Source of the DNA: Westiellopsis prolifica IICB1
GTDB taxonomy: Bacteria > Cyanobacteriota > Cyanobacteriia > Cyanobacteriales > Nostocaceae
Direction: 5' to 3'
Length of the DNA: 40,719 bases
Assembly: GCF_004323185.1 (NCBI RefSeq)
Contig: NZ_NAPS01000001.1
Span: 3,133,606 to 3,174,324 of the forward strand
The position numbers and the translations under genes were made by a program. Numbering within the stretch: position 1 is the first letter of the stretch; every line of letters starts with the position of its first letter. Below are positions 1-40,719 of this stretch, piece after piece. A model generated the notes under the pieces. It had not been told where the DNA came from. It made no database searches and worked only from the letters and a program-made list of their open reading frames with translations.

Positions 1-122
1 AGATGAGTACTCTCACAGCTAAAGCTGGTAAGGTCACAGGTAGAACACCTGTTCATAGGCTCTAAGTGGGAGTGCAGTAATGTATGAAGCTGAGGAGTAC
101 TAATAGACCGAGGGCTTGACCT
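1..122 (+). rRNA. 23S ribosomal RNA, 3' end (partial)
   Basis: The window opens inside the last part of a bacterial 23S rRNA gene. The sequence carries the conserved 3' terminal block with GGAGTACTAATAGACCGAGG followed by GCTTGACC, the usual cyanobacterial 23S end. The 5' part lies outside the window. A 5S gene follows about 120 bp later in the same direction, as expected for an rRNA operon. The exact 3' end (about 120-124) is estimated. Confidence 0.93.
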
Positions 123-244
123 CTACTACTACATTTTTTTCGCTTCAACATTCTATGCAGTCTTCAGGGTTTTGTGATTTTAAGATTTGAGATTTGAGAT
201 TGTCAACTTCAATCCAAAATCCCAAATCCAAAATCCACAGGTTT

Positions 245-363
245 TCCTGGTGTCTATGGCGCGGTGGAACCACTCTGAACCCTTCCCGAACTCAGTTGTG
301 AAACGCTGCTGCGGCGACGATAGTTGTCGGGTTGCCGACCGTCAAAATAGCTCGATGCCAGGA
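245..363 (+). rRNA. 5S ribosomal RNA
   Basis: This is a 119-nt 5S rRNA. Its ends TCCTGG (245-250) and CCAGGA (358-363) pair to form helix I, and the interior holds the conserved CCACTCTGAACCC and CCCGAACTCAG blocks of bacterial 5S loops. It follows the 23S end and is followed by a terminator. An open reading frame crossing this gene is fortuitous. Confidence 0.95.
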
Positions 364-380
364 TTTTATTATACAAAACC

Positions 381-416
381 AAAGCCTCCTACAACTTTAG
401 GGGGCTTTGCTTTTTT
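381..416 (+). terminator. rRNA operon intrinsic terminator
   Basis: AAAGCCTCC (381-389) pairs, with one G-T wobble, with GGGGGCTTT (400-408), and a run of six T follows at 411-416. It lies 18 bp after 5S and probably ends the rRNA operon. Confidence 0.85.
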
Positions 417-1412
417 ACGAATTCCAAATAAATATAAATTTTCTAGCTAGAGTGAGTATATAAATATATATTAAGCTAATGATCATTTAAGTTGCATAAA
501 ATCAGAGCTGAAGCCTTTACTAAAAGCGAATATGTCTGGAAAAGTCAATAACCCCACCTTCAGCGAAGTAAGGTGGGGTCTCCCGTGGAGTTTTGATGAA
601 TAATGAATGACCATTAACCTAATACCGATTTTGATGTGCTATTAAACAGATAGGTAATTTGACTATTATTCATTTTCAAATAAATTTAAATCTAATGTTT
701 ATGTATTTTCACTTAGATTAACTCATAAAAGCAAACAAGCTAAAAGTAAGCTTTATCTGACATGTAGGTTTTGAAAAGAACAATTCAAGAAAAAAGAAAA
801 AGTCAAGGAGCTATACCCCTTGACCACATTCAATCAAGTTTTACAACACACAACCACACATAACTAGTGAGGTCTACAACTATGTTAAATAAATCATAAG
901 CTTTAGTCCATGATATATGCCTTAAATTACTACTTTTTTAGTAGAGGCGATCGCAACAGTACTGTAAATACACTTATTTCATAGGTTTGTAGTTAAAAAA
1001 CGTAAAAAACTACATAATAACTTGATAGAAGAACTATTATATAAACTCATTGGGTATGAGAATTTAATACCTCAATATAAAATTACCCTTCGAGGGTACT
1101 GTAATTGAGCAATAAACCTGCTGACAATAACAAAGTAGGAATACTTATATCTTGCACCTAGCCCGAAATTAAAATTTGGGCTGAAACCTAAAAATCGGTT
1201 AAAAATTGACTGACTAAGGTTTTAACCCATGAAAATGGGTTAAACTTTGAGCCGAAAATTTATTTTACGGCTGATTGCAACTGGTGCAAGGTGCAAAATA
1301 CAAAACTAAAAACTCTTCGTTGAATTAGGCTATCTAATCGCTTTCACACTAGAGTTAAGACTAGTATTTGCCATTACTCTATTGTACTGACTACAAAAGG
1401 AGAATATGTTAA
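417..1412. other. Long AT-rich gap with several hairpins, no gene seen
   Basis: Nearly 1 kb with no credible coding region. It contains a strong hairpin at 551-579 (10-bp stem ACCCCACCTT, 9-nt loop), a short one at 1084-1098 (TACCCT/AGGGTA), and three consecutive hairpins at 1160-1272 just upstream of the metalloprotease gene. I see no tRNA. Confidence 0.6.
1160..1272. repeat. Three consecutive hairpins upstream of the M4 protease
   Basis: Three inverted repeats lie nearly end to end: AGCCCGAAATT/AATTTGGGCT (1160-1182), TTTAACCCAT-GAAA-ATGGGTTAAA (1221-1244, a perfect 10-bp stem closed by a GAAA tetraloop), and AGCCG/CGGCT with an A/T-rich inner part (1250-1272). They end about 140 bp before the protease start, so they may lie in its leader or be an intergenic repeat. 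No function can be assigned. Confidence 0.6.
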
Positions 1413-2492
1413 ATGGCTCGAAACAATAAAAGACCATTGGGATTTGGGTGTGAGCATCAACAATATTCAAGATGTCCAATTTGTTGTGTTGTACCACCTC
1501 ACATGCTAGAGAAGATTGTAGTAAATGGTAATGAGCAACAACGTAATTGGGCGTTTCATACTTTAAATATTTCGTCACAATTCCGAGGACGACGAAATGT
1601 GGTAGGTGCAGTTAATTTTGCAGTTTCCCCTGGTGAAAAACGCCGCACTATTTACGATGCTAAAGGTACTGAACAACTCCCTGGTACACTAGTACGTGGT
1701 GAAGGCGACCGTCCTAGCAACGATATTGCAGTTAACGAAGCTTATGATAGTGCTGGAGCTACCTACGATTTATATCATGAGGTGTTTGAGCGTAATTCTA
1801 TTGATGATAAAGGGCTGCGTTTAGACTCGACTGTGCATTACGGTGTTAAATATGATAACGCCTTCTGGAATGGCGACCAGATGGTTTATGGTGATGGAGA
1901 TGGTGAGATATTTCAACGTTTCACTAAATGCATTGATATTATTGGTCATGAGCTAACGCACGGTGTGACCCAATACGAAGCAGGTCTGCAATATTATGGT
2001 GAATCTGGAGCGCTCAATGAGTCTTTTTCTGATGTATTTGGCTCATTGGTGAAACAATGGGTAAAAAAACAGACTGCTCAAGAAGCTGACTGGATTATTG
2101 GAGAGGGTATCTTTACAGATAAGGTGAAGGGTGTGGGTATTCGTTCGATGAAAGCGCCCGGAACAGCATACAATGACCCAGTCTTGGGTAAAGATCCCCA
2201 ACCAGGACATATGAATGATAAATATACTGGTTTTGAAGATAATGGGGGAGTACATATCAACTCAGGTATTCCCAACCGTGCTTTTTATTTAGCAGCAACA
2301 GAAATTGGCGGTTATGCTTGGGAAAAAGCAGGAAAAATTTGGTACATAGCTTTATGCGATCGCTTACGTGCTAGAACTAACTTTAAACGCGCTGCGAATA
2401 CCATCATCCAAGTTGCTAGTGAACTCTACGGGAATGGAAGTAAAGAACACAATGCAGTGCAAAAGGCCTGGAAAGAAGTAGGAGTAATTTAA
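1413..2492 (+). CDS. Protealysin-like M4 metallopeptidase
   Basis: This encodes a 359-aa zinc metalloprotease of the thermolysin (M4) family, protealysin type. Residues 179-183 are HELTH (two zinc ligands and the catalytic Glu), E203 in GALNESFSD is the third zinc ligand, and H281 in GGVHINSGIPNRA is the second catalytic His. The N-terminal ~60 residues form a short prodomain with the PPxM motif (PPHM, 28-31) of protealysins rather than the long thermolysin propeptide. There is no signal peptide, so it is either cytoplasmic or exported by a route without one. An AAAGGAG box at 1396-1402 supports the ATG at 1413. The next gene encodes a probable emfourin-type inhibitor, the known partner of protealysins. 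Confidence 0.93.
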   Translation: MARNNKRPLGFGCEHQQYSRCPICCVVPPHMLEKIVVNGNEQQRNWAFHTLNISSQFRGRRNVVGAVNFAVSPGEKRRTIYDAKGTEQLPGTLVRGEGDRPSNDIAVNEAYDSAGATYDLYHEVFERNSIDDKGLRLDSTVHYGVKYDNAFWNGDQMVYGDGDGEIFQRFTKCIDIIGHELTHGVTQYEAGLQYYGESGALNESFSDVFGSLVKQWVKKQTAQEADWIIGEGIFTDKVKGVGIRSMKAPGTAYNDPVLGKDPQPGHMNDKYTGFEDNGGVHINSGIPNRAFYLAATEIGGYAWEKAGKIWYIALCDRLRARTNFKRAANTIIQVASELYGNGSKEHNAVQKAWKEVGVI

Positions 2493-2568
2493 AATTATGA
2501 ATTATGAAAAATTAAATTTATAATTTAAAATTCATAATTTATATTTTGTCGTTATATTTTCTTGTTAA

Positions 2569-2605
2569 ACTGGGAGATAAAGCTTTATCTTCCCAGTATT
2601 TTTGT
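2569..2605 (+). terminator. Hairpin with T-run between protease and inhibitor genes
   Basis: ACTGGGA-ATAAAG pairs with CTTTAT-TCCCAGT with one bulge (2569-2597), followed by ATTTTTG. It looks like an intrinsic terminator but ends only ~25 bp before the inhibitor's ribosome binding site. It could be an attenuator that sets the protease-to-inhibitor ratio, or a true terminator if the inhibitor has its own promoter. Confidence 0.65.
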
Positions 2606-2637
2606 TGATAGCAAAAGCTAGTACTACGGAGAGGAAA

Positions 2638-2925
2638 ATGCAGATATTACTTCAGCGTACAGGTGGTTTTGCCGGAATAAGCAAGAAAGCTATTGTTGAC
2701 ACTGCTAATTTGTCTTCTGAAGAAAATCAGCAACTATCTCATCTATTGGAAGCCGCAAATTTTTTTAATTTACCTACAATAATTAACGCTCCAAGTAACC
2801 AAGCTGACCGTTTTCAATACATTTTAACTGTAGAAGAAAATAATCAACAACACACAGTAAAAGTAAGTGAAGCATCACTAACAAGAGATTTAAAGAGTTT
2901 AATTGAATGGATAAATGCTAGATAA
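2638..2925 (+). CDS. Emfourin-type protealysin inhibitor
   Basis: This is a 95-aa protein that begins MQILLQRTGGFAGI. The RTGGFAGI segment near the N-terminus, the length, the C-terminal amphipathic helix ending SLIEWI, and the position directly after a protealysin gene all match emfourin, the small slow-binding inhibitor paired with protealysin in Serratia. The start is set at ATG 2638 because GGAGAGG (2628-2634) lies just upstream; the frame could be extended to TTG 2602, but that part overlaps the terminator-like hairpin. It probably holds the adjacent protease in check inside the cell. The family call rests on motif memory and context, not a search. Confidence 0.85.
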   Translation: MQILLQRTGGFAGISKKAIVDTANLSSEENQQLSHLLEAANFFNLPTIINAPSNQADRFQYILTVEENNQQHTVKVSEASLTRDLKSLIEWINAR

Positions 2926-2959
2926 AATAAAAAATCATAACTATTGAGATTCGAGATTT

Positions 2960-2987
2960 GGAATTGGGAATTGGGAATTGGGAATTC
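2960..2987. repeat. Heptamer tandem repeat (GGAATTG)x4
   Basis: Four 7-bp units of GGAATTG, the last ending in C. This is the short tandemly repeated (STRR) type common between genes in filamentous cyanobacteria. It lies between the convergent inhibitor and BtuF-like genes. Confidence 0.85.
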
Positions 2988-3031
2988 GGATGAATTAAAT
3001 TTAGAAAAATTTTTATTTGTAATTCAGAATT

Positions 3032-3961
3032 TCAAACATTATCCCAACTTTTACCTTTATAACCATATTCAAAGATTTCTGGATGCAAAATTTCTGCCAT
3101 AATTTCTAATGAATCTACTAATCTTGGCCCTGGACGATTGAAGTAAGAATTGCCATCAGTGATATAAACTCTACCAGTTTGATTAGCACGTAAATTCTGC
3201 CATTCAGGACGTTTAGTCAACAACTCAGTATCCTGACGAGTGCGATTTAAATCAAAGCCACAAGGCATGAAAACAATTATATCTGGATTGTTCGCAATCA
3301 AATTTTCCCATTTTAACTGTGTTGCAGCGTGACCAGTAACGCTAAATAAAGGCTCTCCACCTGCAAAAGTAACTAATTCAGGAATCCAATTACCAGCAAT
3401 CATTAAAGGATCAGTCCACTCAATACAAGCCACTTTGGGCAATTTTTCTGTTTGGGAAAGTCCTTGTGTTTTTTGGACAACTATTTTCACACGAGCTTCT
3501 AAATTTTCTAGTACCTTGAGCGCATCCACTTGAAAAATGTTAGCAACTCGCTCAATATCAGCCCAAACGTCTCTAAGAAAATTAGGTTGTAAGGAAACAA
3601 TTTGTGGTGTTGCTTGAGTAAGTTCAGCTACAGCTTTTTCCACTTCTGATAAACTTACAGCACAAACATCACATTGGTCTTGAGTGACAATGTGAGTGGG
3701 TTGTAGCCGCTCTAAAATATCCGTTTTGATTTCGTATATACTGAGGGCAGATTGGATTAATTTATTAACTTCGTCGTTGATTTCACCGCTAGAGACATTA
3801 GTTTTGAGTCTAGCTTGAGTACATATCGGACGATCTTGGATTTCAGGAGGGTAGTCACACTCGTGCGATCGCCCAACAACAGCATCAGTTAAACCCAGTA
3901 TGGCTAGAATCTCAGTACCACTGGGAATTAGGGAGATGATTCTCAGATTGCTATCGCTCAT
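3032..3961 (-). CDS. Cobalamin/siderophore-type ABC substrate-binding protein (BtuF-like)
   Basis: 309 aa with the periplasmic-binding-protein fold of the BtuF/FepB family (COG0614). The opening strand RIISLIPSGTEILAILG (7-23), HECDYP (33-38) and DQCDVCAV (95-102) are typical of the cyanobacterial 'cobalamin-binding protein' subgroup, as is the late motif GNSYFNRPGPRLVDSLE. It has no signal peptide or lipobox, which is odd for a periplasmic binding protein but usual for this subgroup, so a role in import is not certain. No permease or ATPase gene is adjacent. I saw no cobalamin riboswitch upstream (3962-4285). Confidence 0.8.
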   Translation of the reverse strand: MSDSNLRIISLIPSGTEILAILGLTDAVVGRSHECDYPPEIQDRPICTQARLKTNVSSGEINDEVNKLIQSALSIYEIKTDILERLQPTHIVTQDQCDVCAVSLSEVEKAVAELTQATPQIVSLQPNFLRDVWADIERVANIFQVDALKVLENLEARVKIVVQKTQGLSQTEKLPKVACIEWTDPLMIAGNWIPELVTFAGGEPLFSVTGHAATQLKWENLIANNPDIIVFMPCGFDLNRTRQDTELLTKRPEWQNLRANQTGRVYITDGNSYFNRPGPRLVDSLEIMAEILHPEIFEYGYKGKSWDNV

Positions 3962-4285
3962 CGCTTTATCCCGACAATAGTTGCAGATAGCTTAATTGTC
4001 TCAAAATTGCAAAAGTTTGGTATCTGCCTGTGGGTGGGACACACAGAGAGATTGAATACCGGGTGAAGGATTTTAGTTTAGAGTTTCAAGTTTAGAACTT
4101 GAAGTTTTTTGTTTCAGGTGAGAAATTTCTTGTTTCAACGTGAGTTCGACGGGTTTAAATCGGGAATATTCTTTTGAGAGCCTAACCATTAATGATTGTG
4201 CTGTGCAGTTTCCTTTCCTCCTACGTTCTTTTGTAGGGGGATTGCTTTAACGTGACCTGAAACTGGGGAAAATCCCCGATCCCAT
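3962..4285. other. Gap between two minus-strand genes
   Basis: No gene seen. It contains a small inverted repeat around 4088-4110 (TTCAAGTTTAGAACTTGAA), related to one near 7983-8004, and a weak hairpin CCTCCTAC/GTAGGGGG at 4218-4240 that might help end the TPR-protease transcript. No T-run follows on the minus strand. Confidence 0.4.
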
Positions 4286-6307
4286 TTACTGCTGAAGCTT
4301 TTTAATCACATCCAATGTTGTTTGATACAACTGCGTGTTTCCTTGTTGTCGAAACCATTCCGCAACTTTTTGCAAATCTGTTATTGCGCCTTGTTTATCT
4401 CCCAATTGCACACGCAGTAAACCCCGGCTGCCATAGATTTGATTTAAATTCGGATTAATCTTCAATGCCTGATTATAATCTGCTAAGGCTCCTTGTAAGT
4501 CTTGCATTTGAGAGCGAAGCACACCTCTGTTAAAATAAGCTGCGGCGTAGTTAGGATTTATTTTGATTGCTTGGTTGTAGTCTGCTAACGCTCCTTGTTG
4601 ATCTCTCAACTTCAAACGCACAGCCCCCCGGTTATTGTATACTTCCGGATCATTGGGATTAATCTTGAGTGCTTGATTATAATCTGCTAAAGCCCCTTGA
4701 TGATCTCCCAAATCATCACGAACAGTACCCCGGTTTAAATAAGCCTTAGGAAGATTGGGATTAATTTTAATCGCTTGATTATTATCTGCTAATGCTCCTT
4801 GTTTATCTCCTGATAAGTAGCGGAGACGACCGCGATTATAGTAAGCTTCGGCATAGTTAGGATTAATCTTGAGAGCAGAGTTAAAATCTGCTAATGCTCC
4901 CTGTTGATCTCCTGCATCTTGACGGAGAATTCCCCGGTTACTGTATGCTTCAGCAAGATTAGGATTAATTTTGATCGCTTGATTGTAGTCTGCTAACGCT
5001 GCTTGTTTGTCTCCCTGTTCTTGGCGAATCAGTCCTCGATTATTGTAAGCATGAGCATAATTAGGATTAATTTTAATTACCTGGTTGTAATCTGCTAAGG
5101 CGCCGTTTTTATCTCCCAACTCGCTGCGAACAATTCCTCTGTTATTGTAAGCATCGTCAAAATAGGGATCAATCTTGATTGCTTGGTTATAGTCTGCGAT
5201 CGCTTTCTGCTTTTCTCCTAAATCCGAGTAAGCATTACCTCGTTTATTATAAGCTTGGGCATCTTCAGGATTGAGTTTAATACTTTGAGTAGAAGCCGCG
5301 ATCGCTCCTTGATAATCTTTTAAAATCGCACGGGCTACAGCTTGACTATTGTACCCTTCAACTTGATTCCCTTGTTCTAAAAATAATTTTGTCGCTGTCT
5401 GTAAATCCTTCGCTGCATTTTCTCTGTCGTAAAGATTTAACTGGATAATTCCCCGTTGGTAGTAAGCTTGTGCATATTTAGGATTGAGGCGAATTGCTTG
5501 GGTGTAATCTGCGATCGCACCTTTATAATCTTGATTGCGGTCTTTTTGTTTAGCTTGAATAAAAAAGTCATCCGCTTTTGGCCCTGTAGCTACAACATTT
5601 GGGGGACGGACTCCTAAATTAACCCCCACAGCGGAAATCTTCTGCAAAGCTGAATTAATCGTGATACCTAAACCCGTAATAATCTTACTCTGACTTTTCT
5701 CACCAATTTCTTGCTCATCAGCCCTACCGTGAATCGCTACTACTTCACCTTGTTCATTCAACACCGGGCCACCACTCATCCCTCCTAAAGTATCGTTATC
5801 GTAGATGAGATTGTAACCATCACCTTGTGGTGTACCATTGGCGTTCACACGTCCTGTAGTGAAGAATAAAGTCGGATTGGGAATGGCGCCTCTTCTTCCC
5901 GGAAACCCCACTACATAAACTGTTGTACTAGCTGTAGCTTTGTCAGAATTCCCGATTTTGGCAACTTTATAACTCTTACTACTGCTAAACTCAACAACAG
6001 CTAAATCCACTCCTGACAACTGTTTAACAGATTTAATCTGATTACTTTGTTGATCTGGTGTAATAATTTCGTACTTACTATCATCTTTTACCACATGATA
6101 GGCAGTCAGCACAGTATAAGTATTACCAGATTGCTTGATGATAACTCCCGAACCAGTTGCCACAGGATTTTGACTATCCACAATCCGTACTGTAATGTCT
6201 CTACCAATACTTTCTACCTCTTGTCCAGATAAGGCGACTGCAATTTGTGATTGCATCAATACTATGGATGCGCCTACTAGTATGGGTGGAAGATAGTAAT
6301 ATCTCAT
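4286..6307 (-). CDS. Secreted trypsin-like serine protease fused to TPR repeats
   Basis: 673 aa. Residues 1-26 form a signal peptide ending in AVA. Residues ~35-225 are a trypsin/HtrA-like domain with an intact triad: H71 in TAYHVV, D101 in GVDLAVV and S178 in GGMSGGPV. From ~245 to the C-terminus there are about a dozen 34-residue TPR units with the recurring pattern 'GD.QGALADYNQAIKINPN..EAY.NRG'. The repeats are very alike at the DNA level, so the copy number could change by recombination. The protein is probably periplasmic and uses the TPRs to bind partners or substrates. This protease-TPR architecture is common in filamentous cyanobacteria; the substrate is unknown. Confidence 0.9.
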   Translation of the reverse strand: MRYYYLPPILVGASIVLMQSQIAVALSGQEVESIGRDITVRIVDSQNPVATGSGVIIKQSGNTYTVLTAYHVVKDDSKYEIITPDQQSNQIKSVKQLSGVDLAVVEFSSSKSYKVAKIGNSDKATASTTVYVVGFPGRRGAIPNPTLFFTTGRVNANGTPQGDGYNLIYDNDTLGGMSGGPVLNEQGEVVAIHGRADEQEIGEKSQSKIITGLGITINSALQKISAVGVNLGVRPPNVVATGPKADDFFIQAKQKDRNQDYKGAIADYTQAIRLNPKYAQAYYQRGIIQLNLYDRENAAKDLQTATKLFLEQGNQVEGYNSQAVARAILKDYQGAIAASTQSIKLNPEDAQAYNKRGNAYSDLGEKQKAIADYNQAIKIDPYFDDAYNNRGIVRSELGDKNGALADYNQVIKINPNYAHAYNNRGLIRQEQGDKQAALADYNQAIKINPNLAEAYSNRGILRQDAGDQQGALADFNSALKINPNYAEAYYNRGRLRYLSGDKQGALADNNQAIKINPNLPKAYLNRGTVRDDLGDHQGALADYNQALKINPNDPEVYNNRGAVRLKLRDQQGALADYNQAIKINPNYAAAYFNRGVLRSQMQDLQGALADYNQALKINPNLNQIYGSRGLLRVQLGDKQGAITDLQKVAEWFRQQGNTQLYQTTLDVIKKLQQ

Positions 6308-6477
6308 GGTTTTGCTGTAATTTTTTACTCAAAAATTTGTTATTATTACAAGCCACCCTAGATTTTAATTTTGAACAAAATAATTAATACAGAAGAATTA
6401 ACAATAACACGATTCATCGACATTCGATAGTTCGTGGGCTAACTGTTCAGCAGTATATTGTGTAAGCAACCCATGCA

Positions 6478-6560
6478 CCTCACCCCTTGATCACCTAAGC
6501 GCCTGCGCTTAGGGGTGTTTTTGGCGTTAAACAAAACCGGGGTGGGGTTCAAAGGGAATT
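6478..6560. repeat. Dispersed ~83-bp element, copy 1
   Basis: This stretch is closely similar to 33367-33450: both hold CCTAAGCGC..GCGCTTAGG, TTTTGGCGTTA.ACAAAACCGG and TGGGGTTC followed by A.AGGGAAT in the same order and spacing. The ends carry short inverted repeats (about ACCCCA / TGGGGT), so it resembles a small non-autonomous element. It lies in the gap upstream of the TPR protease. Confidence 0.75.
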
Positions 6561-6590
6561 ATAAGTATTCAAGCGAACATAATATAACCC

Positions 6591-7826
6591 CTACAGTAAC
6601 TCTACCAACTTCAACACGACACGTGCTTGGTTTTCAGCCGCTACTGCAAAGAAAGTCTGTAATTGTGCTGCTGCTGACTGATCACCACCGCCTGCAAGAT
6701 CCGAAACACTCCGTACAGCAATAAAGGGTACGCGATTTGAGAAAGCCACCATTGCTGAGGCTGTAGTTTCCATATCCGCAACCAGCACCTCAGTATTGTT
6801 AGTTTTGTTACCGCGTTCATCGAAGTTTAAATTTGTTGCGACGTACTTGCGGTAAGCAGCATTATCAACAAAAGTAGGACCACTAATTCCGTTTCCACCC
6901 ACAATGATCCGAGGAGCAGGATCAAGCTGGGTATTGTTACACTTACCGTTAGTATCTATTGCACAGTTTAGGAGTTCGACATTGATCTGACGAGCCTTGG
7001 CAAGCATATGTGGATCGACGGTAAACCAGAATTTGAGATCTTGATCAGTTTCTGAATTTGCAGCTACACCTGGAAACGGTACTGAGCGGAGTTGTTGTAC
7101 GTTATTTGCATCTAAGAAATACTGAGGTATGTCATTAGAACTGACATTAGTGTTACGTAAAAAGGCATTTTTCGCATCCGGTGCAAAGATTGTCTCAGTA
7201 TTAGCGAACCCTGATGATTGTGCGGTTCCAGATATAAAGTTACAAGTTTGAGCTTCCTGTGATGCCTCTTGTAGTGTATGGTTGAGTTGCAATCCAACCG
7301 AAAAAGCACAAGGAACTGTATCTCGCGTGTTGTTGAAATACATTTCTTGATGAAAGCCCCACCGCTGGGGAATCGTAACTGATCCGATTGGAGTCTCATT
7401 GGGCGTATCTGGATTGTCGTCATTTGCTCCAATTCCGCCAATTCCCCCAGCCACTCCGCTGAAGATCACATTGGTGACGCGAAATTTATCTAAGGTCAAC
7501 TGAGTAACCATAGAAGCATTCACGACACTGATATTTGTTAGCACTACCACCACATTTTTGCCACGCAACTTCCCTTTGCTGAAGCGATGACCATTGATCA
7601 CCGTACAGCCGTTGAATTGGTTAGCTCCATTATTCAGTTGCATTTCGCTAACGAGGCGATCAGCTTCTCCAGAGAATGCCGAAATTAGGGCGATTCGTGG
7701 TACCTTATCTGCGTGGGCGCTACAAGAACCTTCAATAGCTGCCTGCATTCTACCATCAGGTTTCAACACGCTTCCTACACATATACATGTAAGCATTAAC
7801 CTTAGCAAAGCCCTATAATTTCGCAT
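6591..7826 (-). CDS. Secreted nucleoside phosphorylase/nucleosidase-like protein
   Basis: 411 aa. An N-terminal hydrophobic segment (~5-20) suggests export. The rest has hallmarks of the PNP/MTAN (PNP_UDP_1) fold: RIALISAFSGEA (44-55), FSGVAGGIGG (122-131), the substrate-site block ADMETTASAMVAFSN (350-364) resembling the 'EMEGAA' ribose-binding segment, and VRSVSDLAGG (371-380) with the conserved Asp. It is much longer than cytosolic MTA/SAH nucleosidases (~230 aa) because of an insertion at ~135-345. Exported members of this fold occur in cyanobacteria and plants (storage or scavenging proteins). The substrate and whether it is active are unknown. Confidence 0.75.
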   Translation of the reverse strand: MRNYRALLRLMLTCICVGSVLKPDGRMQAAIEGSCSAHADKVPRIALISAFSGEADRLVSEMQLNNGANQFNGCTVINGHRFSKGKLRGKNVVVVLTNISVVNASMVTQLTLDKFRVTNVIFSGVAGGIGGIGANDDNPDTPNETPIGSVTIPQRWGFHQEMYFNNTRDTVPCAFSVGLQLNHTLQEASQEAQTCNFISGTAQSSGFANTETIFAPDAKNAFLRNTNVSSNDIPQYFLDANNVQQLRSVPFPGVAANSETDQDLKFWFTVDPHMLAKARQINVELLNCAIDTNGKCNNTQLDPAPRIIVGGNGISGPTFVDNAAYRKYVATNLNFDERGNKTNNTEVLVADMETTASAMVAFSNRVPFIAVRSVSDLAGGGDQSAAAQLQTFFAVAAENQARVVLKLVELL

Positions 7827-8285
7827 AAAAATTTTTTGTGTGTTGTAAATAAAATCACATTTTTCAAACTCCTATAAATTGAAGAATATACTAAAATAGC
7901 AAGAATTTATGATCTATTTTTTGACATAGCGATCGCACCGAGATCCCCGACTTTTATCAAAAATCGGGGATCTTTCTTGGAGTATCAAGTTCTGAACTTG
8001 AAGTTTCATGTTTCAGGCTCAACCGCCATAACTTGGTGTCTTAGTGTCTTGGTGAGTCCACTTGCCGTCTTGGACGCCACGTGCTACAAGCCGGGGAACC
8101 CGTCCAACGCAGTGGCTCCGCTTCCCGTCACGTTCAAAGTAGTGTTCCGGAGGGAAATTGGCAAGGTGGCGTAGACGCGCTCATCGGCTTCAAGGTAGAG
8201 TACCCGTAGACGCAAAGCGGCTTCTCTTAGAGTAGGGTGGTTAATAAAATTTCTTTTTGAACCACATAGACACAAAGACACAAAG
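7827..8285. other. Repeat-rich gap upstream of the nucleosidase-like gene
   Basis: No gene is convincing here. It contains a copy of the GATCCCCGACTT palindrome (7941-7973) and an element bounded by ACTTGGTGTCTTAGTGTCTTGGTG (8031-8054) and an inverted partner ACCACATAGACACAAAG (8261-8277 on), which recurs after purU at 31137-31199. Confidence 0.55.
7941..7973. repeat. Palindrome family A (GATCCCCGACTT), copy 1
   Basis: AGATCCCCGA.TTTT pairs with AAAATCGGGGATCT. Related copies lie at 10819-10853, 22540-22722, 33227-33254 and 40400-40430, plus a half copy near 30188. It may act as a terminator in some places. Confidence 0.85.
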
Positions 8286-9872
8286 CTAACCAGCTAACAC
8301 TTGTGTTTTTTCCTGTTCTGGTACATAGGGCTTTTCTGCACCTTGGGCGAGATATTCTGCTAACTGGGATTCAATTTGATCGCGGACGATTTGGCGATAC
8401 TCTAGAAAATGTTCGTTGTGGGCGCAGGTAGCCAAGTAATGTTCGGCAACACCAGGGTTATGTTTAATAATGCTAAAGAGATGATGCCAGAATTTCCAAC
8501 GAGTTTCCCGTTTGATTCCTTGGCGCCAAATCACAATTAACAGGGCTTTGATCACTACCCACTCTGGCATTTTAAAGGGTGCTTTCCATTTCGGTGTACC
8601 CATCATCAGAAAACAACGATAGGTGCGGTCTAAATATTTTACTGGGTCATATAAATCACAAAACGCCTCAACATATTCTCTGGCTATTTCTTCCAGGGGA
8701 CGAGTGGCAATAAAGTTCATCAAAGTTGTTTGGTTGATGTTGCCATCTTTGTTTTCCCGCAGTCTTCCTTCTTTTTTGAGGCGATGCCACAAGGCGGTAT
8801 CTGGTAGCGCTTGCAACATGGCAAAAGTGGTGGAAGGAATGGCTGCTTGTTCTGCAAAACGGACGATGCGATCGCCTGCACCTGCTTTTTCGCCATCAAA
8901 ACCAATAATAAATCCTGCCATGGGACGCAAACCGGCTTTGATGATGGATTGTACAGATTCAACTAAAGAACTACGGGTATTTTGAAACTTTTTCGTCAGT
9001 TGCAGACTTTCTTCATCGGGTGTTTCGATTCCCAAGAACACCGCCGCAAAACCGCATTCTACCATTAATTCCATCAATTCTGGATCTTGGGCTAAATCAA
9101 CGGATGCTTCGGTGTCAAAGCGGAAGGGATAATTATGTTGTTGCATCCAAACTTTTAACTCTTTGAGCAACAATTTAACGTTGCGTTTGTTGCCAATAAA
9201 GTTATCATCGACCATGAAAACACCCCGCCGCCAACCTAATTCATAAAGATAATCTAACTCTGATAATAATTGGGCTGGTGTTTTGGTACGAGGTTTGCGA
9301 CCATAAAGAACAATAATGTCACAAAATTCGCACTGAAAAGGACAACCGCGCGAAAATTGAATTGACATCATGTCGTAAGCATCAAAATCGAGCAAATCAA
9401 AGCGAGGAATGGGAGTTGAGGTGACATCTGGTTTTTCTGTAGCTCGTAAAGTACCAGATGTTTCTCCCCGTTGAATTGCTGCGACAAACATCGGAAGAGT
9501 AATTTCTCCTTCGTCCAAAATCAGAAAATCTGCACCTGCTGCTTTTGGTTCAGTTGGTGTAGAAGTAGGATAAGGGCCACCGACAGCAACTAGCTTTCCA
9601 CGTTTTTTTGCTTCTCGAATTTGATCGAGCAAATCTTGTTTTTGGACGATCATGGCTGAGAAAATTACTAAATCTGCCCAAGCCCATTCTGCTTCTGTGA
9701 CTGGACGAATGTTACGATCAACTAATTTAAATTCCCATTCCTGGGGCAAAATCGCGGCTACAGTTACCAAGCCTAATGGTGGTAACAAAACTTTTCGATT
9801 TACTAATGCTAATATCTTTTCGTATGACCAAAAAGTTTTGGGAAATATCGGATAGACGAGTAATACTCGCAT
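8286..9872 (-). CDS. B12-binding radical SAM protein (DUF4070 type)
   Basis: 528 aa. Residues ~1-140 form a cobalamin-binding Rossmann domain. The radical SAM core follows, with the cluster motif RGCPFQCEFCD, in which C177, C181 and C184 would bind the 4Fe-4S cluster. Glycine-rich GIETPDE and the C-terminal DUF4070 region (~320-480) complete the usual architecture. This COG1032 subfamily includes HpnP, which methylates hopanoids at C-2, and several paralogues of unknown role, so a methyltransferase activity is plausible but the substrate is not fixed. No hopanoid genes are adjacent. It appears to be transcribed alone. Confidence 0.85.
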   Translation of the reverse strand: MRVLLVYPIFPKTFWSYEKILALVNRKVLLPPLGLVTVAAILPQEWEFKLVDRNIRPVTEAEWAWADLVIFSAMIVQKQDLLDQIREAKKRGKLVAVGGPYPTSTPTEPKAAGADFLILDEGEITLPMFVAAIQRGETSGTLRATEKPDVTSTPIPRFDLLDFDAYDMMSIQFSRGCPFQCEFCDIIVLYGRKPRTKTPAQLLSELDYLYELGWRRGVFMVDDNFIGNKRNVKLLLKELKVWMQQHNYPFRFDTEASVDLAQDPELMELMVECGFAAVFLGIETPDEESLQLTKKFQNTRSSLVESVQSIIKAGLRPMAGFIIGFDGEKAGAGDRIVRFAEQAAIPSTTFAMLQALPDTALWHRLKKEGRLRENKDGNINQTTLMNFIATRPLEEIAREYVEAFCDLYDPVKYLDRTYRCFLMMGTPKWKAPFKMPEWVVIKALLIVIWRQGIKRETRWKFWHHLFSIIKHNPGVAEHYLATCAHNEHFLEYRQIVRDQIESQLAEYLAQGAEKPYVPEQEKTQVLAG

Positions 9873-10480
9873 AAAGTTTCAATCCTCCTCACACTTTGAT
9901 TATTAAATGACGTTGATTAAAGAATGAGTGTAATTTACTGTATCTAAATCTGTTAAATTCTAACATTATTAAATTTTTTGTTTATGAAAATACAGTTGAA
10001 CATGCTCAACGATTAGTTTACAAAAATAAAAAATGTTCTATTTGTATAACTAAAGCTAGAGCCAGAGATGCTCAAAATTATCCCAGAGGCGATCGCTCAG
10101 AACGAAGGCATAAAAATGTGACTTATCTTACATATTTACGGCTAATTTCTCAGTAAATGCTAAGAATTTCATGAAATTTTTAACAATATAGTGATGAATT
10201 TATACTATACTGGTGTGGCAAAGGGTTAAGTGAGTTAAAACCCTAAATTTAAAATATAGACTCATTTATCAGGGTATTTTCGTTATCCAGAAGTTGGAGC
10301 GAATGACATTTGCCGCATCACAAAATTTACTTAGATTTTGCACCAGTCTCAACAACGCCAAGAGAATGAATTCTTAAGCTATTGCCAAGAAAACTTATTC
10401 TTTAATGAGATATTAGTTAGGTGGAAAATTTGAGTTCATCTAAAGTACAAACGTCAACAAATTTAAGGCATAAACATATC
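9873..10480. other. Gap upstream of the double-glycine peptide, possible promoter
   Basis: AT-rich divergent gap between the radical SAM gene (minus) and the peptide gene (plus). TTAACA at 10180 followed by TATACT at 10201 could be a -35/-10 pair, but with a short 15-bp spacer. If so, the peptide mRNA would have a ~270-nt leader. A weak hairpin AGGGTT/AACCCT lies at 10222-10244. No gene seen. Confidence 0.35.
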
Positions 10481-10690
10481 ATGACTAGAATTGCAATATC
10501 TGACATTTCTCTGGAGCAAAATTATCTCGCAGACTTATCTGAAACGGAGTCTGCAATTATTACAGGTGGTTTAAATTTCAAAGGGTTTCTTCTGGGTTTG
10601 GCTACGCTTTCTGTTGTATTTACGTCCAAAAAAATTGATGCCATCCAAGCAATTACTATTGCCTCAATTAACGCGATCGCTTCGCTTTAA
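10481..10690 (+). CDS. Double-glycine leader (bacteriocin-like) precursor peptide
   Basis: 69 aa, beginning MTRIAISDISLEQNYLADLS. The leader ends LSETESAIITGG, a typical double-glycine cleavage site of the kind cut by C39 peptidase exporters. The predicted core of 39 aa after GG is hydrophobic and ends KKIDAIQAITIASINAIASL. That end matches the pattern of the partial peptide at 40621-40719 (KKLNAFVGLIQYGINAVAAL). ATG 10481 is preferred because the double-glycine leader starts there; the frame is open back to GTG 10421, which would give 89 aa. No exporter is adjacent; the nearest candidate is the C39 ABC transporter at 34700-37744. Confidence 0.72.
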   Translation: MTRIAISDISLEQNYLADLSETESAIITGGLNFKGFLLGLATLSVVFTSKKIDAIQAITIASINAIASL

Positions 10691-10780
10691 TCAAGCAGGC
10701 GATATTGTGATAGTGAACTACTAACGTTAGGATGAATACCGTATTTTTGTAAAACGGTATAAGCACAAGGGATAAATTTA

Positions 10781-10883
10781 TATAGCAATCCTAAATCATT
10801 TGTAAAAATTGCAAAGCCAAGATCCCCGAATTTTTATAGAATTCGGGGATCTTGAATCTTACGAAAGATTTAGAGATGCTATA
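10781..10883. repeat. MITE-like element with a nested family A palindrome
   Basis: TATAGCAATCCTAAATCATT at the left is an imperfect inverted copy of GATTTAGAGATGCTATA at the right. The family A palindrome (10819-10853) sits in the centre. The whole ~103 bp could fold as one long hairpin. Confidence 0.65.
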
Positions 10884-10891
10884 TAAACTCA

Positions 10892-10936
10892 AAAAAACAG
10901 GGAATTTCTGTAAAATTCAAGAATTCCCTGTTTTTT
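10892..10936. terminator. Bidirectional terminator between peptide gene and ftsH
   Basis: AAAAAACAGGGAATT (10892-10906) pairs exactly with AATTCCCTGTTTTTT (10922-10936). The A-run and T-run on the two sides let it work on both strands, as fits its place between convergent genes. Confidence 0.85.
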
Positions 10937-10996
10937 GTGAATTATTTAAACTGACAAATTAGGAATTAATTATATTAACTCCTAATTCTTCAATCA

Positions 10997-12850
10997 TTAT
11001 GCAAACGCTGCTGTTTTCACGTCGTTGTTTGCCAACAGGTCTTGCAATTCCTCAGCGTCTACAGTTTCTTTCTCAACTAACATTTCTGCAAGTTGGTCGA
11101 GAACGTGACGGTTCTCTGTCAAAACTTTCTTAGCACGGGCGTAAGCTGAATCTACTAATTGACGAACTTCTTCATCAACAGCAGCAGCAGTTTCTTCGGA
11201 AAAATCACGTTCTGACATGATATCCCGACCTAAGAACATATTGCCTTGCTGACGACCAAGGGCAACTGGACCGAGTTTTTCACTCATACCAAAGCGAGTT
11301 ACCATTTGGCGAGCCACACGTGCTACTTGTTGGAGGTCGTTAGAAGCACCGGTGGTGACTTCTTCTTCACCAAAGATTAATTCTTCAGCAATACGACCAC
11401 CCAATGCTACAGCCATCTGATTCTCCAGATAGGAACGGCTGTACAAACCACTATCCATACGGTCTTCGCTGGGGGTAAACCAAGTTAAACCACCGGCACG
11501 ACCACGAGGAATAATGCTAATTTTTTGTACTGGATCATAGTCTGGCATTAAAGCACCAACCAAAGCGTGACCAGCTTCGTGATAGGCGACCAGTTCCTTG
11601 CGTTTTTCGCTCATGACTCGGTCTTTCTTTTCTGGCCCTGCCAAAACGCGATCAATCGCATCGTTGATTTCATCCATCGAAATTTCGGTCAGGTTGCGAC
11701 GTGCAGCCAGAATAGCGGCTTCGTTGAGCAAGTTCGATAGATCCGCACCTGTAAAACCAGGACTGCGACGGGCAATTTTATCTAAGTCCACATCTTTTGC
11801 CAGAGTTTTGCCACGGGCGTGAACTTTGAGAATTTCCACACGTCCAGAGTAGTCTGGGCGGTCTACAACAACTTGACGGTCGAAGCGACCGGGACGCAAC
11901 AAGGCTGCATCTAAAACGTCAGGGCGGTTTGTAGCTGCGATAATAATAATACCGGTGTTACCTTCAAAACCGTCCATTTCTGTGAGTAACTGGTTGAGGG
12001 TTTGTTCCCGTTCGTCGTTACCACCACCTAAACCTGCGCCTCGCTGACGACCAACAGCGTCAATTTCATCGATGAATACAATACAAGGCGCATTGGCTTT
12101 GGCTTGCTCGAATAAGTCACGGACGCGGGATGCACCCACACCCACAAACATTTCTACAAACTCAGAACCAGAGATGGAGAAGAAGGGGACACCTGCTTCA
12201 CCTGCTACAGCACGAGCCAATAGTGTTTTACCAGTTCCTGGAGGGCCTACTAACAAAACGCCTTTAGGAATTTTGGCTCCAACAGCAGTAAAGCGATCGG
12301 CATTTTTCAAAAAGTCTACGACTTCGTTTAATTCCAGCTTGGCTTGGTCAATACCAGCAACATCCCCGAAGGTAACTTGGGTTTGTGGTTCCATTTGGAC
12401 TCTGGCTTTGGATTTACCAAAGTTCATCGCTTGGCTACCAGGGCCATTTTGAGCGCGGCGTAATAAGAAAAACAAACCAACTAAAAGTAATACGGGGAAG
12501 AATAAGCTGCTAAGTGCCTTAAACCAAAATCCTTCGTCTGTTTGAGGCAGAACGATAATATCAACGCTTTGTTCGTTAAGTTCGTTGATCAGGTTAGGGT
12601 CATTAACCAAAGTCACCAATTTCTTCTTGGAGTCAAATTTAGGGGTGACTATAGCCGTAGATCTATCCGCACTAATACTGACTTTTTCTACCTTGCCAGC
12701 TCGGACTTCTTGAATAAATTGACTGTATCGCCATGTCTCTCTGCTTTGGGGTTGCTTGTCAAAAAATGCTGTCCCAAGAGCAATGACAACTATAAAAAGC
12801 AGTGCGTACAGCCCCGCATTTCTCCACCGTTTATTATTCACTGAGGTCAA
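10997..12850 (-). CDS. ftsH: ATP-dependent zinc metalloprotease FtsH (FtsH3/Slr1604 type)
   Basis: 617 aa. Two membrane segments (~12-30 and ~112-131) flank a lumenal/periplasmic domain. The AAA domain has Walker A GPPGTGKT (202-209), Walker B IVFIDE (257-262) and the pore motif FVGVGASR (235-242). The peptidase has HEAGH (424-428). The N-terminal [14 protein letters not shown] and the body match the Slr1604 (FtsH3) type of cyanobacteria, which pairs with other FtsH subunits in the plasma membrane and is linked in Synechocystis to Fur turnover. The C-terminus is complete. It ends against the shared terminator at 10892-10936. Confidence 0.96.
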
Positions 12851-12924
12851 TCCTCCTAAATTTTTCGTGCGAGGGCATTTTAAGAATTATGTTAACTTAT
12901 CTTAAGGTATACCAAATTCCACAC

Positions 12925-13842
12925 CTACAATGCTAGTAAAAATCTCCGTATTTGTTGAAAACAAGAATGGTGGGGATTATATTGTAGCGATCCTGTAGGC
13001 TGAATGACGGTGTGGATCGGAACTATTTCGACCACACTGTTGCAATAGGCGATCGCTTCCATTTTTTTGACTAGTTCCGATGTCCAAGGTTCCTCTCGTA
13101 CTGGCTGCTGTTGTTGTTGCAAGTAGTTGATGAGTTGCGATCGCATGATTCCGGGTAAGATTCCCACCGATAATGAAGGCGTCCACCAACAACCATCCCC
13201 CCAACCGAAAAGATTACCTGTAGTTGTTTCTAGCCAATTTCCCAGATCATCTACTAATATTGCCTCTTGGGCGTCTAGTTTTTGAGCGCTATTTCTCGCT
13301 AGCCAAGCACTGAGATAATTTCCAGTCTTGTGATCGGGTAAACTCCGATAGTATTTTGGGGATGATAAGGTAGCAGACACCCCATGATTTTGTTTTTCTG
13401 TTAAGTCTTTTGGTAATTCCCTACCAGTAATCCATTCTCGCCCATCAGGAAATACAGAAATTCTGAGGATGGGGAAGTACGCTATGAGCAATTCTGCGCC
13501 TTGACGTAATCGCTTTTGTTGTGGTAGAGACCAATCAAAAGCTTGCAAACTAAATTTTAGGCGATCGCAGTGAGCTTGCCAGTTAGTTAGTCGATGGTCC
13601 AAGGATTGATCATAGACTCGCAAAGTGGTAAAAACCGTTGCGCCATAGAGCAAACCCGGATCGTCAATAGGTAACTCTAGGGTTTGGGAATGGATTAATT
13701 TGCCGTTATACCAGTGGGGGGGGAGCGGGGATTGGGGATCGGGGATTGGGGACAAGGGGGACAAGGGGGACAAGGGAAGGAGGAGATAACTATTGACTAT
13801 GAACCAATGACCAATGACAATTGACCAATGACAATTGACCAA
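12925..13842 (-). CDS. pabC: Class IV aminotransferase, aminodeoxychorismate lyase-like (PabC)
   Basis: The conserved part (HWYNGKLIHSQTLELPIDD onward, ~262 aa) is a fold-type IV PLP enzyme: DDPGLLYGATVFTTLRVY, the PLP-lysine region at DHKTGNYLSAWLAR, then EAILVDDLGNWLETTTGNLF and GILPGIMR. This pattern fits 4-amino-4-deoxychorismate lyase for folate synthesis, or a related branched-chain/D-amino acid aminotransferase. The first ~42 residues up to SPLPPH are translated from simple repeats (13737-13842), so the native start is unclear: ATG 13842 opens the frame, and TTG codons in the repeat are alternatives. It follows the 262-aa gene by 4 bp and is probably cotranscribed with it. Confidence 0.8.
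   Translation of the reverse strand: MVNCHWSIVIGHWFIVNSYLLLPLSPLSPLSPIPDPQSPLPPHWYNGKLIHSQTLELPIDDPGLLYGATVFTTLRVYDQSLDHRLTNWQAHCDRLKFSLQAFDWSLPQQKRLRQGAELLIAYFPILRISVFPDGREWITGRELPKDLTEKQNHGVSATLSSPKYYRSLPDHKTGNYLSAWLARNSAQKLDAQEAILVDDLGNWLETTTGNLFGWGDGCWWTPSLSVGILPGIMRSQLINYLQQQQQPVREEPWTSELVKKMEAIAYCNSVVEIVPIHTVIQPTGSLQYNPHHSCFQQIRRFLLAL
13737..13842. repeat. Simple repeats at the start of the PabC-like gene
   Basis: Three kinds of short repeat lie side by side: GGGGATTGGGGATCGGGGATT, then three units of GGGGACAAG, then repeats of TGACCAATGACAAT. They fill the space where homologous genes begin with a plain start codon. They look like inserted or expanded STRR sequence. Confidence 0.75.
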
Positions 13843-13846
13843 TGAC

Positions 13847-14635
13847 TTAATCTTGTTTCGGTAATCTAATCTTGGTGGAACCGTCAGGATTTTTGATGAC
13901 TTTTCCTCCTAAAGCTTCTATGGTGACAATTGCTCTTTGGTGGGTTTTTTTGTCAACTTGATTATTTAATACCATTGTCCAGGTAGCAATTTGAGCATAT
14001 TTACTATCAGGATTAAGTTCTAAAAAGTCAGCTGTTTTTTGGGAAAATTCCGCGACCTGTTTACTCTCTTCATCTGTATGCTTACTTGCCCAGTTAGCAG
14101 CTTGTTGAAAAGATTGTTTGGCATTTAGAGAATTGCCTAAAAACAATAATTCATCAATGCCTTTATAACGCCACACGTAGTAGGATTTGGAGGGAACCCA
14201 AGGGGAAAGAGATTTTAAGCTATTGTTCATTAATGCAATGGAACGCTCTGGCATGGCAGCATACATAGAAGTACTGGTAGAAAGACCAAGGTAAGCTTCT
14301 AAAAATCGCGGGTCGCGTTTCAAGATGACTTCAAAATATTCGGGACTAAGGCTGTAACCTGTTTTCGCGCGAACTTCATCATCACCAAAGTATTGCAAAA
14401 AATCTAGATATACCCAGTTTGCTATTAAATTAGTATAACCAAAACTCGGCATTTGTTTGAGCAAATTCAACCTAAGTTTTTCTGTGTTTATTTCTCTTTC
14501 TAAAGTTTCTAATGAAGCAGTTTTATGATTAGAAATTAGTTGTTGCATGTGTGGAAATTGCAACAAACAAATACCTGAAATACACAGACAAGCTGAAAAA
14601 AATCCACCGATAATTTGACGAGAGGAAGCTAACAT
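13847..14635 (-). CDS. Membrane-anchored TPR-like protein, function unknown
   Basis: 262 aa, with an N-terminal hydrophobic anchor (~8-26) followed by a soluble helical region. Segments such as YFEVILKRDPRFLEAYLGLS (~84-103) and NAKQSFQQAANWASKHTDEE have TPR-like helix pairs. I recognise it only as a conserved cyanobacterial hypothetical protein. It directly precedes the PabC-like gene on the same strand. No catalytic motif is visible. Confidence 0.75.
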   Translation of the reverse strand: MLASSRQIIGGFFSACLCISGICLLQFPHMQQLISNHKTASLETLEREINTEKLRLNLLKQMPSFGYTNLIANWVYLDFLQYFGDDEVRAKTGYSLSPEYFEVILKRDPRFLEAYLGLSTSTSMYAAMPERSIALMNNSLKSLSPWVPSKSYYVWRYKGIDELLFLGNSLNAKQSFQQAANWASKHTDEESKQVAEFSQKTADFLELNPDSKYAQIATWTMVLNNQVDKKTHQRAIVTIEALGGKVIKNPDGSTKIRLPKQD

Positions 14636-15740
14636 TACTACTTAATTGACAAATATGCATCACACCATAGACATATAGTTCCCGTATTTTCTCAGAAAAT
14701 AACAATATTCAGTAATTAAAAATTCTAAACAGCAAATCCAGAGATATTTTGGCTCTATCGATATTTTTTCGTCAGAACTTGTCTGATCTGCAAAATTTTT
14801 TAGGTGTTCACATACCATATTTAGTACATTGATAAATTATATTTTATCTTTATTTAGTTTTTAATTTTTAATAAATTATCCTAATATATATTTTGGTAGA
14901 TATTTTCTCTATTAGAGTTAAGCTAAATTTTGTTAAGGATACTCATTAATTAATTTGTGTTCCACAGAGTTAAGTTAAACACTTATCTCTTGATGTTGCT
15001 TTGAAAACTGACAAAGTAACTGCGATTGATTTGGCTTTCAGCTTGAATAACATTTCCAGCCTTTTTAGGTATGGCATAGTATCACTTTTGACACAAACAT
15101 AAGGTTCTAGATAAATGTTAAAAAACAGCGAACTGAATATCAATCAGGGCTGTAATCTTAAGTGGAAGCTAGGAGACAAGCAGAGAAAGTTTTCCACACT
15201 AAAAGTCCTGCAAATCATAGCAGTTGAAGATCAGCTATAATCGCAAAAGTTAATAATTTTCATTGCCATTAACATCAGTTGAATATTGGTATCTTGTTAC
15301 CTTCAAATATTGCATGTATACTAAAAACGGCTTAGAGATTTACTTGTTTTGAAGAGTTAAAATCTTTTTTAGGCAATGTTTATAACTAATTTAGGTGAAA
15401 CTCCGGCTATTAGTCGTTCATAGTATAGACTAACAATGCATCGTTGTCAGAAACAGATGTTGTTTTTTAGTGGTCTTTATTTGATTGTAATTAGGTATTG
15501 AATCAAGTTTTTGAGGCTATCTTATGATTCGTTTATGTGTAGTAGAAACCTAAAAGGTAGCTTGAAAATAGTGAATTTTCATTGTTGATTAATATCCAAC
15601 GCCAACTAGGATGAGATAGTAGTTTATCTACTTATTCTTGTTTGTGAATTAGTTGTAATGTGGAGTAAAAAAGCAATCAACATTCAACCTGGATATTGTT
15701 CAGAACCATTCCCCGCATTCATACGTAAAGGACAAAAATA
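14636..15740. other. Long divergent gap upstream of the mys cluster
   Basis: 1.1 kb of AT-rich sequence with no convincing gene between the TPR-like gene (minus) and mysA (plus). It is the likely control region for the UV-inducible mys operon. The best promoter-like match is TTGACA at 15088. A 41-codon frame (15115-15240) has no clear ribosome binding site and is probably chance. I see no palindromic repeats of the families found elsewhere. Confidence 0.5.
15088..15116 (+). promoter_or_regulatory. Candidate promoter upstream of mysA
   Basis: A perfect -35 box TTGACA (15088-15093) is followed after 17 bp by a weak -10 (ATAAAT, 15111-15116). If used, mysA would have a leader of about 615 nt. 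It rests on pattern alone. Confidence 0.25.
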
Positions 15741-16970
15741 ATGGGTACACCTCACGCTACTTTTGCAGCTACTGAGACAGCATTTCATGTGACGGGCTAC
15801 GAAAAGATAGATTTTAGTCTGGTTTATGTGAATGGTGTATTCAACATTAAAAACACAGAAATTGCTGATAGTTATCAGAAGTTTGGACGCTGCTTGACTG
15901 TTGTTGACCATAATGTCTACCGTTTGTATGGAGACCAAATTAAGTCGTATTTTCGTTACTACGACATAGATTTAACTGTGTTTCCAATTACTATTACTGA
16001 ACCTGGCAAAACCATGGCAACTTTTGAACAAGTAGTTGATGCGTTTGCCGATTTTGGCTTAATTCGTAAAGAACCAGTTTTAGTAGTTGGTGGTGGTTTA
16101 GTTACTGATGTTGTAGGTTTTGCTTGTGCGGCTTATCGTCGCAGTACTAACTATATTCGCATTCCCACGACTTTGATTGGTTTGATAGATGCTGGGATTG
16201 CGATTAAAGTAGCAGTCAATCATAAAAAGCTGAAAAATCGCTTGGGTGCTTACCATGCACCGCAGAAAGTCATTCTAGACTTTTCCTTTCTCAAGACACT
16301 ACCAACAGCCCAAGTCCGGAATGGAATGGCGGAGTTAGTGAAAATTGCTGTGGTAGCAAATGCAGAAGTTTTTAATTGGCTGTATGAGTACGGAGAAGAC
16401 TTACTGCATACGCACTTTGGCTATCTCAACGGTACAGAGGAACTGCAAGAAATTGCTCACAAAGTGAACTACGAAGCAATTAAAACCATGCTGGAGTTAG
16501 AAACTCCAAACCTGCATGAGCTAGACTTAGATCGCGTCATTGCTTATGGTCACACTTGGAGTCCGACACTAGAATTAGCACCGCGGGTTCCTCTGTATCA
16601 TGGTCATGCTGTCAACATCGATATGGCGCTATCAGCAACTATTGCTGAACGACGGGGATATATTACTGTAGCAGAACGCGATCGCATTCTTGGATTGATG
16701 AGTCGTCTAGGTTTAGCCCTTGATCATCCCCTTCTAGATAGCGATTTGTTATGGTACGCTACCCAGTCTATCACCCAGACAAGAGACGGGAAACAACGCG
16801 CCGCCATGCCAAAACCTATTGGTGAGTGTTTCTTTGTCAATGACCTAACCCGTGAAGAATTGCATCAAGCTTTGATGGCACACAAGGATGTATGTGCAAC
16901 ATATCCCCGTTGTGGAGATGGGATTGAAGCCTATATCAGTGCAGAACAATCTGAGATGGTAGGAGTCTAG
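15741..16970 (+). CDS. mysA: Demethyl-4-deoxygadusol synthase MysA
   Basis: 409 aa, sugar phosphate cyclase related to 3-dehydroquinate synthase. It forms the six-membered core of mycosporines from sedoheptulose 7-phosphate. The NAD-binding loop is [20 protein letters not shown] (113-132). Zinc ligands by family alignment are E198 (GMAELVK), H271 (YGHTWSP) and H287 (LYHGHAV). Length and sequence match Nostoc/Anabaena MysA. AAAGGA (15727-15732) precedes ATG 15741. It is the first gene of mysA-mysB-mysC, with mysB starting 4 bp after its stop. Confidence 0.96.
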
Positions 16971-16974
16971 AATC

Positions 16975-17805
16975 GTGACTAGCATTGTTGAAAAGAACAC
17001 AGCTAGACCCGTAACTCCCCACGGTATCTTGGTTGAACAGCTACAAAAAACTCTGGCTTTGGCAGAATCAGGAAATACACCTGAAACTGTTGTCACTGCA
17101 CTACGACAGACGTATCAATTAGCGGCGGGTTTAGAACCTTATATTAGTGACCACACTACCACTGAATCTGACGCCTTAGCAGCACTGGTACAAAAAACTA
17201 CCAAAGAAGACTGGACAAAACGTTTCACTGATGGTGAAACAGTGCGTCAACTAGAACAGGAAATGCTTTCTGGACACGTCGAGGGACAAACCCTGAAAAT
17301 GTTTGTTCACATGACTAAAGCGAAAAGTGTCTTGGAAGTAGGAATGTTCACCGGGTATTCTGCTTTGGCAATGGCAGAGGCATTACCTGATGATGGACGA
17401 GTGGTAGCATGTGAAGTGGACTCTTATGTTGCTAGCTTTGCTCAAACTTGTTTCCAGAACTCACCCCACGGTCATAAAATTACTGTGGAAGTTGCACCAG
17501 CCTTGGAAACTCTGCAAAAACTTGCAGCAGCAGGTGAATCATTTGATTTGATATTCATCGATGCTGACAAGAAAGAGTATGTGCAGTATTTCCAGATCAT
17601 CTTGGATAATAATCTACTTGCATCTAACGGCATTATTTGTGTAGATAACACTTTAATGCAGGGACAGGTTTATCTGCCACCAGAACAACGTACAGCTAAT
17701 GGTGAAGCGATCGCTCAATTTAACCAAATCATTACCCAAGATCCGCGTGTAGAACAAGTTATACTACCGCTTCGTGATGGTGTGACTTTAATTCGGCGGT
17801 TGTAA
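16975..17805 (+). CDS. mysB: O-methyltransferase MysB (4-deoxygadusol formation)
   Basis: 276 aa, class I SAM-dependent O-methyltransferase of the caffeoyl-CoA type. Motif I is VLEVGMFTG (119-127), IDADKKEY (195-202) holds the metal/SAM-binding Asp, and VDNTL (223-227) supplies another metal ligand. In the MAA pathway it methylates demethyl-4-deoxygadusol to 4-deoxygadusol. It starts with GTG, with AGGAG (~16961-16965) overlapping the end of mysA, which fits translational coupling. Confidence 0.95.
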   Translation: MTSIVEKNTARPVTPHGILVEQLQKTLALAESGNTPETVVTALRQTYQLAAGLEPYISDHTTTESDALAALVQKTTKEDWTKRFTDGETVRQLEQEMLSGHVEGQTLKMFVHMTKAKSVLEVGMFTGYSALAMAEALPDDGRVVACEVDSYVASFAQTCFQNSPHGHKITVEVAPALETLQKLAAAGESFDLIFIDADKKEYVQYFQIILDNNLLASNGIICVDNTLMQGQVYLPPEQRTANGEAIAQFNQIITQDPRVEQVILPLRDGVTLIRRL

Positions 17806-17855
17806 AAAAATGGGGTTTGCGTGGTACTGATGGGTTTTTTTTGAGGGCGAATTAT

Positions 17856-19235
17856 ATGACACAATCTATTTCTGTGGCTTCTGTTGGACAAACAACTCAG
17901 TCAGTTACCCTGGGACTTCGCATATCTGCGTTGTTTAAAAATTTAGCTACACTTGCACTGCTGTTGTTAGTATTGCCAATCAATGCTGCGATTGTGTTGG
18001 TATCGCTGTTATTGGGTAGTCAATCGCAAGCGATCGCCACCGAACCCAAAAACATCTTGATTAGTGGCGGTAAAATGACTAAGGCGTTACAATTAGCCCG
18101 TAGTTTTCACGCCGCCGGACATCGAGTGGTTTTAGTAGAAACTCACAAATACTGGTTAACGGGACATCGATTTTCCAAAGCAGTAAGTCGTTTCTACACT
18201 CTACCAACGCCCCAATCTGATCCTGAAGCATACACCCAAGCCCTATTAGATATTGTTCAAAAAGAAAATATCGATGTCTATGTACCCGTGTGCAGTCCGG
18301 TTGCTAGTTACTACGACTCTTTAGCTAAACCCGTACTGTCGAAGTACTGCGAGGTTTTTCACTGCGACGCAGATGTCACCCAAATGTTGGATGATAAATA
18401 CGCTTTTGTTGAGAAAGCGCGGAGTTTGGGGTTATCTGTTCCCAAGTCTTTCAAAATTACTGACCCGGAACAGGTGAGCAACTTTGATTTTTCTCAAGAA
18501 AAGCGTAAATACATCCTCAAAAGCATTCCTTATGACTCTGTTCGTCGCTTAGATTTAACCAAACTTCCTTGTGAGACTCCCGAAGCAACAGCAGATTTTG
18601 TCAACAGCTTACCCATCAGTTCCCAAAAGCCATGGATTATGCAAGAATTCATTCCTGGAAAAGAATTTTGCACCCACAGCACTGTCCGCAATGGGGAGTT
18701 GAGAATGCATTGCTGTTGTGAATCTTCGGCATTTCAAGTTAACTATGAGAATGTCGATCATCCCCAAATTTTGGAATGGGTGCGACACTTTGTCAAAGCA
18801 TTAGGTATCACTGGACAGGTATCTTTTGATTTTATCGAAGCACAAGATGGCACAATCTACGCCATTGAATGTAATCCGCGTACCCATTCTGCCATCACTA
18901 TGTTCTACAATCATCCGGATGTGGCAAATGCTTATTTAAGTGAAATTCCACAAGTAGAACCAATTCAACCTCTGATTAATAGTAAGCCTACCTACTGGAC
19001 TTATCATGAAATTTGGCGATTGACAGGAATTCGTTCTTTCTCACAGTTGCAAACTTGGTTGAAAAACTTTTTTGGTGGAAAAGATGCGATTTACAGTTTG
19101 AGTGATCCTCTACCTTTTTTGACAGTTCATCACTGGCAAATTCCTTTATTATTGCTACAAAATTTGCAACAGCTAAAAGGTTGGATCAGGATAGATTTTA
19201 ATATTGGGAAATTGGTTGAGTTCGGTGGCGATTAA
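17856..19235 (+). CDS. mysC: ATP-grasp ligase MysC (mycosporine-glycine synthase)
   Basis: 459 aa. It joins glycine to 4-deoxygadusol to give mycosporine-glycine. A hydrophobic segment (31-54) near the N-terminus, typical of MysC, precedes the ATP-grasp fold; YILKSIPYDSVRRLD and FIPGKEFCTHSTV line the nucleotide site and AIECNPRTHSAI (~340) carries the metal-binding Glu/Asn. ATG 17856 is chosen because GAGGG lies 9 bp upstream and the length fits the family; an upstream GTG (17817) would add 13 residues with no homology. It is 50 bp after mysB. Confidence 0.95.
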   Translation: MTQSISVASVGQTTQSVTLGLRISALFKNLATLALLLLVLPINAAIVLVSLLLGSQSQAIATEPKNILISGGKMTKALQLARSFHAAGHRVVLVETHKYWLTGHRFSKAVSRFYTLPTPQSDPEAYTQALLDIVQKENIDVYVPVCSPVASYYDSLAKPVLSKYCEVFHCDADVTQMLDDKYAFVEKARSLGLSVPKSFKITDPEQVSNFDFSQEKRKYILKSIPYDSVRRLDLTKLPCETPEATADFVNSLPISSQKPWIMQEFIPGKEFCTHSTVRNGELRMHCCCESSAFQVNYENVDHPQILEWVRHFVKALGITGQVSFDFIEAQDGTIYAIECNPRTHSAITMFYNHPDVANAYLSEIPQVEPIQPLINSKPTYWTYHEIWRLTGIRSFSQLQTWLKNFFGGKDAIYSLSDPLPFLTVHHWQIPLLLLQNLQQLKGWIRIDFNIGKLVEFGGD

Positions 19236-19238
19236 ATT

Positions 19239-19273
19239 CAGTTATCAGTTATCAGTTATCAGTTATCAGTTAG
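19239..19273. repeat. Heptamer tandem repeat (CAGTTAT)x5
   Basis: Five 7-bp units (the last CAGTTAG) just after mysC. The same heptamer in opposite orientation (ACTGATA) occurs four times at 30157-30184. Confidence 0.9.
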
Positions 19274-19310
19274 TAGCTGTTCACTGATAATTTATAGATA
19301 TTGAATATAT

Positions 19311-19642
19311 ATAGGACTCATATTTGATTTCTGAAATACACGTAGTGGCGTGGCAAGACTAAAAAGATGCGATAAATCTCTTCTTCATTCTCTGCGTTCT
19401 CTGCGCCTCTGCGGTTTACTAATGCACTATTTTAAGGCTGTCGCGCCACTACAGATACTTATACCATTTCTTTATGAGGCTGCGCCAAATTTAATTGACT
19501 TCTTCTTTCTTTCTTCGTGTTCTTTGTGTCCTACCCTGCGGGTAAGCGCTTGCGCGTCTATGTGGTTCGTTCCTTATATATTAGGCGCATCTTCATACAG
19601 AATTGGTATTAGATTTTTTCAGAAATCAAATCGGACTCCTAT
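19311..19642. mobile_element. MITE-like inverted-repeat element between mysC and mysE
   Basis: The 26-bp left end (19311-19336, starting ATAGGACTCA) and right end (19617-19642, ending CGGACTCCTAT) are near-perfect inverted repeats. Nested inside are GTAGTGGCG/CGCCACTAC and ATACCATTTCTTTATGAGG / CTTCATACAGAATTGGTAT. It encodes no transposase. A second inverted pair, built on CTCTGCGCCTCTGCGGTTT, spans 19384-19745 and overlaps it. A 107-codon frame inside is not a gene. Confidence 0.65.
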
Positions 19643-19793
19643 AGCAGTAATAAATCAATACGGTTGGTGTTAGAGTTAAAACTTTTTGTGAAAATCAATT
19701 TTTTTTACCAAACCGCAGAGGCGCAGAGGACTCAGAGATAAAGAAACAATTCTTACCTGTATTAAGTTATAAATCACTATAATTTTATCAAAG

Positions 19794-22535
19794 ATGGAAA
19801 TAATAAACTTTATAGATGATTCTCTAGAAGTCGAAGAACAAAAATATTCTTGGGAAAGATGCTTAGATAGTGTTTCTGATCTTTCTCTGCTGAGTCCAGA
19901 AGAAAAACAAAAAATATTATTTACATGGAATCAGACAGAAACTAATTATGATTTGTCGATTTGTCTACATGAGTTATTTGCAGCACAGGTAGAGAAAACA
20001 CCAGATGCAAAAGCTCTCAAGTTTGCTGATCAAGAATTGAGTTATCATCAGTTAAATTGTCGGGCGAATCAACTCGCTCACTATTTGCAATCTTTGGGAA
20101 TTGCAACCGAAGATTTAGTTGGAATTTGTGTGGAACGTTCTCTAGAAATGGTTGTGGGGTTATTGGGAATTCTCAAAGCGGGTGCGGCTTATGTTCCAAT
20201 TGATCCTGGATATCCTCAAGAACGTTTAGCATATATGTTGGCAGATTCCCAGGTGTCGGTGTTGTTGACTCAAAGTCATTTAGTCGATAATTTACCAACA
20301 CGTCCAACCCACACAATCTGCTTGGATACTGACTGGGATCAGATTTCTCAATATAGCGATCGCAATCCTGACAATACAGCGACACCAGAAAATCTCGCTT
20401 ATGTAATTTACACTTCTGGTTCTACTGGTAAACCTAAAGGAGCGATGAATACCCATCGCGGTATCTGCAATCGTCTGTTATGGATGCAAGATGCTTATCA
20501 ACTCACTCAACAAGATCGGGTTCTGCAAAAAACTCCCTTTAGTTTTGATGTCTCTGTCTGGGAATTCTTTTGGCCGTTGATTACCGGGGCGCGGCTGATT
20601 ATAGCACAACCAGGTGGACACAAGGATAGTTCTTATCTGATTCATACAATTATCGAAGAAGAAATTACCACATTACATTTTGTCCCTTCGATGTTGCAAG
20701 TATTTTTGCAAGCTAAAGGAGTGGAAAATTGTCAGTCATTAAAACGGGTAATTACTAGTGGTGAAGCTTTACCTGTGAGTCTGCAAGAACGGTTTTTTGA
20801 ACGTTTGGGATGTGAACTGCACAATCTTTATGGTCCTACAGAAGCAGCGATCGATGTTACGTTTTGGCAGTGTCAACCTCAAAGTCAATATCAAACAGTA
20901 CCGATTGGTCGTCCCATCGCTAATACTCAAATATATATATTAGACCAACATTTGCAACCTGTGCCTGTGGGTGTTGTGGGTGAACTTTATATTGGTGGTG
21001 TGGGAGTTGCCAGAGGTTACTGGCGTCGTCCAGAATTAACTACAGAAAGATTTGTATCTAATCCCTTTGCAACGGGACAAATGTATAAAACTGGTGACTT
21101 GGCGCGTTATTTACCTGATGGTAATATCGAGTATGTTGGCAGAATTGACGATCAAGTCAAAATTCGTGGTTTTCGGATTGAGTTGGGAGAAATTGAGAGT
21201 ACGCTGACGCAACATTCCCAGATTAGTCAAGCTGTGGTTGTCGCCCAGACAGATAATTTAAATAATAAGCATTTAATTGCTTATATTGTTCCCCAGGGAG
21301 AACCACCCACACCAACCCAACTGCGGAATTTCCTTCAGGGTAAGCTACCTGAATTCATGGTTCCCTCAGCTTTTGTCTGCTTAAATTCCTTTCCTCTCAC
21401 TCCTAGTGGAAAAATAGACAGGCGATCGCTTCCTAAACCTGATTTCTCTAACTTAATCACTCATGAAGATTTTACGCCTGCACGCAATGATTTAGAGAGA
21501 AAAATCGCGCAGATTTGGTCAGAAATTTTACAGATTTCGGAAATTGATATTAGAGATAACTTTTTTGAGATTGGTGGTAATTCCCTTTTAGCATTACATT
21601 TAATGAATGCCATCGAACAAAAATTTGGTCGAGAGTTAGCACTGTCAACTTTACTTACTAATAACTCAATTGAAAAGCTAGCAGAAATTCTACAAAACCC
21701 CACAGATATTTTCCCCAATTCACCTATAGTAGCAATTCAGCCCAAAGGTACAAAACGTCCTTTTTTCTGCATCCATCCAGCCGGCGGACATGTACTTTGC
21801 TATTTTAGTTTGGCGCATTATTTAGGCACTGACCAGCCATTTTATGGTTTACAAGCACAGGGTTTTTATGGTGAAGAAGAACCACTAACTACAGTTGTAG
21901 AAATGGCTAGGCTTTATGCTCAAGCTATACAAACAATTCAACCCACAGGGCCATATCAAATTGGTGGTTGGTCGTTTGGTGGTGTAGTTGCTTATGAAAC
22001 GGCTCAACAACTACACCAACAAGGAAAAGAAGTTTCCTTACTAGCAATTTTAGATTCTTATGTGCCAATTCTGTTAGATAAAAATAAAAAAATTGATGAT
22101 GTTTATTTAGTTGGTGTACTATCCCGTGTATTTGGCGGGATGTTTGGTCAAGATAATCTGATTTCACTAGCGGAAATCGAAAATTTGAGTGTGGAAGAAA
22201 GTTTAAATTACATCATCGAAAAAGCACGCCAAGCCAAAATTTTCCCACCAGGAGTAGAACGTCACAATAATCGCCGCATTTTAGATGTTTTAGTCGGAAC
22301 ATTAAAAGCCACTTATTCTTATGAACGTTGTCCCTATCCTGGCAAAGTTACTATTTTTAGAGCCAGAGAAAAACATATCATGGCTCCTGATCCTACTTTA
22401 GTTTGGGTAGAATTATTTTCAGTTTTGGCTGCGGAGGAAATTGAAATTCATAATGTCCCTGGTAATCACTATTCATTTGTTTTAGAACCTCACGTCCAAG
22501 CTTTAGCTGAAAGTTTGCAGAAATGTTTGTGCTGA
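19794..22535 (+). CDS. mysE: NRPS-like MAA synthetase MysE (A-T-TE), predicted serine-adding
   Basis: 913 aa. Residues ~55-555 are an adenylation domain with YTSGSTGKPKGA (206-217), NLYGPTEAAID (344-354), YKTGDL (431-436) and PLTPSGKIDRRSLP (534-547). The carrier domain has the phosphopantetheine Ser597 in GGNSLLALH. The thioesterase (~650-910) has GWSFG (S727), D754 and H892. The specificity pocket by alignment to GrsA is D252 V253 W256 H295 I320 S322 L345 I353 D354 K540, a serine code. It should join serine to mycosporine-glycine, giving shinorine, as does the enzyme from Anabaena variabilis. No SD is obvious before ATG 19794. It is 558 bp from mysC because of intervening repeats. Confidence 0.95.
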   Translation: MEIINFIDDSLEVEEQKYSWERCLDSVSDLSLLSPEEKQKILFTWNQTETNYDLSICLHELFAAQVEKTPDAKALKFADQELSYHQLNCRANQLAHYLQSLGIATEDLVGICVERSLEMVVGLLGILKAGAAYVPIDPGYPQERLAYMLADSQVSVLLTQSHLVDNLPTRPTHTICLDTDWDQISQYSDRNPDNTATPENLAYVIYTSGSTGKPKGAMNTHRGICNRLLWMQDAYQLTQQDRVLQKTPFSFDVSVWEFFWPLITGARLIIAQPGGHKDSSYLIHTIIEEEITTLHFVPSMLQVFLQAKGVENCQSLKRVITSGEALPVSLQERFFERLGCELHNLYGPTEAAIDVTFWQCQPQSQYQTVPIGRPIANTQIYILDQHLQPVPVGVVGELYIGGVGVARGYWRRPELTTERFVSNPFATGQMYKTGDLARYLPDGNIEYVGRIDDQVKIRGFRIELGEIESTLTQHSQISQAVVVAQTDNLNNKHLIAYIVPQGEPPTPTQLRNFLQGKLPEFMVPSAFVCLNSFPLTPSGKIDRRSLPKPDFSNLITHEDFTPARNDLERKIAQIWSEILQISEIDIRDNFFEIGGNSLLALHLMNAIEQKFGRELALSTLLTNNSIEKLAEILQNPTDIFPNSPIVAIQPKGTKRPFFCIHPAGGHVLCYFSLAHYLGTDQPFYGLQAQGFYGEEEPLTTVVEMARLYAQAIQTIQPTGPYQIGGWSFGGVVAYETAQQLHQQGKEVSLLAILDSYVPILLDKNKKIDDVYLVGVLSRVFGGMFGQDNLISLAEIENLSVEESLNYIIEKARQAKIFPPGVERHNNRRILDVLVGTLKATYSYERCPYPGKVTIFRAREKHIMAPDPTLVWVELFSVLAAEEIEIHNVPGNHYSFVLEPHVQALAESLQKCLC

Positions 22536-22539
22536 TACA

Positions 22540-22722
22540 AGATCCCCGACTTCTTTGAGGATGCAGCTGGCGAATAGGGGGTCAAACCCCTCGTGCGCCC
22601 ACAAATTGGTTGTAGAGACGCTTCAAACAGCGCGTCTCTACATCTGGTGGAATGACGAAAAATCGTCGGTGAGGGGTGTCACCCCTGATTCGCCAGCTGT
22701 ATCCTTTGAGAAGTCGGGGATC
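22540..22722. repeat. Large nested inverted repeat (families A and B)
   Basis: The left arm starts AGATCCCCGACTTCTTTGAG and runs through GCAGCTGGCGAAT; the right arm is its near-exact inverse, ending GAGAAGTCGGGGATC. The arms are about 56 bp each. In the centre sits a family B palindrome, TGTAGAGACGC...GCGTCTCTACA (22611-22642). The whole could form a long cruciform or RNA hairpin that ends mysE transcription. Confidence 0.8.
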
Positions 22723-22805
22723 TGGGATTCCGTATTTTCTCACGAATCTGAAAAATAACGATCGCCCCAATCAGCTTTTTTGCACAAATCACTTAAAATG
22801 TAAAG

Positions 22806-22841
22806 ACCCGGTTTGCCATCAGCTAGAAACCGGGTTTCTTT
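22806..22841 (+). terminator. Hairpin just before the ABC ATPase gene
   Basis: ACCCGGTTT pairs with AAACCGGGT across a 12-nt loop, followed by TTCTTTA. It lies directly against the first possible ATG (22842) of the ATPase gene. It may end upstream transcription or be a dispersed repeat in the leader. Confidence 0.5.
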
Positions 22842-22862
22842 ATGTATGATTCGTCTAGACCA

Positions 22863-23870
22863 ATGATTGAAGTCGATCATCTCAGTAAAACATACGGTTC
22901 AACTCAAGCAATTACCGATGTGACTTTTAATGTCGAACCAGGGGAAATTCTGGGGTTTTTGGGACCGAATGGTGCTGGTAAAACTACGACGATGCGAATT
23001 TTAGCCGGTTATTTACCTGCAACAAGCGGTACAGCTAGAATTGCTGGTTTTGATGTTCATGAACAATCTTTGTTGGTGCGCCAAAGAATCGGTTATTTAC
23101 CAGAGACACCACCGTTATATCCAGAAATGACGGTGGAAGGATTTTTGTATTTTGTGGCGCGGATTAAAGGAGTGTCAGCAGGCGATCGCACTACTAAAGT
23201 TACTGCTGCAATTGAACGCTGCAATTTGCAAGACAAACGTCACGTCATTATTCGTAAACTATCTAAAGGATATAGACAGCGTGTTGGTATTGCTCAAGCG
23301 ATCGTTCATGACCCACCAGCGATAATTCTAGACGAACCAACCGTTGGACTCGATCCTCGACAAATTATTGAGGTGCGAAATTTAATCAAAAGCTTGGCTG
23401 GAACTCATACTATTATTCTTTCTACCCATATTTTGCCAGAAGTTAGTATGACCTGTAGCCGTGTTGCGATCATCAAAAGTGGGAAAGTGGTAGCAACAAA
23501 CACTCCTGAACAACTCCTGACCCAGTTGACAAGTGGTTCTGGCTATGAGTTAGAAATCGGGGGCGAAGCAAATTTAGCTAAACAAGTATTACAAAATCTG
23601 CCCGGTGTGAGTCAGATAGAATCAATTCCTTTAGCAGCGATGCATGGTGTTTCTCCCAAAGACAATCGTGCTTATCTGCGAGTCATCTCCCACTCTGGTA
23701 CGGAACCAGGTAAAGAGATCGCCGCAGCTTTGTTGCGTTCAGGATTTGATTTGTATGAAATGCGACGTGTCAGCGCCACACTCGAAGATGTATTCTTACA
23801 ACTGACTACAGAAGAAAAGACTGTAGAATCAGAGACAAACTCAGCAGTTAATGAGGAGGAGGCGGCTTAA
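22863..23870 (+). CDS. ABC transporter ATP-binding protein (Gld/ABC-2 type)
   Basis: 335 aa from ATG 22863 (MIEVDHLSKTYGS), the usual start of this family; an earlier ATG at 22842 adds seven residues that do not look conserved. Walker A is GPNGAGKTT, the signature is LSKGY, Walker B is IILDEP and the H-loop is STHILPE. The C-terminal extension past ~220 is typical of GldA-like and Nos/DrrA-like ATPases. It drives the ABC-2 permease encoded next; the stop TAA abuts that gene's ATG. The exported substrate is unknown. Confidence 0.88.
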   Translation: MIEVDHLSKTYGSTQAITDVTFNVEPGEILGFLGPNGAGKTTTMRILAGYLPATSGTARIAGFDVHEQSLLVRQRIGYLPETPPLYPEMTVEGFLYFVARIKGVSAGDRTTKVTAAIERCNLQDKRHVIIRKLSKGYRQRVGIAQAIVHDPPAIILDEPTVGLDPRQIIEVRNLIKSLAGTHTIILSTHILPEVSMTCSRVAIIKSGKVVATNTPEQLLTQLTSGSGYELEIGGEANLAKQVLQNLPGVSQIESIPLAAMHGVSPKDNRAYLRVISHSGTEPGKEIAAALLRSGFDLYEMRRVSATLEDVFLQLTTEEKTVESETNSAVNEEEAA

Positions 23871-24683
23871 ATGGGTGTCGTACTGAGTAACATTATTGCC
23901 ATTTATCGCCGAGAATTACAGGGTTATTTTGTCTCGCCGTTAGCTTATGCGATCGCTGGCGTTTTTTGGTTTTTAGCTGGGTTATTTTTTATCTTAATTT
24001 TGATGGGGCCAGATGGTATTTTGGCAACAGTCACGGCTTTGGATTTACAAGGACAACAGTATGGAGTACCAGTTCCACCGATAGATGTACCTTATGAATT
24101 TGTCCGAGCATTTTTAGACCGGATGGGATGGCTGTTGTTGTTTATACTGCCGCTTTTTTCTATGGGACTTTATGCAGAAGAACGCAAGCGTGGAACTTTA
24201 GAGCTTTTGGCAACATCGCCGGTGACAAACTGGGCTGTAGCTGTGGGTAAATTATTAGGCGTAGTTACATTTTTTATTACCTTGATATTACCGTTGTTGG
24301 TGTTGGAAGCGATCGCTTTGAGCGCATCAACTCCACCGATACCTGCGACAATTCCTCTGTTGGGACATGTAGCATTAATTTTGCTCGCAGCAGCAATTTT
24401 ATCTTTGGGAATGTTTATTTCTTCTTTAACAGACAGCACGATTTTAGCTGCTGTCCTCACTTTTGCTGTGATTTTATTACTACTGTTTGTAGATTTAATT
24501 GCTAAAACTATTAGTGGTCCAATCGGCGAAGCTTTGGGTTATTTGTCATTACTCAAACACTACAACAATCTCATTCAAGGAATTTTTGATAGTAGCAGCA
24601 TCATCTTGTTTGGTAGTTACATTATCTTAGGGATATTTCTGACTGCACAATCAATTGATGCACTCCGCTTTCAACGACAGTAA
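23871..24683 (+). CDS. ABC-2 type permease (GldF-like)
   Basis: 270 aa with about six membrane helices. The cytoplasmic loop EERKRGTLELLATSPVTNWA (~101-120) is the characteristic ABC-2 coupling segment. The start codon immediately follows the ATPase stop, so the two are translated together. It forms the membrane channel of the four-gene system that continues with the GldG-like and DUF4340 proteins. Confidence 0.88.
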   Translation: MGVVLSNIIAIYRRELQGYFVSPLAYAIAGVFWFLAGLFFILILMGPDGILATVTALDLQGQQYGVPVPPIDVPYEFVRAFLDRMGWLLLFILPLFSMGLYAEERKRGTLELLATSPVTNWAVAVGKLLGVVTFFITLILPLLVLEAIALSASTPPIPATIPLLGHVALILLAAAILSLGMFISSLTDSTILAAVLTFAVILLLLFVDLIAKTISGPIGEALGYLSLLKHYNNLIQGIFDSSSIILFGSYIILGIFLTAQSIDALRFQRQ

Positions 24684-24694
24684 TTATTAGTCAT

Positions 24695-24720
24695 TAGAGA
24701 CGCGATGAATCGCGTCTGTA
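24695..24720. repeat. Palindrome family B (AGAGACGCGAT), copy at permease end
   Basis: TAGAGACGCGAT pairs with ATCGCGTCTGTA 12 bp after the permease stop. Other copies are at 22611-22642, 26665-26691, 27419-27448, 27528-27557, 32687-32714 and 32748-32775. Confidence 0.85.
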
Positions 24721-24742
24721 CATTAGTAAAAATAAAATTATT

Positions 24743-24858
24743 GTAGGGTGTGTTAGGCGCATGTTTTGATCTATATTTTTCACGAAAAACATTATATGAG
24801 CGCCTAACGCACCACCAGATTATATGGTGCGTTAGGCTGAAGCCATAACGCACCCTAC
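24743..24858. repeat. Palindrome family C (GTAGGGTGYGTTAGGC), copy 1
   Basis: GTAGGGTGTGTTAGG at the left is inverted at the right as CATAACGCACCCTAC. An inner hairpin, GCCTAACGCACCA / TGGTGCGTTAGGC, lies at 24803-24837. A shorter copy is at 32401-32479. It fills most of the 219-bp gap before the GldG-like gene. Confidence 0.85.
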
Positions 24859-24902
24859 TTACTACTACTTACTACTTACTCAAAACCAACAATTAACTAA
24901 TT

Positions 24903-26504
24903 ATGAAAAGTATCTCTACAAAAAAAGTTTGGAAATATTTGATTTGGCCAGGTTTATTCTTAGTTGCAACTGGCTTAACAATTGGTGTTGTCTCAGAAAG
25001 TTGGGGAACTGTTCCTCTAGCATTTATTATTTGTGGAGCGGTCGTTATTGGCTTATGGTTAATATGGCAAAGCCAAGAAAGTAACTGGTGGGGACGCCGT
25101 TCGACTCAAGCTGGTACTAATGCTCTAATTGCAACTTTAGCAGTGTTAGCAATTTTAGGGTTAATTAATTTCTTGGCTAGTCGTTATGAATTCCGCGCAG
25201 ACTTAACAGAAACTAAGTTGTTTACTCTTGCGCCTGAATCTAAGGAACTGGTAGAAAATTTAAAACAGCCCGTGAAAGTTTGGGTATTTGATGTTACTCA
25301 AAATCCCCAAGACCGAGAATTGTTGGAAAATTATCAAAAGCAAAACTCTCAGTTTAAATTTGAATACGCTGATCCGCAAGCTAAACCGGGGTTGACTGAG
25401 AAATTTGGCGTCAAAGATTTTGGAGAAGTGTATCTAGAATCTGGTGAAAAAAAGCAATTAGTGCAAGTTGTGAATGTTAGCGATCGCCTTTCTGAAATAA
25501 AATTAACTAACAGTCTGCAACAAATTACCAGTACCAGCACAACCAAAGTTTACTTCCTTCAAGGTCACGGCGAACATCAACTTACGGCGGGTGAAGGTGC
25601 GATTTTCCAAGCTTCTCAAGCATTGAGCAACAAAAATTATACTACCGCTCCACTCAATTTGATTGAGAAATCAACTGTTCCTAGTGATGCTAATGTTCTG
25701 GTGGTAGCTGGACCGAAGCGAGAATTATTTGATACTGAAGTCAAAGCTTTGCAAAACTATCTCAATCAAGGTGGAAATTTAGTCCTAATGATTGATCAAG
25801 GTGCAGACCCCAAACTTGATAGTTTGCTGACACAATGGGGTGTGAAGTTAGATAATCGTTTGGCAATTGATGTCTCTGGAAATGTCAACCTTGGTCCTGC
25901 TGTTCCCATTGTCACAGAATATGGTCAACATCCGATTACTAAAGATTTTGGTAACGGTATTTCTTTTTATCGTTTAGCCAGACCAGTTAATACTACTCCA
26001 GTACCAGGTATTGAAGCTACAAAATTACTCATCACCAAACCCTATCCTAATACTTGGGCAGAAAGCGACCTCAACAACGAAAACTTAGAATTCAATGAAG
26101 GAAAAGACCTCAAAGGACCTCTGACTTTAGGTGTAGCTTTAAAGCGGAAACTATCAACTTCAACCAAACCCACCCCTACACCAACAACATCTCCGACTCC
26201 CTCGCCAACTCCTACTCCCAGCAACTCAACCGCTACCGAATCACGTATGGTAGTTATCGGAGATTCAGATTTTGCCACAGATAATTCATTTACACAACAG
26301 CTAAATGGCGATGTATTTCTCAACTCCGTCAATTGGGCTAGTCAGCAGGATAGTCAACCCCTTTCGATTCGCCCCAAGGAACCAAAAAACCGCCGCATCA
26401 ACTTAACAGCGTTACAAGCTAATGTTTTAGCTACATCTTCTCTGTTGATTTTACCTTTGATTGGGTTTGCAGTCGCAGGTATTTTATGGTGGTTGCGTAG
26501 ATAA
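24903..26504 (+). CDS. GldG-like ABC transport system auxiliary membrane protein
   Basis: 533 aa. Three membrane helices at the N-terminus (~12-30, 35-54, 73-92) are followed by a large extracytoplasmic domain (GldG/ABC_transp_aux fold: RADLTETKLFTLAPESKELV, then YFLQGHGEHQL) and one C-terminal helix (~512-530). A Pro/Thr/Ser-rich stretch at ~419-442 (repeats of PTPT/SPTP) breaks the domain and is probably a flexible linker. In Bacteroidetes GldG works with GldA/GldF in gliding; in cyanobacteria the role of the equivalent system is not established. Confidence 0.85.
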   Translation: MKSISTKKVWKYLIWPGLFLVATGLTIGVVSESWGTVPLAFIICGAVVIGLWLIWQSQESNWWGRRSTQAGTNALIATLAVLAILGLINFLASRYEFRADLTETKLFTLAPESKELVENLKQPVKVWVFDVTQNPQDRELLENYQKQNSQFKFEYADPQAKPGLTEKFGVKDFGEVYLESGEKKQLVQVVNVSDRLSEIKLTNSLQQITSTSTTKVYFLQGHGEHQLTAGEGAIFQASQALSNKNYTTAPLNLIEKSTVPSDANVLVVAGPKRELFDTEVKALQNYLNQGGNLVLMIDQGADPKLDSLLTQWGVKLDNRLAIDVSGNVNLGPAVPIVTEYGQHPITKDFGNGISFYRLARPVNTTPVPGIEATKLLITKPYPNTWAESDLNNENLEFNEGKDLKGPLTLGVALKRKLSTSTKPTPTPTTSPTPSPTPTPSNSTATESRMVVIGDSDFATDNSFTQQLNGDVFLNSVNWASQQDSQPLSIRPKEPKNRRINLTALQANVLATSSLLILPLIGFAVAGILWWLRR

Positions 26505-26535
26505 CGGGAGCATCCCAAATGTTCAAAAAACCCAC

Positions 26536-26588
26536 CTGCGATTGAAATCGCAGTCTCATAGTCAAAGTCTGCTTGAAGCAGACTACTT
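26536..26588. repeat. Two small palindromes after the GldG-like gene
   Basis: CTGCGATTGAAATCGCAG (26536-26553) and AGTCTGCTTGAAGCAGACT (26566-26584) are side-by-side hairpins of dispersed cyanobacterial type. They may be RNA-stability or termination elements. Confidence 0.7.
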
Positions 26589-26664
26589 GATTTATTTGAG
26601 TCGTATAAAGGACGACTTGTGCTTTAGCTAAGGGTTTAAACCCAACAAATAACCAATAACCATT

Positions 26665-26691
26665 GTACAGACGCGATTAATCGCGTCTCTA
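26665..26691. repeat. Palindrome family B abutting the DUF4340 start
   Basis: GTACAGACGCGATTAATCGCGTCTCTA ends 4 bp before ATG 26696, so it occupies the place of the ribosome binding site. No SD sequence can be seen. Confidence 0.85.
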
Positions 26692-26695
26692 AAAA

Positions 26696-27316
26696 ATGAA
26701 ATTACAGCGAACAACTTTAATCTTGATTATCTTAATGCTGGGTTTGGGTGGTTTTGTTTATTTTCATGAATTTTATTGGAAAACTCAGCAAGAGGAAATC
26801 AAAAATAAAAACCAGCAAATTTTCTCTTTTCAAGCTGATGATGTGCAGTCTTTGGCAGTTAAGACAAAAAGTGCGACTATTATTTTGGAACGCAACAAGA
26901 ATTCTGAAGGTTCAAAATGGCGGATGACTTCTCCTCAACAAGTACCAGCTAATGATGCTATAGTTTCTTATTTAATGGATTTGTTAGTCAAAGGTGAAAG
27001 CGACCGCACTATTTCAACTCCTGTTAACCAATTAGGAGAATTTGGCTTAACTCCACCCCAAGCAACTATTGATATCAAACTCAAAAATCAGCAAAATCAC
27101 CAGTTGCTTTTAGGGAAATCTGACTTTAATAATCGTTTTTTGTACGCCCAAGTTGATCCAAAGCCGAAACCAGAGGGTAACGTGGATGTGTTACTAGTAT
27201 CTAAAGATTTTGGGAATGCAGTTAATCGAGAATTATCAGAATGGCAAGAAATTCCCAATCAGGGTGAAAGTACACCTTTACCCAGTTTGAATTTACCCAC
27301 TCCGCCAAAAAAGTAA
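26696..27316 (+). CDS. DUF4340 domain protein of the Gld-like system
   Basis: 206 aa with an N-terminal membrane anchor (~7-24) and a DUF4340 domain with repeats of the type 'SLAVKTKSATIILERN...KWRMTSPQQVPAND'. DUF4340 proteins regularly follow GldG-like genes and are thought to be extracytoplasmic components. The C-terminus is Pro-rich (STPLPSLNLPTPPKK). It is the last gene of the ATPase-permease-GldG-DUF4340 set. Confidence 0.85.
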   Translation: MKLQRTTLILIILMLGLGGFVYFHEFYWKTQQEEIKNKNQQIFSFQADDVQSLAVKTKSATIILERNKNSEGSKWRMTSPQQVPANDAIVSYLMDLLVKGESDRTISTPVNQLGEFGLTPPQATIDIKLKNQQNHQLLLGKSDFNNRFLYAQVDPKPKPEGNVDVLLVSKDFGNAVNRELSEWQEIPNQGESTPLPSLNLPTPPKK

Positions 27317-27367
27317 AAACTAATATTGCGCCAGAGAATAAATTCTCTGGTCAATTGTTTTACTGAT

Positions 27368-27501
27368 GAGCGATCGCAATACGGTTCGGTTAAGAATTTT
27401 TCGTCATAATTTTGGATATGTAGAGACGCGATATATCGCGTCTCTACAGGATTTAAATGCCAATCGATTTGTCTTATCCGAACCGTATTGGGAGCGATCG
27501 C
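27368..27501. repeat. Nested inverted repeat with HIP1 ends
   Basis: GAGCGATCGCAATACGGTTCGG (27368-27389) is inverted at 27478-27501 (CCGAACCGTATT then GAGCGATCGC). A perfect 30-bp family B palindrome (27419-27448) sits between the arms. Confidence 0.8.
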
Positions 27502-27527
27502 ACTATGCTGAAGTTCCCCCAAATCCT

Positions 27528-27557
27528 TGTAGAGACGTGAAATTTCACGTCTCTACA
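27528..27557. repeat. Palindrome family B, perfect 30-bp copy
   Basis: TGTAGAGACGTGAAA is followed directly by its exact inverse. The two central variants here (GTGAAA|TTTCAC) differ from the GCGAT form but are themselves complementary, which suggests that pairing is selected or newly copied. Confidence 0.85.
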
Positions 27558-27581
27558 TTCTTTTTCACCAGAGATCTAAAG

Positions 27582-27791
27582 AACATCGCGACGTTTGTGG
27601 GTAACATCGCGACGTTTGTGGGTAACATCGCGACGTTTGTGGGTAACGTCGCGATGTTTGTGGGTAACGTCGTGACGTTTGTGGGTAACGTCGCGACGTT
27701 TGTGGGTAACGTCGCGCCGTTCATAAAGAACATCACGACATTTGTGGCTAACGTCGCGACGTTCTTTATGAATGAGACGACATTCGTCACA
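27582..27791. repeat. 21-bp tandem repeat array (about 10 units)
   Basis: Units of AACRTCGCGACGTTTGTGGGT repeat every 21 bp. Units 1-6 (27582-27707) are nearly identical and 7-10 are diverged. The best units contain the perfect 12-bp palindrome ACGTCGCGACGT. Units 7 and 9/10 carry a 12-bp inverted pair TTCATAAAGAAC (27720-27731) / GTTCTTTATGAA (27761-27772). Because 21 is divisible by three, both strands stay open and give heptapeptide repeats (FVGNVAT on +). I do not think it is a gene: the + frame starts inside other palindromes and no SD is seen. Confidence 0.85.
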
Positions 27792-27951
27792 AACGTCAAA
27801 GCGATGGTGCAAAGTAGACGCTACGCGATCGCAAATAAATGATTAAAGTTATCGCGGTTCTTGGTTGAGTAAACTTTTAAAAAGCCACGTAGATGAAGAA
27901 TTTTAATCCCCGTGAGGGGGTGAAGGTAATCTACGACATGAGCAACTGATA

Positions 27952-29594
27952 GTTACACCTATCCTCTTTCGGGGGGATGCGATCGTAAAGTACGGGCGAG
28001 ACTCGGGCGATTTACGAATACTCAACTGTTTCCATCCCCTTTCGGGGCGATGTGATTGTAAAGCATTTGTCTGTTCCGAGTATGCGTTGCTTCTCAAGAC
28101 GTTTCCATCCCCTTTCGGGGCGATGTGATTGTAAAGGTGAGAGCATGTGACGTAAGTATCGCCGTTATTATCGTTTACATCCCCTTTCGGGGCGACGTGA
28201 TTGTAAAGTTGGAAGAAATCTTAGACGCAATAGGCTACCCTTCGTTTACATCCCCTTTCGGGGCGACGTGATTGTAAAGTACTGTCTACTGTACTAAGTT
28301 TTGTGGCTCAGAAAGTTTACATCCCCTTTCGGGGCGACGTGATTGTAAAGAAACCAGACTGTAAAACTCGTTGCAGAACTCATCGACGTTTACATCCCCT
28401 TTCGGGGCGACGTGATTGTAAAGGGGTTAACCATGTTAATAGCGGTTAGCCCGCTTTGGTTTACATCCCCTTTCGGGGCGACGTGATTGTAAAGGCGCCA
28501 ATGAACTCATTAATCATTGGTGGAGCCTGGATTGTTTACATCCCCTTTCGGGGCGACGTGATTGTAAAGTCCAGCAGTCAAGAGGAAGCTATTGAAGACA
28601 ATAAGTTTACATCCCCTTTCGGGGCGACGTGATTGTAAAGCATAATGTCTGAAGTCAATGTTCAGTTCATTTTACTAAAATGTTTACATCCCCTTTCGGG
28701 GCGACGTGATTGTAAAGTCAAGTATAGCTTTCAGCTATGCGGTGTAATCTTTTCAGTTTACATCCCCTTTCGGGGCGACGTGATTGTAAAGGCTAGTATG
28801 ACCACTTCCACACAGACCATGCAACCGTTTACATCCCCTTTCGGGGCGACGTGATTGTAAAGATGGAAGAACGATTCGGAAAACAGGTCGTTATATGTGT
28901 TTACATCCCCTTTCGGGGCGACGTGATTGTAAAGATCCAGTATCTTTGGACAAAACCAGCAGCCCAAATATTTTTGTTTACATCCCCTTTCGGGGCGACG
29001 TGATTGTAAAGGTTTTGGCTGCGGCGGAACTGGCAAAGCTAACGTTTACATCCCCTTTCGGGGCGACGTGATTGTAAAGCCAGAATCTAAATCGTCTTGA
29101 TTTTCTTGATTGTTAGAGTTTACATCCCCTTTCGGGGCGACGTGATTGTAAAGGGAACAGATCAACCGTTACCAACGGAGATAGTTCAAAACGTTTACAT
29201 CCCCTTTCGGGGCGACGTGATTGTAAAGGAATGAAAAAAATTACTCTGGCGTCATTAACGTTAGCGTTTACATCCCCTTTCGGGGCGACGTGATTGTAAA
29301 GTGGAGACGGGTTTCCAAAGATGTTTGGGGTGGAGCTGTACAGGTTTACATCCCCTTTCGGGGCGACGTGATTGTAAAGTATGATTCTTCTTTTAACCCT
29401 TGGCTCTGCTTCGTTTACATCCCCTTTCGGGGCGACGTGATTGTAAAGGAAATTTTCCGATCATGAAACGCAACAAACTAAGAAAGTTTACATCCCCTTT
29501 CGGGGCGACGTGATTGTAAAGGAAAAGGCCCGTATTTTTTAATTTCGTTCTTCCAGGCGTTTACATCCCCTTTCGGGGCGACGTGATTGTAAAG
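27952..29594 (-). CRISPR. CRISPR array, 23 repeats, no cas genes nearby
   Basis: Twenty identical 36-bp repeats (first 28173-28208, last 29559-29594; + strand starts GTTTACATCCCC and ends GTGATTGTAAAG), two variant repeats with two changes (28028-28063, 28101-28136) and one degenerate repeat (27952-27990). The spacers are 32-42 bp. The array is probably transcribed on the minus strand: degenerate repeats (trailer end) lie at the left, and only the minus strand folds as CCCC-GAAA-GGGG with a stable GNRA tetraloop and ends in GGATGTAAAC. The leader is then right of 29594. A more decayed relic may lie at 27901-27935. The type cannot be told without cas genes. Confidence 0.97.
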
Positions 29595-29800
29595 AGTTCA
29601 CATCTAGAAAGCTTACACAGACAGGGTTCTAGACCCCCTAATCGACACACCTCTGAAAAACGGAAAAAAAATTTCAGAAAATCATCGATTTTGCAGCCTG
29701 AAAACCTTGCTGCATAAGGCATCGACACACCTCAACGAAGTTATGCGGTTTTCAAGGTTCGGGCGAGGTGTGTCGATGAAACTCAACACACTTCAATTAG
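29595..29800 (-). promoter_or_regulatory. Probable CRISPR leader
   Basis: The sequence beyond the intact end of the array contains the 13-bp motif ATCGACACACCTC at 29641 and 29721, and its inverse at 29765-29778. The last two form a 14-bp perfect inverted repeat CATCGACACACCTC/GAGGTGTGTCGATG around 31 bp. ATGCGGTTTTCAAGG and a diverged partner CCTGAAAACCTTGCTGCAT also occur. No gene is visible. Confidence 0.6.
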
Positions 29801-30274
29801 AGTATGACTTGCTGCTTTTATTTGTCAAGTAGAAATGCGTAGCAAGATCCCACAAGGTGATTTCGCGTCTCTGCTCCTGCGACACATCCAGTATACACAG
29901 CGCTAGTGTAAATATACAATATTATGAAATAATATCTAAAAAGGTACTGCAAATAAGAATTATTCGTACTAATATACAAATAAGAGAGGCGTTCCCACGA
30001 CCAAGTAGACAACGCCTCTCCCACCCAACTATATTCAGTAAGGTCTTATTAATATGATGCCACAACCGATTCTTTGTCAAACACCTACAAGAGGCTTATT
30101 AAATCAGTGAACAGTTATCAGTGATCATAAACCCAAGAATAAATACACTACTCTTTACTGATAACTGATAACTGATAACTGATAAAAAGTCGGGGATCTG
30201 AGCAGCCGCTACGCGATCGCAAATAACGATAAAATTTGTCGCAGTTCTGGAGTTAATCCAAAATCTCAAATCGA
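29801..30274. other. Gap upstream of purU with hairpin and repeats
   Basis: No gene seen. It holds a hairpin GAGAGGCGTT/AACGCCTCTC (29984-30020, 17-nt loop), the heptamer repeat (ACTGATA)x4 at 30157-30184, and a half copy of palindrome family A (AAAAGTCGGGGATCT, ~30185-30199). Confidence 0.5.
30157..30184. repeat. Heptamer tandem repeat (ACTGATA)x4
   Basis: Four 7-bp units, the inverse of the CAGTTAT heptamer found after mysC at 19239-19273. Confidence 0.9.
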
Positions 30275-31129
30275 ATGACAAGTCCGACAGCAACATTGTT
30301 AATATCTTGTCCCGATCAACAGGGACTTGTAGCGAAGTTCGCCAATTTTATCTATGCTAATGGTGGTAATATTATCCATGCAGACCAACACACAGACTTT
30401 GCAGCTGGGTTATTTCTCACACGCTTAGAGTGGCAATTAACAGGATTTAATTTACCACGGGAATTTATCGCACCTGCTTTTAATGCGATCGCTCAACCAC
30501 TAAATGCAAAATGGGAACTGCACTTTTCTGATACTGTTCCCCGTATAGCCATCTGGGTGAGTAAACAAGACCATTGTTTATTTGACTTAATTTGGCGACA
30601 CCGCGCCAAAGAATTTACTGCTGAAATTCCCTTAATGATCAGCAATCATCTTCAACTTCAGGAAGTCGCAGAACAATTTGGGATTGACTATCATCACATT
30701 GGTGTGAATAAAGATAATAAATTAGAACAAGAATCCAAACAACTAGAATTATTGCAGCAATACAAGATAGATGTAGTTATCTTGGCAAAATATATGCAAA
30801 TTCTCAGCGCTGATTTTATTGCTAAATTTCCCCAAATTATTAATATTCACCACTCTTTTTTACCAGCATTTGTCGGCGCTAATCCTTATCATAAAGCTTT
30901 TGAACGTGGTGTCAAAATCATTGGCGCAACAGCTCATTATGTCACCTCTGATTTAGATGCAGGCCCAATTATTGAACAAGATGTAGTCCGAGTTAGCCAC
31001 CGTGATGAAGTTGAAGATTTAATTAGAAAAGGCAAAGATTTAGAAAGAGTTGTCTTAGCAAGAGCGGTGCGATCGCATTTACAAAATCGCGTGCTAGTAT
31101 ATGGCAACCGCACAGTAGTATTTGAGTGA
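30275..31129 (+). CDS. purU: Formyltetrahydrofolate deformylase PurU
   Basis: 284 aa. An N-terminal ACT domain (~6-85, SCPDQQGLVAKFANFIYANG) is followed by the formyltransferase-fold catalytic domain. The active site has N190 and H192 in NIHHSFLPAF and D228 in SDLDAGPII. The enzyme hydrolyses 10-formyl-THF to THF and formate, feeding purine synthesis and one-carbon balance. Full family length. No SD is clear before ATG 30275. Confidence 0.95.
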   Translation: MTSPTATLLISCPDQQGLVAKFANFIYANGGNIIHADQHTDFAAGLFLTRLEWQLTGFNLPREFIAPAFNAIAQPLNAKWELHFSDTVPRIAIWVSKQDHCLFDLIWRHRAKEFTAEIPLMISNHLQLQEVAEQFGIDYHHIGVNKDNKLEQESKQLELLQQYKIDVVILAKYMQILSADFIAKFPQIINIHHSFLPAFVGANPYHKAFERGVKIIGATAHYVTSDLDAGPIIEQDVVRVSHRDEVEDLIRKGKDLERVVLARAVRSHLQNRVLVYGNRTVVFE

Positions 31130-31201
31130 TTTCTTACTTGGTGTCTTAGTGCCTTGGTGGTAAGCATTTTAAACCACAAAGACTTCAAGACACAAAGATT
31201 T

Positions 31202-32122
31202 TTAATTCAAATAAAACAATAATCCAATTCCCGCGATCGCGATGATCACACCTGCGATCGCTCTCCAGCTAACTTTTTCGCCTAACCAAATCCCAATGGG
31301 GATAATAAACACCGGACTAGTTTGCAGCAAGGTAGAAGCAATCCCTGCAACGGTGAATTTTAAAGCAATCTGCTGTAACCAAATTCCTAAGTAAGTTCCG
31401 CAAAATGCAGCAAAAATAATTGCTGGTATGAGTCCTGTAGATCGCCAGTCAGAGTACGATATTGTTCTATTTTTGGGCTGAAAAAACAAACCCCAAAGCA
31501 GCAAAATTAATACACCAGCACTCAACCGCAACAAAGCAGCCCACAAAGGACTAATATTTGTATTACTAAAAGCTGCACGCGAAAACAAAGCTCCCAGAGC
31601 ATTAGCGATCGCTGCTAACACTCCAAACCCAATTCCCCACCATAGACGCATTGCAGCACCAGAAACTCTTCCCCCATCTCCCCCATCTTCAGGAGTCCGT
31701 TCTGTTACCACCCAAGCAACTCCCAAAATTGTCAGCAAAATCCCACACCAAGCACTCAAATTCAGCTTTTCCTGCAAAAAAATCATTCCCCCAATCGCTG
31801 TGATTGGTGGCGCTAAGGTTCCCATGAGTAAAGCGCGACGTGGTCCCAAAGTATTAATAGAAGCAAAGAAGACTGTATCACCCAAACCAATCCCTACTAC
31901 ACCACTGAGGAAAATCAAACAAAGGGGAGTGGGGGGAATGTTGGGAAATAATTCGCCACTCAGAACAATGGTGAGTAAAAGCAGAGCGATCGCAACTATA
32001 CCTTTCATAAAGTTGAGTTGCACAGGTGGGATACGCTCACCCAAACGTCCATACACCACAGATGCGATCGCCCACAAACAAGCAGCAGACAAAGCTGCTA
32101 TTTCACCCTGAAAACTTGTCAT
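31202..32122 (-). CDS. EamA-family (DMT superfamily) membrane transporter
   Basis: 306 aa with ten predicted membrane helices in two EamA halves (~1-140 and ~165-306), separated by a hydrophilic loop (RTPEDGGDGGRVSG). Motifs such as GLGDTVFFASINTLGPRRALLMGTLAPP and EKLNLSAW are typical of DMT exporters of metabolites or drugs. The substrate cannot be told. It is convergent with purU. Two CIRCE-like inverted repeats lie 120-195 bp upstream of its start. Confidence 0.88.
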   Translation of the reverse strand: MTSFQGEIAALSAACLWAIASVVYGRLGERIPPVQLNFMKGIVAIALLLLTIVLSGELFPNIPPTPLCLIFLSGVVGIGLGDTVFFASINTLGPRRALLMGTLAPPITAIGGMIFLQEKLNLSAWCGILLTILGVAWVVTERTPEDGGDGGRVSGAAMRLWWGIGFGVLAAIANALGALFSRAAFSNTNISPLWAALLRLSAGVLILLLWGLFFQPKNRTISYSDWRSTGLIPAIIFAAFCGTYLGIWLQQIALKFTVAGIASTLLQTSPVFIIPIGIWLGEKVSWRAIAGVIIAIAGIGLLFYLN

Positions 32123-32243
32123 TCGATTTTAGATTTTTGATTGTAGATGGGCTGGCAAGTTTAACAAATTATTAAAAATAATATTTACCCCTTCCCAAAC
32201 ACGCAAAAAATTTCATATTTTAGGATTAATACTCTTATTAACT

Positions 32244-32270
32244 TTAGCACTCAATGCACCCAACTGCTAA
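32244..32270. promoter_or_regulatory. CIRCE-like operator 1 (HrcA-type)
   Basis: TTAGCACTC-N9-AACTGCTAA. The CIRCE consensus is TTAGCACTC-N9-GAGTGCTAA, so the left half is perfect and the right half has two mismatches, with the exact 9-bp spacer. It lies upstream of the minus-strand EamA gene. Confidence 0.6.
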
Positions 32271-32288
32271 ATTTTTGATGGATAAACA

Positions 32289-32315
32289 TTAGCACTCAAA
32301 ACAATAAGGTGCTAA
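32289..32315. promoter_or_regulatory. CIRCE-like operator 2 (HrcA-type)
   Basis: TTAGCACTC-N9-AGGTGCTAA, again a perfect left half, exact spacer and two mismatches at the right. It is 45 bp from the first copy, centre to centre. Confidence 0.6.
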
Positions 32316-32400
32316 TTTATCTAGTTTTCAAGACATCCCATATAAAGTACTAGAATACTGAAAATAAATATTTTTTTCAGTTAATAATAAGAACAACATA

Positions 32401-32479
32401 TGTAGGGTGCGTTGTCGCGCAGCGCAACGCACCTTGAATTCTTGACTGTGCGTTATGCCGTAGGCTAACGCACCCTACA
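32401..32479. repeat. Palindrome family C, copy 2
   Basis: TGTAGGGTGCGTT is inverted as AACGCACCCTACA, with inner palindromic parts (GCGCAGCGC; TGCGTTATGCCG). It matches the ends of the element at 24743-24858. Confidence 0.8.
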
Positions 32480-32529
32480 TTTAAATCTCTTAACATAGCT
32501 ATAAATATTAGCGCCAACTTACTTAAGTA

Positions 32530-32632
32530 ATACCAATTTAATATGAAGACGCATACAAAGACCCCTAAGCACAAGCGCGGAGGGGTTAGGGGAGGGATAA
32601 AATTCGGGAGCAGCTTCACGAAGAATTGGTAT
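32530..32632. repeat. MITE-like element bounded by ATACCAATT
   Basis: ATACCAATTTAATATGAAG at the left is an imperfect inverse of CTTCACGAAGAATTGGTAT at the right. A similar inverted pair lies inside the mysC-mysE element (19461-19612). Confidence 0.65.
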
Positions 32633-32686
32633 AAGTCGGATGGAATAAAAATAGCGATAATTACGAGAATTAAACATACCTCAAAC

Positions 32687-32775
32687 TAGAGACGCGAGAA
32701 ACATCACGTCTCTACTAATAACCAATAACCAATGACAAATAACCATTGTACAGACGCGATAAATCGCGTCTCTAC
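32687..32775. repeat. Two family B palindromes in tandem
   Basis: Copies at 32687-32714 and 32748-32775, separated by AACCAATAACCAATGACAAA-type simple repeats. They end about 50 bp before the small gene at 32828. Confidence 0.85.
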
Positions 32776-32827
32776 CAATGACAAATGACTTACTTAATTT
32801 CCAAACTTCCATATTGAGGGAACAGCG

Positions 32828-33178
32828 ATGAAATACACTTTTGATATTGTTGGAGTATCTCAAGTTTTACAGTTTTTTCATCATCAACAAAAAACTTTGC
32901 ACAAACCCCAACATCAAGGTGTGGAATATATAGCGACCCATACATGTACCTTAGATGCATTTCTAGAATCTGTGGAGCCAGTACCACCAAAATGGAATTG
33001 GGATAAGGATGAGGTGGTGAGTACAGTGATAGATTTTTGGATGCAGAATTCTGATAGTATTTGTTATTGGAAAGCACGTTTAATGGATGCTGGCACTGAT
33101 AATTTACTGATAGCAAGAGTGGCAGATATCAAAGCTTTAAAAGTGGAATTGGAATCTTTGCTAGGTGGAAATTTGTAG
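32828..33178 (+). CDS. Small protein of unknown function (116 aa)
   Basis: Soluble 116-aa protein with a GAGGG box 7 bp before its ATG. It starts MKYTFDIVGVSQVLQFFHHQ and has DFWMQNSDSICYWKARLMDAG in the middle. I know it only as a conserved cyanobacterial hypothetical. No membrane segment, metal site or enzyme motif stands out. It stands alone between repeat-filled gaps. Confidence 0.7.
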   Translation: MKYTFDIVGVSQVLQFFHHQQKTLHKPQHQGVEYIATHTCTLDAFLESVEPVPPKWNWDKDEVVSTVIDFWMQNSDSICYWKARLMDAGTDNLLIARVADIKALKVELESLLGGNL

Positions 33179-33181
33179 AGA

Positions 33182-33290
33182 CTAGTGGTCTGTCGCATAA
33201 ATTCTGAGGGGTTACGAGGAGACAGAACCCCGACTTTTTTCAAAAGTCGGGGATCTTACAGCCCAGCAAATTAATGGGACAGACCACTAG
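33182..33290. mobile_element. MITE-like element with CTAGTGGTCTGTC ends
   Basis: A perfect 13-bp terminal inverted repeat, CTAGTGGTCTGTC / GACAGACCACTAG, extends imperfectly to ~22 bp. A family A palindrome (33227-33254) sits inside. At 109 bp and non-coding, it is a plausible non-autonomous element. Confidence 0.75.
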
Positions 33291-33366
33291 CAGGTGCAAC
33301 CTTTGTAGATTTCTGAAAGATTGCGATCAGCAACAATGACCAATGACACTTGACCAATGACCAAGT

Positions 33367-33450
33367 ACCCCACTCCTTAATCCCCTAAGCGCACGCGCTT
33401 AGGGGCAATTTTGGCGTTAGACAAAACCGGGCTGGGGTTCAGAGGGAATC
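33367..33450. repeat. Dispersed ~83-bp element, copy 2
   Basis: Same order and spacing of blocks as 6478-6560: a CCTAAGCGC hairpin, then TTTTGGCGTTAGACAAAACC and TGGGGTTC. Ends ACCCCA / TGGGGT are inverted. Confidence 0.75.
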
Positions 33451-34074
33451 ACCGGAGAGTGTCAAATATCTTTAAGCTTGAATTGCAGATGTAATCGTTC
33501 ACCAATAGTAGTAAAATAAGTATATTTGCCGCATCTACCTTGGTACATTCTCAAGCCACGCGCAGTGTACCAAAATTTATTGATTATTCTGTGTCAAATG
33601 TTTATCCCTGTCTTTCCACTTAAGAAGACAGAAACATTTTGATGCCAATAGTACTGATGCAATCGTAAACTATGGATGCTACTTACGTAACAATAGTTAG
33701 TGATATGTGTCAGGTTTTTGTGAAAACTTTGTAAAATAGTTTGCTTTTTGGTGAAAAATTCCTTAGCCTTTGATAAAGATATTGTAAAACTTCTACACCG
33801 ACAAAACACTCAGTCTGGAAATCGATTAGCCTGTATGGAAGAGTACAATGACCCAAGTCATGTAGCAAATTTCTTCTAAATTTTCATCTATAAATACAAG
33901 GTTCTGACAAATGAAATCATATATGGCAATGTTGAAACTTATACAAAATACAAGTTTTATTTGTTGAGAGACTAAAGTTTATTAAAGAACTATTTAGAAC
34001 TCGGTAAAAATTTTGTAAAAAAATATGTGATCAATTTTACTTGCCTAGAGTTGAGTCCAACTGGTGATAATATT
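33451..34074. other. AT-rich upstream region of the peptide-export operon
   Basis: No gene seen. ATTTGCCGCATC at 33522 also occurs upstream of the double-glycine peptide (near 10309-10320), the only clear sequence the two upstream regions share. No promoter can be fixed. Confidence 0.4.
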
Positions 34075-34677
34075 ATGCAGAACCGTTCTAGTAACAACAA
34101 TGTCTTAGAAAGCTATGACAACAAAGAGAGTAAATTTTTAACGCCCTTTCAGCGAAAACTACTACTCAAAAATTTGCAAACTGATTTACAGCCAGAATAT
34201 AGACGCAGGCTAGAAATCATGTTGCTAGCAGACACGGGAAAAAGTCAGGCTGAGATATGTCGGATTTTGGGTTGCTCTCAGGAGATGGCACGGTATTGGA
34301 TTGCTATGGTACAAGCAGGCCTAGCACACCAATGGAATGAACGGGCAAAAGGCAGACCAAAAACTGTTAACAAGCAATATCTTGAAAGATTGCAAGAACT
34401 GGTAACACATAGCCCGCGTGATTATGGTTATGCGTTTAGCAGTTGGACAGCCCAATGGTTAAGCAAACACCTAGCTTTTGAACTAGGAATTGAGATTAGC
34501 GATCGCCACATAAACCGACTCCTTAAACAGAAAGGGCTGTCTACCAAACAACAATATCAAAAAAGCAAACAACAAACTGACCAGTTCCAAAACGCTGGAA
34601 TTCAGATTTGTGATTTGCAATCTAACAGTGAATTGAACGTTGATTGCTCATTAAACTTAATGAAAATCAGCAACTAA
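34075..34677 (+). CDS. HTH protein related to the IS630 transposase DNA-binding domain
   Basis: 200 aa from ATG 34075 (GTG 34027 would add 16). Residues ~22-150 hold two helix-turn-helix units of the IS630/Tc1 type: 'RRRLEIMLLADTGKSQAEICRILGCSQEMARYWIAMVQ' and the winged part ending 'LGIEISDRHINRLLKQKGLS'. The DDE catalytic half is absent, and the tail (~155-200) is Gln/Asn-rich without homology. This looks like a transposase DNA-binding domain kept as a regulator. It lies 22 bp before the ABC exporter gene, so it may regulate that operon. Confidence 0.8.
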   Translation: MQNRSSNNNVLESYDNKESKFLTPFQRKLLLKNLQTDLQPEYRRRLEIMLLADTGKSQAEICRILGCSQEMARYWIAMVQAGLAHQWNERAKGRPKTVNKQYLERLQELVTHSPRDYGYAFSSWTAQWLSKHLAFELGIEISDRHINRLLKQKGLSTKQQYQKSKQQTDQFQNAGIQICDLQSNSELNVDCSLNLMKISN

Positions 34678-34699
34678 ATATATTTTGTGAGGTACGGAA

Positions 34700-37600
34700 A
34701 TGCCATCAGTATTTGACCAGCAACAGCTCGGTCAAACGCTCACCCGTGTTTTGGGTGAAAAGCTTGCTAATCAAGAAATGCAAAGCTGCATCAAGGCGGT
34801 AGAAATAATCAAACCGCCCGTAGCAAAGCTTTTTTGGCAAGCGACGACAGGAAAAGCAGGAATTTATCTTGTCTTAACGGGTAAAGTGCGGCTATTAGAT
34901 CGCTCAAACAACTTAATTACCACCCTCAATCCCGGAGAAGGATTTGGTGAAGCGAGTTTGTTTGCAAAAGAACAATGGCTTCCCTATGCTGCTAGAGCTT
35001 CTTCTAACTTGCAAATTGCTTATTTGCCAAGCGACGTTTTGCAAGGTTTGATCAGTAAGCATCCTCGGATTAGCGATCGCCTCAGAAAACAAGCAGAAAT
35101 GTGGGATTTAATGCTCACTTTGCTGCATCAATATCAAGAACAAAACAGTACCTCTGGTGAAGGTATACTCCAAGCCTTATCTGTATTTGAGCGACATGAT
35201 TTAGAATTGGGCAGTGTTGACGCCAAACTCCGCCAAGATAGTAAACTGTGGCTGGTGCATCGGGGAGAATTACAACATCCCGATGGTCGTTTTTTAACTG
35301 CTGGAAACATCTATGAAATATCCCGCGCGGACGATTTGCAGGTTACACAACCAAAAACAATTGCATATACTCTCAGTCATGGAAATTGGGAAATAGCTCT
35401 GCAACACTGGTCTGACTTAGCCCAATTAATTGACTCAAAAGCTGGTTCAGCTACGACACAAAGACCTATTGAGAACAGAAAAGTCATTCCTTTTCCCTCA
35501 ACAGAATCGTCCACAGCACCAAAACCAAAAAAACGCCAATCTTATTTTCCCAGTCCCCAAGTAAGATTTGGGCAACTTTGGGGACACATCATTCGGCGCT
35601 ATCCTTTTTCCGCTCAACAAAGCGCCTCGGATTGTGGTGCAGCTTGCTTGGTAATGATTAGTCGTTATTGGGGCAAGCAGTTTAGTATTAGTTTATTGCG
35701 AGATTTAGCCAGCACTAACCGTAGTGGTGCTTCCATCAAAGGTCTAGTCGCCGCAGCAGAAAGTATCGGCTTTTCTACCCGACCTGTAAAAGCTAGTCTC
35801 AATCAATTAGGACAACAATCATTACCAGCAATTGCCCATTGGGAAGGCAAACATTATATAGTTGTCTACGAAATCAACAAAAAGCAAGTCATTGTCTGCG
35901 ATCCCGCAATTGGACAACGTAGTCTCACCCACGAAGAATTCCAAGCTAATTGGACGGGCTATGCGTTGTTATTGGAACCAACAGTCGGATTAAAAGAAAC
36001 TCCAGAAGCCAATCAACCATTTTGGCGATTTTTTGATTTAGTCAAACCTCATACAGTTGTATTGGTAGAGGTGTTTGTTGCTTCGGTCTTGATTCAGTTA
36101 TTTGGGTTAATAACACCACTATTTACTCAACTACTATTGGATCGAGTCGTTGTCCAAGGTAGCACCTTGACCTTAAACGCTGTCGGTTTGGGGTTAATTA
36201 TTTTTGGTTTATTTCGTGTCGCCATCAGCGCCCTACGACAATATTTATTAGATCATACAGCTAACCGGATAGGCGTCGCCTTAATGGTGGGTTTTATTAA
36301 ACACACTTTTCGTTTACCTTTAGCATTCTTTGAATCTCGATACGTTGGTGATATTGTTTCTCGCGTCCAAGAAAACCAAAAAATTCAGCGCTTTTTAACA
36401 GGAGAAGCACTGACAATTGTTCTGGATTTATTAACAGTATTTATCTACATCGGATTGATGTTTTGGTATAGTTGGCAACTAGGATTACTGGTGCTTTTAG
36501 TTGTACCACCATTTGTTTTAGTTGCGCTGATTGCCACACCTTTTTTACGCTTAATATCCAGAGAAATTTTTACGAGTTTAGCAAAAGAAAGTAGCTACCT
36601 GATCGAATCACTAACCGGGATTCGGACAATCCGTTCCATGGCGATTGAGCAGACAGTCCGCTGGCGTTGGGAAGAACTGCTCAATCAATCAGTGAAAAAG
36701 AATTTTGCCGGTCAAGTGATTGGTGTACGATTGCAACTTGTAAGTACTACCATTGAAACTTTAGCAACCACAATTTTACTTTGGTTTGGCGCATGGCAAG
36801 TCATCCAAAACCAACTAACGATTGGGCAATTAGTTGCTTTTAATATGTTGTTGGGTCAGGTAATTCAGCCTTTTCGACGATTAATTGTCCTGTGGAATCA
36901 ACTACAAGAAGTAGTGATTTCTACAGAACGGATTAACGATGTTCTGGAAGCCGAACCAGAAGAAGACTTAAGCACCTCAGCCAAGCAAATGCTTCCCGAA
37001 ATGATTGGTAGTGTTCGCTTTGCGGGAGTAACTTTCCGTTATCATGCCGACAGTGAATATAACATCCTGGAAAATCTTAGCTTTGAAATCAAGCCAGAAC
37101 AAACAGTAGCCCTTGTTGGACGTAGTGGTTCTGGGAAAACCACCCTCTCAAAACTCATATTAGGTTTATACCCACCGACAGATGGCAAAATCTTAATCGA
37201 TGAGCAGGATATCACATCTGTTTCTTTGCGATCGCTACGACAACAAATCGGAGTAGTTGACCAAGATACCTTTTTGTTTGGTGGAACTATTCGCGAAAAC
37301 CTGAGCATTGCTCACCCCCAAGCCACCCTAGAAGATATTATCCAAGCTGCAACCATTGCTGGTGCAGATGAATTTATTCGCCGACTACCGATGGGTTATG
37401 AAACTCAAATTGGTGAAGGTGGTGGTTTGCTCTCTGGTGGACAACGCCAACGACTGGCGATCGCCAGAGCTTTAGTTGGTAATCCCCGCTTATTAATTTT
37501 TGATGAAGCGACGAGTCATTTGGATACAGAATCAGAGCGGATCATTCAAAACAATCTCAAAACGATTCTGACTGGGCGTACAAGTATTATTATTGCTCAT

Positions 37601-37744
37601 CGCCTCTCAACAATTCGCAATGCGGATTTAATTCTGGTTTTGGATCGTGGTGTGTTGATAGAAAGCGGTACTCATGATGAATTGATCAACGCCAAAGGAC
37701 ATTATTTTTATCTCAACCAACAACAACTTGCTCAGGTTGGTTAA
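34700..37744 (+). CDS. C39-peptidase ABC exporter with N-terminal cNMP-type domain
   Basis: 1014 aa. Residues ~15-135 form a cyclic nucleotide-binding-like domain (IYLVLTGKVRLL, NPGEGFGEASLF), and ~155-235 may be a second degenerate copy. A linker (250-295) leads to a C39 peptidase domain (~300-427) with Q306, C312, H385 and D401. Membrane helices span ~450-720. The ATPase has GRSGSGKT (807-814), LSGGQ (911-915), LLIFDE (931-936) and H967. Such transporters cut double-glycine leaders and export the peptide core. The HlyD adaptor follows at once, and double-glycine peptide genes lie at 40621 and 10481. Confidence 0.93.
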   Translation: MPSVFDQQQLGQTLTRVLGEKLANQEMQSCIKAVEIIKPPVAKLFWQATTGKAGIYLVLTGKVRLLDRSNNLITTLNPGEGFGEASLFAKEQWLPYAARASSNLQIAYLPSDVLQGLISKHPRISDRLRKQAEMWDLMLTLLHQYQEQNSTSGEGILQALSVFERHDLELGSVDAKLRQDSKLWLVHRGELQHPDGRFLTAGNIYEISRADDLQVTQPKTIAYTLSHGNWEIALQHWSDLAQLIDSKAGSATTQRPIENRKVIPFPSTESSTAPKPKKRQSYFPSPQVRFGQLWGHIIRRYPFSAQQSASDCGAACLVMISRYWGKQFSISLLRDLASTNRSGASIKGLVAAAESIGFSTRPVKASLNQLGQQSLPAIAHWEGKHYIVVYEINKKQVIVCDPAIGQRSLTHEEFQANWTGYALLLEPTVGLKETPEANQPFWRFFDLVKPHTVVLVEVFVASVLIQLFGLITPLFTQLLLDRVVVQGSTLTLNAVGLGLIIFGLFRVAISALRQYLLDHTANRIGVALMVGFIKHTFRLPLAFFESRYVGDIVSRVQENQKIQRFLTGEALTIVLDLLTVFIYIGLMFWYSWQLGLLVLLVVPPFVLVALIATPFLRLISREIFTSLAKESSYLIESLTGIRTIRSMAIEQTVRWRWEELLNQSVKKNFAGQVIGVRLQLVSTTIETLATTILLWFGAWQVIQNQLTIGQLVAFNMLLGQVIQPFRRLIVLWNQLQEVVISTERINDVLEAEPEEDLSTSAKQMLPEMIGSVRFAGVTFRYHADSEYNILENLSFEIKPEQTVALVGRSGSGKTTLSKLILGLYPPTDGKILIDEQDITSVSLRSLRQQIGVVDQDTFLFGGTIRENLSIAHPQATLEDIIQAATIAGADEFIRRLPMGYETQIGEGGGLLSGGQRQRLAIARALVGNPRLLIFDEATSHLDTESERIIQNNLKTILTGRTSIIIAHRLSTIRNADLILVLDRGVLIESGTHDELINAKGHYFYLNQQQLAQVG

Positions 37745-37873
37745 GATGCAAATTTTTCCTTTTCCTAACCTTTATTCAAACCAAGGGTGCAAACAAGATA
37801 TAGTACCAAATAATTTCTCTCAAGGTACAGAGCAAGCAAATTTCATGAGTTGGGTCAATTCCATTTTCCAAAG

Positions 37874-37901
37874 TCCAAAATCCAAAATCCAAAATCCAAA
37901 A
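37874..37901. repeat. Heptamer tandem repeat (TCCAAAA)x4
   Basis: Four 7-bp units in the 179-bp gap between the exporter and the HlyD gene, ending 22 bp before the HlyD start. Similar CCAAAATCC repeats occur at 210-238. Confidence 0.9.
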
Positions 37902-37923
37902 TTGTTTGACAGGGTACACAAGT

Positions 37924-39471
37924 ATGGCTAATTTATCCAACAACTTACCGTCCATATCGGCAAACAATCAAACAAATGGACGTCGTAATAGATCCGCTGA
38001 AGATAGGGAATTCGAGCAAGCAAATTTTGCAGAAACAGAAGCAAATGATTGGTATTATGGCACAGAAGAACTTTTAGATGCCTTACCCAAGCGTTGGACA
38101 CGTTCTTCACTATATTTTTTAGTCAGTTTTGCTGTTGTCGTTTTACCTTGGGCAGCATTTTCTCAAGTGGATGAAACAGGAAACGCCAGAGGACGGATAG
38201 AACCACTCGGAAAAACGCGAAAATTAGACAGTCAAGTTGGTGGTAGTGTTGTCGCCGTTAAGGTCAAAGAAGGAGATACAGTTAGAGCCGGACAAGTTTT
38301 AGTTGAGTTGGAATCAGATGTGCTGCGAACTGATTTACAACAAGCAAAAACAAAGCTCGAAGGATATCAAAATCGGTTAGTACAATTTGAGTTACTTAAA
38401 AACCAGATACTCTTAACAAATAGCGTTCAACAACAACAAAATAAATCTCAAGAATTAGAAAAACTTTCACAAATCAATCAAGCACAGCAAGAGTTAAGTG
38501 CAAAAGAGAGTACTTATAACTCTCAAAAAATCGAAAAACTAGCTTTAGTTGATCAAGCAAAGCAGAATATTTCTAGTACCCAGACTCTTAATGAAATAGC
38601 TAAAATTCGTTTATCTCAGGATCTCAACGAGGCTCAACGTTTTCAAAGATTGCTAAATGAAGGCGTTGTTCCTCAAACGAAAGTTGTAGAAGTAACAAAG
38701 GAAGCACAAGAAAGTCAACAATTACAAGCAAAAGCTCAATCTGATGCCAAACAAGCCGAATTAAGTTACAAAGAAGAAGCTAGTCGTTATCAAACTGTAA
38801 TTAACCAAGCAAAAGCAGAGATTGAACAAGCTAAACTACGTTTGCAAGAACAGCGCAGTAGTTATTCAAGTGTAGTGGAAGCAGGAAGAATAGCTGTTCT
38901 CAAAAATCAGCAACAACTCAAAGATTTACAATCACAAGTTGCTGAGTTGCGATCGCTCATCGCTCAGAGTCGAAGCGAAATTCTATCATTAAATATTCAG
39001 TTACAGCAACGTGTTATTAGATCGCCAATTAATGGTGTAATTTATGAATTGCCGATAGAAAAACCCGGCGCTGTCGTCCAAGCTGGTCAAGAAGTTGCTC
39101 AAATTGCACCTAGTAATTCTGATTATATACTCAAGGCACAAATGCCTAGCCAAGAAAGCGGTTTCTTAAAGGTGGGAATGCCTGTCAAAATTAAATTTGA
39201 TGCCTATCCTTTCCAGGATTATGGAGTTGTCAAAGGAGAAGTGCGTTGGGTTTCACCAGATTCAAAAATTGTCGAAACTCCTCAAGGTAATATTGAAGTT
39301 TTTGATGTCGAAGTTACCTTAGATAAACCTTATATCCAAACAGGGGATAAACGTATTCTCCTCACCCCAGGTCAAACAGCAACCGCAGAGGTAATTGTTC
39401 GTCAACGTCGTCTGGCTGATTTTATTTTAGATCCGTTTAAGAAACTGGAAAAAGGTGGATTGGAGCTGTAG
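37924..39471 (+). CDS. HlyD-family membrane fusion protein
   Basis: 515 aa from ATG 37924 (AGGG box upstream; TTG 37906 is less likely). A cytoplasmic tail of ~58 aa precedes one membrane helix (61-80). A lipoyl-like half (GGSVVAVKVKEGDTVRAGQV) at ~106-125 leads into a long coiled coil (~133-350, rich in Gln/Glu/Lys) and back to the second lipoyl half (VIRSPINGVIYEL) and a beta-barrel. It should connect the C39 ABC exporter to an outer-membrane channel (TolC/HgdD type), which is not in this window. Confidence 0.92.
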   Translation: MANLSNNLPSISANNQTNGRRNRSAEDREFEQANFAETEANDWYYGTEELLDALPKRWTRSSLYFLVSFAVVVLPWAAFSQVDETGNARGRIEPLGKTRKLDSQVGGSVVAVKVKEGDTVRAGQVLVELESDVLRTDLQQAKTKLEGYQNRLVQFELLKNQILLTNSVQQQQNKSQELEKLSQINQAQQELSAKESTYNSQKIEKLALVDQAKQNISSTQTLNEIAKIRLSQDLNEAQRFQRLLNEGVVPQTKVVEVTKEAQESQQLQAKAQSDAKQAELSYKEEASRYQTVINQAKAEIEQAKLRLQEQRSSYSSVVEAGRIAVLKNQQQLKDLQSQVAELRSLIAQSRSEILSLNIQLQQRVIRSPINGVIYELPIEKPGAVVQAGQEVAQIAPSNSDYILKAQMPSQESGFLKVGMPVKIKFDAYPFQDYGVVKGEVRWVSPDSKIVETPQGNIEVFDVEVTLDKPYIQTGDKRILLTPGQTATAEVIVRQRRLADFILDPFKKLEKGGLEL

Positions 39472-39605
39472 TTAATTATAGGCAATCACCATGTAATAAT
39501 TAGCAGTTAGTTGCTATCATTAGCTATGAGTTATTTGAGAGATATTAACTGTTAAGCAACGATTGACTTGACGCAAACTTTGTAATTGGAATTCAGAATT
39601 TCACC

Positions 39606-40385
39606 ATGTCGAAAGAGTTAAAAATTTCCAGCGTAGATATTTTGCAGCAAATCAAACTCTCCTGCCAAATTCCAGAATTAGTACAAGCGATCGCCAATCG
39701 CAAAATTGTTGCTGATGCTGCAAATCAAGCAGGGATAAAAATTGAAACCATAGAACTACAAAAAGCAGCAGATAATTTGCGTGTCGCTAATAAACTACTC
39801 AAAGCAGAAGACACTTGGGCATGGCTGAAAAAACATCATCTTGCAGTAGAAGAATTTGAACTATTAGCAGAAACGAATTTGCTTTCTGCAAAACTAGCAA
39901 ATCATTTATTTGCTGATAAAGTTGAACCGTTCTTTTATGAAAATCAACTCAATTACATAGCTGCGGCTATCTATGAAGTTGTTTTAGATGACGAGGACTT
40001 AGCTCTAGAACTGTTTTATGCCCTTCAAGAAGGCGAAATTAGTTTTGCAGAAATCGCTCGTCAATACATTCAAAACCCAGATTTACGCCGTGCTGGTGGA
40101 TATCTTGGTGTGAAAACTCGCACTGAATTACGTCCAGAAATTGCTGCGGCTGTTTTTGCTGGCAATCCACCAGGAGTAATTAAGCCTATTGTTACTCCCA
40201 AAGGAGTTCATTTAATCTGGGTGGAAGAAATCATTCAACCTCAATTAAGTGAGTTAATGCGACTCAAAATTCTCAGTGACTTATTTGCTAATTGGTTAAA
40301 ACAACAAAGTTCTACATGCAATATCACTGTAGATTTAGACTCAGAGCATAATTCTTCAGCAAAAGAACTGTTGAAACAAGCTTAA
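39606..40385 (+). CDS. Parvulin-type peptidyl-prolyl isomerase (cytosolic)
   Basis: 259 aa with a SurA/PrsA-like N-terminal helical part (~10-110) and a parvulin domain (~118-210): SFAEIARQY, AGGYLGVKTRTEL, and PIVTPKGVHLIWVEEI. No signal peptide, so unlike SurA it should act in the cytoplasm. Genes of this type sit next to C39/HlyD exporters in cyanobacteria, where they may help keep precursor peptides export-ready. It is 134 bp after the HlyD gene, and two hairpins follow it. Confidence 0.85.
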   Translation: MSKELKISSVDILQQIKLSCQIPELVQAIANRKIVADAANQAGIKIETIELQKAADNLRVANKLLKAEDTWAWLKKHHLAVEEFELLAETNLLSAKLANHLFADKVEPFFYENQLNYIAAAIYEVVLDDEDLALELFYALQEGEISFAEIARQYIQNPDLRRAGGYLGVKTRTELRPEIAAAVFAGNPPGVIKPIVTPKGVHLIWVEEIIQPQLSELMRLKILSDLFANWLKQQSSTCNITVDLDSEHNSSAKELLKQA

Positions 40386-40399
40386 ATCTGGGAAAGTCA

Positions 40400-40430
40400 G
40401 ATCCCCGACTTCTTAAAGAAGTCGGGGATC
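40400..40430. terminator. Family A palindrome acting as terminator
   Basis: GATCCCCGACTTCTT and its exact inverse AAGAAGTCGGGGATC separated by one base, followed by TTGTTGT. It lies 15 bp after the isomerase stop and probably ends that transcript. Confidence 0.75.
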
Positions 40431-40477
40431 TTGTTGTCCACACTTGACAAGATTAAATATGCCAAATAATATAAAGT

Positions 40478-40511
40478 GGTGTTGTAAAAAGTTAAAACTT
40501 TTCGCAACACC
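40478..40511. terminator. Hairpin between convergent genes
   Basis: GGTGTTG (40478-40484) pairs with CAACACC (40505-40511), with an inner AAAAGTT/AACTTTT. It could end the minus-strand peptide transcript or the plus-strand operon. Confidence 0.55.
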
Positions 40512-40620
40512 GTAAATACCTTACCTTACACAAAAAAGAGTATTCAATTTTAGCTGAGATTTACTTGTGGTTGTAAAATAAAATTTTGTTTAACAACCAC
40601 AGCAAATTTATATTCAGAAA

Positions 40621-40719
40621 TTAGAGTGCAGCAACTGCGTTAATACCATATTGGATTAAGCCTACAAATGCATTTAACTTCTTGGTTTCAAAACCTTCTC
40701 CCAATACAGCTAGTCCACC
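40621..40719 (-). CDS. Double-glycine peptide precursor (partial, cut by window edge)
   Basis: The minus strand from the edge reads GG-LAVLGEGFETKKLNAFVG then LIQYGINAVAAL and stop (TAA at 40623-40621). The first two residues seen are a Gly-Gly pair, where a leader would be cut, so the window holds the whole predicted core (~30 aa) but not the leader. The end KKLNAF..LI.YGINAVAAL closely resembles the end of the peptide at 10481-10690 (KKIDAI..IT.ASINAIASL). The gene is convergent with the export operon. Confidence 0.65.
   Translation of the reverse strand, partial: GGLAVLGEGFETKKLNAFVGLIQYGINAVAAL

Follow-up and report, generated by a model that had tools for sequence, protein, structure and literature searches.

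A long-type peptide-export cassette of Westiellopsis prolifica with a linked HTH protein bearing a leader-like tail

Which peptides are exported by a C39-peptidase transporter, and how might a cell match their production to the pump? The question is raised by a cassette at 34075-40385 of the stretch of Westiellopsis prolifica IICB1 DNA analyzed here (the window, 40,719 nucleotides), which encodes an HTH protein, a cNMP-C39-ABC exporter, an HlyD adaptor and a parvulin, and by two double-glycine (GG) peptide genes ~29.9 kb apart. The cassette is of a known kind, with a long-type exporter (Wang et al. 2011). The features are:

10481..10690, + strand: solo GG-peptide gene, 69 aa; leader aa 1-30 (type A), core aa 31-69
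34075..34677, + strand: HTH regulator-like protein, 200 aa from ATG 34075 (Pfam, NCBIfam); upstream of the exporter in relatives
34600..34617, + strand: leader-like tail motif IQICDL of the HTH protein, aa 176-181
34700..37744, + strand: peptidase-containing ABC exporter, 1014 aa, with cNMP-binding, C39, ABC membrane and ABC ATPase domains
37906..39471, + strand: HlyD-family adaptor (TIGR01843 above cut-off, PF13437)
39606..40385, + strand: parvulin-type peptidyl-prolyl isomerase (PF00639 above cut-off, TIGR04500 below cut-off)
40621..40719, - strand: GG-peptide gene, 3' part (32 codons plus stop), convergent with the cassette

The exporter matches PF00027, PF03412, PF00664 and PF00005 above cut-off within one protein, and its sequence holds QQSASDC (Cys312), His385, Asp401, a Walker A motif and LSGGQ, which presumably have the catalytic roles. 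A first-pass annotation of this DNA had described a C39-peptidase ABC exporter beside an HlyD adaptor and a cytosolic parvulin, and all three descriptions were borne out; the N-terminal 40 residues of the parvulin, inspected by eye, showed no signal peptide. The HTH gene lies within the coordinates of that annotation, yet was absent from its text. The HlyD start was set at TTG 37906, with an in-frame ATG at 37924. TIGR04500, the model that the parvulin matches below cut-off, is named 'putative peptide maturation system protein'. Scans of the four cassette genes against Pfam and NCBIfam revealed no modification enzyme, and Cys was absent from the 11 peptide cores examined. The exporter sequence matches 4ry2, annotated as an ABC-type bacteriocin transporter, and ComA (8hf7). 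It has the C39-ABC architecture in common with PCAT1/ComA-type exporters, from which the cassette differs by the extra cNMP-binding domain and the HlyD protein. As far as the available text of Wang et al. describes them, clusters of groups I and II share the CAP_ED-C39-ABC exporter, HlyD, a SurA-like parvulin and nearby GG precursors, but not the linked HTH gene with its leader-like tail, the convergent type-A array or the remote precursor seen here; 'hth' and 'helix-turn' have 0 occurrences in the main text. Group I clusters average 0.35 precursors (PMC3140520).

The fragment at the window edge had been read as a truncated GG peptide. The fragment is real, but alignment places its visible GG ~8 residues downstream of the leader GG of relatives, inside the core, and it was ruled out as a leader GG. 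Past 40719 the assembly reads N and then an ATG and a GG leader on the same strand; as the N intervene, this leader need not belong to the gene of the fragment. At this place relatives have a tandem pair of intact GG-peptide genes. The fragment has no Pfam match up to E 1.

The claim of two peptide ORFs 30 kb apart held, while the shared C-terminus proposed for them was upheld for this pair only. The solo peptide and the edge fragment align with a local score of 56, against a highest score of 45 among 5000 shuffles, and in a profile of nine relatives, built with the solo peptide (which ranked first) and without the fragment, the fragment took second rank among the 916 ORFs of the window (E 4.5e-4). 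Against a peptide that a close relative has in the equivalent position, however, the C-terminal pattern scored 34, a value reached by 164 of 5000 shuffles. The solo leader scored 30.2 bits on a model of type-A leaders, those beside HTH-type exporters, which was trained without the solo group, and -2.1 on a model of type-B leaders, those of HTH-less sister exporters. Furthermore, one relative has an orthologue of the solo gene at a distance of ~2.4 kb upstream of its corresponding cassette; orthologues in three relatives are of equal length. The link between the two peptides is best supported by leader class, more than by the C-terminus. That one exporter serves both, as first suggested, is what we infer from leader class and from the nearby orthologue; because the genome holds nine C39 domains, eight besides the one in this exporter, it falls short of proof. 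The solo peptide has no Pfam match up to E 1, only a chance-level NCBIfam match, and no relative in plasmid records at E 1. The regions upstream of the array and of the solo gene, compared by eye, showed no operator or promoter common to both; by the same reading, the first genes of the array share an upstream region that is absent from the solo genes. A weak third leader was observed in the genome at locus L129.

Leader class follows the presence of the HTH gene. Among 49 cassettes read, with leader patterns written after the sequences were seen, a recognized peptide was of type A and on the strand opposite the cassette in all 25 HTH cassettes that had one (type-A peptides were the reason for fetching 15 of these loci, and in one the HTH gene was found only later), and of type B and on the same strand in all 14 HTH-less cassettes that had one. 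One extra type-B peptide, at L045, is on the opposite strand, and 8 HTH and 2 HTH-less cassettes had no recognized peptide; L075, with a stop in its parvulin ORF, was left out of the set. A tree was built from 46 of the 49 exporters, the other three cassettes lacking an exporter ORF of at least 780 aa, and it shows a single change of the HTH label, with SH-aLRT 100. Loci were also chosen by the HTH gene alone, as the best 80 of 164 found, so that weaker HTH relatives are missing from the set. ABC, HlyD and isomerase genes were present in 64 of these 80, and over 1.5 kb of room followed in 59 of the 64. Type-A peptides were found within 3.5 kb after the parvulin in 32 of the roomy loci and no recognized peptide in the other 27; all 44 peptides there were on the opposite strand and none was type B. 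A few same-strand type-A-like matches occur in 7 of the 80 loci, inside the cassette where they could be placed. Across 145 genomes, 27 peptide matches had E<1e-12, of which 23 lie beside a cassette parvulin and four are the solo gene and its orthologues.

The HTH protein (216 aa from an alternative GTG start at 34027) ends 22 bases before the exporter ATG. It matches Pfam HTH_32, HTH_28 and HTH_23, and covers only positions 1-137 of 299 in the NCBIfam IS630 model. Pfam gave no DDE_3 match in 34027-34677, unlike in the IS630 transposase of the same genome, which is its only further, and distant, match there. Judged by these profiles, the protein is an IS630-type DNA-binding region without a DDE domain, a new observation. 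It has the HTH region in common with IS630 transposases, but differs by the missing DDE domain, the fixed place beside an exporter and the leader-like tail. Its structure model is of low confidence (mean pLDDT 66, pTM 0.41) and gave weak fold matches only (best E 0.12), headed by a paired domain and a mariner-type DNA-binding domain. A stray transposase was ruled out: the gene is single-copy, it occurs in 128 of 145 family genomes, and the IS630 copy of the genome does have DDE_3.

The tail of the HTH protein carries I-x-I-S/C-D-L, the core of the type-A leader motif, but no GG. The similarity comprises six residues and was spotted by eye ahead of testing. This stretch was top among 1862 windows (z 5.8), a level reached by 1 of 719 permutations; the runner-up, IEISDR (z 4.8), is part of the HTH fold, so hexamers of this kind can have other origins too. 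In a looser pattern the motif occurs in 80/80 of the best homologues, and shuffle tests of divergent tails gave p<0.05 in 16 of 18 scored, tests that are not independent because the proteins are homologous. In L226 the motif was not significant (p 0.11), and L233, whose HTH ORF stops prematurely, and L243, in which the end of the core could not be located, were left unscored. Single HTH tails scored weakly on a whole-leader model run over 581 proteins (best E 0.042), with unrelated proteins intermixed. The motif stretch is modelled with pLDDT under 50 and without secondary structure. For five of the 80 HTH genes that bear the motif, no exporter lies within 9 kb or before the end of the stretch; L236 retains the motif with only a distant ABC match, 31% identical and 9 kb away.

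We lean towards the view that the cassette is a type I peptide exporter that regulates itself, in which the HTH tail may dock on the exporter and the exported cores may act on membranes or surfaces. The exporter would recognize the type-A leader, roughly M[STA][RK]I.ISD[LI]...GG, on small precursors encoded by the solo gene and by the tandem array that converges on the cassette. The C39 domain would cut after GG, and the ABC and HlyD proteins, with a TolC-type outer-membrane partner encoded elsewhere, would export a hydrophobic core of roughly 30-40 residues, while the probable part of the parvulin is to hold precursors in a state fit for export. The HTH protein would regulate the cassette, its tail being an uncuttable copy of the leader motif that docks on the exporter, most likely on the C39 domain, when the latter is substrate-free. 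Since docking would occur on an unoccupied exporter, it is proposed that transcription follows export load. The likeliest targets of the exported cores would be kin or close relatives, at their membranes or surfaces, in a bacteriocin-like or matrix-like manner; the cores are hydrophobic, and that of the solo peptide is predicted to be helical.

Part of this could also be explained by an ordinary long-type bacteriocin cluster exporting class II-like antimicrobials, with the HTH gene as an unrelated neighbour or decayed IS630 element and the tail motif due to chance. Exporter, HlyD and parvulin match groups I and II of Wang et al., and the GG leader of the solo peptide is a class II bacteriocin feature. 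Within the genus, dN of the solo core is about equal to or above dS (0.151/0.151, 0.255/0.151 and 0.163/0.155), and one core of two-peptide arrays has a ratio of 1.00, as in an arms race; the partner core, however, is strongly conserved (0.19). Among ORFs around the array in two relatives only a small divergent ORF stands out as an immunity candidate, but it measures 36, 61 and 78 aa in different genomes and so may not be coding. Moreover, decay is at odds with an HTH gene that is widespread, unrepeated in this genome and fixed in position, and whose motif is retained even by divergent tails. This explanation is considered unlikely. Slightly less doubtful is a social role, in which the peptides are surface or matrix components promoting aggregation or biofilm. 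The available text on Synechococcus elongatus describes a C39 exporter, PteB, without which four small GG proteins required for biofilm are not secreted efficiently (PMC4997328), and the wide occurrence of the HTH gene together with the lack of a convincing immunity gene would fit such a housekeeping function. That system resembles the present one in its C39 exporter for several small GG proteins, but differs in that an HTH gene is linked here and the solo peptide is modelled as two helices (mean pLDDT 69.8), whereas EbfG1-3 form amyloid-like material (PMC9981879, from the text available). Mature EbfG1-4 are, in the portion of PMC4997328 at hand, stated to lack homology to proteins of other cyanobacteria.

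Instead of being a sensor that docks on C39, the tail could itself be exported, or could bind the parvulin or some other partner that recognizes leaders. HetP proteins with KIXDLXYLEX10GG were taken as possible precursors in the accessible text of Wang et al. (PMC3140520), and the below-cut-off match of the parvulin is to a peptide maturation model. The HTH tail in the window, however, has no GG, so cleavage is unlikely. To our knowledge, DNA-binding proteins are not usual substrates of type I export, and we judge this reading improbable.

A known system of similar layout is HetC-HetP (PMC10986499, PMC4133259), where a CAP_ED-C39-ABC exporter also lies near a regulator with a leader-like tail, but with a HetP domain and a GG in the tail instead of an HTH and no GG. 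The motif of the other leader class was present in 11 of 29 HetP proteins read near exporters. In W. prolifica NF037966 (HetP) matches once (E 1e-8), at C1:2984208 and not at the cassette, and the tail of this protein reads KIKDLAYLEVVGKQKREIRGG. In Nostoc 7120 no membrane fusion protein gene is found near hetC (PMC10986499). A missing functional hetC can be made good by moderate over-expression of hetP, and the sorting of HetP to membranes is termed of much interest, in the part of PMC4133259 available. It is tentatively possible, though we would not expect it, that cyanobacterial peptide exporters are paired more generally with regulators, of DNA-binding or of commitment type, that bear the leader class of their own substrates as a C-terminal motif, with IS630-derived HTH and HetP proteins of unrelated origins. 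The HTH protein, with a type-A motif and no GG, would dock without cleavage, and HetP, with a type-B motif and GG, would dock and possibly be cut. As the exporter would then control the regulator, HetC could recruit or process HetP in heterocyst commitment with no separate peptide.

HTH-type long exporters gain a putative substrate class, and their likely precursors can sit far from the exporter. The leader-like regulator tail hints that the cell may sense the load of its pump. If true, leader mimicry would offer a testable answer to how peptide production is matched to export, and to how HetC and HetP are linked.

The genome carrying the window (7.3 Mb, 29 contigs) encodes nine C39 domains. 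The surroundings of two of these were examined and HlyD and parvulin genes were found at both; the cassette in the window harbours an HTH gene, which the one on contig C8 lacks.

Features of the window (cassette genes assigned by domain matches)
34075-34677, + strand: HTH protein gene
34700-37744, + strand: exporter gene
37906-39471, + strand: HlyD gene
39606-40385, + strand: parvulin gene
40621-40719, convergent with the cassette: 3' end of a small peptide gene (edge peptide)
10481-10690, + strand: 69-aa ORF with a GG leader (solo peptide)

The solo gene and the edge fragment lie ~29.9 kb apart. Between solo peptide and exporter sits a set of four genes that we take to be a mycosporine-like amino acid pathway (15741-19235 and 19794-22535), presumably encoding a sugar phosphate cyclase, an O-methyltransferase, an ATP-grasp ligase and an NRPS-like protein. 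A 158-aa ORF at 27366-27842 has a second half of repeated units like NIATFVGNVATFVGNV. A palindromic short repeat, GATCCCCGACTTC...GAAGTCGGGGATC, is located 3' of the parvulin gene (40400-40430) and has 80 matches listed in its own genome, self and both strands counted.

Peptide leaders at such cassettes belong to two classes, type A (roughly M[STA][RK]I.ISD[LI]...GG) and type B (e.g. MIISDLN..E...GG). From several genomes 49 cassettes were read, 15 of which had been fetched for holding type-A peptides and therefore inform the class match, not its frequency. Peptides were recognised at 25 HTH cassettes (among them L071, where the HTH gene was shown separately) and at 14 HTH-less ones. Each of the 25 carries type-A leaders, on the opposite strand; each of the 14 carries type-B leaders in the cassette's own orientation, with one further type-B ORF in the opposite orientation at L045. 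No recognised peptide was found at 8 HTH cassettes and 2 HTH-less ones among the 49, the window cassette being one of the 8 because it has too little room. In a tree of the exporters from 46 of the 49 cassettes the HTH label switches once (SH-aLRT 100). For a second sample the HTH gene was the sole selection criterion, and the best 80 of 164 named loci were taken. ABC, HlyD and parvulin genes were all present at 64 of these loci, 59 of which had more than 1.5 kb of sequence beyond parvulin; a type-A peptide was found within 3.5 kb past parvulin at 32 of these 59 roomy loci and none at the other 27. The peptides past parvulin were all on the opposite strand (44/44) and none was type B. Exceptions in this sample are same-strand type-A-like matches inside the cassette (L199, L205, L211) or where parvulin was not found (L201, L204, L210, L213), opposite-strand matches within the cassette (L160) and a single upstream type-B match (L155). 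L155, L167, L170 and L179 retained HTH, HlyD and parvulin genes and had no exporter match within 9 kb, possibly reflecting exporter loss or an insertion. At L062, L064, L070 and L071 a second, distant parvulin (26-31 % identical) is encoded in the opposite orientation to the cassette; at other loci one lies upstream of the exporter on the same strand.

A type-A model that excluded the solo peptide's own group gave the solo leader 30.2 bits, and the type-B model gave it -2.1; for the leader past the window edge the scores were 27.9 and 4.8, respectively. These scores are the main argument that both peptides would be substrates of the window's exporter. The first-pass annotation had already proposed one exporter for both; the leader class fits an exporter of the HTH type, and the link itself we still infer. 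A third, weaker type-A leader was noted elsewhere in the same genome (contig C1, ~2303.7 kb; L129 8683-8856), in a 49-aa ORF (MKIKISDLNIPEANRYIEELSQTEQLNVKGG...) that possibly encodes a further remote substrate.

The 32 residues of the edge fragment align without gaps to the C-terminal 32 residues of relatives' peptides at the same place, the local alignment spanning 18 of the 32. This places the GG at the window edge, previously read as the leader GG, within the core, ~8 residues past the true one. Beyond the window edge the sequence first reads N; an ATG with MSKITISDINVEMIEVSEVDSAAIVGG then follows in the same orientation. Two relatives of the genus have two tandem 66-aa peptides at the array site with nearly the same leader, and tandem peptides start 270 and 524 bases past parvulin in L134 and 371 and 624 bases past it in L137. 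The DNA flanking the array in the window genome is like that of L059 on both sides, and likeness to L060 stops ~0.5 kb beyond the array. The tandem peptides and the alike flanking DNA argue for an array at this place. Six related loci (L068, L118, L120, L122, L126, L127) have two different peptides in their two-peptide arrays; dN/dS (ratio of means) was 1.00 for one core and 0.19 for its partner, with ~0.2 for both leaders. Such a pair of a fast-changing and a constant peptide would suit recognition or antagonism. The 11 cores examined are without cysteine and have GRAVY values of 0.48 to 1.29. The ORF lists around the array of two relatives show a single conserved start that diverges from the array, MKALDKATGIMSQ; no further immunity candidates stood out.

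Small ORFs with the MKALDKATGIMSQ start
L059 9907-10092, - strand: 61 aa
L060 9699-9935, + strand: 78 aa

The matching frame in the window genome runs 36 codons before a stop. The ORF may be an immunity gene, a regulatory gene or merely conserved upstream DNA.

Orthologues of the solo gene occur in three relatives, each of exactly 69 codons. The gene 3' of the solo peptide in the window is presumably ftsH-like, and by DNA alignment L112 and L113 share this neighbourhood. In L114 such a gene lies ~3 kb from the orthologue with other ORFs intervening, and an HTH-type cassette ~2.4 kb away on the other side, so that the 30-kb separation in the window may reflect rearrangement. In the leader dN was below dS in 5 of 6 pairs. 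For the core, where 39 codons make all ratios rough, dN/dS was 0.151/0.151, 0.255/0.151 and 0.163/0.155 within the genus (dN ≥ dS), and 0.67, 0.49 and 1.21 against L114. The reading frame is kept and the core appears to be free of strong purifying selection. An AlphaFold model predicts helices at residues 6-29 and 33-68 (mean pLDDT 69.8).

Similarity of the HTH protein to IS630 transposases is confined to their DNA-binding half, and its gene lacks the DDE domain present in the genome's other HTH match, an IS630 copy (31 % identical). Among named records the most similar genes are from Fischerella muscicola PCC 73103 (L134, 93 %) and Pelatocladus maniniholoensis (L137, 90 %), which makes a branching, heterocyst-forming cyanobacterium the probable host. 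The gene was found in 128 of 145 family genomes (E 1e-40). A phylum sample of 244 genomes yielded it in 35 (1e-30), all from the same order. Behind the HTH region the protein has a linker that varies and a short tail that is conserved; the likeness of this tail to type-A leaders was spotted by eye before the tests. Against 581 proteins a whole-leader model ranked an HTH tail first, only at E 0.042 and with unrelated proteins interspersed. With a six-column leader matrix scored across four aligned families the tail topped 1862 windows (z 5.8), the runner-up (z 4.8) lying within the HTH fold, and 1 of 719 column permutations matched its score in the HTH family. Twenty additional, divergent HTH loci were taken from homology lists, 18 of them with an adjoining exporter. 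Tails of 16 out of 18 scored, several of them close kin and thus not independent, reached p <0.05 against their own shuffles; L226 (p 0.11) and L229 (p 0.25) did not, and L229 has no exporter beside the HTH gene. The motif [IV].[IV].[DN][LI] occurs in the tails of all of the best 80 of 164 homologues, of which 75 have an exporter within 9 kb and 5 have none; L236 retained the motif with no cassette exporter in the stretch examined. The tail of the window's HTH protein has no GG. AlphaFold gave residues 160-200 pLDDT <50 and no secondary structure, as would be expected of a linear binding motif.

A parallel may exist in HetP. The type-B leader model, run on long proteins, weakly matched four HetP-family proteins near HTH-less cassettes (E 2.9 to 4.9). 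The strict tail motif [IVM].DL.[YF]LE was found in 11 of 29 HetP genes (24 genomes). Of the 14 genes that have part of an exporter no more than 1.5 kb away, 8 carry it, compared with 3 of the other 15; the coordinates of these three (L251, L257, L264) place each of them at most 5 kb from a C39 exporter. The association has exceptions: 6 of the 14 do not show the strict motif, although L254 among them has IKNLDYLE as a variant, with GG, and neither do at least two genes (L253, L256) whose coordinates put them at most 5 kb from an exporter. The HetP motif with GG has been published, and HetP proteins were read as possible precursors (Wang et al., PMC3140520). We propose that both kinds of regulator, HTH and HetP, imitate the leaders of their exporters, a reading that is new here; no earlier proposal of leader imitation was found in the literature searched, which covered few of the subscription journals.

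At the level of sequence, the analysis establishes that a C39 exporter is accompanied by an adaptor and a parvulin, that the leader classes match, and that the HTH gene is co-conserved and encodes a leader-like tail. In known PCATs the C39 domain recognises the leader and cuts after GG, and export is ATP-driven (PMC10986499). The window's exporter would follow this route and would also export the solo gene's product. The HTH protein may regulate the cassette and its tail may dock on the exporter, in which case transcription would track export load. The exported cores, candidates for bacteriocin, matrix or signal roles, would act at the membranes or surfaces of kin.
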